Shown: in pieces, positions 1 to 64,000 of the stretch
How the letters are laid out: every line of letters starts with the position of its first letter
Position numbering within the stretch: the stretch's first letter is position 1
Assembly (NCBI GenBank): GCA_020746105.1
Contig: CM036617.1
Span: forward strand, 20,466,037-20,530,036
Length of the DNA stretch: 64,000 nucleotides
DNA from: Trogon surrucura
Taxonomy: Eukaryota > Chordata > Aves > Trogoniformes > Trogonidae
Direction of reading: 5' to 3'
Made by a program: the position numbers and the translations under genes
The notes under the pieces: model-generated
Told to the model about the DNA's origin: nothing
What the model saw: only the letters and a program-made list of their open reading frames with translations
Database searches by the model: none

Positions 1-3000
1 GGTGACCATACCCATTCCTTCATTAGCACAAGGGAGAGGGATTCACCAAGATGTGCTCTTCAGGACACATCCATAATGACTTGAGCAATAAAGCATTATG
101 AATTTCTGTGCAAAGTCATGTGCTCATTTCAGGTGGAGGGAATCACTTCACACTTAAGAGTCCACAGAAGGAAACTGGTGCACAGCAGCCAGTATGCCAA
201 AAAATCCACACCTTTGCTTACTGCACACAAACTGTTTCATGCAGAAAAGCCCTAGGGCTGCATAGATGTAACAGCAGTTCTAGAAGGACTACAAATGGGT
301 TTCTTCAGCCTACTGGGAAGTAAACTGAATGTGTGTGAACATGTGTGAAATAAGAGGTGGATCCATGAAAGAAGAGGGTTTTGTATGATTGTATTTCATC
401 TCAGTAATACCTTCTTACAAGTATTCATGAATTGAGATACTTTATTATCCTGAAACATAATACATGGGTTGGAGAGAAATGAAGGCAGTCTTCCTTTTCT
501 TCAATTTTACTACCTTAACATAGCAATTCTTAGCTTGTGGTACAAAAACTCCTGAACTGGGTTAACTCTTGGTTTGTTCCCTATATGGCAGCATTAAAGC
601 AGGAGCCGTAGCAATGAAAATAATGTCTGCTTCCAAAGTAGCCAGCATGATCGTCTACTGCAACTGTTAAAAAACATGCTTGGCTGTGTTTTGCCTAGTC
701 AGACAAGAAAAATTTCCTTCCTTTGAACTATGGCTTATGATTTCCCCCTCTTTCCTTTTCATGTTTTGTGCTTTTCATGCAGCACAATCATTCTGCTCCT
801 ATCATCATCCAAAACCAATTCATCCGGCAGGTGCTTCTAAGATAAGCCAGCATTCCCCCTCCCAGTATGAAAAACACAATTTTGACCAGAATGAAGACTC
901 ATTCCTGTCTTATCAGATACTTGCACTTGTATTATAGGGACCACACAGAAGTCCCAATTTCCACACAACTCCTGTATGCACCTGTGTGAATACCACAGTG
1001 AGTGACAGGTAGAATACAATCCTGGAACGGTGTTTTTATAAATGCAGGAGAGAAAATAGCAATAAAGAACCTTTAATCTCCCCCTATCCAGCTCTTTTGC
1101 TAACACCGGCAGTTTAGATCAAGATTAAATTCCAATTATAGCTCACTGAATAACCCACTAATAAAGGTAACTGATCTAAGACTGCCAGTTGTGAAATATA
1201 TGAAGAACTTCTGCTGTGAGCATGTAAACCTGCATATGGTAGTCTAGCCCCTGGTTTTACAGATGATTTTTTGCAAGGGCTTAAAAGAAGCTGACAGTTC
1301 CAGAAAAAAAAAAAACAAACAAACAGATTCAGGAGATAGAATCTTACTGAGGCTGGATCATCGTCAGATAGCCAGGTACATTATACAGGAGGGACACGGT
1401 GTCTGCTAACGTAATCCTACAACAAGTGAATGGGTAAAATGACTCTAGTGAAGTCTATTGATCATCCATATAAAAGACTTAACAGCATTTTTTGCGCTGC
1501 TGCCATGTGAAATCATAAGATGTTGGATTCAAAGGACAGAGCTTACTGAAACTGAAATCAGCATGATTAGTTTTATTTACTGAAACCAATAATCAACATT
1601 ATAATATGCAATTTCGATGTGCCTTTTTCCCCCCAAAGGGGTTTCTTTCCTGTCTGTTGCAATTCAATTCTTCAATTGCTGTTGCTGCTTCCATTCCTTT
1701 TAGAGACTTGACACTGTCATTTTGTTTCATGTTCAAGGCTGTCAGCTCACTGTCATATATCCAAAATTCCTAATATTCATGCATGAATTAATGGGTTATC
1801 TAAAGTGGCCTGGATAATAGCTTTTGATAGGACCATTTGTGAATATGGAGGAAAAGGCATAAGAACTACAATGGGGGAAATCTGGCATTAGCACATAGGA
1901 AGTTCATGGGAGGATCTTGATGTATTTAGCCCACAGGGAAAGAAATAACACCAATCTCAGGAAAAAAACCAAAACTTGTAGCAATATTCTTTATTCAAAA
2001 CCAAAGAAAAATACCACATCACTCTTAAAAAAAAAAAAGAAAAAAAAAGACTTCTCCATCTTCCAGGATCTCCTACAAATAACACTGTTTGCCTCTCACA
2101 TGCTTCCTGCATCCCCAACATCCTTCCTCACTGATTAGCAGCGAGCTGAGAGGTTAAGATTACGGGTGATTAATATCTTAAGAATGTAAAGAAAGGCAGC
2201 TGCTGTGAAGCTGGCGAAGCTGCTAGACAGGCTAACATACAGGCTAGAGGGGGTTTCTTATCTCTACCTCCACTTTCCTCCGATACAAAACAGACACCGT
2301 GAGTGCAGTGCATCAGAGCGGGCAGTCCGGGGCCATGATGAGGAGGTCCACACCATTCCGTATTATGTGAAGCAACACCGGGCAATTAAAGGGAAGCTGG
2401 CACTTGTTCGGAACTGTGACCATAAGCCATCATGTGTCCTGGCATCAGCAGTTTTGATTTAAACTGATGAGAGCAACAGCCTGAGTCAGCCTGCCAGCAC
2501 ATCAACAGGAGCAGCTCTAGGCTCAGAGACAATGCATCTGCAAGACTGGGAGTGAAGCAACACTTCTCATGATCCAAGTTACTGAACAAGCTGACAAGTT
2601 GCTTTTGTGTAAGTGGCCCACTCCACAAGTGTACTAATTATGTTACTTTACGGTTATTTTTAATTGAGAGTATTATATAATGGTAAAATATCTCTACAGG
2701 TATATTTTGGGTTTGTATTTTGCAAGACCGTCACAAGACTGCTCTTCCAATTCATCAGTCTTTTGGATTATATTTAATATTTTCCTTCCTCCGATCTGGA
2801 ATACTAAAATTCATAACAGAAGGTGGCATTAAAACTAGACCTTGGATAATCTCTGCCATTAATAAGCAACCTACCAGTCACACATATTACCTAAAACTGG
2901 CTTGAGATGGGAAATTTCAGAAGTGTTTTTGTCACAGTGACTACTTCCTGACGGAAGGAAGCTAAGCTGGATTGTGATAGAACATCAAATGCCAGAGGGT

Positions 3001-4520
3001 ACCCCAGGAAGAGCATCAGCATCAAATTTACAGGATTCCATTCATCTCAAGGAAACGCTGTTTTAGAATTAAGGAGTCTAAGCCACAGATTACAATATTA
3101 TTTGACCTCTAAAACATATTAATTTGTTTTTCATATTAACAAGCATTTTGGTTTGGTTTTATGTTTTAGTAGAGGCAGTTCAGCAAGTTACTCTGACAGA
3201 AGACCCTGTGCATGGAGGGTTCCTGCAGAGGACGGCACGGCAGCTCAGCAGGGAATGGTGGGGGCAGGAGTGGAAAACCCTGGCCTGCAATACTCCAGGG
3301 AGATTCCTGTGCTTAAGGCTAGTACTACCTTCTGTCCTATGTATACAATGTATAGGGTTTATATGAGTAAGTCCAAAATCACTAGAGAGAACTGGAAACT
3401 GCCAGATACCAATAGACGAGAAGACAAAATGTTGTAGGAAGGTGCCTCTATTTAGAGGATCCATGTAGTTTACCTAAACATGCACAAAAGCAAAATACCT
3501 TGTGACTTTTCATTTACTGATGTACAACTGAACTGACAAGCTGAAAGACTCTGGTGCAGGATCCACAATTCCACGTTCATGTCAAAATTGCTTAGTCAGC
3601 CTTTTCTGCTAAGTACCTAACCAATAAGATGTAAAATAACACTTCTAATTGTGCACAGATATTTTATGATCTTGGTTTTTCTTTTATTACTGTATTATCA
3701 GGTATTGCAGCACTGCCCAAAAGATCCAGTAATGGAGCAGGGGCCTATCAGGGACTGTACAAAACCAGAATAAAGACACAGCCCATAATATAAAGAGCTA
3801 AAAATATATTTAGTTGATCTTCACTTTTTGAAGTTTTCATGTGTTGTTAAATTCACTGCTCAAACCTCTGTAACCCTGATCCATAATTTTTATTTCATTT
3901 TATGCAGTTCACTTTTTATTTAGCTGAGATTCACATATACTATTCCAAAACCATGTAAAAATCTGTCAGAAGTTGAACTGTTACTTGACTGCTTTGTCAA
4001 GTCAACTTTGTATGCACAGTATTTTGCAGACAGAAACAATTTTTCTTCACTCGGGATCTAAACCAGCTTAAAGCAAGCCAGCTCCAGCAATATTTACACT
4101 GAGCCTTTGCTACACATTGAGAGGATGGGAGGGGATGGACAACAACATCTACCTATAGAAAGTGAGTTTCTGTTGATGCTGGATTATCAAACCAACTTTT
4201 TCAATACTTTCTTTTCCTGCCACTTAGACAGTCCTGAACTATGGGCACAGTCATGTTTGCAAAACACTGCGACGAAACTTGGAAAAAATGAAGTACGCAG
4301 CCAGTTTCAATGATTTGTCACCTTTCATCTGATCACTTACGACAGGACAGTCCTTCCACCTGATCTCAAGTTTTACATAAATTTTCCTTTTCTTATCATT
4401 ACAGTAAATGGAGATGAGTCACAGATGCAGCAGTTCTAACCTGGCTTGTTATATAACATTCCCAGAGCCTCGTGCAACATATGCTGTCCCTTCATATTCA
4501 CGTCATTTTAAACTACCTAC
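1..4520 (-). other. CRYL1: CRYL1 intron 6 (partial)
   Basis: AT-rich sequence with no exon, tRNA or recognisable transposon. The only simple repeat of note is an A-rich tract at about 2026-2050. The remaining CRYL1 exons are not here. Confidence 0.7.
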
Positions 4521-4626
4521 CTTCTGCATTAAGATGCATGGTTTCCAGAGGTCCAATAAATGCGTATCGCATTCCCAATCCATCAGACATCACAAGGTCC
4601 AGATCAGTAGGAGATATTACTCCTTC
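4521..4626 (-). CDS. CRYL1: CRYL1 coding exon 6
   Basis: 106 bases after acceptor TACTTAG. It reads [18 protein letters not shown], then [17 protein letters not shown] plus one base, with donor GAAG|GTAGGT. It is very close to the mammalian segment of the C-terminal domain. This is the last CRYL1 exon I can find. The 4.5 kb to its left, on the minus strand, contains nothing resembling YCDRYSEG or the C-terminal WRDECLM motif. Confidence 0.95.
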
Positions 4627-7600
4627 CTAAGTAGCAAAAGTAGAACAGGAAGGAAGATTTGTGAATGTTTGGTTTTAAAGCAAAATTGCTCACTTTCTGC
4701 AAAAAAATTAAATAAAAGCTAAGGCTAGAAATAGCAGTTAACTTGCAAACAGAAACACAAGTGTTTGCCACAAGTGTTCATCTATTGTGCAAGCCTTCCT
4801 ATGGTCCAGTATAAACACTCACTCACATCTCTAAGATTGCTATACTTCCTAATCCAAATACACTTCCATGCATTTTGCATTTTGACAGTATCTTATTTTT
4901 AAATTTATAAATTAATGCACTTTTTCATGCAACATGTACTATTTGTACACACTAGTTTGCTTGATACTTACCACTTAAAATAATTTGTGCTAAAACTACA
5001 CTGAGTCATTTATGTTAACCAATATAGCTTTTCCTCAGAAACAGAATTGGAGAGCGCAGAGCAAACATTATGCTCTTAATAGCACATGACCAAAATGTTT
5101 GTATCAAATCCAGCCCTTTTAAATAAAGGAGTTCTGTGTAAATCTTATCCCTCCTGTCATAGCCTCTTAGTGATGGATTTCTGGGCCAAGTCACAACTGG
5201 CAGAACGTGGGTGCAGCAGTGGGTACTACTCCTGAGGCCACTTGCAAAAGAGGCTGGGACCAAACACACAGGCAATACAGCTGCCACTCCCTCCCACAAA
5301 ACTCACCAACACTCAACCTACCTGGCCTCAACCTGCCCAGGTTCTCAAGTTCATTGCCAGCCTCACATCTCAGAACTGGTAGGATATGGAGCATGCAAAA
5401 TGAAGCGTTTCTCCTGCTACAAGCTGAGCACTGCTGTTGCACCCACATGGCAGCACTTAGAGGAATGCCAGCAGCCCCATCGGGGTAGGGAAAGCACATG
5501 AAGGCTTGTTTTCCACCTACTAGAAAGACATCAATTACCTAAGGCTTGTTCTAACCACTTCCATCAGATAAAACTTGGTTTCAAGAACCTGTCCTCTTTA
5601 TTCCCAGAGACATAAAAACATTGCCTTCTGGTTAAGAAGGTGGAGGAGATGCCAAACTGCTTCTAATTTGTCTTAACTTTAACTTGAGGTGCTCTCCCCA
5701 CTCAGTGCCTTGTTCTCCACAAGTCCCTTTGAGCTGGAGAACATAAGTATGTATACTTGTCTTACTGGCAAAGACACTTCTTCTGTGAAATTTCCCTCTT
5801 GCAGGGCCCCGTTTGAATGCTTCTTTGTATCACACAGAGATCAGCTAGAATTACAGGCATGCAGGACGGCTCTCCTGACCTGCTCTAGACATTGACATCT
5901 GAGCTAGACATCTAGACTCTCTTTATAATCACTAGGGAGAAAAAGGAAATCAGCATCCAAAAGCTGGTATCTGGAGAGTTGTGTCCTAAAAGGGTCTAAT
6001 TCTCCACAGTAACTGGCAGATGAGTAAGCAGTACATCCACCTTGTAGAAAATCCATCTTAGGTGAGCTGACTCCCAAGCACAGTGTCTTCCCAAGTTCAT
6101 CAACGACATCATCTATTGCTGCCTTAAAAGAAAATCATAAGCCAAGGACAAACATAACTTCTACAGCTGGCCACAGGCCTCAAGTTTCATCACAATTTCA
6201 TGAAAAGGCTTAAATAGAGGCTGTTGTAAGACTCAACCCTCAATGTGTTAGCAGGCATTGCTCCTATCAGAAGTAAGTCCGGCTGAATCTCTGTTGCAGG
6301 TGGCTTCTGAACTCTATCTTAAAAAGGAAATTATTAACCCACCATATATGGAACATGAAGCTCTGCTAACAACTTAATTAGACATTAAAATGGCAGAGAT
6401 AAGGAAGTATTTTCTTCCACTCAAAGGCAAGGCATAGGCACAGTAAAGTAACTCATCTAGCTGCAGACAGGAAGGTCTGCATAAAGACAGGACTAAAGAA
6501 AAACCTCAGATAGTGTTTGGATTACAGACAAGCATCACTGCAACTAACACAGGCACCACACGTTCTGTGGAAGGTTTTTTTTTCCCCTGACATGGCAACA
6601 CAACTTCTCTGAATGACATCAGCAAAGTCAACAAAAGCGCTCTTCTGTTGGGGGTGCTTCATCCAAACAATGAGTTGTGCTGGTAAAGCTGTGCTTGATG
6701 AGCGATTACTTTTTTTTCCCCCCTGTTTGACATGGATTTGTGGACAAAAGATTAACCACAGGTTCCAGACAAGCATTTGAACCACAGCCACAGTTAAAAA
6801 CTGTAAATATGTTAAAGAGTTAACTGGCTCTTGAAACGCTTCAGAATCATTGCAAATTACTTTTCCAATTAAAAACCGATTTATTTCTTTTGATACCATA
6901 TTCCTCAACTTTGGTACTGACATCTGAAGAGTGCCCTAAGAATCATGCATGCTTTGCTCTTGGCCTTTTGACTACAGCTGTAATTTTATGGTTACAGTTG
7001 CTAAAAGGCAAATATTGCTTGGCAGCAGTTGTTACACCCTTCCCTATCACTTAAATCAAGGCACTTGTATCCACGCCCTGATGAGATCTTTTTCCAGTCA
7101 TTTTGAGCGTACGACTTTTCTCCTAGATCCCACTACCAGTTCCATCTCTTTCCATTTCATCATGTTTGAGAAACTTGCGTTTTTCAACATGACTAGAGTT
7201 TTCTGAAGGTGTTTTTCTTATCATATACTTAAGATTCTGCATTAGCGTTTTTGATAATAGAAACCATTTTTTTAATTTAAAGGAGCATTTCCAGTAGAAA
7301 GTCAGTTCCTTGCTAACAACATTGTTTTACTTTTTATTCATCACCTCTTCTTATGTTGTTGTATTGTTGCTATTGGAAGCTAACTACAAGTGATTGAGGG
7401 CCGGTTTAGCTCAGTGGGTTGAGCGTGGTGCTTGAAACACCGAAGGTCACGGGTTCGATTCCCGTTCGGTTCTCACGTGGGTTGCCTGACCTAGTCGAGA
7501 GGTGGCGTCCCTGCCCACAACAGGGAGGTTGGATTAAAATGATCTCTGAGGTCCCTACCAGCCTAGGCCATTCTATGATTCTACACTAAGTTTAAAACAT

Positions 7601-10600
7601 TATAAGGAACATCAGTTCAGCAACTATGTTTAGGTAGGGCTTTGGAAAAAGAGTTGCTTTGTTTATGATACGTTAATATTACCTTAGCTTTAAGATCTTT
7701 ACCTACACTTGTGTGCATGATGGTTCTAAATTGCTTTAAAAAGCAAACTGCTCTCCATGACGAAAAAGCCCGCCCTACTCAAGCCCGTCTCTTACGAACA
7801 GGACAGCAGTAGATTCATAATTCAGCTCTTCCTGATGACAGATCAGACTTTGCAACATAGAACTGGTAACTGTGGGAAAAGCTGAAGGGGTACAAACAAA
7901 TGATTCTCAGCTAGAAGACTGAATGGGCAGGAGGAGGAGAAATCTGTCTTTACCTACAAGTATCAAATAGCTGTTGAACCTTGAGTATAATTCCTGAAAG
8001 GCCAAAAGAGAAAACCATTTAAAATATTTTTTTCATAACCACTGTACAGTTGGTCAGCAACATTCAGAAAAAAACACCAAGAAATTACGAGACAACTTAG
8101 AAAAAACCCAGTATTTTTAATGTTGCACTTTTAAGATTGTTCTTTTGATTGTCCTGAAAACCGCAGTATTCTGAAAAGGATAGATATTACGATCATACCA
8201 CTTTGGTTTTGCCAGTCTTCGCTATTTATGACTAACATCACTTCTTACTGGTTTTAATTTACATGTTAATATGTATTTCATGTTCATAATGGTCAATTTA
8301 ATAAAAGTGACACACATTTATAGAAAATTCATATATACAATCTCACTTGTCACACCTACAAAACCGCCTGCGTGTGTAGAAATTGGAAAAAAAATACATA
8401 CACCCACAAGTCTCCAGGCTTCACTTATCACTGCATACTGGAGTCGATTTAGAACAAACCCCTCAATTTCTCTGTTTAATTTGACAGGAGATTGACCAAT
8501 CTTCTTCATCAGGGCAAACGTTCTCTCTGTAGTAGAAGGATCTGTTTCTGGATGGGGAACAATTTCAACCAATGGCACAAAGTAAGGTGGATTTACCTCA
8601 AGAAGAAACACAAAAGAAGAATGTCAACTATCAACAGTTTAACAGAACAAGTTAATATAAAGCATCTTTATAGCTTGCTACTAGCATGGATGTTTTCCAG
8701 TGAACATGGTAAGCTTGATCTTCAGACACTGAGAGACTTCACCAATTCAATAAAAGCTGCTGTATTAATTAAAATGTTTTCAAAAATAAATTAATCCCGC
8801 ATTAAATCCATCTTTGTTTAACCCCAGCAAAGTTCATGCAGCTATACTAGAGATGACAACACTCAAACAGTAATAGAAGACTTTATCCTGACATGAGTAA
8901 CTGATGTTTTCTCAATATTCAGGCTGTTATTTTAAAACATATGGTCACCACCTGTCTTTCCAAATGAAGCGAGACATTTCCTTTTAGATATTCATGAACT
9001 TTAAACAAGATTATTGCTAAACACCACCTGTAAGATGCAACAGTTAATGGATAAGCTGCTACTGGCCCAAACCTGCAAATATGCTAAACACAGTAACAGG
9101 TATCACATAAGACATACTTTGAGAAAGTTGCAGAGCAGGTTATCTTCAAACACTGTACCTACTTGAAAAAAAATAAGAATAGCTGTCCCTGACCCTTCCC
9201 AAATGTAATTTCTCACCGAGTCAAGACCTTTGTGATACGTATTTCTGAAGTAATAAATAAAATAATCTAAAGAACATCCTAGAAACAGCTACGAGTTCTT
9301 CAGGTCATAGTGTTACAGGCAGTAACACTGCCTGCAGGCTCTTTCCAAAAGCAGCAGTCCTTCAGCCATGGGGTTGCACTCAGCTCTCAGTCTACTCTCC
9401 AGGCAATAGAAGGAGCTAGCATATCATAAATTACTACCAGAAATAACACCAACATTTAAAGGAGGGTGATTAAGTACTGATTTTTTCACTTCTAGTCAAC
9501 TGCTCTTGACTGTGTTCTTGTAAATGCGAGTACAGGATTCAATCGCAGCAACACACGAGAGGTCTTTGCTCTCTGCGTGTTCTTTCTGCTCCGTACTTAC
9601 ACGGTTCCCCGTACCGTGGGTTCTGACTAAGGCACAGCCTGACGTGGGTTACACCTGCTTCAACTCTTGAGGTAACACACTTCATGCCCTTTAAAGCACC
9701 TCGTGTTCCCACACAACCTTCCTCACACCGGTCTCTCTGGCAGTGCCACCCCCAACGCCCAGAACAGCGCGATGGGCGCTACCGCAGGTGTGGTGCCACG
9801 CAAGTTAGCAAGACCTGAAACACGGCAAGCACCAAGGCACTCTCTGAAAGCTTTTCTAAACCTGAAGTGTATCACAGGTTCCAAACAGGAACAGGACGAG
9901 TTGATTGTTGAGAGACCAAGGCTATTATAAATTTCTTCCAAGATTAGTCCTGACAGTCATCTTATTGAAATATTTTGTTTCATAAGATTGGCACGGGGGA
10001 GTATACGAGTACGCTCATGAGCACACTGAGGACACTTAGGAAGACAATTTTTTAGGAGTGAGATAGACGTTGGTGAAAACTACAAGCAGTAAAATGTGGA
10101 TGAAAATGAGTGGGAGAAGGTTCTTAAAAATGAGAAGCCTTTCTTCAGGGAGCAGAAGAGCTTACCTTATTAGCCTAACAAAATGAAAGCTAAGAAAGGA
10201 TATGAAAAAGTAAACACAGAGAAAGAAATGAGCCACACAAAATCTGCCAACAAACATCAAATTGATTTTAGTGGACCGTTAATAAGTTTGGAACAAAAAT
10301 TAGGCGACACAAACAACTTCCAACAGAAGTAATGGAGTTAAAAAAATATAATCTACAGATAGAGCCTAATGCTTTTTTAAGGTGATCTGATTACATGGTT
10401 TTCTATACAGCAAGAGATTTCACACGATGGCATACAGTCTCCTTTAGCTCCATATTTCTAGCTGTATGATCTAGTAGGCACATACAGTACCTGGAAATTT
10501 AACAGTTCTGCAGAAGACCTCTATCAATACACCACCTACAACTGCTTGTAGAGATCAGCTGTGCCTACAGGTATTGTGTGCATCTCTATCACACAGCTGT

Positions 10601-13600
10601 GTTACAGGATTTAATTTATTTTTTCTAATTGCCAAACCTATTGCTACGTTAAGCAAATGGATCAATTCCTTCTGTCTTTTGGGCATTTAATTTCTTTTCA
10701 ACATGCTCACCTATGCCAGAGGCTTTACAACTTCAGCTTTTAATCCTCTCGGTATATCAGATTCCACACTTCTTGTTTTGACAGTGTTTTTCAGAGCTGC
10801 TTGCTTCCTGCAGCCACCATTCCCTATGCCCTACTGTCACGTTCAAGATGTTAGTAAGGCCATGGTTAAAACAAAAACCACCAAAAGCCAACAACTGCTA
10901 CAAAGCAAACATGTTTCTTCATATATAACAGATGCAGAAAGGCCCCCAGAAGACTACACTGGCTCACAGCTTCTCCAGTACACTCCCCTCTGAGTGAAAC
11001 TGAGATTACTAAGAAAATAGTCTCAGCTGGACTGCAACGCCATTTCAGAACAATTAGACATTTTATGGCATTCCAGAATATTTGCTTTGGAAAATATGTA
11101 TAACCTTACAACAGCAACCTAGAAAATATTTATGCAGGGACTAGCTACCTTTCCAGATCTGATAAGCCTGGTTTCAGAATTGACTCCGACAAAGGCTGCA
11201 GCTGAGACTAAATAAGTCAACTGGTACAGACCAACTTGGGAAGAAGTAACATAAAATCAAAGTCTGATAAACAGTCAGAGAATAGGCAGAAGCCCAGAAC
11301 TGGTACAAAAAATAAAAGCAAAAAATCATAGCTATAATTACTTAATACAGAAGTCTACAAGAGGCATTATCTATTCTCTTGTACTAGCAAAAGTTACAAC
11401 CCTGGAAATATGAGGTAAGCGACTATCGAATTTTAGAATGTGGAAAGGCTACACCTAGGCACAGACACACACTCCAAAGTCTGACTTTTTTTTTTTTTTA
11501 AATAAATAATTCAAAAACTATGCAGAAGGAAACCAATCCTTTTGTCCCTTTTGCTTCCCAGTCACCCCAAGGCACAATGGTGGCAGAGGGCTGTCAAAAA
11601 GGGACTGACTGAATGCCTTGACGCTGCAGCACTAGGCTACAGGCAGCTGTTGAGATGTCAAAGAAGTGCTGCGGGTTTGTGTTCACACTGCTGGTCCGGA
11701 ACACTCCCAGGGATCTGATTTTTACTTTACACGCTGGAGAGGCAACGTGTAGTTACCAAATTGCAAACAGCAGAGCAGTCCTCTCTCCAGATACTGCAAG
11801 CCTTCATAAAAACAATCCCCTTAAACAGTCTGTCAAACATGAGACTAACATTAGGCTAACAAATTCATCTAGTTATTGAGTAGTGGAAAACAGAAGCAGT
11901 AAGAATCCCAGTGATCATGACAAAAAGCTCTTCCATGCTGAGGAGAGATATGACAAACCACTGTCTGGCAACCCCACACAGGCCTCTAGAGAGGCTCACA
12001 AGTGCCATTCAGCATTTTGAGGTCTTGCTGCCACCTCTAGTCATGCCATTTCTGCATCATTGCTCTGTCCCAGCTGGTCACAAAACACGCAGATTCAACT
12101 CCAAGTACAATTTCTTCCATTTTATCCAACTGCTTTTCCTCTTCATGTAGACTTCTTCTGTATCAGAAGTCTGAAGAAACCAGAGTCAAAAGTTTCCATC
12201 TTTCATCAACATTACCTGACAGGCTCACGGTTTGGATACTGTTACCCAATATCAACTGAAAAAGGATACTAGTAAAGCCTAATGATATCACAAGAAGAAA
12301 GTAGGGAATTTGACTGATTGGTAGTTGGCTTGTTTTCAAAACAAAGACTTCCCAAGTTTTTAGAGCCCATAGTTTGAGTAACACACAACAATATGTGCAC
12401 AATATGTGCCCAGCTTGCACAGAATGTATCTTGAGCCAGCAGTATGAAACAAGCATATGATCTCTCAGAACGACCAAATTAAAGTTCTTTTGATAAGTCA
12501 GGCCCCTGCACACTAGTGATGACACACAAGCACTCCAAATATCCTTCTATATCTCTCAGTCTGCAGGGAAGAGTTTGGGATGCAGTTAGTTAAACAACTC
12601 TACTACTACTCTTACTATTATCACAAAAACAAAACATGCCATAGTACTTACAGGATGTGACACAATACACTGCTTAACATGTTTAAGGCCAGTGAACAAT
12701 TTGCTGGGTAAGAGACAAGAGGTCGAGCTGCTCAAGATAACATTGTCACCAACAATAAGATCTAACTGACTGAAAATCTTCTTTTTCAGTTCCAGGTTCT
12801 CCGGAGTACATTCCTGGAATAAAAGCAAAGATCAGTATTAAAAGTTGTCATGTTGAACAATATTTGTTTATATATTTCAGATTTCACTGATCCCACCCTG
12901 ACACTTAGGAACTCAGCACAAACCAGCTATTTTAATCAGCCTACACACACCGGTGAGCCATCACACAAAAATACCTTCATGTACAGAGGTAACACAATAT
13001 GGAAGAATAAGACCTGTTTCCACTTTTTTAAGAGACTCTCCTATGATAGAAGTCAGTATTCTCTCTCACACAAGATGGAAGTGAACAGATATATCTGAAA
13101 AGACGACAAATTTACAATCTTCAGAACCACAGTAGGAGATTCCAAGTTCTGGAACCTGCACCAAAACGCCTCTTGGTGAGCCTCACTCTTAAAAAGCTTA
13201 AGTATCTCCACTCAGTTCAACTCTGAAGAAGATTTCTGAAGTAGAATGCACGCTATTAGAACTTCTCCCAAAGCTATTAAGCATGTTCAGCTCTGCAGTA
13301 TTGTGTGAAACTTCACATATATGAGCCAAGAACCACAATCTACCATCAACTAGAATTCCAAAGTTTTCCCCAGGTCCTGCCTGAAGGAGAGCATGCAGAA
13401 GTCTACCGGCATGGGAGCAACAAGGACATGGAAGAATGAATACAGTGGATCCCACAACCAACAGGAAAGACTTCAGTTTAGAAGAAAACTAGGGGGAACA
13501 AAGCCAGTTTGTCTTCTTTTTAAAATTTTTTTCTTTTCTGAAGGGTTTAAAAAAACCAAACAGGACCCCAAATGTGCAAACTTCAAGTTTCCCCTTAAAA

Positions 13601-16600
13601 CACACAGAAAATACCTGCTCTTTTCCAACTCCAACCTTCTCCCACCTATCAATACTTCACGCTGTCCTTCCTGTTATGCTGAATTGCACATGAGGGTGGG
13701 GGAAAAGGCTGGACATTTAATATAATCCAAAATTTACATTTAATACTTGCAGCTTCAGATAGACTCTGTCACAGGAATGCCCAGGGCCAGAGTTTTTAAC
13801 ACTGTTAATGGGTTAAAAGTAATTTGAAGTCTTAAAAAATAAGCAAGTTGCATGGAAGAGTACTAAAAGTTCCACGATGCAAGAAGAGATAAGCAAGGCC
13901 ATTTAAGAACTCCAGATAGAGCCCAAAGTAATAGAAAACCTTATCAAAACAAAAAATGATACTCTGCTTCTAATTCCAGGATCCCTGCTTGTTGGTTACA
14001 TTTAAATAGTTTCTTTTAGTAAAGCCAAAGACGAAGAGAATTCTGCAGATACTGTTCAAGCTAATAAAAGAGTTGCTCTGAATAGGTTTATTGTGAACTT
14101 GAAACCCTAAGCCTCCTCTCACATGAGATGATAATCAAAAAGGCAAACTCAAATCTGCTGGAAACTCAAACCTGCCGCAGTTACGTAAGGTGCCTGAATG
14201 GGCCATTTGCTTGAAGTTTTTTGTATAGTGTCACAATTGTATTCACGTTGTTGGACCACTGCAATAAAGTTTCTGTCTTCCATCGAGCATGCAATTATTT
14301 TCTCAGAGACACCAGCTCCCTGAAGAATAGGGGGAAAATTAAGCTCTGAACAATCCACTAAACAGGAACCTCACTTGCTGTTAGTTACAGAGCCTGAAGA
14401 GGTCTGAAGCTATTCTGTTTACCCTGAGAAAGCGAAGATCAAACAGTAAGCAGATAAGATACAGTTTTAAAGCTACCACAGTCTCTACCAAAGAATCAGT
14501 GCAAAAAGGTCAGCATACACCTCTACGCATTTCAAGTGACACTGTATATTTCTGTGCCTTTTCTGTAGAGAAGATCACACTTTTTTTTTGCAGTGAATAA
14601 TACACCTTTATTTCAAGGCCTGAGCACCTGAACAAGATTGTTACTAATCTGACTTCCAATTTAAACTTTATTATATAGTTTGTTTTGGTTTGGTTTTTTT
14701 TAACAGTCTGATTAGAACATGACAGTTTTTAAATTTTGAAAACCCACCTCCTGGAAGAGTTGTACTGAATTAAAGGCTTAAAGGTAACAGGCATTACACT
14801 ATTGAAATGTGTGTCCAGAGAAGACATAGGAGGTACCTGAAAGAACACAAACACGTACTGACTCTAACTAACTAACAATGCTGATACCCAGACAAGATGA
14901 CTGAGGTCTAGTTGCCTCTAATTAAAAAGCTGCACTCATATGACATAACCCCTTGAATGCTAGTATATGGAAAGCTGGTTAAACCCAATGTCTTTGTGGT
15001 TTTGTACAGGCCTTTCTCACCACACTATCTGCCATCTGTGCTCCCACACACATTCACCTAAGCGCACAACTTCATTTACCTATATTTAAATGCTGGCATC
15101 TCTCTAGGTTCTTCCTATCCACTCAGATATGCTAAGGTAGCAACTCACCTGTAGCACCTTCTAGGAAAACACTATCTTGCAAAACACCTTCTCCTTACAG
15201 TCATAATGGGAATCACTGCCAATGTCCTGGATTTATGAGCACTGGGAGGTGAAATAAATAAAGCACGCCTGAAGTACAGCACTCCAACACAGCAGTAGGG
15301 TCCTAAAATAAGTGGTACTGCCCTATGCAAGCATGGCACTGTAAGATGAGAGCCAAAGATTTAAACGGGCACAGAGAAGGTCAAAGATTAGCAACCTTTC
15401 TGCAACAAGCAGGCTGCTTTCTCTAAGAGCATCTGGAGATGCTGTCACAGGGAGCAGCATCAAACCCTCTAACAAGCACGGAGTCTGATGCCAGTCAGGA
15501 ATTGCTGAACAAAGAAATCTGAAAGCCAAAGCTGCACAATGATGAGTTCCCACCTCCTCACTAAATTCTGGCTGCTGCATATTCAAAACAATCAAGAAAA
15601 CTCGCGATACTTAGCAGTCTTAATATGAATTTTTATGATAATGTAAATTCCCGCGAATGAGGATAGAACAATCTTCAGCTCTCCTAGATCCCTCTTCATT
15701 CCACGACTGTATCCCATGCCACAGGATTCTTCCAAGCAGATTTTGGCCTGAAGAGGCCAAAGTCGTCTCTCTTGAAGTCTAGGGCTGTGATCACACTTTT
15801 TTTCTTGCTTCTCCTCTCAGGATTCTCAACTCCACCATCTCACAGTCACTTTAGCCAAGGCTTCCCTCCAACCTTCACATCTCCAACCAGTTCTTCCTTC
15901 TTTGTCAGTATGAGGCAAAGCACAGCACGTCCCCTCTTCTGCTCCTCAATCATTTGTCTCAGGAAGTTACCATGAATGCATTTCAGAATCCTCCTGAACT
16001 GTTTGTGCTCTCCTATGTCACCCTCCAGCAGATACTGGATGCGGTCAAAGCCACACCATGAAGACAAGGGCCTGTAACTGTGAGGCTTCTTCCAGTTGCC
16101 TGAAGAAGGCCTTTTCTTCCCAATCAAGTGGTCTGTAGCAGCTATCTAGTACAACGTCTTCCACATTAGTGGTCCTGTTGACCCTGATCCATAAGCTCTC
16201 AACTGGCTCCTCATTCAAACCGAGGCCGAGCTCCGTGCATACTAGCTCACAGCATGTATTATAAAGACCCCAGGCAGCTATTCCTCTCCTGCCTTTGTCG
16301 TGCACCACTCAACCCCCAAAACCTGTACTTCACTGCATTGCTACAGCAAGAATGTCCTGTGGCCTTGCCCTAACCACAACTGAGGCAGAAAAATATCTTC
16401 AAGAGTTCCATGACTTCCCTCTTCCCAGTACATTCAGTAGGACTTCAAGTAGCTTCTAAGAAGCCATAACTACTTTGCTGCTATGGGGATGCTCTTCTCC
16501 TTATGCAGTTAAGTGAGGATCTCCAAACACATCACAAACTGTGGCTCTGTTCCTCTATTTACACACAGACAATTTACATCATTATAATTGGTCTCAGCTT

Positions 16601-19600
16601 TTCAGTGCCGCGATTTAGCTGGCAATTTTGAGGCATTTCTGTAGAACAGTTCCCAGAGTCAAGTGACAGCAGTCTTCTCCTGTCATAGAATGAAGACATA
16701 GCAACAGCTTTCAGAGCTCCAAACTCCGACAAGCTGGACCCGCACTGTCAACACTTCTGTAACAGGAACGACAGTATGTCCAGCTTTTTGTGGGAATATG
16801 AAGATCTTCACAGAATTAAGAGATAAAGAGTTATGAATCTCAGAAACGCAGCTTTTCATAGAATCATCAAGGTTGGAAAAGAGCTCTAAGATCACGAAGT
16901 CAACCATCAACCCTACCATGACCACTAAACCATGTCCCCAAGTGCCTCGTCTACATATTTTTTTAACACCTCCAGGTATGTTGACCCCACCACTTCACTT
17001 GGCAGCCTGTTCCAATGTTTCACCACTCTTTCAGTAAAGAATTTTTTCCTAATATCCAATCTAAACCTCCCCTGACACAACTTCAGCCCATTTCCTCTCA
17101 TCCTATCGCTAGTCACTTCGGAGAAGAGACCGATCCCCACCTCACTACAACCTCCTTTCAGGTACTTGTAGAGAGCAATAAGGTCTCCCTTCAGCCTCCT
17201 CCAGACTAAACAATTCCAGTTCCCTCAGCTGCTCCTCATAAGACTTGTTCTCCAGACCCCACACCAGCTTCATTGCCCTTTCTTTGGACTCGCTCCAGCA
17301 CCTCAATGTCTTATACTGCGGCACTCAAAACTCAACACAGTACTCAAGCTGTGGCCTCATCAGCACTGAGTTCAGGGGCACAATCACTTCCCTACTCTTG
17401 CCGGTCACATTATTCCTGATGCAGGCCAGGATGGATACTCTTGGTCTTCTTGGCCACCTGGGCACACTGCTGGCTTGTGTTCAGCTGGCTGTCAACCAGC
17501 ACCCCCAGATCCTTTTCTGCCAGACAGCTTTCCAGCCACTCTTGCCCAAGCCTGTAGTGTTGCCGAGGGCTGTTGTGACCCAAAGGTAGGACCCAACACT
17601 TGGCCTTGTTGAACCTCATACAATTGGCCTTGGCCCATCAATTCAGCCTGCCCAGGTTCCTCTTTAGAGCCTTCCCAAACTCCAGCAGATCAATGCTCCT
17701 GCCCAGCTTGGTGTCATCTGCAAACATATTGAAGGTGCACTCCATCCCGTCATCCAGATCATTGATGGGAATTAAGAAGAACTTTCTGAAAGTTTTGGTT
17801 CTAATTCATTTATAGAAATACTTTCCTTATCTTCTGTAGTTACAAACCATTAGAAAAAACTTTCCACGAAAAAACTTCAGATAATTGCTTTATTTTCAAT
17901 CTACCAAGTCACTTTAGAATGTTGTATTTCTGAAATAAAGCCTGATTAACATAAACCTACATATATCAAGGACCTGTGGATTTTAAACAGCATTCAGGCT
18001 ACCTGTATAAAGTCAGACATTAAAAATAGTTGAAAAGGACACCTGAAAATTTAATTAAGTGAGAAATGCATTTCAAAGCACTATTACTATAGCTAGTGAC
18101 TGTAGCCAAATGTACATATTCCATATACTTTTACCACATCTAAATAATAATAATGAAAAGAATCTGTCAAAACCTAGTTGGCTTCAGAAAGAAAAAGTAC
18201 ATATGCTAAAATAATTGCTCTGCAATTAAACCCTGTGATTTTGCAACTAATTCTGTTCCCTCCAATACTACTGTCAAAGATGAGGTTATCAAAGATATGA
18301 AAGCAAGATTTCATCGATTTGCTCCACTCATGGGTGCACAGAAACTGCTGTGTCTCTGTCATTACCACAATTTTACAGAATCGACACCAAAGTCAAATTA
18401 TATTTTAAGTAAAATAGTGTTTAAAATGCTCACTACTACAATTAGGATTTCAGTGCTAATTATTACTACTACTGTTTAGGCTTTTGCATTGATGTACTAG
18501 ATTGGTCTTCTCCTGCAGGATTTCCATCTATATTTCTGGTATGGAAGACTGAAGATGCACCTTCTATTATGGAAACGGAAGCTTATTTCTTTTGTATTGC
18601 CTGTCAGACACTGATGTGCACTCTATTCAGTAAACAAAAATCATAGACTCATAGAATGATTTGGGTTGGAAAGACCTTAAAGATCATGTAGTTCCAGCCC
18701 CCCTGCCATGGCAGGGACATCTCCCACTGGATCAGGTTGCTCAAGGCTCCATCCAGCCTGGCCTTGAACACCTCTAGGGATGGAGCATCCACAACCTCCC
18801 TGGGCAACCTGTGCCAGTGCCTCACCATCCTCAGGGAAAAGAACCTGAGGAAGTTCTCACAAACAAGAACATGGGAACTACACCACCAGCAATTAAAAAA
18901 TGCAACATTTTGACTGCAAAGCTTGGGAGTTCAGCTAGTGAAACAAGCAGAGAATTAAAATGGTATTGCATCCGAGTATCAGTTTTGCTTCTGGTATTAC
19001 TATTAACCATTATGATTCAGCTCAACTCTCCAAAACTTTTCATGTATTAAACGGGCTTGATAACTTCACAAAATCCAAATAGTTAACTGCAAGTATTTTG
19101 GATTTTTCCATCATGCTCTCCCTCCCGAAGCAGTGAAGTAATTTTAGATGTCGATATACCAGTATAGCAGGATATTAATTTAAACAAGGTGTCACATAAA
19201 AGCACAACATTTCAAACTGCAAAGATGGTGGAGGGAAAACATCTTTATTTCAGTCTCCTTTTAGGAAGTGTTATTACCCTCATCTGGGGGCAGAGCCACG
19301 GACAGCAGCTGGGCACAAGACACACACTCCTGCTCACCCACGGTGGGGTCTGGGATGCAGCACAGGAACGAGCGCTGTACACACGGCTGTCACAGAAGGT
19401 GTCCCCAGGCTATCATACATCTTTCAGTGTGGTGTCAGCATTTTGGTAATTGACAAGATTATGTTATTTTATGACTAATACTTGAGCCCTCAACATCTAA
19501 GGAAAGGGGCGGGGAGCAACCCAGCTGTGCATCATGGCAGGGAGGAGAAGTGGGACTGACCTTGAAACACCTGGAAGTGATGCAGGAACCCAAATCAGAT

Positions 19601-22600
19601 CAGACACCCACAAGGGAAGAGAAGGTCAGCAGTTTCTCTGACACTTTTCCCCCTGCACACATTCATTCCACTCATCTGGGTACACAGCCTCCTCCAAGAT
19701 GTTTTCAAGCATTTGTGCAAATACCAGATCGTTAAAAACAAAACAAAACATTTGCTGACAAAAGAGTCCTTAGACGCAAAACAACTCTGGCTAGCCTAAA
19801 GCAAGTCTTTGCCAGCTAGGCTTTATTTTGAACCTGAACAAGAACTGGCATCCTGCAAGCCACAGGTGAGAAAATAGGGTAAGAACAGAAGCTCCCTTAA
19901 CCGAAAAGCTTACTGGCAATTTGTTAATAATGACGAGGGCACATTATCACCATCTGACCCAACTATAAAAAAGATAATAAAAACCACAACAGAAGAAAGG
20001 CTTCAGTTACAGGGTAGGTAAGCATTGAAATAAAAGGCCTAACTCAGGGGAGGAGAAGGAATCACACACGGATTTGAAGAACAGGTTAACCCATTTCTGA
20101 CAGACAGTTGTCTCTGTATGACGGATCCTGCCTTGGGGCTGGGTTTGGACTAAGTAACCTCTGAAGTCCCTTCCAGACTGGTTTTGAGTAACTAGTGGGT
20201 GGGGCAGCAAAGGTAAAGGTGAATCTTCTGATACGGGTATAAGGTCTTCTCGTACACTGTTCTGCTGAGGAGCCAAGGACTAGAGGGGACAGGGAGGAGG
20301 AACTGCCTGGATGAGTTTAATTTTTATTAACAGAGCTTGAACTTGTTTAAATTTCCATTCAAAATATAGTTATAAAATAGCCTTACAGCAAATCTACAAG
20401 TGCCTGGCTTTTAGAACAGCGTTAAGGTCATTATCAGAAAAATTTCACTAGAATTCAAAACCATCAACTGAAAGATGAGTAAGCTTATTACCAAGCAGTT
20501 GTAAAACCATCAGTTAAAAACACCAGTACTTTCAGGCTAATCTAATTAAAAGGGGAAAAAAAAAAAAAGGAAAGAAAAAGAATTTAGGGCTATAACTCAC
20601 TTCAAATCTGAAGTGATAACTTCTTAGTTGTCTTGAGTTTATGAGCTCATACCAGTGTGAAACCTGATGCTTCTTAAAACACTACATCTTGAGTGACATG
20701 AAAGACTGTCAGCCACATGATACTGTACAAGTAAATAACACTCTGGTGAGGTGAAATCCAGCATTTAGATGGAAACATTTTGTACTTTCTTACAGTTCAG
20801 AAACATACCCTATTAAGGAACTGGAGCAATAAAAATACCAAGTTACTGCCATTTTATACTGTTCAAAAATAAGTGACTGAACTACAAGTCTGTTCAACAT
20901 TTAGTACAAATGCAAAGCAGGATTTGAGTAAGTACTAGTCTTCAGAACTACATTTTCTAAAAATCAGTCTTAGAGATTTGGGAGGGCTTGGGGTGATTGT
21001 GTGGGGTTTTATTTGTTTGGTTGGTTTGGGGTTTTGTTCTTTTGTTTGTTTAAAACACATAAAACAAATGAAGGCAAGTTTTGCTTCATCTAGCATCATG
21101 CCATGAAGAGATCTGGGTTTTTTTTTCCATGATGGTCATGTACCCTACAAAACTTTAAAAAGACAGAGAAGCTGATGAGGCCGCTACAGAAGAGACGGAG
21201 ATACTTTTGACTCCCTTAGGGAAGGGCAATAAGATCTCAAACAGGTTGACCGGTATCCTTTTCCCCACATCCTTTCCTCAAAGTTTCAGATCTTCTCTGT
21301 TTTCTTCTACCACAATCCCATCTAGCCTTAAAAATAGGGGAAGTGATCAAGGAAAGGCAAAGGATATACAACAGAGCACCAGAAACAAGACACGGGAGCA
21401 CTGAAAAAGAACCTTAAGAGCAAGATTATCTTGCTGGGCAGGATGATAGTGATGGCAATGACTACCTCCTCTGACAGTGGCCAAAGCCCTATCCAAACCT
21501 GCTATGGTAGACAACACCAGTTGTTGTATGCACAGGATAGATCGGAAGCAAATGTTAGAAAACTTGGAAGGACAAAGTCCATTCAGCAGCACCACAGCAG
21601 TGACACTGACAAGCTGTTTATCCAAACCCCATCTTTCAGTTCAACTCAAACACTGACTTGATAAAATATTTTACAGCAAGTCTTTGAGATCAGACTGCTT
21701 CGATCCCTAAAATCAAGAAAAGAGTCTTCTCAAAGCCTCTACAAAGACAGTAAGTCAGGTCACATGCTTAAAACCAGCTCCCTCAAAAGCCAAAATGTAA
21801 TTTCTGGTGCCTCAGGTCAATGTTTAAGGTAAGTAGGGTAAAACCAGGCCTAAGGTTATATTTATGTAGCTGAGAGCATGCAGACCCCCATTTGTCCATC
21901 CAGGGCTCAGAGTTGACCAGTGATCAGTCCAGAAGAAGCCACGTTACTGCAATGTTTGTACACTCTGCTTGCCAGCAGCTTTGTATTTAGAGAGGTCTGT
22001 CATTAACGCAGCTTTCAAACCAGGATGGTCATCTATGCTATGAGCTTGGGGCAGCTCAAGACAACTTCACTCATTGCTGTCTGCAGACGTTCCCTCATCT
22101 CCACAACTAAAAGGGTTCCTGAAAGCCATCAGGAAAGTGAACCAAAAGCTAGTGGCAGAAAGCGGTACCCGACAATCAAAGATAATTTTTTAGGACAGGA
22201 CATGAGGCACCTACTGTCAAGGCTCCCAAGTCAGTGCTGGTTTCTGATTTTGAGGCACCACCACGGTTTTTGAAAGCTGTTTTTAAGACGGTAATCCTAT
22301 TTTCTAAACACATCTAACTGGGAGAGATAAAAGAGCCAGCAAGATCTAAAAAGACATTTGTGTTGTTATCACCAGTTCAAAGACTTCTCAGGTGTAACAG
22401 GAGAGGGCAGACATACAGCACCTTCTCTTTTAAAAGAGGGGGGGGAAGATACAGTTATAAATCTTTTAGGCAGAGTTCCTTTAAAATGAGAATGGATAAA
22501 TACCTCAGACCAGGAGGTACAAGTCACAAGCTTAATTTCATCCCCTTGCTAGTCTGCTTCATCCCACATCACAGCAGGGCAGACACAGCATGCCCAGCTT

Positions 22601-25600
22601 CGACCAGCCCAGCCAGGCCTTGCAACTCACCAGCATACACAGCAGCGCAAGTGTCAGAGTAAGATCTTACCAACAGTAAGGTCATCTTACCTTCCTCTGA
22701 GAGCTAGTAAACTTTATTATGCTGTTAAGCAAACTGTTCCAAAGCAAAGCATTTAAAAAGATCTGCTTTCATTCTACTAGCACTGCGGTAAGAGATCATA
22801 CAAGTGTTGCACTGATTTCTCTTCAGCTTATATGATTTAGGAACTAGACACACATCCACCCAAATCTGGTTTTAAGAGTAAAAGGAGTACGAGTAAGTTC
22901 AGTACTCAATTGCATAAGGGCAAAAGATATAAGCCATTAAATATTTATGCAGGAAAGGTAAGAGCACAACATGAAGAAACATTTTCTTCACCCATGACAG
23001 TTCCATGCCAGAGATATTATAGGACAAATGTATAAATTCATTTGTTTCCATGGAGTTTTCAGCTACAGAGAAGTTATTTCAGAATCAAAGTTTTTAGTGA
23101 TGTAAGAATCTTGCAGTGTGCATTCACCTAAGTGCTATAGGCTATGCACTGACTCTAAGTAGCACCAAGAGTCCCAAGAAGTGAAGCTGCACCACTTGCA
23201 TCTTTTTCTCAGTGAATACTTACTTTTACACCAAAAAGCAGACTGATTTTCTTCGCAAGTTGATGCAAAGCACACCAATCCAGACAAGTTACTTAAAAAT
23301 CCTCAGGAGAGGAAATATATAAAATAACATGTATCAAGGCATACACTGTTTTCAAATGTTTCAAAGACATTACTGTTCAGGATTTTCTTCTTACTCAGTC
23401 CTCATTATTTCTTGCATCTTTTCCACATTTATCTTTTCCCTAATGCCATTAAAGCAGTTATACTTTTTACTACTCATACCGTTTGTTTTAAGTTACATCC
23501 CATGAAAACAGCATAGAAAGCAAATTCTGCAAAATTCACTCAAGAAGTCCAAACATCAAGGAAATCTTTAAAGTCTGAAGTGGACTTCCTCTGCAAAGGT
23601 CAAATTTGAAAGGAAGTTTAAGATTTAACCAACTGAAAGCTAGGGTAAAAAAATGCAGGTCTCGTGGAAGTCGTCCAACAAATCAGCAAGTAGATTATAT
23701 AATTAAGCAAGAAAATAGTCCTCTATATTCCACTAATATTAATGCAACTGATGTTTTATTTTTTGAGTAATGAAAAGTCAGTATACTTGCACCAATGTTA
23801 CAAGTACCCTATTTTGTCCTTCCAGGTTCAAAACCATACTAGGGAACGTTTCTGAAGTTTAATATGGCTCAGGCAGAAAGGCTCATTGCTAAAATAAGGC
23901 TGTGAGTCTAGAATTAAGATTCTTTTAATCTCTTACATCCTGCTTCCAAAAGCAAATTAAAGACTAGTTCAAATAATTTGCTCACTTACATTGTGTATTT
24001 GTTAACACTTTGTATCAAACCAGAAGCTGATGTTATGGTTTGAAAAGAGAAGAGCTGATTTGAATATCGCCAACAGTGGTTCACACATAGGATTTATTAC
24101 CCATGGGCATACTGCAGCTATTTAAGGTATTTTTATTTATATGCTAGACAACTACACGTTAAGAGACATCAAAAGAGCTAACAGAACATAGATAGTATGA
24201 GAAAGCTTGGGTTACCCCAGTTAGACTGTTGCTATTGAGAGATTGTCAACGCAACACTGCTGTCCTCAACCACCTGACGGGAACACACGTAGTCTTCTCG
24301 GAGGTCCAGGCTGGTAGGACAAGAGATAAGAGACTAAAGCTGAAGAAGGGAAATTCCAGTTGGATATTAGGAAAGAAGTTTCACAATGAGAGTAATCAAA
24401 CACTGTTACAAGTCACCCAAAGAGACCAGAAGTGTTCATCCTTAGAGATCAGAGAATCTTAGAACAATTCAGGTTGGAAAAGACCCTTGGGATCATCGAG
24501 TCCAACCATTAACCCTACACTACAAGTTCGCCCCTAAACCACATCACCCAACACCACATCTCAGCGACACTTAAACACATCCAGGGATGGCGACTCAACC
24601 ACCTCCCTAGGCAGTTTGTTCCAGTGTCTGACCACTCTTTCTGTGAAGAATTTCTTCCTAATGTCCAGTCCAAACTTGCCCTGTTGCAACTTGAAACCAT
24701 TCCCCTGGTTCTGTCCCTAATGATCTGTGAGAAGAGACCAGCACCAACTTCTCTACAATGTCCCTTCAAGTAATTGTAGAGCATGATGAGGTCCCCCCTC
24801 AGCCTCCTCTTCGTCAAACTGAACCGAGTTATGAGATATTCGTAACTCAACTGCACAAATCCTGAGCAAGCTGATGCAAGTTGGTCCTGCAACGGGCTGG
24901 ACCAGATGACTTCTACAGGTCCCTTCCAACTCAAAATTACTTTGATTCTGCAACATTTGCCCAATGCCTACTTCATAGATTGGCTGATAGGGGCAGTGGG
25001 GAGTGGAGGAGGATGCAGCCATTGATATAATCTGAATTGTCACGCAGGGTCTTGTTCAAAAATCTTACTGCTGAAGAGCCTCTTGAACAAGACCAATATT
25101 ATAAAAAAATTCAGCATCTCTGTCAAAGCAACAAGAGCCATGAACTTCACCACTGCTGTGCTCAGCTTCAAAAGAGGACAGTAAAACAAAAGCAAGGATG
25201 ATAAAGAGATGCAAACTTGGCAGTAAGAACAATCAGATCCTTCCAGGTAGCATATAGAGAAAGTAAAAGACAACACATGTACATGCCAGGTAGTAAGAAA
25301 AGCTTGAAAGAGCTAAAGAAAACAAGCAAAACTAGGAGTCTACTGGAAACAGGAAAGCAGCCTTCAGAAAGCCAACATGGTACCCAAAGGAACATGGTCA
25401 TGTAGTATTTTTAATTAGTCAAAGTAAGACAAAGCAAAGGAGATACCACAACCCCACCCAACCTCTCAATTTACAGGAGGAATTACGAAAAAAAATCAAA
25501 TTCCCTTCTTCAAAATGCATGGAGGAGAAGAATGCATAGAACCAAGAGATGATCACAGTACAGAAAGATCGTCTGGAAAACGCCTAAAAGTGATATCCTT

Positions 25601-28600
25601 GCAACTGTTTTGTTTCTCCTTCTAATCCTCACAGCAAATTGAAGCCTTGGGGACTCCCAGGGTCTCTCTCAAATTGCAAGCAGATGAAGAAGTCATAGAA
25701 TAGAGGAGCAGGGAACCAGAATCAAGGTACTGGGACATGTTTTATATGGTTGAAATACCCAACTCAGTAACAATGATATACAACTGCTTGTTTGAAACAA
25801 ACCTGAATGCACACTACTTCGGTACCAAAGAGCAGAAGGGTGACAAGCATGATGCAACTTCTAAGGGAATTTCAGAAAAGATCACAACAACGAGCCTCTA
25901 TGCCTTATGTCTCTATCAAGTAAGTTAAGAGAAGAAGATGGCACCAAATGAGTATTACATCAACTGGGAAGAATCAAAGCAACATTTCAGAGGGAAGCCC
26001 TGACTCACAGACCTAGTAGAATTCTCTAAAGGACGCAGCAAGCACAAGCACAGGAGTCATGGAGCTGATGTAGTTGGTATGAATGCCCAGAAGTCTTGCA
26101 ACAAAAAATTAAAAAAGCTTTTAAGGAAGTTAACTGGTTACATGCAAGATAAAAGGTCCTTTTGTGGACAGTAACTGGTAAAGAGTTAGTAAACAGAAGG
26201 TACCAAGAACAGTCAGTTCTTACTCACTGGCACAGATACCTGTGTCCTTAGTTATATCCACTCATAAATGACCTGAGAGTTAGCTCATAAAATTAAGTTG
26301 GGCATCATCATTGCAATCACAAAGATCTGCAGAAGAACTTCACAGGATTGAGTGACTAGACAATAAATTTGAAGATTAAACTCAGTAGAGGTAGACAGAA
26401 TCACAGAATTGCCTAGATTGGAAAAGACCTTCAAGGTCTTCAAGTCCAATCATTAACATAACACTGACAAGTCCTTGACTAAACCACATCCCTAAGTACT
26501 CTGTCGACCCAAGTCTCAAATACCTCCAGGGATGGTGACTCCACCACTGCCCTGAGCAACCCACTCCAATGCCTGAAACCCTTACAGAGAAAAAATTCTT
26601 TCCAATATCCAACCTAAACTTCCCTTGGCACAACTTGAGGCCGTTTCCTCGTGTCATATCACTTGTTACTTGGTTGAAAAGAACGACTCCCACTTCTCTA
26701 CAACCTCCTTTCAGGTAGTTGTAGAGAACAATATGGTCTTCCTTCAACCTCCTCTTCTGCAGGCTAAACAACCCCAGTTCCCTCAGCCACTCCTCATGTG
26801 ACTTGTTCTCCAGACCCTTCACCAGCTTTGTGCCCTTCTTTGGACACACTCCAGCACCTCAGTGTCCTTCTCAGAGTGAGGTGCCCAAAACTGAATACAG
26901 TACTCGAGATGTGGCCTCACCAGTTCCAAGTACAGGGGTAAAATCATTTCCCTGGTCCTACTGGCCACACCATTCCTGACACAAGCCAGGATGCCGTTGG
27001 CCTTCTTGGCCACAACTGGCTGTCAATCAACACTCCCAGGTCCCTCTCTGCCTGGCAGCTCTCCAGCCACTCCTCCCCAAGCCTGTAGCGCTGCTGCGGG
27101 TTGTTGTGGCTGAAGTGTAGGACCCAGCATTTGGCCTTACTGAAATTCATACAATTGGTCTTGGCCCATCGATCACACACGAAGGTTAGCAATTCTCTCT
27201 CAGCTTAGATGCCAGCCTCTTCCAACACAATCCAGAAGAAACTTGCAAGGAATCTGAGCATGAAAACCTGTGAAGATGCATCCTCTTCCATGTCAAGATA
27301 ATAGGCTAGAAAGAACTTTAATTTTAACAAGCTCGGCTATCTTTATGGGGTCAGCATGTTGACCTCTCCACTGTCCACCTACTGCACAGCTCAGCTCCTC
27401 ATCGTCTTTCTAAAATGTTTGCTGGAAGTCGTCAAATCTTTACTTACCTGAATGAAAGTAGCACCCTCTACTGCTGCCTTCAGGTCTGTACAGGCGCTAA
27501 TGAGAGCCAACTGCTGCTCCACACTCAAAGCTCCTTTCAGGAATCCCGACACCTCCAGCTCTTTCATTTGTTTGCTGACAGAAATAAAACACGCGTTTAA
27601 GTACTTTATCACTGTTAAGCCACCATTACTTTTTAAAAAAAGCTTCTTAACAAACCAGTATGGCACTGCACAGATTTCCAACCAAAAGTATAAAGGTTAA
27701 TTTCAGTTACTTCTCTTTACTTCCCCATCTTACAAGACTTTTTTTTTTTCTTCTCTTCAAGCACAGACAGTTTTAAGACCTACTCACAGATGCAAGTCTG
27801 TTACCACCTCAAACCCATTTTCACTGGTGCAGGATCATCAGCAAGAGTTTTTCTATTCAAATTCAATGGGAAGAGAGGTCTCCAACATACTTCATCTAGT
27901 TTTACAAACAGTTCTTTTGTTACGAGGCCTCAATGCATGAACACTGTTTAACTGTATAGAAATAAATACGTTCCATACAGCCAGGAGTCCTTCCTAAAAA
28001 AACCTATACCACTACGCAGGTAATGACTACAGAGCAATTGTCAGAAATTTAAGTAGTTACTAAATTGAGTAGCCAGAGCTTGAAATTGTACATACCACTG
28101 CTGCGGCTGGACACACCACCTTCTCAGAAAAAAAGTCTCTACACTTTGAAACCCTCCAAAGCTGAGAGCAAGCAAACCATTTTCAAAACTATTAAAAGTT
28201 ACCCTGAGGAGCAATTTCCACAGAAATTAATTACACTACCTGATCACAATCAACCTAAAGCTATTTGATGTATCCATTATCATAGTTAAATATGTCCTCA
28301 AGCCCTGTCTGAGCCTTTGGTTAGTACTCAACAAAAAATGATCATCATGAGAAGGAAATTGAGCTAATGATTAGAAGCAGGAAAAATAAATAACCCTTTC
28401 TTCACCCTGCCTAGTTCCAGAGCACTGGCTTCTTTCTGTGTGACTTACATCAAAACATTGTTTAGATAGGAAAAGACCTTTAAGATCATCAAGTCCAACA
28501 TTAACCTAGCGCTACCAAGTCCACCATTAAACCACGTCCCTAGGCACCACATCTACATGTCTTTTACATGCCTCCAGGGATGGTGACTCAACCACTTCCC

Positions 28601-31600
28601 CAGGCACTCTGTTCCAACGCTCAACAACCACCCTTTCCTTAAGAAGTTTTCCTTAACACCCAAAATCTAAACCACCTCTGGCACAACTCGAGTCCATTTC
28701 CTCTTGTCCTATCACTTGTTACTTCAGCAGACTGATCGCCACCTCTCTGCAACCTCCTTTCAGGTAGTTGTAGAGAGCAATAAAGCCTCCTCTCAGCCTC
28801 CTCTTCTCTAGACCAAACAAATGTCAGTTCTCCAGCCACTCCTCGTAAGACTCCTTTTCCACACCCTTCACCAGCTATTCAGATTACTCTAAAGTCATTT
28901 CTTCCACTCTGAGTACTTGAAAGGAGAACATTTGTTTCTCAGCAAACTGAACAGCTTCCTAGCATATATTTCTGACACCAATGCAGACCAGTAATAGCTT
29001 ATCCTGGGAGCAATCTCACTAAAAATAAAGGTGAAGAGCACTCAGTGGCCACTTAGCAGTAGCCGAAAATGTACAGAGCAGTTCAAGTCCCGGTTTGGCA
29101 CAACAGCCAAAAGAAACAAGTAACTTCAGATGGCTGTGCAGTAAACCAAAGTATTTCCAGTAACTTGGGAGTAGGTAAGATGTCGACAGAGGCTCTGTTT
29201 GAAGTTGGTAAATGTAACAGCGCACTTTCCAAACCCGAACATGCAACCAAATTTCAGACTGGGAAGAACAAAACCAACAACTACTATCCACATGCATGCA
29301 CACACACGGCACTAACTCCTACAAGCATTAACTTTCTCCTCTTCAATGAACTGCTTCAGCAATTAACTCCTGATAATCATTTCTCTACTGCAAGTCCTAA
29401 CACCTCCTCTCTATTTTTGTCAGAGATGATCACAGATAATGACTTTTGCCTCTTAGGCAGCGCACGCCTGGGTAAACAGCTAAGCATTGCATTCGGTTTA
29501 CATTAGACAAGAGCTTTGATAAGGTTCAATAAATTCTTAGCTGGAGAATGAAGCTATTAGATCTCTCCTGTTTCCTTCCCTGGTGTTCCTTAGACGTGGC
29601 ACTAAAATCAGTATTTCTATCAACTTATGCAGTCCAAAACTGAAAAGAGTTTCATTAATAGTTTTCTGCCTCTTTTTCTCAAATATGGATTTCAGCTCAA
29701 AAACCTAGACCTTTCCTATCCAAAGCTACACTAGTCAGAAATTCCTTTTAGTTTTAAGTTTTGCTTAAGAGTACTTCAAGGAATAAAAAAAAATAAATAA
29801 TAAAATATGCTCACTCTGCCATCCCCCCTTCCCCTCTCCAGCAAAGTCACAGAAATCAGCAGGAAATTAAGTGCTTGAAGGAGTTCCCTATTTGGTTTCT
29901 TAACAACACAGCAAATGGACAGCTCGAAAGCACAAGCTTCTGCGCCGCAACAGAAAGGAAACGGAAAACTTCAGCTGCATTTTCCAAGCGGCCAGGGTAC
30001 ACCGCAGCTTGTTAGGCAGAAGCTTCATCCAAGACTTAAGGCTACTAGCACACTAAAGGTGCCAAGGCTTCATCTGTAAAGAAACACGTGCACCCAGGCT
30101 AGAGTACCCAAACTTCTGGCTCCTTGCCACCTTGTGAGGAGAGATAAGGAACTAGTAAATGATAAGGACCCAATAATTCAAAAGGCCTTAACCATTCATT
30201 CATCATTCATTTCCCAGGTGCACTTTGCCAAATCCACCATACTCTTGCTTACAGGCTGTATATTTTTTTAAAAAAAACAAAACTAAAATTTAAGTTTGAA
30301 GATAGAATTATTTCCTTTTTTAAGAAAAGGGTGAAGTTCTTGTTCACTCTCTGTGTAATACTACACTTTTCTCACTCTCCCTGGTTCTCTGAAACGCCAG
30401 TCCACGAATGGTAACTGAGGGATTAAAAAACACTAGAGACACGGACTAAGATACCTGGCTTTTACTTTTCTTCCACAAGGTCTTACAGATTTTTGCAGCA
30501 CCCATTTCCTGTTCCACACCTTTTCTTCTCTGCCAGTGATGATCAACCTGTCACTTCTCCGCAATAAGCCATTACAGGCTACACTGAGGCCATCATTTCT
30601 TAATATATCTGCAAAACCATCATCCTCATCCTTCAGAATCTAGGGCTGGGCTGTTTTTTTTTTTCTCCCCTCCTAAACAAAAATCTTCCTGTTAACATTG
30701 CCATTCTCCATGTTAGCCATTGATTTAAATGAGTGCACTTATTTAAAGCATGGAAGAGGGAATACATGCATTACTTAAACCTTGGCCTTCCTCCCCAGGA
30801 AATTTTCTTCTTCGAGCCCATTCGCCAATGTATTTATTGACATTTTGGTTGTTTTGTTCCACAGATGAATTTTAAGCCTCCCAAATGCTAAATCTTCTTT
30901 ATATGCCCATGAGGTATTAGACTGCTGACAAAGTGTGCGCAAAGGAAAGGAGCATCCCCTGATACTTGTAATACACTAAAGGCACAAAGCAGACGGGTTT
31001 GTACATACACAGAGCACCAGTGACCTCTACTGGCAGACTTTTTATTCCAAGAAGCCTAGACCTCAAGGTGGTTATCCCCCCCCCGAGGATGACCACAGAC
31101 TGAGGTCATTGCAGCCATGTCCGCTAGGAAGCATTTTCTGTGGTTCTTAATCTCTGTTTGTTTGGTTTTAAGTTTAGGAAAGATGGAAATTCTCACCAAG
31201 ACCAAAGTAGGCCTATCTAAAATAGAGACCTGTAGCTCACAGCCCTGCCAGCCGGGAACCTGGGTCTCCCCATTACAAACACACTGGCCAAAAGGGGCAC
31301 TGGGAAGTCTCGGTTCCGGCCTGCACCTGCAACACAAATATTGCCAACACCAGATTCAGTCAGCTTTGGCTTTGTTTAGTCAAGCCTTGAAAGGTTTCAG
31401 GGACAGAGATTTCACCAGCTTTTTGGGTAACCTGTTACTCTGGCATACCAAGCAAATGACAACACTTTAACTGTTCTCAAGACACTGCCTATGTAATCGC
31501 AAAAATTAGACATTTAAAAGGTATATTCTAGCAGTCCAGCGGACCAGCCACCACACAGGTACATGAGAAGACAGCATTTACCTTCATAACACTTGGAGAT

Positions 31601-34600
31601 GTTTTCAACTACAGAATGCCAAGGTAGAATCTTCGGAAAGACAGAATCTGTCCCCTTCCAAAGCCTATTAACACATTCTCCACTTATTTCTGCAAATGAA
31701 GCAATTTGGGAGGGGAGGAGGGGGGCAGGGATAAAACTGAGAAAGCGCATCAGGTCTATGATTTAGCACAAGCTTGATGTGCCAGTGTCAGACACTCAGT
31801 ATCAAAATATACTCTGACAAGAATTGTCTACTTAGAAATTGTCCCCTCACAGGGGATATATAAAAACCATCAAGGAAGACCTAAGCTAAGCTGTGTTTTG
31901 GCCTTGATACAAACATGCTACTGAGACAATACAAAGTCTAGGAGAGCAGCAGACAGCAGGAAGTAACACACATGCAGGTGTCACCTCCTGGAACAAGGAA
32001 GATGATGATTTGAGTTACAGGAGGAAACTCTTTCAAAACCCTGGCTACAAGAAAAGTGGTGGGCACAACTACAGTCCATGTCCCTAGCCTCGTCACCTGC
32101 CACACATCAGGCCACTTCACTGCGAGTTCCAGATTCTCATTCACAGCAGTTCAGAATTTTTCAAGTCCTTCACTTGGGCAGGGGTAGGTAGGGCAATGCT
32201 ACTGTTTTCTAGTCTCTGCATCTTGTTCGTTTTTTCACAGCAGCTGTGCTCTCACAACACAGAGAAAGTTAAGGTTGCTTAGGGCAATACTGCATATAAA
32301 GTCCAATAAAATTTATGGTTAAATTCACACTTCATGAAGAGGGGAAGTGTGATATTCTGATCTCAAGGTTGCTTGGCTCCAACCCTTTAAAGGCCTAATG
32401 CCTCTGAACCATGCAGAAGAGCAACCTTCAGATGAAGGTGACAGACAAGTAATTCTCACTGAGCAGCCTCACTTTTGAGCTTAGACTCAGTACCATGCAA
32501 CCTCAGCGCCACATAACAGAAAGCAGAGTTCTGTATAAGTCCATTCTGGAAGAAGAGAACTCACCAATAACTTATTTTCATTTTAATTAATTAAATTTAA
32601 GGAAAAAGGTCCCTATTCTGTAATAGAAAGTCCAAGTTGCTTGCCTATCAATCAAATAATTCTATGTTGTAATACTCGCATTGCATTTCAAGTGTAATAA
32701 AAGTAGCAATAGTAATTTTAAGTGCTATATCCCTAGATACAACTACCACTTCAGAAAGTCAACTTCCACCTGTCCCAGAAGATTTTTCTACTTGAGCTAA
32801 AAGAATAAACATCAGATCAGGAGACAGAAAAGAGCTTCTAGTATAAATTTACTGTTTAGCACTGCTAAATACAGTAATGTAGCTTAAAAATAATCTTGTC
32901 TTTATGTTTTAGCACAGACTATTTCTTGAGATTTTCCATGATTTTTTTTTTCTGAAATTAGGTATAGCCTTTACGCATACAACTGTTTGGTTTTTATATA
33001 TAAAAACCAGTTACCCGCTCCTGTGTCCTGGAGAAGATAAAGTTTTGTATCTAAGCAAATATCATATTTAACCAGCATATAGCTCTAGAAAGAAATCACA
33101 GAATGCATATGCAAATATCTAAGTTTTAGTCAACTAACGAGTCAACTAAACTCTTCCCCCTGCAAACTGTTCTACATGAACCGTTCTAAACACGAAGTGG
33201 TCACATAGGTGGCAAAATACAGTATTTCCACTGTAATTAATCAATCTTTATCAGCAGCATAATTTTGTTTAGAAGAGTAGCACAGTAACTGTTTGAAGAA
33301 AGTTTACATATTACACAGATTTTAAAGGTTTTAGGGGCCATGCACTAAAGCACTTCTGCATCATATGTTTCAGGATTATTTCAGGAATAGGGTACTATTT
33401 GCTTTTCTAATTCTCATTATTTTAAAGTTGAATCATCTTGCATTCAAACCAGAATCACACTGACTCAGAAGACAGCATACTGACTATGTAAAGTTACATT
33501 TTCCAAGGCAGGTTACTACAGCGTGCATTCAGTAAGTCAAGCGTGGCATAAAGCTGTTCCTCAGTTTGTTTCTTCGGGTTGTTCCACTAGAGCAGATGCT
33601 GGTTAATAATGCCACCAGTACACCCAGTTCAACCAAACGTGTGGTCATGTCGTGTGTCGGGCCACTGACTGCCACGTGTTTGGCAACAGGCAGACAGGTA
33701 GTGATCCATCACACTGTGTCAGGACTTGGTGAACACACCCTCCTTTTCTTTGTAGAGCTGCTCTACCAATACCATGGCAACATGAAACATATTTCCTTTT
33801 ATTTAAATAAATCCAAATTCCACACTTCAATCTTATTTTTTACCCATAACCAAGTATTTTGAATAAACTTATAAAATACACTTCAGATTTTCTATACAGA
33901 TACATGCAGGTTCCCACGATCATTGTAGGTACATTCCAGGCTCATTCCAGGCCTCTTGCAGGAGTAAACACGCCTCCTGCCCACCTACTGTTGGGTGAAA
34001 GTTGTATTCATTAGGTTAATGAACCCTGAGATGCCCTTTATACAAATTCAGAGCGAGTTACAAGTCAAGGTACTAAAACTCCATCCCATAAAATAGTTAA
34101 TAAATACTTAAGTATCATTTCTGTCAAAGGCGTATTATCTCCTTTTGAAAGTGTTTTTTACTACCCAAATCTCACTTTTCTTTTGTTTAGAAAAGGGATA
34201 CTACAAACAGTCCTCTGTACAGCCCAGCTTCTCCTCAATATGTAGAGTACCTCCACGCACTAAAAGTTCACAGACTGCAGACAAGAGTGGAACAAACACT
34301 TTTCAACAATGAAACAAAACAAAAAATGCACAAAACCCCTAAGCCTAAGAAGTTCCTTATAAGTACTAGCTATTTGGTAAGGAAAAAGTAACGCAAACAC
34401 CAGCAAGTCCAGAGAAGTAGCCACCCACTGGTCTTGTCAGCTGCTCTCTCCTCCGAGCCCTCCTTACCTACTCAGACTCCAGCTCCTACACAAGTATCCT
34501 ATTAGTAACTCAAAGGGATTTACTGCAGGTGGTGTGCTACGGATTCGGTGCAAAAAAGTTCACTTTTGACTATATTTGATAGATACAGTCACTAAATACT

Positions 34601-37600
34601 GGTTGAAGAAACTGCACAGCTCGTACTCCTGTCACAAAAAGTCCATTGTCCAGAAACCAGGCTTCTTAACCAGGATGTTACAACAGCCAAGATACACAAG
34701 TTAATTATAAGTTGAGTTAAGAGCACCTTCTATAAAAGGCAAAACCTGCCTTGAACTCCTGTTGGCCAGCATGTGCAGGCACAGGGCAGTGTAAACACGT
34801 GCAAATAGCGCTCTACACTATTACACATTTTATGCTTCACTCTTCTAAGCCAAAAACCTTGGAAGGCTAAAGTCCTCATTCTGCTATTAGAAAAAGAAAA
34901 AATTGGGAGCAAGTGCCATCTTTCGTAACAGACTGCAAAATTGCCCTCTCTGCAATCATCCAAAAGCTCATGATGGCACCATCATGATAGCAATTCCTCA
35001 AAAAACCAAATGTGTCTGTCATCTAGGTGTGGCAACATAGATATTCAGTCTGACTAACACCTACATGGAAAGAGGCGTTCAAGGAAAGAAAAGCAATTTA
35101 AAAATTGTAGGATATAGGCCTTCTCCTTCCCTTCTTTTGGTATCAAGCCTATTTTAGCAAATCTCCCTAGTCATCATAGAATATCTTCGGTTGGAAGGGA
35201 CCTTAGGAATCATCTAATCCAGCCTCCCTGCCATGGGCAGGGATGACCTAAACTAGACCAGGTTGATAAGGCCTCATCAAACCTGGCCTTGAACATCTCC
35301 AGGGAGGAGGCATCCACAACATCTCTGGGCAATCTATTCCACAGTCTTCTCACCCTCGTACTGAAGAATTTCTCCCTAAAATCCAATCTAAACCTATTCT
35401 CCTTCAATTTAAATCCATTTCCCCTTGTCCTATCACTAGACACTCTTGTAAAAAGTCCCTCCCCAGCCTTCCTGTAGGTTCCCTTTGGGTATTGGAAGGC
35501 AGTTATAAGGTCCCCCTGAAGTCTTCTCCAGAATGAACAATCCCAGCTCCCTCAGCCTGTCCTCGTAGCAGAGGTGCTCTAGCCCACACTGTTTAACTTG
35601 TCAACTCCAATAACTGAACCGACCTAGAAGAGGCTCCCAAAATTACTCCTCCTTGCAATAAGCTTTGTTAGAGTAAGCAGTGAGGAACACACTATAACCC
35701 TTTTTTTAGATGGAGCTTACTCCTCATACCAGCTGACACAGAGCAGTGGATAATTTCACTCCAAGGCACCAAGGGAGGGCTGATGCATTTAGGTTGATGC
35801 TTACCATGAAGTAACCTGAACTTTAGCTAAATGCTGATACAGAAATATAAGATTGTGCACAGAACCACTCTACAAGTGCATTGTCTGTCTCAAAGGCATA
35901 AACCACCCATTTTTGGTGCAGCAAGAAGAGGATGAATACAGCCAGCCAGCCACTGTCCCTTCTAACATAAAGACTAGGGGCCAAACAAAGCTACTGAGGA
36001 GCTGGATTGAACACAGATAAAAAAAGAGAATGACTCTTCACATAGTGAGCAGTAAACCTGCAGAACACAAAGTCCTCTGGCAAGGAGGCCACAAATAGAT
36101 TTACACAGGTTCAAGAGAAGGTTAGAGACACACTTGGAAGAAATCTCTTTGGAGTTACTGAATACACAAGCAACTTTCACGCACTGGAAGTTAGGGGAGG
36201 GGAGCAGACAGGCAGGACTTGAAGTTGTAGCTCTGTTGTGTACCAAAAGTGTGTGGCTTTAGCAGTGGTGCCACAGGACAACAGAGTAAAGGGCTCAGAG
36301 ATTGTTGGTCTGAACAACTGCAACCTTTCGTATGTTCACACTCTCAAACTTGGTCTCCCTAGATGCTTCCCAGCCTCTGTTGTAACCAATCAAGAGCTGC
36401 ATCATTAGTGGAACTAGCAATCTGCTCTTCTGGGACCCAAAAAATACTAGTTCAAGAATTTTAAAATCCTATTTCTAAAACACTAACAATTGTAGCAGGG
36501 CTCCTCAGAAATCCATGTTAACCTACTCCCATTTTGAAAGCTATTGTTGTCTTTGCAAAAACTCTTACGTTTATGTATTTTAATCTTAGCCTATAGATAA
36601 CTTAATCCTGGTAAACACTGGACCATTACTCACACTGCTCTTCAGAAGTGTCATTGAGAGATTTGGGGGCGCAGCTCTTCTGATCTTAACAGGACCTGTA
36701 CTTCTAAGTTAAAACGGCCTAAAATCTGTATTCCCTTAAATAGTAAGATGTGGCTGTGGCTGTTCATTCATAACTACAGAAATCCCACAGTTTCATTCCA
36801 ACCCCAGTCATTTCAAGTGAGGTGACCTACCGAATGTTTTCCAGTGCACTTGTTAGCTGCTGTTGTGCAATATCATAAAGTTTCACTTTGAAGCCTCCAG
36901 CAGCAAACACCATAGCCCAGCTGCGACCAATGAGTCCACTGAAAAGAAAATAAATATCAGCCAATTAATAAAGAGGCATTTATTTTAGGGAAAGAGACCT
37001 TACAAATGTTAAGAAGAAAAAGAGACCTTACAAGTGTTAAGAAGGAAAACAGAGCTTGGAGTCTTCACTATTTGATTAAAAGATGGGTTACATATTGATA
37101 AGAAGCAGATCTCCCTCTAATAAAAATATCCTTTGCTAGCTGCATAGCAGCTTCTCCAAGAGCAGGAAGAAAGCAAAAAAACCCACCAAAAAACCAGAAA
37201 AAGGATAGCAAAATTCAAATAGTAGGAACCACTACTTTGGGACACAGGCTCGAGTATCAAGGATTTTATGAGCTACAATCTCAACCTGGAGTTAGTGCAC
37301 AGAATTATATTACTTTTTACTTTTAAAAAACTCATTTGCACAGTTCAGTCTAAAGATGGACAGTAGCCCATTGGCCCAAGAGTTCAGGATCCCGCTGTGA
37401 GCTGATCAGAAAACCTAAGGCCCAGCTACTGAAACCATGGGTCCTCAGCAGCTCAGGAAGTACCAGAAGCACATGAAAAGGGGAAAAAAAAAATCACCAC
37501 CACAAAACATGGGTTTGATACTATATTTCTACCTCTAGCACTACTTTTACTTTTAGATGAAGCCCTCTACCATGCTGGAAGCATGGAGGAACAGTCTGCC

Positions 37601-39745
37601 TGCATCTTTCCATGAAGTCACATTACTGAGAATTACATAGAGGAAGCCTGTAGTAACAGATAATTTTATCACATCTCTGGAAGCAATGCAGGTTTTAACT
37701 TAGATTTATAGCAGGCATCAGCCTCTTCAAATGGAAGCACTGAGGCACAGGACAGTGAGTTTAAATAACCTGAAACCACAAAAAAAGTTTAAAAATTCCT
37801 AACAGGGACAAGACTAGAACTCCACACCCAAGACAGTGAGGGTTTTGATAATTGCAGGCTTTTCCTGTAATTTCCAAGATCATTGTATTTACAGCATCAA
37901 ACTTAAGTAGCCTTTGAGAACTGGAAAATGCAAGGCCATTAGGGCATCAATAAGGAATTAAATGGGGAATGAAAGCCAAAGATAAAGCAAGAGAGCAGAT
38001 GAGAAAAAAAGGAAGAGAAAACGGGAACATGTTCAGCCTTTGGTTTAAAAATAAAGAAAAAAAAAGGGAACAAAACAGGAAGTTTCAGGAAACAGCAGGA
38101 ATCAGTGGAAATAACTGGGACCAAAAGAAAAAAGATTTAAACTTTGCACTTAGTGTTATTAACGGAAAGCAAGCTCTCACTCAAAATCTGCCATTTAAAA
38201 GAAAAAATGCACATACGACTTCAGTGTAGTAAGCCCAGATCTCAGCAGTTCTCAGGCAAACTACAGAACAAACATACTTATGAAAAAAGTAAGGTACAGG
38301 TCAAGGTTTGTTAGCTACTGTAGCTTCCTGGTAACAAAGAGATGAAAACAAAAGCATTTGCATCGCTTAAATAAGCATACCTGAGCCACCAGTACCTTTA
38401 TAAATTGGCACAATCTCTCTCAAATTGTACTTTTAAATTAAGTTTCCTAAAATCAGTACTTGATCAAAACAAGAAAAATATTTTATTTTAATGCAGATTT
38501 TTAGGAATGTGTGGTTTGTTTGGGTTTTTTTGAACTACAGAGCATAAAAAGTACGTTGACAGCAGGTACGAGACCTGCACTGTTACTCCACTGTACACGA
38601 CACCAACATCACAACCTGATGCTAACGTGTTTGACCCCAAGACAGTGCTTTTTGACACTTCAAGGACTGTCCATTTTGGGTCCAGTGATGAATTAGTCAT
38701 GACCAGGCTTGCTCTCTACAGGCACTTCCAGAAACACTTTTTCTGCCTTCAGTGCAGCTGGGCCACAGCAGCCACAGCGAGCGGGAGCCCAGCTCTCCTC
38801 ACCCCTTACACACCTACGGCAAATAAAGTGGCACCGATAAGAGCCACCTTTGTCACCCACCTTTGTCACCGTCACAGGACGGCACTGAGATGTGTCCTAA
38901 GACCTCAGGTGGCCTTGCTAACAAGGTTTATTGCAGCCCACGCTTCTAGCACCACGTTACAGCGGCGCGTAGGGCAGTCGCTCTCTGGCGCGCGTTCTCC
39001 CGCCCTACCGCATCTTTGTTCAAATAAAAACCTTCGGCTTTAGCTGAAGAGGAGGGTGAAACAATGCATTGCCACAGCACTCAGCAACACCGCTGTGCCG
39101 TGTGTCAAGGAAGCATCGCTGCAGGAGTGCCCGAGAGAATCGAAGGAGGTTCTTGGCAGAGTTGACAAAGAGGAGCTTAAAGTTGTGCCTGGATTTCTCC
39201 ACTCTTGCCTTTGACAAACATGAACCGATGAAAGAGGGCAGCAGCCTTTCAGACCTAGAAGTGACTTCAAGCAGGGATGCTGTGGATGCTTATTTCTGGT
39301 TTGTTTTGGGTTTTTTTGAAGTAGCACTAAGGTGTCACAGGCTTAAGCAAAGCCATTATTCTTAAGAAAACGGGTCCATCCCTCCCCCTCCGGCCCAGGT
39401 CCCCGAATTCCCGCAGCTGCCCAGGCCCTCCCGCACCGCCTCCCCACCCCAGCCCCGCTCGGAGCACACACCACACCGAAACCCACCGACCGCTGCCACA
39501 CCGGACGCCCGCCACGGCCGGGGCACCCGAGACAGGGCCGGACCGGACCCGCCCCGCCGAGGCGGCGAACCCCGTGTCCCTGCCGGTCGGACCGCGCCGG
39601 GGACCCTTCGCACCTCCCCGGGCATCCGTTACCAGAGACCCCGGGGGGCCGTGCCGAGCTGACACCTCCTCTCCGGGGTGCGCTGCAACTTCCCGCGGAA
39701 GGGGAGGCTTTACCTGCCGATAATCGCAACGTGAGAGGACTCCAT
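4521..39745 (-). CDS. CRYL1: CRYL1, lambda-crystallin / L-gulonate 3-dehydrogenase (3' end outside window)
   Basis: NAD-dependent oxidoreductase of the 3-hydroxyacyl-CoA dehydrogenase family. It oxidises L-gulonate in the uronate cycle in the cytosol, and in some mammals it was recruited as a lens crystallin. Six exons splice in frame to 243 codons plus one base. What I see: the N-terminal Rossmann motif GSGLIG (residues 10-15, with Ser11 split across the exon 1/2 junction); Asp33 ending the second beta strand (KVKLYD), the residue that favours NAD over NADP; SSSTS at 117-121; HPVNPP at 142-147; Glu154; and Asn193 in VLNRLQY. Aligned from memory with the mammalian enzyme, offset three residues, Ser121, His142, Glu154 and Asn193 match its catalytic set. 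The mammalian protein is about 319 residues, so roughly 70 C-terminal residues (the YCDRYSEG-type region to the stop) should lie left of base 1. The gene is head to head with IFT88 and starts in its own CpG island. It shows no sign of decay. Confidence 0.97.
4627..8401 (-). other. CRYL1: CRYL1 intron 5
   Basis: Unique AT-rich sequence except for the tRNA-headed SINE at 7399-7583. I see nothing else in it. Confidence 0.75.
7399..7583 (+). repeat. tRNA-Ile/CR1 SINE (TguSINE1-like)
   Basis: The first 75 bases follow a tRNA-Ile gene: GGCCGGTT start, A box TAGCTCAGTGGG, B box GGGTTCGATTC. The anticodon arm has decayed, and no acceptor stem closes with 3' CCA-type sequence. A short linker with CCTGCCCACAACAGGG follows, then a CR1 3' end (GATCTCTGAGGTCCCT) and the terminal CR1 octamer-type tail ATTCTATGATTCTA. 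This is the architecture of passerine TguSINE1 and its relatives, which borrow CR1 machinery through the shared tail. The element is antisense to CRYL1. It is not a functional tRNA gene, because the cloverleaf is broken and the tail is CR1. I see no clear target duplication. Confidence 0.85.
8402..8596 (-). CDS. CRYL1: CRYL1 coding exon 5
   Basis: 65 codons from [18 protein letters not shown] to ISEAWRLVG (residues 144-208). It holds Glu154 and Asn193 (GFVLNRLQY) and the start of the C-terminal helical domain. Two donors overlap here: GTATGT after GTG-GGT, and GTGTAT two bases earlier. Only the GTATGT choice joins exon 6 in frame, giving RLV-G-E-G where mammals have RLV-E-E-G. Confidence 0.93.
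8597..12651 (-). other. CRYL1: CRYL1 intron 4
   Basis: AT-rich intron with no recognisable gene or transposon. It has a short T tract near 11490. The open frames inside are short and without family resemblance. Confidence 0.7.
12652..12813 (-). CDS. CRYL1: CRYL1 coding exon 4
   Basis: 54 codons from [12 protein letters not shown] to CIVSHP (residues 90-143). It carries the [12 protein letters not shown] segment with the catalytic-type Ser121 and ends just after His142. Acceptor TATTCCAG, donor CCT|GTAAGT, phase 0 at both ends. Confidence 0.96.
15690..16310 (-). repeat. CR1 LINE, endonuclease-domain fragment
   Basis: Minus-strand frames read [71 protein letters not shown] and [12 protein letters not shown]. 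These are the successive blocks of the CR1 ORF2 apurinic endonuclease and the linker after it. The match needs several frames, so the copy is old and broken. Neither the RT domain nor the 3' end is attached. The neighbouring CR1 at 16858 cannot be its continuation, because the order would be reversed. Confidence 0.8.
16858..17770 (-). repeat. CR1 LINE 3' fragment, about 0.9 kb
   Basis: Runs from the 3' tail (CATAGAATCATC read on plus) through the 3' UTR and the C-terminal part of ORF2. Minus-strand peptides include [52 protein letters not shown], and near the tail [19 protein letters not shown]. It is 5'-truncated at the RT region, as most CR1 copies are. Several frame changes show that it is dead. 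Confidence 0.95.
18641..18855 (-). repeat. CR1 LINE 3' end, short copy
   Basis: Begins with CATAGACTCATAGAATG (reverse of the CR1 tail), continues with the GGTTGGAAAGACCTTAAAG and CTGCCATGGCAGGGACA blocks, and stops after about 215 bases. It is strongly 5'-truncated. Confidence 0.93.
20128..20187 (+). repeat. CR1 LINE 3'-end remnant
   Basis: About 60 bases match the sense-strand CR1 3' end (CCTTGGGGCTGGGTTTGGAC, then CTGAAGTCCCTTCCAGACTGG). The terminal octamer repeats are eroded. It is too short to place in a subfamily. Confidence 0.6.
24290..24957 (+). repeat. CR1 LINE (sense) split by a younger CR1
   Basis: Left piece 24290-24449 reads as sense CR1 near the ORF2 end (GGACAAGAGATAAGAGACTAA, TTGGATATTAGGAAAGAAG, GAGAGTAATCAAACACTG). 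Right piece 24826-24957 reads as the sense 3' terminus (GGGCTGGACCAGATGACTTC, AGGTCCCTTCCAACTC, TTTGATTCTG). An opposite CR1 lies between them. The two pieces are collinear in the CR1 consensus, so the simplest reading is one old copy interrupted by another. AGAGAT/TGAGAT at the two borders may be a remnant target duplication. Confidence 0.75.
24452..24825 (-). repeat. CR1 LINE 3' fragment nested in another CR1
   Basis: Antisense CR1 tail and 3' UTR: AGAATCTTAGAACAATTCAGG, the GGTTGGAAAAGACCCTTGG block, then the CCAGGGATGGCGACTCAACC and CCTCAGCCTCCTCTTCG blocks. The minus-strand peptide [20 protein letters not shown] marks the ORF2 C-terminal region. It is 5'-truncated at about 24825. Confidence 0.88.
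26397..27172 (-). repeat. CR1 LINE 3' fragment, about 0.8 kb
   Basis: From the CR1 tail (AGAATCACAGAATTG) through ORF2 C-terminal peptides [39 protein letters not shown] (near 26.96 kb), [15 protein letters not shown] and [20 protein letters not shown]. It stops in the [11 protein letters not shown] region. The joins need frame changes, so this is a dead copy. It is the same orientation as CRYL1. Confidence 0.95.
27448..27574 (-). CDS. CRYL1: CRYL1 coding exon 3
   Basis: 127 bases, completing an Arg codon and continuing [18 protein letters not shown], ending in EGATFIQ, with donor CAG|GTAAGTA. It corresponds to the mammalian KEMKLLEQAG...HIQ segment of the Rossmann domain. It leaves in phase 0. 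Confidence 0.96.
28462..28877 (-). repeat. CR1 LINE 3' fragment
   Basis: CR1 3' UTR and ORF2 end, antisense on plus (ATAGGAAAAGACCTTTAAGA, CCTCCAGGGATGGTGACTCA, CAGGTAGTTGTAGAGAGCAA). The terminal repeat octamers are lost. It resembles the 16858 and 26397 copies in its 3' UTR blocks, so it is probably the same older subfamily. Confidence 0.92.
35174..35585 (-). repeat. CR1 LINE 3' fragment (second subfamily)
   Basis: Starts TCATAGAATATC, then GGTTGGAAGGGACCTTAGG, CTGCCATGGGCAGGGATG, AAAAAGTCCCTCCCCAGCC and CCTGTAGGTTCC. These last two blocks are shared with the copy at 63249 but not with the 16858/26397 copies. The minus frame reads [20 protein letters not shown]. It is 5'-truncated. Confidence 0.94.
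36831..36938 (-). CDS. CRYL1: CRYL1 coding exon 2
   Basis: 108 bases after acceptor TTTTCTTTTCAG. It reads [19 protein letters not shown] and then LYDIAQQQ up to ALENIR, finishing the NAD-binding beta-alpha-beta unit. The donor is CG|GTAGGT. It enters and leaves in phase 2. Confidence 0.96.
36939..39713 (-). other. CRYL1: CRYL1 intron 1
   Basis: 2.8 kb. The half next to the promoter (38.6-39.3 kb) is richer in GC than the other introns and holds an open frame at 38627-39043 that resembles no family I know. No transposon is visible. Confidence 0.65.
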
Positions 39746-40160
39746 GGCTGCGGGGCTGGGAGCGGCGCGGTGCGGAACCGGCCCCGCTCCGCCAGTGCTG
39801 CCCCCGGCCCGGTGCGCCCGCCCCGCGCCCACCCACCGCTCCCGCCATGTCACGGCCGCCTCTATTGGCTCCTGCTACGAGCGCTCCGATTGGCTCCGCG
39901 CCGCGCCCCTCAGCGGCCGCTCCCCCGGCGGGGGAAGTGCCCGCCCAGAGGCGGGGCGGGCGGGAAATGGAGGTGGGGGGGGGTGGGTCGTCGTCCGGTC
40001 TGTTGGCCAGGTTCCCGGTGGCCTTCCCCCGCAGCCGCAGGGACACGAGGAGGTGTCTTCCTCCGCTCACCTGCCCGCCGGTCTCACCTGGGCCGAGTCC
40101 TAGCCCGACTCCTTCCCCTCACCCTGCTCCACCGGCCGCGGAGGCACGGCCGGGAGTCTC
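39380..40160 (-). promoter_or_regulatory. CRYL1: CpG-island promoter of CRYL1
   Basis: A GC- and CpG-rich block covers coding exon 1 and about 400 bases upstream, against AT-rich flanks. Reading towards CRYL1 it has two CCAAT boxes, each within AGCCAAT (ATTGG on the plus strand at 39864-39868 and 39889-39893), 25 bp apart and about 120-145 bp before the ATG. GC boxes lie at 39950-39964. No TATA box is visible. The start site cannot be placed. Confidence 0.85.
39714..39745 (-). CDS. CRYL1: CRYL1 coding exon 1
   Basis: Encodes [10 protein letters not shown] plus two bases of Ser11, then a donor reading CAG|GTAAAG. The ATG at 39745 is chosen because the strand [10 protein letters not shown] leads straight into the Rossmann glycine motif, and it is three residues shorter than the mammalian N-terminus. 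The exon sits within a CpG island. Confidence 0.93.
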
Positions 40161-40260
40161 CTCCCACAGGAATTCTGAATTGTAACAATTTCTGCTGCCC
40201 TTGGTTTTCATACAAAAACTTCTTAAAATTGTGTAAAAACGTGACATAGCAATGTCAACG

Positions 40261-40382
40261 TCATTCTTTAAGCTGCTCCACAAGATCGCTGATCCTGTCG
40301 GCACAAGCTGCAGGACTCAGTTTCCCTAATTCCCTGTTGCTGCTGCTCATCTGCTATCGCTCGCTCATAGTGCTCGTTGTTC
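40261..40382 (-). pseudogene. terminal-exon-like segment of an unrecognised gene
   Basis: The minus strand shows a textbook acceptor (TTCTGTTTCTTTTCAG, with a GTTAAC branch-type site upstream) followed by NNEHYERAIADEQQQQGI. A second frame, which alone would start at ATG 40350, reads RELGKLSPAACADRISDLVEQLKE-stop at 40261. The two halves look like one coiled-coil-like C-terminus broken by a two-base frame change. Alternatively each is a chance frame. I do not recognise the protein. No upstream exon is evident between here and the IFT88 CpG island. Confidence 0.35.
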
Positions 40383-41274
40383 CTGAAAAGAAACAGAAGT
40401 TAACACTTTAAATGCTTCTTATCGAAGATTATGTTGCTGTATTCTTAATATAGATGAAGAATACAAGTTTTCTTGTGTTTCTGGCTTTGTGAAAAAAAGT
40501 TGAAAATTAATATTACTAGTTCCCAAAATAAATGTTTTCATAGTTACTGCAGAAGTTCAGTGAACCTTTGTTTGGCTTGGTTTAATATATTACTTGCTCA
40601 CCAGAGCAACCAGAAAGTACATTTTCTTTTGTAATGGACTATGCTAATTTATATATGTTTATGCACATCAACTCAGAGATCACAAATACAAAATTTATTT
40701 TTAAAACTCCTACAAGAAACAAAAGGCTTCTTTAACTTACTGTATGTTAGGAAATATTAACTGGAAGAATTTTATGCTAAGAAGAGCTTTTAACAGTACA
40801 GATAATATATAAAGATACAGCTCATAAGTACAGCTAATATATAAAGATCTAACAGCGATACTGCTCATACACTTGATAACAGAGGAAAGCAGCATGCAAT
40901 ATGTATCTGTTGATGAGATAAATGAGTCCGGAGTACCAGGACTGCACCATAGACCAGTCAGCAAAATACTAAACAGTGAAGGTTGGAGTTTTCAGGTAGA
41001 GGAAGAGCATAATCTGAGTCTTTATTTTTTAATTTTTAATTGTCTTTCAAGTAAATTTATACCATTCAAATATTAAATTTTCAACTAAAAAGAAAATATT
41101 TTGAAAGATTAATTCTTAGAAAGGCTTTAATTTTAAACGCATTCTGTATTTCCTTTTCCTTCAGTAATTTTCAGAGGTATGCTGACAAAGCTCCATTAGC
41201 TCCCAGAGGAACAGATAAATGCAGCTTCACTGTTTGCAGCAGTTGAGCTAGCTGAAGGGTCTCCGCATGCCATG
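40383..41274. other. intergenic, nothing recognised
   Basis: AT-rich sequence upstream of CRYL1 with no repeat or gene that I can identify. It includes a short duplicated phrase, ATATATAAAGAT, around 40805-40850. Confidence 0.6.
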
Positions 41275-41968
41275 AAAGCCGAGCACAGGGGCATGATCAC
41301 GTCCTTGCTTCTGCTGACAACACCATTCCTGACAGAGGCCAGGATGCCGTTGGCCTTCTTGGCCACCTGGGCACCACTCATGACTGGCCACCAAGTGGAT
41401 TTAACTCCATTGACCACAACTCTTTGGACTTGGCCATCTAACCAGTCTTTTACCCAGCAAAGCATATGTCCATCCAAGCCAAGAGCAGTCAGTTTCTCTA
41501 GGAGAATGCTGTGGGCAACAGTGTCAAATGCCTTTCTAAAGTCAATGTAGACAACATCCAACAGGCGGGTCACCCTGTCGTAGGAGATCAGGTTTGTTAA
41601 GCAGGACCTGTCCTTTATAAACCCATGCTGACTGTGTCTGATCACCTGGTTGTCCTGCATGTGCTGCTTAATGGAACTCAGGATGATCTGCTCCATCAGC
41701 TTTCCTTGAACTGAAGTCAAACTGACAGGCCTGTAATTTCCTGGATCATCTTTCAATCCCTTCTTATAGACGGGTGCTATACTGGCCAACTTCCAGTCAG
41801 CTGGGACATCCCCAGTCAGCCAGGACTGCTGATAAATGATGGACAGTGGCTTGGTGAGCTCCCCTGCCAGCTCTCTCAGCACTCTAGGATGAATCCCATC
41901 TGGCCCCATAGATTAGTCCACATCGATGTGGAGCAGCAGATCACTGACTATCTCCTCCTGGATGTCCT
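41275..41968 (-). repeat. CR1 LINE, internally deleted RT fragment
   Basis: A minus-strand frame of 237 codons (41196-41909) is open through CR1 reverse-transcriptase blocks: MGPDGIHPRVLRELAGEL, DPGNYRPVSLTSV, SQHGFIKDRSCLTNLISYD, DVVYIDFRKAFDTVAHSILL and VNGVKSTWWPVMSGAQ. It then jumps directly to [20 protein letters not shown]. The missing part, about 345 bases by comparison with the 54-kb copy, carried PQGSVLGP and the catalytic FADD, so the element is dead although the frame is open. There is no 3' UTR or tail. Confidence 0.92.
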
Positions 41969-43164
41969 AGGTAACATCAGACTATGCTGGGCACTAGTAT
42001 ACACAGGTCTCCGATATGGACAAGCTGGGTAGCAGAGCTAGGGCTCTTGCCACAGAATGTACCTGCTGCTTGGGTACCTATGAATGTGTGTGAGGACAGT
42101 CAGAAAAATCTAAAAACTATAGGCTCAACTATATCTGAATCACAGGCATTAAAGGGTAGCTAGAAATGTTTGGTTTTCTGGTGCTGAAGTTTGTAATTTG
42201 TGGTAACTCATCTGAAATTTTTTCCCCAGTTGAAGTCTGTTATTCTGCAAAATACATGTATTCCAGAAAATTCAGGTATAAAGATTCTTATGTCCAAAGG
42301 TCTCAAGTCTGAAGTTTCTCTGTGAAAGCGGTTCATGCATGGAACGTGAACAGGTTCATGTAAGAAGTGATAATGTCTTAATACTTCTCTATGTTATCTT
42401 TGTTTCTCTTGTTGAGAACTGGAGTAGAAAAACCTTTCACTCATATCCTCTCAGCCTTATCTCTTCAGAAAGGACTTTGAGGCTGAAAGAAGGTGAGCTG
42501 CCAAAAGCCCTGACATTGCATAACGCTCACAAACCCTGACGATAAAAAGCGTGCTCTTACTCCGTACTGCATGTGGTCTTCCCAGGTTTCTTACACCATT
42601 AGCATAGGGCACTAGGGGTAGGTTACAACTGGTCTCATAAAACATTTTCTTTCTCAAAAATACTGTAGGAATGTTCAGAGATGCCTGCTCTATTCTGTCT
42701 CCCATTTACGCATGGGAAACTTTCCCGAGAGCGCAATGATTTGCTGGGCAAATCAGCTGACACTTGTCAGTGTTTCCAAAATACCAACTAAGAGAAAGTA
42801 GTAAAACCAGCAGTAGGAATCATCTTTTTCTAAGACATTATGACCTTTAATTTTTTATTTAGTTTATGGCAGATGGGAAGCTTCAGCGCGATTTTTTTTT
42901 TTTTATTGAGCCTTTCAGTTTTCAGATTTCAGATTTCTCAGCTCGTTGGAAGAAATGGAGTGGCTGAGCACCCCGAGAGTGAGGTGCCAGAGAGCCGTGC
43001 CTGCCGTGGGGCCCTCTGAGGGCACAGGGCAGCCATAGTCTGCAGCTGGAGAAACACGTACAGACATGCACCATGGTGAGATGCTCCCAGGCATGGGTGA
43101 CATGTTCGAGCACAAGGTTTCACAGCTATACAAGAAGCCACCTGCTTTATCATTGTTGATTTTA
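41969..43164. other. intergenic, nothing recognised
   Basis: About 1.2 kb between two CR1 fragments, with no exon or repeat that I recognise. A T tract near 42893-42904 is the only simple repeat. Confidence 0.6.
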
Positions 43165-43930
43165 GAGCATTTCAATAAGCATAAGTGTAGAGTCCTGCAT
43201 CTGGGGAGGAATAACACCAGACACCAGTACAGATTAGGGGACATCCTGCTGGAAAGCAGCCCCATGGAGAAAAACCTTGGACTCCTAGTAGACAGTAAGT
43301 TGTCCACGGGACAGCAATGTGCCCTTGTGGCCAAGAGGGCCAATGGGATCCTGGGGTGCGTTAAGAAAAGCGTGTCCAGCAGGTCCAGGGAAGTTCTCCT
43401 CCCCTTCTACTCTGCCCTGGTGACACCACACCTGGAATACTGTGTCCAGTTGTGGGCTCCCCAATTCAAGAGAGACAGGGACCTACTGGAGAGAGTCCAA
43501 CGGAGAGCTACGAGGATGATTAAGGGACTTGAATATCTCTCCTATGAAGAGAGACTGAGAGAACTGGGGCTGTTTGGCCTTGAAAGGAGATGGCTGAGAG
43601 GGAATCTTTAAGTATCTGAGGGGTGGGTGTCAAGGAGAAGGAGACAATCTCTTCTCAGTGGTACCCAGTAACAGAACAAGAAATATTGGGTTTAAGTTAG
43701 AATATAGGAAGTTCCACCTCAACATGAGGAAAAATTTCTTCACTGTGAGGGTGACAGAGCACTGGCACAGCCTGCCCAGAGAGGCTGTGGAGCCTCCTTC
43801 TCTGGAGACTTTGAAAACCCGCCTGGACGCGTTCCTGTGTGGCTGCCCTGGGGGATCCTGCTCTGGCAGGGGGGTTGGACTAGATGATCTCTGAGGTCCC
43901 TTCCAACCCCAAACACTTTTATAGTATAAA
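43165..43930 (+). repeat. CR1 LINE 3' fragment, sense, young-looking
   Basis: A plus frame open from 43066 to 43611 reads [71 protein letters not shown] and [17 protein letters not shown]. The C-terminal part and 3' UTR follow (GGTTGGACTAGATGATCTCT, GGTCCCTTCCAACCCC), with a worn tail near 43925. It is one of the least decayed copies in the window. It lies between the two promoters and points towards IFT88. Confidence 0.95.
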
Positions 43931-44029
43931 ATGTATGGATTTGCGTGGGTTCCTCCCTACAACTATGTATTTAGAGGACAGAATTTTCTGTTTGATTTGT
44001 GGAAACGACACGAGGCCGGCTATTCCATC

Positions 44030-44600
44030 ATTCCCTGCCTTTCTTTTCGGAACCCCACGCCCAACGCTCTCGCCCCCGCCCCAGCCCGCTCTGGTGCCGC
44101 CACTGGCCCTGGCAAGGTGCCCTCACAGCGAGCCACGCCCACACCGGGGCAAAGGCCCCGGCGGCAGCTCTGCGCATGCGCCGCGCCTGCCCACGCCCCC
44201 GGCAGCCACCGCCCCGCTCCCGCCCACCACGCCCCGGCCGGGCGCGGTGCATGATGGGACGGCGTCCGCGCGACTTCCCCTTAGCAACGCGGCGCCCGGG
44301 GAGGAGGACGCGGGTATCGGGCGACCGGGGAGCAGGCCGTGAGCGCCGCGTCGGGCTGGGAGGGCGCCGGCACCGGGGCTGTGGTTCCCTGAGCCTGTCG
44401 CTGGGCTGCCGCCCTGCGCCTCCCCGCCGCCCGGTTCGGGCGCTGAGTGAGGAAAGCTGCCGAAAGGAGCGATTCGGTGGTACCGCGCGGTGCTGAGGGG
44501 AGGCCCTGGCCGAGGGAGAGGCAGCGGGGGGCGCCCTCCTGCCCGGGAGGAGCCGGCCCTCGGCCGGGTTGGCAGCGCTTCGAGCCGACCGCTGAAGTGC
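44030..44600 (+). promoter_or_regulatory. IFT88: CpG-island promoter of IFT88
   Basis: Dense CpG block upstream of the first IFT88 coding exon. It holds three CCACGCCC GC-box variants (44133, 44191 and 44227), an NRF1-type palindrome GCGCATGCGC (44172-44181), and an imperfect RFX X-box-like pair, ACTTCC and AGCAAC with a four-base spacer (44273-44288). GTGAGCG at 44339 is a plausible donor for an untranslated first exon. No TATA box is visible. Start site and exon 1 are inferred. Confidence 0.8.
44171..44182. promoter_or_regulatory. NRF1-type site
   Basis: The core GCGCATGCGC is the palindromic NRF1 binding core, and CpG-island promoters of housekeeping genes often carry one. Its function here is inferred from the motif and position only. 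Confidence 0.5.
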
Positions 44601-45199
44601 GTGTGTTTCGTGTCGTAGCTGAAATCAAATGTTGTCTTCTTAGAGTCTTTTTTAAATGAAAATAGGTAGGCAGGCAAGGAGGGACCTCCTCGGTGTGCTC
44701 AGTGAGGGAAGGACCACAAGGTAATTGCAGCCGTGTTAAACAGTATTCGTGAAGACAAGTGTTGGAACCTGGGCTTCTTTAAATCTAGTTTTTAAAAAGC
44801 TTTTGAATTGAAATGGCATAATTATCTCAAGAGTGTTGCATACAGAGAGTAGCTTTGGCAGTGTTGATATAAGGACACGGGAAGGAGGGAAGAACTGAAG
44901 CTAGAAGAGAGATCTTTCATTAGCCTGACCACTATGATTTGGCCTAATAAAAAAGGCAAACTTTAGAATATGAAAGTATTATCTTAAATCTGAATTGTCT
45001 GAGAATGTAAAGGTATAATTTTAAAAGTAATATGGGTGCTTTTTATGGTATTCTAGTTTTAACGGTAAATATATTTAAAGCAATTTTTGTGGCAGTGGGA
45101 TAAATACCTAACAAAATACTATGAAGTGGTGCTATTTCATATTGTTTATAGGTGAACTCTAGTTTTTATGACTAATCATAGTTTATTTTTTAATTTCAG

Positions 45200-45245
45200 A
45201 GACAGCTATTAAAAACTAAAATGAAACTGGAACTCTTTTGATCTT
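45200..45245 (+). other. IFT88: possible untranslated IFT88 exon
   Basis: A 46-base segment bounded by a good acceptor (TTTTTTAATTTCAG) and donor (CTT|GTAAGC), 88 bases before the first coding exon. It contains a short frame, MKLELF-stop. Some mammalian IFT88 transcripts have an extra upstream exon with its own MKF start, so this may be the homologous leader, here closed by a stop. It could also be a chance pair of splice signals. Confidence 0.4.
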
Positions 45246-45333
45246 GTAAGCCTTATTACTATTTTTATATTACATTATTGGAGAGCTATATAAAACCACC
45301 GAGATAATATTTGGCATGTTAAATCTTTCACAG

Positions 45334-45427
45334 AAAGATGATGCAAAACGTGCATCTGGCTCCTGAGGCTGATGAAGATGATCTTTATTCTGGCTACAAT
45401 GATTATAATCCCACGTTTGACACAGAG
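45334..45427 (+). CDS. IFT88: IFT88 coding exon 1 (start codon at 45338)
   Basis: Acceptor TTTCACAG, then AAAG and two adjacent ATGs (45338 and 45341). It reads [20 protein letters not shown] to FDTE, with donor GAG|GTAAAA. The first ATG is chosen because [10 protein letters not shown] is the conserved start of the shorter vertebrate isoform. AAAGATG gives a fair start context. Confidence 0.95.
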
Positions 45428-48400
45428 GTAAAAAATACTTGCTACTTCCCAACTTTCTCATACATAGGATTTTAACTTCTAAGTACAAGACAGCGTGGGT
45501 ACGGTCGTGCACAAGTGTACTACTGCTTTGAAGTGAGATGTTCTTTAGTAACAAATACCTAAAGTTGCACCAGGATCTTTTAGAATAGTTACGTTTTTGA
45601 TAGATTTCTATTCTAGCAGAAGTTTTGTGTGCATCTCGTAGTAACTCTAATATGCTTTGATGGTTAGAATTTATCAAGTATAATATTCTAGGTATTTGAA
45701 GGCCATATTCCCATTCAGACGTATTCTTTGTGGTGTGTCCCAGGCAGTGTGCAGCAGCAAGTTTTTGGACAAAAGAGGCTATGTATTGGTCAACAGCTCA
45801 TTAGTATCTTACTCAGCTGCAGCTGGAGGAGATGACAGTCAAGTGGAATCCTCCCAGACTCTGTACAACCAGTAGGGCATCTGGAATGGCTTAGGTTAAC
45901 CCTGCAGACCGCTTTCTAGGACCTGTTGGTGTAGTGGGATTGGAACGTTTGGTCCAAACCCACTACCCTGCTCAAAGCAGGGCCAGCCTTGCAAGACTTG
46001 GCATCATGTGTGAAATCTCAGTGCCAGATTCATGGGATTTGTGGTTGAGACCCCAGAAATGTAAGATATCTTAATGTATTAGCATGACAGGCACTAATGT
46101 TGATATTTAGAAGTAGTGCTATTAGGATGCTTTTGGACAGAAATAAAAATTCGTGTTATATTTTATCACTAAAACTCTGCTTCTTCAGTGTGTTTTATTT
46201 TTCAGCGAATAATGAGTTTTTACATTTCCTAATCTAAAATACCAAAGGAGATAGACCAAATAATATAATCATTTTTTATTGTCAGTAAAGCCTGTCATTC
46301 AGTTATCTTCAAGTCAAGTATTTTTGGAAGAAAAAATTGGTTTTTTACACATCTGCTTTCAGTGGCCATAAGGTTCTAGAATTGGGGCTTTGGGTGTTGG
46401 GATTTTAAAAGGGTTGACATTTTTATTTTATATTTTCTAGGATTTGGAAAACGATGTAGCTTTTCAACAGGCAGCAAGAACAAGTTATGGTAGAAGACCT
46501 CCTGTAAGCACCTTTAAAAATACATTGTGATAATATAGACCTTCTTTATCTTCTTTCTTGCTTTAGTTTAGCTGTGACTTGCTCAGTTTTTGAAACTAAA
46601 GTTGGCACCTGCACTTTAGAAGTACGTCTAAAGAAGAGATGAAACTGATTAATCTTACCCTTTTTTGCCAGAGTGATCTGATTCTACAATGAAAATCCTT
46701 TCTATAACATTATTTCTGTGAATTCGCTGTAGAAACTATATAGAAAGACTGATAATTATCACGTATGGTCATTGATTGGTGGTTTGTTGTTGTGGTTTTG
46801 CTTTTTTTTCCATCCAGGGGACAGCCAAAATTCCCGGTACATCAGCTTCAAGATCTTTAGGTACTGGATTTGGGGTACGTTTTTGTTCTGTTGTATTCTT
46901 AATGAAAATATTTGACAAAAAATAAATGTACCATTTAATCCCTTGCACAAAGCGAGCTCTTTTTGTCTAAGTATTTACTTACTGTGAACTACATGTATTC
47001 GTTAATTTTCATTAAGAACTCCACATTTGGTCAAGGCATGGCTACTGATGTTTTTTGTTTGTTTATTTTTCCGCCTTTATTTTCTTTTTCTCTCAAACCA
47101 TACTGCAAATCAGCTTCCATACTGCATAAGGCAGTAGGCTCTAAGGTATTATCCTTATATTCTTGCAGGTGGAACTGGAGGGGTTCTTATTTGGGCTTGG
47201 GAAGTTTTTCTGAAGGTTAGGGTGCAATTAAGTCTTAAAAAATACAACCTTTCACCTTTCAGTTCACCTTTGTTTTGATCAGGAAAAAGTTGGTTATTCT
47301 TTTGTATACTCAATCTGTAACTCTTAAGTAACTAACACTTCACCCTGATTTTCTGTGAAAATGGAAGTTAGCCATTAGTGATGTATTCACTGTCCTCTTA
47401 TCCAAATAATTTTTCAACCTGTTAACCTGTCTCAATCAAATTTGAAAAGTCGGTGCTCTTAGATACAAAGTTTCTGTAAGATTTATGACAAATAAAGAAG
47501 GGAGATAGCATTGCTTTTAATCTCTTAAGTGAGTTAGCTGGGTAACAATTTGAAGAAAAGCTAAATTCTATTGCAAGTCTTCAAAATACAACTTTTACTC
47601 TGAACCTTCTGTTACCTGCTTTGGGTACGCTTTTTTGAGACTGCTTTTCCTTAGCAGTTGTGTTTGCGCGTGTTTAGTGCAGCACCATGCTGGAATGGGA
47701 AAAGCTGTCTTGCTGAAGGAGTGCACAAGAAGGCACTGTCTAAGGGCAGTGAAGACTGAAATGTTTATCTGTGTTTGTAGAGCTGGAAGCCTCCAAAGCA
47801 TTGTCCAGTCCATAGCACTGCCTGCTTCACTCTGCAGATCTGATTCTACCAGCTGTATTAGTGTAGATTCAGCCTCAGCAGAAAAAAACGCAAAATCAGG
47901 CTTAATGTGTGATGAATAGTGAGTAAAATAATAGAACGTAGACCTCTGAGTGGGAATTAGGAGAATACGTTTCTCATGGCCTGAAACCCTTTATTTTTGT
48001 CTGTTTGTGGTGTATATCTGTAGCAACATTAAGCACTTACTGCTGAATGCTTCACATTAATTTCTTTACATTTTTAACACTACTACAGAAGGACAGTATG
48101 TGCACGCCAGCTAATGGAAAACAAATCCATTGGCAGTTTCAAAGAATGTCTGTATTTGTTGTAAAATAAATCATCATAAACACATGACTTAAAATCTACT
48201 CCTGAATTAATCTCCTATCAACTGTAGTCAGAATTTTACTGAAGTATTTTGTGTAAATTAGTTGTTCAATTTAAAGGCAGCAAGTTCAGTAATTTAATTA
48301 TGGAAGGCACTGCTGCCTCAGTTAAGTTTCTTTGTAATTTTTTTGAAAGTCTGACAGAAATATCCAAATATGTAAAAACAATCTTGTGCATTTGTATTAA

Positions 48401-51400
48401 TGGAAGTGTTCAACATCTTTAAGGCGCCCAGGCACTGGCAGTATATTGCATATGGATAACATAATTTGGGAATTTTGGGAAAAAATGGGAATTTTGCTAT
48501 GACCTTATGTAATAGTTAGATCAGCTCTTAGAACTTGGTGTGGAGAAGGCTGCGTAGCCTCTACAGTTTCCTAATGCTTTGTGGATGCTAATTTCAAACC
48601 ATTTACTTATTTTTATAGTTAAAGGCAACTTTAACTTCATCTATGGGAAGACCAATGACAGGAGCTATGCAGGTAAAAGTTTCAATATTTACATTTTATA
48701 TTGATTTGAAACAATGAAATTTTCTGATATTTGTGTTGATAAAAGCATTTAAAAGTTAATTGAAATGATTCAAATTATTACACTGTTTTAATTTGTCCTT
48801 TTTTGGAAAACATTACTGTCAGAAAGCATGAGGGTGGTGACGAGTATTTTATTTGAGCACGGAGTTGGAAGCAGTACCAGTGTAGTGCTCTTTAGCATTT
48901 ACTGACCCATGGTGAGCAATATTTCCTTGAAATAGGAGAGCAGTAATTTCTGGTTTTCATGTTTTTCTTTTGTACTTTAGTAAGAATCTGGTGCAGTTTG
49001 CCAATGACTTTCCCACTACCACCGTTAATATATTGAGTTAATGATAAATATATTTATAGCCACTATATACTTTTGTGTTAGCCCAGGTGGGGAACAGGAA
49101 TTAGCAGGGAGCATCAAGAACAGGGCTACTTCCTAAGGGAAGACAAGCCGGGAGGGGAGCCTAGAGGGAAACCACTAGTTTTCCACAAAGATCAAACAGG
49201 GCCTGAGGGACCACAGTTGAGCTCAAATAAAGCTCCTGGACCCATGCACAGAGTGTGTGGCTGGAGACCCCCAAGCGAGTCTCATCAGGGCCGTCAAGGT
49301 TTATTAGTGCACTTGGTGTCCTGACAGGAAAGTTCAATAAGCTGGCATCAGGTGGGGTCCGGCATTCTTGTGTTGGGAGGTGTTATCTGGTAATAAGTTA
49401 CTGGACCATGGTGATAAAGTCTCTTCTAAGCCTTTTCCTCAAGGCTCAACAAACCGATACGATGTATAATATTTGAGAAATAAAAACACTTTAAAAAATA
49501 TTCAGTTTACTGAGGTGGTAACAAGTGATTTTTGTATTTAAAGGATTTGTAATATGTAACTGATGTCCATAATGTCCACAGTGGTTTTTTTAGGAAGGTT
49601 ATTTTAATATGTTTTCATTTTTATTTAAGGATGGAGTTTCTCGACCAATGACAGCAGTGCATGCTGCAGGCTACACTAAGGCAGCTATGAGAGGTATGAT
49701 TTGTAGAAATCACTGACTGCCAGCGGGAGTTGTTGTCTTACAATTTTCAGTGCTCTGACAATTTTGCAGGTTCTTCATTTGATCCTCTTGGCCAAGCAAG
49801 AGGTCCTGCCCCACCTCTGGAGATGAAAAATTCAGACAGGTTTGTTCAGTTTTGCATTAAATTATTTCAAAGCATTTATGGTGGCAAAAAACCCCAACCG
49901 TGGGTGGAGTTTCAAAACATCCAGGCAGTTACAAAACCTTGAGTGGCCAAACTTTTCACTTTGTGAAGTAATGCCAGGGACATTTTTGCATGTCGTTACA
50001 GCTGACTTGCCACAACAGTTGCACTGACTGTCAGGAATGTCTGATTTCAGTGACTTCTGATTCTCACTGTAGCTCAGCAACATGGACATAGTTATTATGA
50101 ATTTGACTAGCATAGAATTGTGGCGGACTGTGGAAGAGTGTGTGACAGGCAAGGAACAGTATGATTCACACAGCTCTCTAGGAAGATCTTGGAGGAATTT
50201 TGCCTGCTGTTTTTTTCTATTCAATCTGACTGTAGTGCTTGAGGTAAAACTGAGGTTGTGAAAGTTTTGCGGGCTGGTGTCAATGTTGGGGAGTTCACTG
50301 AGAACAAGTCCTTCTGCTCCTCCGTACAGAAGTTGTAGGCCTCAAATATAACTGCATAGGAATAGGGGATCCTACTGAAATATTTGGTTATTTAACCGAG
50401 GAAAAAATCTAGATTAATAACTGCTTATTAAAATCTTCATATGTGAGCTATACTTGAAAGTTATCTTTGCAAATAAAGGTTCAATTACTTGCTTTTAATA
50501 CAGTAGTTCATTTCACAATAGTTCATTTTGATTTGGAAGTTTTTCCAACCCATCTGCTTCTCCTGAACGAATTTGGTCCATGAAATTTGTACATCTATCT
50601 TGTTCTCATAAGAGGATTCAGATTTTCTCATGTCTCTGTTCAAAAGTGTGAATATAATATCTTTGGAGGATCTTCTCTGGGCATAGTTTCTTCTTTTTTT
50701 TTTTTTGATGGGAAAACCAGTTATTTGTAATGTGGTACATCATCATGCAGTTTTATTTAGACTGTCTTGTGTAAAAGTTTAGTGTTTGCAGCTATGTGTT
50801 ACTAGTGTTAATCACTTAATTGTTACTTTTATTTTAGTTCAGAAGAGAAGATTAGGCAGTTGGAAAAAAAAGTGAATGAGTTGGTTGAAGAAAGCTGCAT
50901 TGCCAACAGCTGTGGAGACTTGAAACTGGTAATTTTTCTGGATTTCACTTGAGATTTGCTATTATTTGAAGAAAAAAGATGTATAGATAGATGTTTTGGA
51001 CTGACTTGGGGTGAAACATTTCAAATTATTAAAGTCATCTTAACTCTAACTTTCCCATGACTCTTCTAGTCCAATGATACTTTGTATTGCCAAAAGAAAG
51101 GAAAGAGCTGTGTATATCCGTTAAGATTTCAGCGTTACAAAAGCTCCCTTCCTCATGGGTCTCTTCAAATGGGTCTGATCTATTAGTCTGGCACAGATTT
51201 GTGCAGTCTAACCTATGGACTCAGTGAGGCTGGGTGACCCTTCTTCAGTACCAGGCTTGTAATGGGCACCTTTGCAACGTTTGATCCTCAGATGTTTAAG
51301 GATCTGGGTGACGTTCCATTTCCTTGATGTTGCTTGGGCTTTTTGGATAGTGTAGTTTCTATCCAGGACTGGGGGTCAGCCCTGGAGTCAGTCTCACTTA

Positions 51401-54400
51401 AGCCCCCTCTAGTCGCTTTCTGTGTCAGGGCTGCGTGGTGCTCCAGCATAGGGTAGACGCTGTGTTGCTGTTGTTGCACCACAAGTAGTCGGCATTAACA
51501 TGAGCTAATTCATCGTCTTTCAGTCCTTCAGAGGAGGAGACCTTCCAAGCTAAGCAACCCAAAAATGCAAACACCAGTATCCTTCATAGGGCAGTGGTAA
51601 TAAAGCACGTTAGCCTTGGGGACCAGTGTGTCAAAATAGCCTTTAACTCTTCCTTCTTAGGACCTGGCTTGCATTTTACTCCATGTGCTTTGAACTGACC
51701 AGCTCCAGCTTCTAAACTACTGGAGGCAGAGCGGGCTCAGCTGTTAGAATTAATGAGATATGTTGTGGTTTTAGGCTTGTGGACTTCCTTTGTGATCGCC
51801 TGTTGTTCTCTCAAATTGATGGAATCTGTTCTGTAAGGGGGAAAAATTAACTAAAGCTATGGGAGATGATGTTTCTTGCTCCATCATCTGAGCTGCAAAT
51901 TTTTTTTAAGTCTAGGAGTGTATTTTCAGGAGGTATTTTTAGAGTACAAGAATGGGTAAAGCATCTTTCCTGATCTGCTTAGTGCTGTCCGATACAAATC
52001 CTAAGCTAGACAGCCTTTGATTTGGTCAAATTCCTCATGTTTTGGAGACTTAAAAGCTCCAAAATTCATTACAGAAATTGTACGTAGTCTGCAAGGGTCT
52101 GAGCCTTGTAACAGCTTGGGAAAACAGCACTGTTTGTTCATTGTCTGTATCTGTGAATCAGTCGGTAGGTTTGTAAATTGTTAGCATGGTTACCAACACC
52201 GTTTTGGTCCAGACTAATGGGTGTTTCTTCTAAACAGTTCCTAGATGTGGTTGAAGGTTAGTATGTATAAGAACTATTTCCAGTAGCCAGTTTAAATGTA
52301 TTTGGTCTGTTGTAGACGGTACTAGAGCAGTGTTGTGCCAGCTAGTAGTGATTAAATAAAAGGCCCATGTCATTTATATCTAGTATAGATGTAATTAGTG
52401 AGTTTAAGCTGCTAGAACTTTTAGTAAGTGTTGGCTTTTTGTCTGACACAAAGGATTATTTTTCTATCCACACTCTGATTCAGACAATTTCAAGAGTATC
52501 TGTTTGGGTCTTGTGAAACAGGGTGAGTACAGCAGCGTTTAATCTTACCTCAGCTATGGGTAATCTTTAGCTACAGCTTGGATCTGTTAAGAAGCATGCA
52601 GTCCATCTTTTGATAGATCATCTTTGTTCAGAAGCTGTTGTCTTTGCACTGAGATCTAGAGTTTTTCAAGCTCTCAGGAGGTGTGCTGGACCCAGTGACA
52701 AGGTCTTGTCTTGAAGGGACTTTATATTGTCTGGTGCTCTCCAGGCCTAGTGAAGGCCTCTCTAGCCCTTGGATGCAAGGTGATACTGTGTGCCTGTGTG
52801 ATGCCTCTTACCAGGCTACGTATCTAATCCTTATGATCTTCTCTCTATGTGGTGGATTTCTGAAGTGGTAATCTTTCATTTGCATGTTTCAGGCCTCCTG
52901 TAGGTGAGATATTCCACATTATAGGAGCAGGATGACCTTTGTGGAGAAATACTCAGTGTTTAAGAAGTGTACATGATTCAAGGTTTTTTTGTCTCTTTAA
53001 GGTAGCAGTTTGCCTCTGGAACTTGTAGAGCAAGAGAGTACTTTTCATGTCAGTGATTTTGTGTCATGTAGTGTAAATATTTTCAAATGCAGAATGGGAC
53101 ATTCGCCCTATTAGACTATGACTGGAAGATTCCACTTGTCTTCAGGACGGGTAACATCCAATTCTTTTTACCGACTATGAAGAATCATTGTGCCTATTGC
53201 TTTTGAAAAAAAAGTTTGTCCTGGCTCTCTGAATGCATTCTTGTTTCTTTGATCAAAAGGCCTGGTATATGCCTTGGTCATACACCTTTCCAATGATTTT
53301 TGGATTATCTGTTCATCTAATAGCATTGATAGATCATTTGGAGAGAGAGATTTCACTTAGCTTGTCTTCACCTAGCACAGTGGAGCGTAGGGAGTTTATT
53401 TTCTTGAGGAGTTAGCAAGAAGGCTTCTAGTAGTGAAACTGAGTCCCAAAATGGGACTTAAGTCTGGTGTTTAGACTGGGTGGGTCCACCCTTCAAGCTA
53501 ACAAAGATCCTCTTACATTGCACTTTTGTAGTAGAACAAAAGAGTCAGGATTTAGGCATGTTACTTTGTTCACACGCAGAATGTAGATCATACAGGAACG
53601 TGTCCAGGTGGGTTTTGAATGTCTCCAGAGAAGGAGACTCCACAACCTCCCTGCGAAGCCTGTTCCAGTACTCTGTCACCCTCACAGGGAAAAAGTTTTC
53701 TCTGATGTTTTTGTGAAACCTCCTATGTTCCAGCTTGTACCCATTGCCCCTTGTCCTGTCAATGGACGTCACTGAGAAGAGCCTGGCACCATCCTCCTGA
53801 CACTCCCCCTTGACATATTTATAAACATTAATGAGGTGACCCCTCAGCCTCCTCTTCTCCAAGCTCAGAAGACCCAGCTCCTTCAGCCTTTCCTCATAAC
53901 GGAGATGTTCCACTCCCTTCATCATCTTTGTGGCTCTGCGCTGGACTCTCTCCAGCAGTTCCCTGTCCTTCTTGAACTGAGAGGCCCAGAACTGGACACA
54001 ATATTCCAGATGTGGCCTCACCAGGGCAGAGTAGAGGGGCAGGAGGACCTCTCTCAACCTGCTTGCTACTCCCCTTCTAATACACCCCAGGATGCCATTG
54101 GCCTTCTTGGCCACGAGGGCACATTGCTGGCTCGTGGTCATCCTGCTGTCCACTAGAACCCCCAGGTCCCTTTCCCCTGTGCTGCTCTCCAGCAGGTCAG
54201 TCCCCAACCTATACTGGCACATGGGGTTATTCTTTCCCAAGTGCAAAACTCTACACTTGCCCTTGTTGAACTTCATAAGATTTCTCCCTGCCCAGCACTC
54301 CAGCCTGTCCAGGTCTCTCTGAATGGCTGCACAGCCTGCTGGTGTGTCAGCCACTCCTCCCAGTTTTGTGTCATCAGCAAACTTGCTGACAGCTCTCTAA

Positions 54401-57400
54401 TCCCTCGTCCAGGTCATTGATGAATATATTGAACAGCACTGGCCCCAGCACTGACCCCTGAGGGACCCCACTAGACACAGACCTCCAGCTAGACTCTGCC
54501 CCATTGACTACAACTCTCTGATTTCTTCCCTTCAACCAATTAGTGACACACCTCACTAATACATTTTGTAATGCATTTTCTATCACTTCATGGTTCAAGT
54601 TAGAAGCAGTGTTTTTGTAATTTTTTCTGCTGCTGACAGCTTCTGATCAGAGAGTATAAAACAAGTCTATCAGTTTATTATGTTCATTTAAGATAAGTAT
54701 CCCTACAGACCTATCCTCACGTTTCTCATATAATGTCTGAATTTCACCTCCACTAGGTGAGCCAACCTGCTTTGTTAATTTTTCTTGGGCCTCTTGCATG
54801 TATGACCAATAATGTTCTCTGTTTCATGATGACAAAACGTCGTTTCTTGTGTAGATTATACCAGACTATTCGGAGGGTCCTTTAGGATGTTTTTGTTAGT
54901 TTCTGGCAAGTCCAGCAGAATATCCATTTTCTGGCAGAAGTCAAAGTTGCCAATTCATTACCTATAAAGCGGCCAAGCTGGATTTACCTTCAGTCATAAG
55001 GACTAAAAATCAAGTTATATTTTGCGAAGTATCTCCTTCATCACTAGCTGCCAGATAGCTACCTTAAGAAGTAGCCATTATTTTCTTAATCATTGTGCCC
55101 TTGCAGAGTCCTAAAGGACTGCTCATGGCACTTGTAGGCCCATATCATTACTTCTACTTAGAGTCTTGACACCAGTCTGCGGAAGTTTATAATTGGATAA
55201 AATAGTTTTAGTGTAACTCAAAAGGCGCATTTGAACATACACATGACATACCACTTATGGACAGATAAAAAAGGGAAACAGCTTACTGGCATCCAGAGTT
55301 ATCAAGGTGTGTGTACAGCATACATTTGCACAACATGTTTACTTTCTGCCTTCCAACACCTTCCTGCACCGGGGTTCTGCAGCTGAGGAAAAATGCCAAG
55401 CCTAAAGGCTCCCTCTTTTTTTTTTTTTTTTTTTTTAAACATTTATGTGCACTTTCTGTGATTAATACAAGTAGAATAATCTTCTAGGGTCACCATACTC
55501 TCATGACTGTGGTGTATATATGTGTGTGACTATACTTCTCTAAAATTAGACAGCTCAGTAGACTCAGGCAACTGTATATCTGCTTATTGCTAATTAGCAC
55601 CTCTGGGTTATGTTGTTGCTGCTTTTCAGGCATTGGGTACAGTCTGTGCATTCATGGAAAATGAACATGAGTATATTCTTTTCAGACTTGTTTTAAATGT
55701 CTTTCTGTCATCTTGAGTTAGTAAAATTCAAGGTGTTGCTAAATTCTAGTATTTTATTTAAGGCTCTGGAAAAAGCAAAAGAGGCTGGAAGAAAGCAAAG
55801 AGTATTGGTGAGACAACGTGAACAAATTGCCACTCCAGAAAACATCAACTTAGACCTCGCTTACTCAGTAAGTGCTTAGAATTGTTCAACAAGTGGAAGG
55901 TGTGCTAAAAAACATCCTAAAGAGACATTTCAGTGTGTGTGTGTGTGTGCAGGCATGTTAGGAAGATGAAGTGTATGACTTCTTCAAGTTAAAAACTTAA
56001 CATTTGATTGTAAAGATCTTTTAGTATCATCAAGTCAATTCCTTGCAATCCCAAGTACTAGAGAAACCCCAAAGTCAGCGTTACATGAAGAGAGATCTAC
56101 TCACACACAAAACCTGTGTATCAAAATATAACAGATGTAAAATCTGTGCTGCAGAAATAAATAGTCTAGAAAATGTAACATGCCAGGAAGATGGGAGAGA
56201 TCAGATGCTGCTTTTAGCTTGAAATGTCAAGTGACAGAGAAAATATTACATGAAATAGGATATATTGATATTTCTAAATCCTGACTCTTAAAGCAGATAT
56301 CTAGTTTTACATTTTGGCTTTCAAATTAATAGAATTAGTCAGACCTAGTAATTTACTTTATGGTGAAGGTCAGAGTAAAGCTGGGGAAAAAATGTGGAGA
56401 TATCTATCTGATGCCAGCAGAACTTTGGTTTTGAAACAGCACTTTGGAAAAATTGTTTTAATAAACTGAGTGACCGTAAATAATTGGACCATTTTCCACA
56501 TGTTGGAAGTGATAAATTGCACACAGTTTCTGAGAATTATGTTGTATGAATGCTTGTTAATAACCTTGCATTAAAACATAGTGTTTACTTAGGTCTAAGG
56601 CCTGCTTAGCATGACTTGTAATGTAAACAGTTTTATTACAAAAATAAAAGTGTTACCTAGAATAAGTAGATTTGAAGCTTGGTTTCTCCATGTCAATGTA
56701 CAAGAACAGAGAAGCATGAAAAATGGGAAGCTTAAAACTGTTAAAAAGAATACTTCCAAGGTAAAATTCTTTTGAAATTATCTCTTGTGAATTCAAGTTT
56801 ATTTCTGTTGAGAGAACAATGTATTTTCTTGCACCTATAGTTCCATTTTTCTATAGGTTTTTTTCAATCTGGCCAGTCAGTATGCTGCTAATGAAATGTA
56901 TGTGGAAGCACTGAATACTTACCAAGTTATAGTGAAGAATAAGATGTTCAGCAATGGAGGTAGGTTACATTCCAAAGTCAATTAAAATTGGTAGTTGGGC
57001 ATTCACAATGAGGACTTCATCTCCATGGTGTTGACTCACAGAGATCTCAGCCCTTGTGTCTGTCAGTGAGAGTGGTGTTCCCCAGGCTCAGTACTGGGGC
57101 CAGTTCTGTTTAGTATCTTTATCAGTGATCTGGATGAGGGCATCATAGAATCATAGAATGTTCGGGGTTGGAAGGGACCTCTAGAGATCATCTAGTCCAG
57201 CCCCCCTGCAAGGCAGGATCCCCTAGGGCAGCCACACAGGAACGCATCCAGGCGGGTTTTGAATGTCTCCAGAGAAGGAGACTCCAGAGCCTCTCTGGGC
57301 AGCCTGTGCCAGTGCTCTGTCACCCTCACAGCAAAGGAAGTTTCTGTTGATGGGCACCCTGAAACAATACCTCGGTTTTGGCCGTATTGACTACCATCAG

Positions 57401-60400
57401 TGGTCCACTCTGGCCTCCAATCGGGAGACATGGAGACAGCACCATCCATAATGCTTCTGCCTCCTTTGAGAACGCACATAGAATTAGTCTCAAGGAGAAA
57501 AGGCAATGCAGAAAGAACCGTGCCTCACCAGTACCGCCTAAGGAGACTTTCCGCTCTGCCTTTTGCAGCCGTACTTGCCTACCCCACATCAGCCTTTTTA
57601 GCCATCAGCGCGCTTGTAGCAAGTGTGAGTAGAGCCCTTCCCATATCTTCATTCGCAAAGCCTAGCCATGATGATGATGATGATTGCTGGGCACCACTGA
57701 GAAGAGATCGTCCCCTTCCTCTTGACACTCACCCCTCAGATATTTATATACATTAATAAGATCCCCTCTCAGCCGTCTCCTTTCAAGGCTAAACAGCCCC
57801 AGTTCTCTCAGTTTCTCTTTATAGGAGAGAGGTTCAAGTCCCTTAATCATCCTCGTAGCTCTCCATTGGACTCTCTCCAGTAGGTCCCTGTCTCTCTTGA
57901 ATTGGGGAGCCCAAAACTGGACACAGTATTCCAGGTGTGGTGTCACCAGGGCAGAGTAGAATGGGAGGAGAACTTCCGTAGACGTGCTGGACACACTTTT
58001 CTTAATGCACCTCAAAATCCCCATTGACCCTCTTGGCCACAAGGGCACGTTGCTGTCCCATCTCTACCTCATCGTTCAATTCACAGTCATAATCAGAATA
58101 CATCTTACAAGGTAATTCTTTTCTGGGTTTCATTTCTACTTCATCTACAGAGTAAAAATGCACAGAAGGCTGTTTGGTGCAGTGTTTTTTTTCAAGTGAC
58201 ACTGATACCCCATAATGAAGTCAAATTTATGAAGAAGTTCTCTTGTCACTTTGAAACAGTTTTAAAATGCTGTAACAGTGTTTTAAAAGGCAGTAACTCA
58301 TTGACTTCTTTCGATAGGAAGACTGAAGGTGAATATGGGAAATATCTATTTAAAACAACGAAACTATTCCAAAGCTATCAAATTTTACCGGATGGCTCTA
58401 GACCAAATTTCTAGTGTCCACAAAGAAACAAGGTGAGTTTCTACTAGGAGGCATGGTTCTGAAGTACAGGTTTTGGATACAATGTGATTTGATAGTTAAA
58501 AACATAACCTAATCCTGATTTCTTTACTTAGGATTAAAATAATGCAGAATATTGGAGTTGCATTTATTAAAACTGGCCAATATGTTGATGCCAGTTCTTC
58601 ATTTGAACATATAATGAGCATATCACCAAACCTGAAGGCAGGCTTCAACCTGATCCTGTGTTATTTTGCTATTGGAAATGCTGAGCTAATGAAAAAAGCC
58701 TTCCAAAAGCTGATTGCGGTTCCCTTGGAAGTGGATTATGATGACAAATACGTTTCAACAAATGTAAGTTGGAATGAAGTAAACTGTGTATGTTTGAACA
58801 AAATGTGTCTTTCTATGGTAAATCAGGAGAAAGGAGGAGGGATGCTGAATGCTTGGACTGTACTAAATATGTAAATTGACGTGTATTTGTGCATCTAAAA
58901 TAGCTTTTCTTCTTTTACCAGCGTGAACTTAGTGTGGCAGTTCTGCTTAGAAGTATAAAATAGTGTTGAGAACATTCAAATCCTTTTTTCTTCAAAAAAT
59001 ACAATGTACATAAAATCCACACCTCACCATTGTCTTCATAATGATTTTGTTGAAACTCATCTGGGCCATCTTACATAGCTCATTTAGTGCTTTACCACCT
59101 TTATCTACATAAAATTTTAGTAAAATACTTGTAAGCTAAAATAAAGGAAGCAAAGCAATGAGAGCGAATTAATGCAAATTATCTCAAATGTGTGCTCATA
59201 AAACTTGTAACACTAGTGTTATTTTACAGAAGAAAATTGTAGTAAAATTTACAGGTGCTTACTTTAGTTCATTAGACTTTTTTGGAAACTGGACTTCTTT
59301 GTACCATGAAACCAGCAGCTCATGATGTTAAAGACAGGAAGAACTAATTAATAGGTTTAGGGTCCCCTGCAGAAAGATCATCTGCAGAAAGATCAAGACA
59401 AGCCCTTCATATTCTCTAGGCAATCTCTTTTTTCAGTGCTGCAAAGCTTCCATTTTCAGTCCTAAAAGTCAAAGATATAATTATGTCTTCAGACTGTTTT
59501 CAGCTTAACAGTAGCTGTTGCTTCCTATTGTCCTAACGTGAGCAAATAAAGTTTAATATATAAAGCATGCATATTTATCGATAAATATGTATACAGTTTC
59601 TTAGAAAATTTTTTATATTTGAGATATGTATATTAACTTCTCATACTAGAAATCATATAACAGTAACGGCCATAAACACTTGAATTAATTGAAGACTATG
59701 TAAGATCATTCACTGGAAGAAGAGCTTTAGACCGTAGAAGTGCTTTCTAAGTTTAGGCAAACTATAGTTTAAACAGACCTTCCAAGTTCTGTGTTTTGTT
59801 ATGAAGAGATCAGAATGATCTGCTCTTGATAAGTGAGGAAACTGCAAGATGATCACGCAGGTTATTGTAATGAGGAGATTGCCCGAGTCCTTATCTGCTA
59901 AATACCCCTGCAGTTCAGCAAATGCTTAGGCATGCTCTTGTTTTTAAGCATGTGAGTATTCACACCGTGATTTGGAGCCTTTCCAGTCTGATACACATGA
60001 TGTCAAGTACAGCTATTAACAACCCTAATGTGAGCACATACATGAGCAGAAAAACAAGTTTAAAGTACTCGCAATCCCCAATTTCAGACTTTGTGGTTAG
60101 AAGACTACTTTAAACTGAAGCTAACTTTTTGACATGTGAAAAGTAACTGACATTATAGACTATGTAATTTGCATCAATTTCTGTTTACAGTCACGTTGTC
60201 CATAAAATATTTAAAATGCATTTATACTGGCATAATTTGCAGTTGTTTTGTACCCCTCCAGGATGATCCACATACAAACCTGCTGATCGAAGCCATTAAA
60301 AATGACAGCTTAAGACAAATAGAACGTGAGAGGTAATGGTGGAATCTATTCTTTCTTGACTGTTATGCCATATGTTTTAGCTCCTAAAAGTATTTTCAGT

Positions 60401-63400
60401 CTTCTCATGTGTCCACAGCTCTCTTTATAAAAGTGGTCTCTTAATTCTTAGGAGAGAACATGCTTGGAAGAATTGATTGGATCACTTGGTTTAGTGTACA
60501 GCATTAAAGTAGAATATCTACCCCAAATGCGCTAGGTTACACTACTTGAAGTGTTGTGCTTTTTTTATTTTTTAAAAAATGTACACTTTTAAAAGTGTGC
60601 AGTGAAAGGAAAACAGAAAACCCCAAGAGCTTTACCAAGATACAGAACAGTAGCTGGTGGCAGGGTACTGGTTAGATTGAATTCTAAGATTGTCCTGAGT
60701 GCAGGAAGAAGCAAACCCAACATTTGGCTATTTTTTCTATTCATGTTTTTGAAATGGTGACATATGTATGTTGATTTTCATGTTGTTGTTTGGTTTCTGT
60801 TTTTTTTTTTTTCCTTAGAAAATCCATGGCAGAGGAATATATCATGACAGCTGCTAAACTCATTGCACCAGTGATTGAGACATCTTTTGCAGTGGGCTAT
60901 GACTGGTAAGAGTCCAGGGAGCCTTCTCTTTGTCTAGACAATCCACCAGTCTCTCCTGCCTGTTATGTGTCACAACTCACACACATCAGCAGCCTGGGAC
61001 ATGCAGTTGGCTGCACCTGTGGCACATGTGGCACCCGGGCTGGTTTCGATTTGCGTCCAGAATGCTGTGGAGGGGATCAAAACAAAGCATTAGAGACGGT
61101 TCTGTCCTAAAAATGATTTTCATTTATCACTGAAACTCAGCTGTTCATTACACATCTTGAACTGTTCTGTATTAGCACAAAAAGAGCTTAAAGTTCAATT
61201 GAGCTTGAAAATTCAGTTTGGAAATTGAAGAACTTTTAAAAGTCTTGATAGACGAATGCTATACAGAAGGCAGTGATCATGACTCTTTTACTGTAAGCTT
61301 GAAGATAGCATATTTATTGGGCTTGGGCTGCCTAAAATTTTTGTTACTCCATAGAGTCATTATGTAAGATACTGGAATATAAATATTAGTAGAAAGGTTT
61401 ATTTGCATTTCATTTATAAACATTTAAAATGTAAACAATCTAATGTTTCTTAAACATTTATACAAGTGCATGCAGTGATAGACTGCAGATACAGTTTACC
61501 ATTTTGGCTTTATTTTTCAATTTACAACATAGCTTTTGCTTTCTGTGGTATTTCCTACAGCAGAATACTGTTCTCTTTAAAACGAAGTAAAATAGACACA
61601 CTTCTTAAAAGGACAGTAAAAAAATGATTACTATAACTTCTCAAGTTTTTAGTTTTCTATTAAAAGGACTTTTATATTTTTGGTATTTTAATAATGTAAT
61701 TGGAAAATAACATCTGCAAATGACTATTGTGTGTCAGGCTGTAGGTTTACTAAGAGATGTTCAGTGTTTGGAAAGTGAAGGAAGTTTGATGGGAAAAGAG
61801 AACTTTACCTCTTGGGGTGGTTTTTTAGGGATATGAGTTAGAATTATTTTCACATTTTGCAGATCCTATAGCTATAATCTACTAATAAAGCTATTTATCC
61901 TGTCATGAAATAATCTCTCACACAGACATGTTTAGTCTGCTAGAGTCCACAAGGTGGTGTTTGATGAGTTAGTAATCATTATAATCTTACAACTTCTTTT
62001 GCCATTCTGACTTACTTTAAAGAGTATGTCTCATGAAAATTAACTTGCTGATTTATGACTTGTTAGCACGCGTAAGTCAGATTTGTTTGCTCTGTATCTT
62101 GTGCTTTTTGTTCAAGGAAACTGGAAGAAGCTGACAGGTGTTGAGCTTCCTTAATGCTATCCACAAAATATTTGTAGTGAAGTAAAACACTCTCATATCT
62201 ATTCTGACTGGTGAAACAACTTCTCATTAGCTATGTGGGATTGTCATTTTGTGTAGATCGGGATGGATTTCTTCTCTGGTTTTTTAGGCTGAGGTATTCA
62301 AGTCCAGTGAAGAAGTTTAACCAGCAGTTTGAGAATGATTTTCCCAATTCTGCATTTTGTTATGAGTCTGCTGAGTATTAAACATGCTTTCAATCAGACT
62401 TACTTTATTTACAGAAATGAAGCGAGGACAAATAATCTTTGGATATTGTACCTTCTTACTTAAAATGTGACATATTCTTGGGACTATTCTGTTATATTCC
62501 ATAAAGAACAATTGGATTGTTAGACCTCATTGCATTTTATAGTTAAAAGATGTTAACGGTGACAGTTGAAAACTTTTTTGATTTTTATTGCAGATGTCTT
62601 CGCAGAAATTACCATTTTTAATATAATTTTTCCTCCAACATCAAGAGGCATTTGTCTACTTTGCATAAAGAATATCCATGTGCCAACCCAATTGTCACAG
62701 CAGGGTAGTTTGTTATATTAAATTTTTTCTGGCAGATTAACCAACTATTAGAAGAAAAGGGCTTTCCACCACTTTAAAACAAACAAACAAAAGTGGAAGG
62801 GATTAAAGCAAAGTCGTTGGTGTGCTTAATTCCAAATACTTTGAGAGAACAGTACATGCATACAATAAATAGAGATCTTGCTTCAAGTGATGAGGCAATT
62901 TTAAATTGCACCACCTCAAACCCCTGAAAGGTGGTGTCTGTGAACGACCGAGTGAACTGTCTGCATTGTTGTTCTGCCCTGATCTTGCAGAAGACCCTAA
63001 GCTAAAAGTAATCGAGGGACAAATACAAAGAATTTTATTATTATGACATTATTGTTCTGTAGCTCAGAGACACGATCTACAGCCTTTGTTTGCTGTTTGT
63101 GGGTCTGGCAGTATATGCAAGAGGAGAGGAGGTTTGATAGAACGTATCCAAAGAAAATGACTTGAAAAATCATCTTAGTCAGTATCTGACATCAGGTATC
63201 ACTCAGTGGTGGAGAATGATGTGGTATTTAGGCTGCTGACTAAAAAAATCATAAAATCCTAGAATGGCCTAGGTTGGAAGGGAACTTAAGAGATCACCTA
63301 ATCCAACCTCCCTGCGACGCCTCTCAACGAGACCAGGTTACTCAAGGCCTCATCCAACCTGGCCTTGAACACCTCCTGGGAGAGGGCATCCACAACTTCT

Positions 63401-63903
63401 CTGGACAATTTATTCCAAAGTCTTGCAACCCTCATACTGAAGAATTTTTTCCTGAGATCCAGTCTAAATCAATTTTTCTTTAACTTAAAGCCATTTCCCC
63501 TTGTCATATCACTGGACACTCTTGTAAAAAGTCCCTCCCCAGCCTTCCTGTAGGTTCCTTTCAGGTATTGGAAGGCAATTACAAGGTGAGAACAGAACAG
63601 TACTATTATGAGAACAGAAATAGTATTATTAAGGTAGGTTGTGGGAATACAATGTTTTTTCAAGTATTTTTAGTCAAGATGCTTTATACTTCTGTAAAGA
63701 AGGAATAGTTAAGAACAACTCATTTTGGAGAGTAAATTAACTGCAAAAATATGTAACAGTGACATTTGCACAGATGGATTTTGTTTATGACTTTCTGTTG
63801 CAGGTGTGTTGAAGTAGTAAAAGCTTCCCACTATGTGGAATTAGCAAATGACCTGGAAATAAATAAAGCCACTACTTACTTGAGGCAGCAGGATTTTAAC
63901 CAG
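45338..63903 (+). CDS. IFT88: IFT88, intraflagellar transport protein 88 (3' half outside window)
   Basis: Core TPR subunit of IFT-B, which carries cargo from the basal body along the cilium (IFT88 is mouse Polaris, Tg737). Fourteen coding exons join in frame to 434 codons, about half of the roughly 824-833 residue mammalian protein. The N-terminal acidic stretch [14 protein letters not shown], the basic GRRPP and GRPMTGA motifs, [21 protein letters not shown], the coiled-coil-like [19 protein letters not shown], and [18 protein letters not shown] all match. Tetratricopeptide repeats start at about residue 199 ([19 protein letters not shown]) and follow near 237, 273 and 305. The region 349-434 includes [20 protein letters not shown]. 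The gene is divergent from CRYL1. No stop or frame break occurs in any exon. Confidence 0.98.
45935..46010 (-). repeat. possible worn CR1 3' end
   Basis: CCCACTACCCTGCTCAAAGC and GGGCCAGCC resemble an antisense CR1 3' UTR block (the CCCTGCTCAAAGCAGGGCC palindrome) preceded by a degraded GGTTGGAA-type motif. It is short and diverged, and could be chance. Confidence 0.35.
46441..46503 (+). CDS. IFT88: IFT88 coding exon 2
   Basis: 21 codons, [20 protein letters not shown] then P, acceptor TTTTCTAG, donor CCT|GTAAGC. Phase 0 at both ends, as in the mammalian gene segment ELENDAAFQQAVRTSHGRRPP. Confidence 0.96.
46818..46874 (+). CDS. IFT88: IFT88 coding exon 3
   Basis: 19 codons, [19 protein letters not shown], acceptor CATCCAG, donor GGG|GTACGT. 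This low-complexity Ser/Thr/Gly linker is less conserved than its neighbours but keeps length and phase. Confidence 0.9.
48619..48672 (+). CDS. IFT88: IFT88 coding exon 4
   Basis: 18 codons, [18 protein letters not shown], acceptor TTTTTATAG, donor CAG|GTAAAA. The [10 protein letters not shown] motif is strongly conserved. Confidence 0.96.
49630..49693 (+). CDS. IFT88: IFT88 coding exon 5
   Basis: [20 protein letters not shown] then R and one base, acceptor TATTTAAG, donor AGAG|GTATGA. It leaves in phase 1 into a 76-base intron, which is very short but has normal splice signals. Confidence 0.95.
49770..49839 (+). CDS. IFT88: IFT88 coding exon 6
   Basis: [20 protein letters not shown] then NSD and two bases, acceptor ATTTTGCAG, donor AG|GTTTGT. 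It enters in phase 1 and leaves in phase 2. Confidence 0.95.
50838..50928 (+). CDS. IFT88: IFT88 coding exon 7
   Basis: Completes Ser, then [20 protein letters not shown] and [10 protein letters not shown], a heptad-like charged helix. Acceptor TTTATTTTAG, donor CTG|GTAATT. Near-identical to mammals. Confidence 0.97.
50929..55762 (+). other. IFT88: IFT88 intron 7
   Basis: 4.8 kb, the longest IFT88 intron here. It contains the CR1 copy at 53592-54598, a 21-base T tract at about 55416-55436, and otherwise sequence I do not recognise. No exon-like conserved segment is seen. Confidence 0.7.
53592..54598 (-). repeat. CR1 LINE RT and C-terminal fragment, 3'-truncated
   Basis: A minus frame of 269 codons (53545-54354) reads [75 protein letters not shown] and so on to [12 protein letters not shown]. 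Upstream in another frame are [18 protein letters not shown] and INDLDEGLE, with FADDTK between them, so one frame change separates the RT core from the rest. Unusually, the 3' UTR and tail are missing while the ORF end is kept. It is antisense to IFT88. Confidence 0.95.
55763..55867 (+). CDS. IFT88: IFT88 coding exon 8
   Basis: 35 codons, [20 protein letters not shown] then [15 protein letters not shown], acceptor TTATTTAAG, donor TCA|GTAAGT. It is the basic helix before the TPR array. Confidence 0.97.
55868..56856 (+). other. IFT88: IFT88 intron 8
   Basis: AT-rich, with a (GT)n run at 55933-55949. Nothing else recognised. Confidence 0.7.
56857..56959 (+). CDS. IFT88: IFT88 coding exon 9
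   Basis: [20 protein letters not shown] then [14 protein letters not shown]: the first TPR helix pair. Acceptor TTTCTATAG, donor GGAG|GTAGGT, leaving in phase 1. Confidence 0.97.
57060..57143 (+). repeat. CR1 LINE RT remnant, sense
   Basis: About 80 bases match the sense CR1 block that encodes [23 protein letters not shown] (GTTCCCCAGGCTCAGTACTG, CAGTTCTGTTTAGTATCTTT, GATCTGGATGAGGG). It breaks off exactly where an opposite CR1 tail begins. No continuation was found on the far side, so the right part was lost or is too decayed. Confidence 0.75.
57144..58061 (-). repeat. CR1 LINE 3' fragment, interrupted by an RTE copy
   Basis: Starts with the double CR1 tail CATAGAATCATAGAATG and the GGTTGGAAGGGACCTCTAG block, and runs to 57358. 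It resumes at 57688 with minus-strand peptides [50 protein letters not shown] and LLPFYSA, ending in the QQRALVAKR region at 58061. It is the same subfamily as the 43165 copy. About 40 bases of its 3' UTR are deleted just left of the RTE insertion. Confidence 0.93.
57359..57687 (+). repeat. RTE-clade LINE 3' end, AviRTE-like
   Basis: A 5'-truncated, non-CR1 LINE. Plus frames read [20 protein letters not shown] and NRETWRQ, then after one frame change [37 protein letters not shown] and [19 protein letters not shown]. This is the post-RT basic region and C-terminal Cys/His finger found in some non-LTR retrotransposons. It ends in a (GAT)n microsatellite tail at 57668-57684, as RTE elements typically do. 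TGGGCACC flanks it at 57351-57358 and 57688-57695, an 8-bp target-site duplication in the host CR1. AviRTE, known from several tropical bird lineages and filarial nematodes, is my best family guess. Confidence 0.7.
58318..58432 (+). CDS. IFT88: IFT88 coding exon 10
   Basis: [20 protein letters not shown] then [18 protein letters not shown]: the second TPR, with the family G-Y-A-type pattern (MGNIY, NYSKAI). Acceptor TTTCGATAG, donor AG|GTGAGT, phase 1 to 2. Confidence 0.97.
58532..58763 (+). CDS. IFT88: IFT88 coding exon 11
   Basis: The longest coding exon here, 232 bases. It carries [58 protein letters not shown] and [18 protein letters not shown]: the third and fourth TPR units. Acceptor TTTACTTAG, donor AAT|GTAAGT. 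Confidence 0.97.
58764..60261 (+). other. IFT88: IFT88 intron 11
   Basis: AT-rich 1.5 kb with no repeat or gene that I recognise. Confidence 0.7.
60262..60332 (+). CDS. IFT88: IFT88 coding exon 12
   Basis: [20 protein letters not shown] then ERE and two bases, acceptor CCCCTCCAG, donor AG|GTAATG, phase 0 to 2. The charged linker after the first TPR group. Confidence 0.96.
60819..60905 (+). CDS. IFT88: IFT88 coding exon 13
   Basis: [20 protein letters not shown] then TSFAVGYD and TG of Trp, acceptor T-tract plus TTCCTTAG, donor TG|GTAAGA, phase 2 at both ends. Confidence 0.97.
60906..63803 (+). other. IFT88: IFT88 intron 13
   Basis: 2.9 kb of AT-rich sequence with one CR1 copy at 63249-63586. 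Nothing else recognised. Confidence 0.7.
63249..63586 (-). repeat. CR1 LINE 3' fragment (second subfamily)
   Basis: AAATCCTAGAATGGCCTAGG, GGTTGGAAGGGAACTTAAG, AAAAAGTCCCTCCCCAGCC and CCTGTAGGTTCC, ending at GGCAATTACAAGGT. These blocks are shared with the 35174 copy. The minus frame reads [20 protein letters not shown]. It is 5'-truncated and antisense to IFT88. Confidence 0.94.
63804..63903 (+). CDS. IFT88: IFT88 coding exon 14
   Basis: Completes Trp, then [20 protein letters not shown] and [13 protein letters not shown], acceptor TTTCTGTTGCAG, donor CAG|GTATAG, ending in phase 0. The rest of the TPR array and the charged tail are beyond the window. Confidence 0.96.
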
Positions 63904-64000
63904 GTATAGAAACTTTTCACATTACTACATTTTAATTCTGTATTGGAAAAAATGCCTTTCTTAGCCACAGCATATTTTTCAGGAAGAGAAAGAATGATTT

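Follow-up and report, generated by a model that had tools for sequence, protein, structure and literature searches.

The 326 bp at the centre of this analysis, read within a window of 64 kb (the whole stretch of DNA that was analysed), are, judged from sequence, very probably a dead, 5′-truncated copy of AviRTE. AviRTE is an RTE-clade LINE found in some tropical birds and in filarial nematodes. The copy interrupts a CR1 LINE, and both are located within an intron of the IFT88 gene (Table 1). Since the insert is nested within the CR1, its insertion was later than the CR1, and the relative age given in the original prediction is thereby supported. The window copy is one ordinary member among many, and the single copy itself is of little consequence. 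Its nested position in the IFT88 intron does place AviRTE activity after the host CR1 and provides a presence/absence character for related birds.

Table 1. Features of the insert, its CR1 target and the surrounding gene (window coordinates).
Feature	Position	Strand	Remarks
IFT88 exon, upstream of the insert-bearing intron	56857–56958	+	IFT88 chain 8bd7 residues 188–218; weak, E 6e-4
Host CR1 LINE, 3′ part	57143–57358	−	91% identity to CR1 at 43731–43915; private ~50-bp deletion adjoining the insert
Target-site duplication, 5′ copy TGATGGGCACC	57348–57358	+	11 bp, one mismatch against the 3′ copy
AviRTE ORF tail (probable), 5′-truncated, frameshifted	57359–57632	+	Cys/His finger, then TAG stop at 57630–57632
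AviRTE 3′ UTR (probable), 35 bp ahead of the tail	57633–57667	+	primer AviRTEfull-4R match
(ATG)n/(GAT)n 3′ tail	57668–57684	+	sequence reading; sister copies have a tail of the same type
Target-site duplication, 3′ copy TGCTGGGCACC	57685–57695	+	sequence reading and flush-duplication comparison
Host CR1 LINE, remainder	57685–58059	−	89% identity to CR1 at 43308–43671
IFT88 exon, downstream of the insert-bearing intron	58320–58433	+	8bd7 residues 223–259; generic TPR designs score higher
Next IFT88 exon	58533–58763		matches 8bd7 residues 261–332

Anatomy of the insert

As read from the sequence, the insert (57359–57684) is the final part of an RTE-clade LINE and consists of a broken ORF tail, a 35-bp 3′ UTR and an (ATG)n tail. 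Both the non-CR1 coding tail with a Cys/His finger and the (GAT)n end that had been predicted were recovered: the finger motif, starting FCSRTC, lies in the frame closed by the TAG, with the frameshift further upstream, and the end is the ATG/GAT tail at 57668–57684. Perfect GATGATGATGAT was confined to this tail in the 64 kb (two exact matches among six at up to one mismatch; shuffled versions gave a mean of 0.40). The majority sequence of 26 sister copies, counted after L077 had been dropped from the ORF-frame alignment as a duplicate of L069 with the same flanks, is a single open frame; the window copy is frameshifted and without the first finger Cys. A Pfam search with the short broken tail yielded nothing above cut-off and one C2H2-finger model at E 0.33.

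Family membership

Membership was assessed with ten published AviRTE primers (PMC4844689), a sparse sample of 205 bases and not a full consensus. In the window, AviRTEfull-4R matches 57657–57675 on the minus strand at 17 of 19 bases (chance expectation 0.02 per window at up to three mismatches); the AviRTE 5′-UTR primers were not found there at up to three mismatches, as befits a 3′ fragment. In the 1.17-Gb host genome all ten primers were present at up to four mismatches, chained across loci L001–L020 in the order implied by the numbered overlapping amplicons, and best-copy mismatches totalled 14 of 205 bases. The full set occurs in no single one of these loci, 3F and 4R lie on opposite strands in L018 alone, and reversed primers gave no matches in the same loci. 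AviRTEint-F has exactly two exact genome matches (reversed control 0). In one copy (L009, 1501–1626) the distance from int-F to int-R is 126 bp, the published amplicon size, with int-R at four mismatches. Primer 3F has 48 exact and 30 one-mismatch genome matches (reversed control 0), and 1R has 11 at up to two mismatches (control 0); the weaker fits were those of 1F (4 of 18 bases mismatched) and int-R (3–4 of 19). These primers, chained across the host's copies of the same family, support the predicted assignment to AviRTE, and they would narrow the host, as foreseen, to a lineage bearing AviRTE.

The published element is ~4.0 kb long, with a 5′ UTR of ~0.8 kb, an ORF of ~3.2 kb and a 3′ UTR of ~40 bp (PMC4844689). 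The element of the host genome is likewise about 4.0 kb, as pieced together from separate spans and not from one full-length copy. Its 5′ end and 3F are 1885–1934 bp (~1.92 kb) apart in nine of ten pairs (opposite-strand controls 0). The distance from 3F to a 20-base 3′-UTR word is 2016–2040 bp (~2.03 kb) in three of six pairs, and 499, 3408 and 4190 bp in the rest; for these distances the word was taken at the first 100 of its 263 places, which cover C1 and part of C2. The decayed sister copy L012 matches RVT_1 above cut-off (E 5.6e-16) and Exo_endo_phos below it (E 0.022).

Further features shared with AviRTE as described are the short 3′ UTR and target duplications, of 9–13 bp in four sister copies, against the 13 bp given for the ODC example (PMC4844689). 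The window copy differs in being a 326-bp dead fragment with a mismatched duplication and a private deletion in its CR1 target.

Other assignments fare worse. The blank Pfam result would fit an unrelated repeat or a resemblance by chance, but the probability of this reading is negligible. It is refuted by the nearly full-length matches of the insert to its own genome in 40 of 40 scored candidates (out of 800; the other 39 at 90–93% identity) and by the 263 exact genome occurrences of the 3′-UTR word (control 0). A related but distinct RTE family, either a sister family of AviRTE that has no name and came by a separate horizontal transfer, or an RTE of old amniote descent, is very improbable. 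The comparison does cover primers and not full sequences, and 1F and int-R fit with four and three to four mismatches; however, int-F, which lies in the noncoding 5′ UTR, is exact twice with its 126-bp spacing preserved, 3F is exact 48 times, outgroup genomes are reported to be without AviRTE-like sequence, and published AviRTE consensuses themselves vary by 0.9–17% between hosts (PMC4844689). An old amniote RTE was rejected because the copies are too similar: 27 close copies, which are high-scoring matches and not a random sample, lie on average only 2.4% from their own majority, and the window copy lies 3.6% from it (K2P, CpG sites excluded). BovB shares the RTE clade, target-primed insertion and a history of horizontal transfer (literature), but AviRTE is only a distant relative of it (PMC4844689). 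It was rejected on its tails, mostly (CAA)n or (CTGAA)n among those listed in PMC13295347 as opposed to (ATG)n in the insert. CR1 as the source of the insert was also rejected, as no above-chance match to the insert was found elsewhere in the window.

Target-site duplication and CR1 deletion

TGGGCACC is present twice, at 57351–57358 and 57688–57695. In the uninterrupted CR1 at 43.3–43.9 kb the phrase is single and reads GGGTACC in the matching direction, as had been claimed for 43.66 kb. The predicted 8-bp duplication is real; its bases match exactly and lie flush against the insert, and they form the exact part of a longer one: extended leftward, TGATGGGCACC and TGCTGGGCACC agree over 11 bp with one mismatch. 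Because the duplication reaches left to 11 bp, the insert ends near 57684 and not at 57687; of the interval originally given, the start at 57359 was thus retained and the end was not. The window copy has the structure of an RTE-clade LINE insertion: anchored at the 3′ end, truncated at the 5′ end, closed by a short tandem tail and flanked by a target-site duplication. Flush duplications of 9–13 bp were found in four sister copies (L007, L067, L072 and L074), none of at least 9 bp in the other 12 of the 16 with a visible 5′ boundary, and one of 9 bp, not flush, in L005; 28 copies were surveyed, 11 of which ran past the fetched stretch with their 5′ ends outside view.

From what is known of LINEs, AviRTE RNA would have been reverse transcribed at a nick in the older CR1 (target-primed reverse transcription). 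Synthesis would have halted after ~0.33 kb, so that only the end of the ORF, the 3′ UTR and the terminal (ATG)n repeat were copied, and the inserted piece would have been left between the 11-bp target duplication; the frameshift and the loss of the finger Cys would reflect later decay. The same knowledge suggests a horizontal origin of the family.

The host CR1 is without ~50 bp at the 5′ junction of the insert, a feature absent from the original prediction. These ~50 bp are kept in 10 of 10 other CR1 segments crossing the site (two in the window and eight in fetched loci), several of which are near-identical to one another. A deletion characteristic of a CR1 subfamily was rejected because the deletion junction is unique genome-wide at up to three mismatches. 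This private deletion goes beyond what plain target-primed insertion explains.

GGGCACC, seven of the eight exactly duplicated bases, also forms AviRTE 5′ nucleotides 10–16 in copy L010, so that the left junction is slightly ambiguous. Alternatively, the left TGGGCACC might stem from the AviRTE 5′ end, of which 7 bp would survive in fusion with the 3′ end, while ~50 bp of the CR1 target would have been deleted. The CR1 deletion sits at the same junction, and in three sister copies an exact 5′ end runs straight into the 3′ region; we nevertheless consider this origin unlikely, given that the commonest genomic 5′ end is GGACACC (45 matches) and GGGCACC accounts for only two, that the bases to the left (TGA vs TGC; TTCTGT upstream) agree with the CR1 and the right copy, and that four sister copies have flush duplications. 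In this count 47 of 78 matches were kept (45 of the CTTCTCCACGGACACC form and two exact) and 31 dropped; the reversed control of the pattern gave 39 matches, and one-mismatch matches to other forms are largely chance. A target-site duplication is thus the preferred reading of the left copy.

Copies that keep the 5′ end and lack internal sequence

Among 26 distinct sister copies, three (L006, L067 and L074) begin exactly at the element's first base, ~11–46 nt of the 5′ end being fused to the 3′ region. Their junctions differ and show short overlap; two were tested, and both are private. The 5′-end motif matched six times in the fetched loci, five times exactly (shuffled motifs, mean 0.25), the one-mismatch match in L041 being taken as chance. 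All six pairs of 5′ end and 3′ UTR found on C1 and C2 span less than 4.0 kb. A more daring reading, which we hold to be less likely than not, is that in this bird the AviRTE reverse transcriptase repeatedly jumps from within its template to the extreme 5′ end of the RNA and so generates internally deleted, two-ended copies. If true, such template jumps would readily supply the bipartite 5′UTR+3′UTR tails of AviRTE SINEs, and the window copy might be a marginal example of their products.

Chromosomal distribution

AviRTE was in excess on the W by three markers and on the Z by two of the three, the 5′-end marker showing no excess on the Z. C1 carries 73 of the 263 3′-UTR words (~50 expected by length), which counts against a general sex-chromosome excess. 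The W and partial Z excess resembles the accumulation of AviRTE on both sex chromosomes (Z and W) reported for Trogon surrucura, which PMC12651973 quotes from a 2024 paper; an AviRTE consensus also exists for Apaloderma (PMC4844689). Taken with the satellites described below, this resemblance makes a trogon the probable host on circumstantial grounds, and the disagreement of the markers over the Z slightly weakens the case. This excess on the W (by some markers also on the Z) and the internally deleted, 5′-intact copies are points that mobile-element specialists might pursue. Satellites of 33, 200 and 31 bp resemble those reported for Trogon surrucura in base composition, and the first two also lie on fitting contigs.

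Family assignment of the insert

Published primer sites place the insert almost certainly in AviRTE. Ten AviRTE primers are printed in PMC4844689, of which AviRTEfull-4R matched the insert itself at 17 of 19 bases (57,657-57,675, minus strand; 0.02 matches expected from shuffles at up to three mismatches). The genome containing the window (1.17 Gb in 164 contigs) has many copies of the insert: 40 of 800 candidates were scored and all matched, the 39 others at 90-93%. AviRTEint-F had two exact matches genome-wide, and primer 3F had 48 exact matches plus 30 with one mismatch (control, 0 in both cases). Across 20 fetched loci (L001-L020), all ten primers were present at up to four mismatches in the order of the numbered overlapping amplicons, and reversed primers gave no match. 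The complete set occurred in none of these single loci, and L018 was the sole one with 3F and 4R on opposite strands.

Primers 4F, 3R, and 4R lie at positions 755, 782, and 1797 in L003, L004, and L005, and within 2 bp of these in L007; all four loci also include the 3′ end of the window copy. In L009, int-F to int-R measures 126 bp, equal to the published amplicon. The AviRTE 5′ end and 3F were 1885-1934 bp apart in nine of ten same-strand pairs (4081 bp in the tenth), 1R and 3F were 880-884 bp apart in six of seven (2711 bp in the seventh), and 3F and a 20-base exact word from the 3′UTR were 2016-2040 bp apart in three of six (499, 3408, and 4190 bp in the others); opposite-strand controls gave none. 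Chained across copies, the spacings from the 5′ end to 3F and from 3F to the 3′UTR word sum to ~4.0 kb, the AviRTE size stated in PMC4844689. Together with an RVT_1 domain encoded by one sister copy, the ordered sites and spacings bear out the original prediction of an AviRTE-like LINE end. Within this known and interesting family, the insert is an unremarkable dead copy.

Anatomy and probable target duplication

The intron that holds the insert is bounded by the first two IFT88 exons listed in the table, and insert and gene share one orientation; the three exons fall in residue order along 8bd7. The insert's broken reading frame closes with a Cys/His motif and then a TAG (57,630-57,632); behind it come a 35-bp 3′UTR and an ATG-repeat tail of 17 bp. 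Both halves of the interrupted CR1 align to another CR1 in the window (43,308-43,915), with 89% and 91% identity.

Features of the window and tandem repeats in fetched loci
Feature	Position	Strand	Match or composition	Remark
IFT88 exon	56,857-56,958		8bd7 (solved IFT88) residues 188-218	match weak, E 6e-4
IFT88 exon	58,320-58,433		8bd7 residues 223-259	generic TPR designs score higher
IFT88 exon	58,533-58,763		8bd7 residues 261-332	generic TPR designs score higher
CR1 LINE, host of insert	about 57,143-58,059	-		sequence comparison
AviRTE insert	326 bp from 57,359	+	interrupts CR1	direct reading
Tandem repeat, 33-bp unit	L043, C5		33% AT	third small contig after C2
Tandem repeat, 200-bp unit	L051, C70		54.5% AT	soon after C67
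Tandem repeats, 31-bp units	L056, C120; L060, C160		55-60% AT	

TGGGCACC is present at both flanks, and the match reaches 11 bp with one mismatch (TGATGGGCACC and TGCTGGGCACC). Eight exact bases flush with both insert ends are unlikely to arise by chance (an estimated ~1 in 10,000 or less, a few registers being allowed for). The predicted nesting holds, with a probable 8-bp target duplication; this nesting makes the CR1 the older element, as had also been proposed.

Compared with the CR1 at 43 kb, about 50 bp are missing from the host CR1 beside the 5′ junction (57340-57358). These bases are kept in ten other CR1 segments covering that place, two in the window and eight in fetched loci, several of the ten being near-identical to one another. 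Allowing up to three mismatches, the deletion junction matched only itself genome-wide; the deletion may date from the insertion itself or from some other time. The left GGGCACC could alternatively be a short remnant of the AviRTE 5′ end, as it is identical to bases 10-16 of the 5′ end in copy L010. However, the commonest 5′ end in this genome reads GGACACC (45 matches vs. two with GGGCACC), and the sequence farther left agrees with CR1. We therefore favor, with good confidence, a target duplication at the left junction.

In a simple search of 16 sister copies with the 5′ boundary in view, flush duplications of 9-13 bp were found in four (L007, L067, L072, and L074) and a non-flush 9-bp duplication in L005; none of at least 8 bp was found in the other 11. 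The duplication of the window copy is thus typical of copies showing one, not of all copies.

Age of the window copy

At 283 non-CpG sites, the K2P distance between the window copy and the majority sequence of 27 close relatives is 0.036; these relatives, a biased sample of best matches, average 0.024 from their majority. The avian neutral rate is near 2 per billion years. Such a rate would imply an age on the order of 10-20 million years for the window copy, ten substitutions allowing no close dating. This age is compatible with the second AviRTE wave, trogons included, dated at >17.7 to >20.2 Myr in PMC4844689.

Internally deleted copies with an intact 5′ end

The first bases of AviRTE in this genome are CTTCTCCAC, exactly where L009 and L010 begin. 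L006 (1465), L067 (74), and L074 (490; element orientation) keep the element's first base and about 11-46 nt of the 5′ end, after which the sequence switches to the 3′ region, at differing points and with short overlaps, as judged by eye. L067 is flanked twice by TATACATTACA. Two junctions tested among these three copies were each unique in the genome. On contigs C1 and C2, six of 15 5′-end sites had a 3′UTR word within 0.8-3.0 kb among the places listed, and none of the 15 had one at 4 kb; diverged copies escape an exact-word search. The literature describes template jumps during LINE reverse transcription; a limited search of open-access literature found no paper on this 5′-to-3′ jump pattern in AviRTE.

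Distribution on the putative sex chromosomes, and satellites

Three DM-domain matches fall within 0.1 Mb of one another on contig C67 (87.9 Mb), which also has three Spin-Ssty matches with counterparts on C60. In view of the general biology of bird sex chromosomes, we take C67 to be Z and C60 to be W; C61-C66 were placed in W by contig order only. AviRTE was in excess on W by all three markers and on Z by two of three: 3F (24 of 78 sites on C67 vs. 5.9 expected by length, 21 on C60-C66 vs. 1.3), 1R (three of 11 on each), and the 5′ end (four of 47 on C67 vs. about 3.5, nine on C60-C66 vs. about 0.8). The 3F marker may favor longer copies. The places listed for the 3′UTR word were the first 100 of 263, all on C1 and C2; C1 alone held 73 of the 263 vs. 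roughly 50 expected by length, an observation that counts against short copies being in excess on the sex chromosomes. Accumulation of AviRTE on both sex chromosomes of Trogon surrucura is quoted from another paper in PMC12651973. Two AviRTE copies on C60 (L069 and L077, 6.46 and 5.73 Mb) have identical flanks and are probably a segmental duplication.

The commonest T. surrucura satellite, TsuSat01-165 (53% AT, according to PMC12651973), was not recognized in the 20 stretches examined; C140 has a 166-bp unit with 43% AT. In length and base composition, the 33-bp, 200-bp, and 31-bp units resemble TsuSat08-33 (30% AT, pair 2), TsuSat07-200 (55% AT, Z long arm), and TsuSat02-31 (58% AT), respectively, as described in the same paper. 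A trogon is the likely source of this genome.

Elsewhere in the window, a tRNA-family match (Rfam RF00005, 41.9 bits) lies at 7400-7471, near a CR1 fragment (7521-7583).
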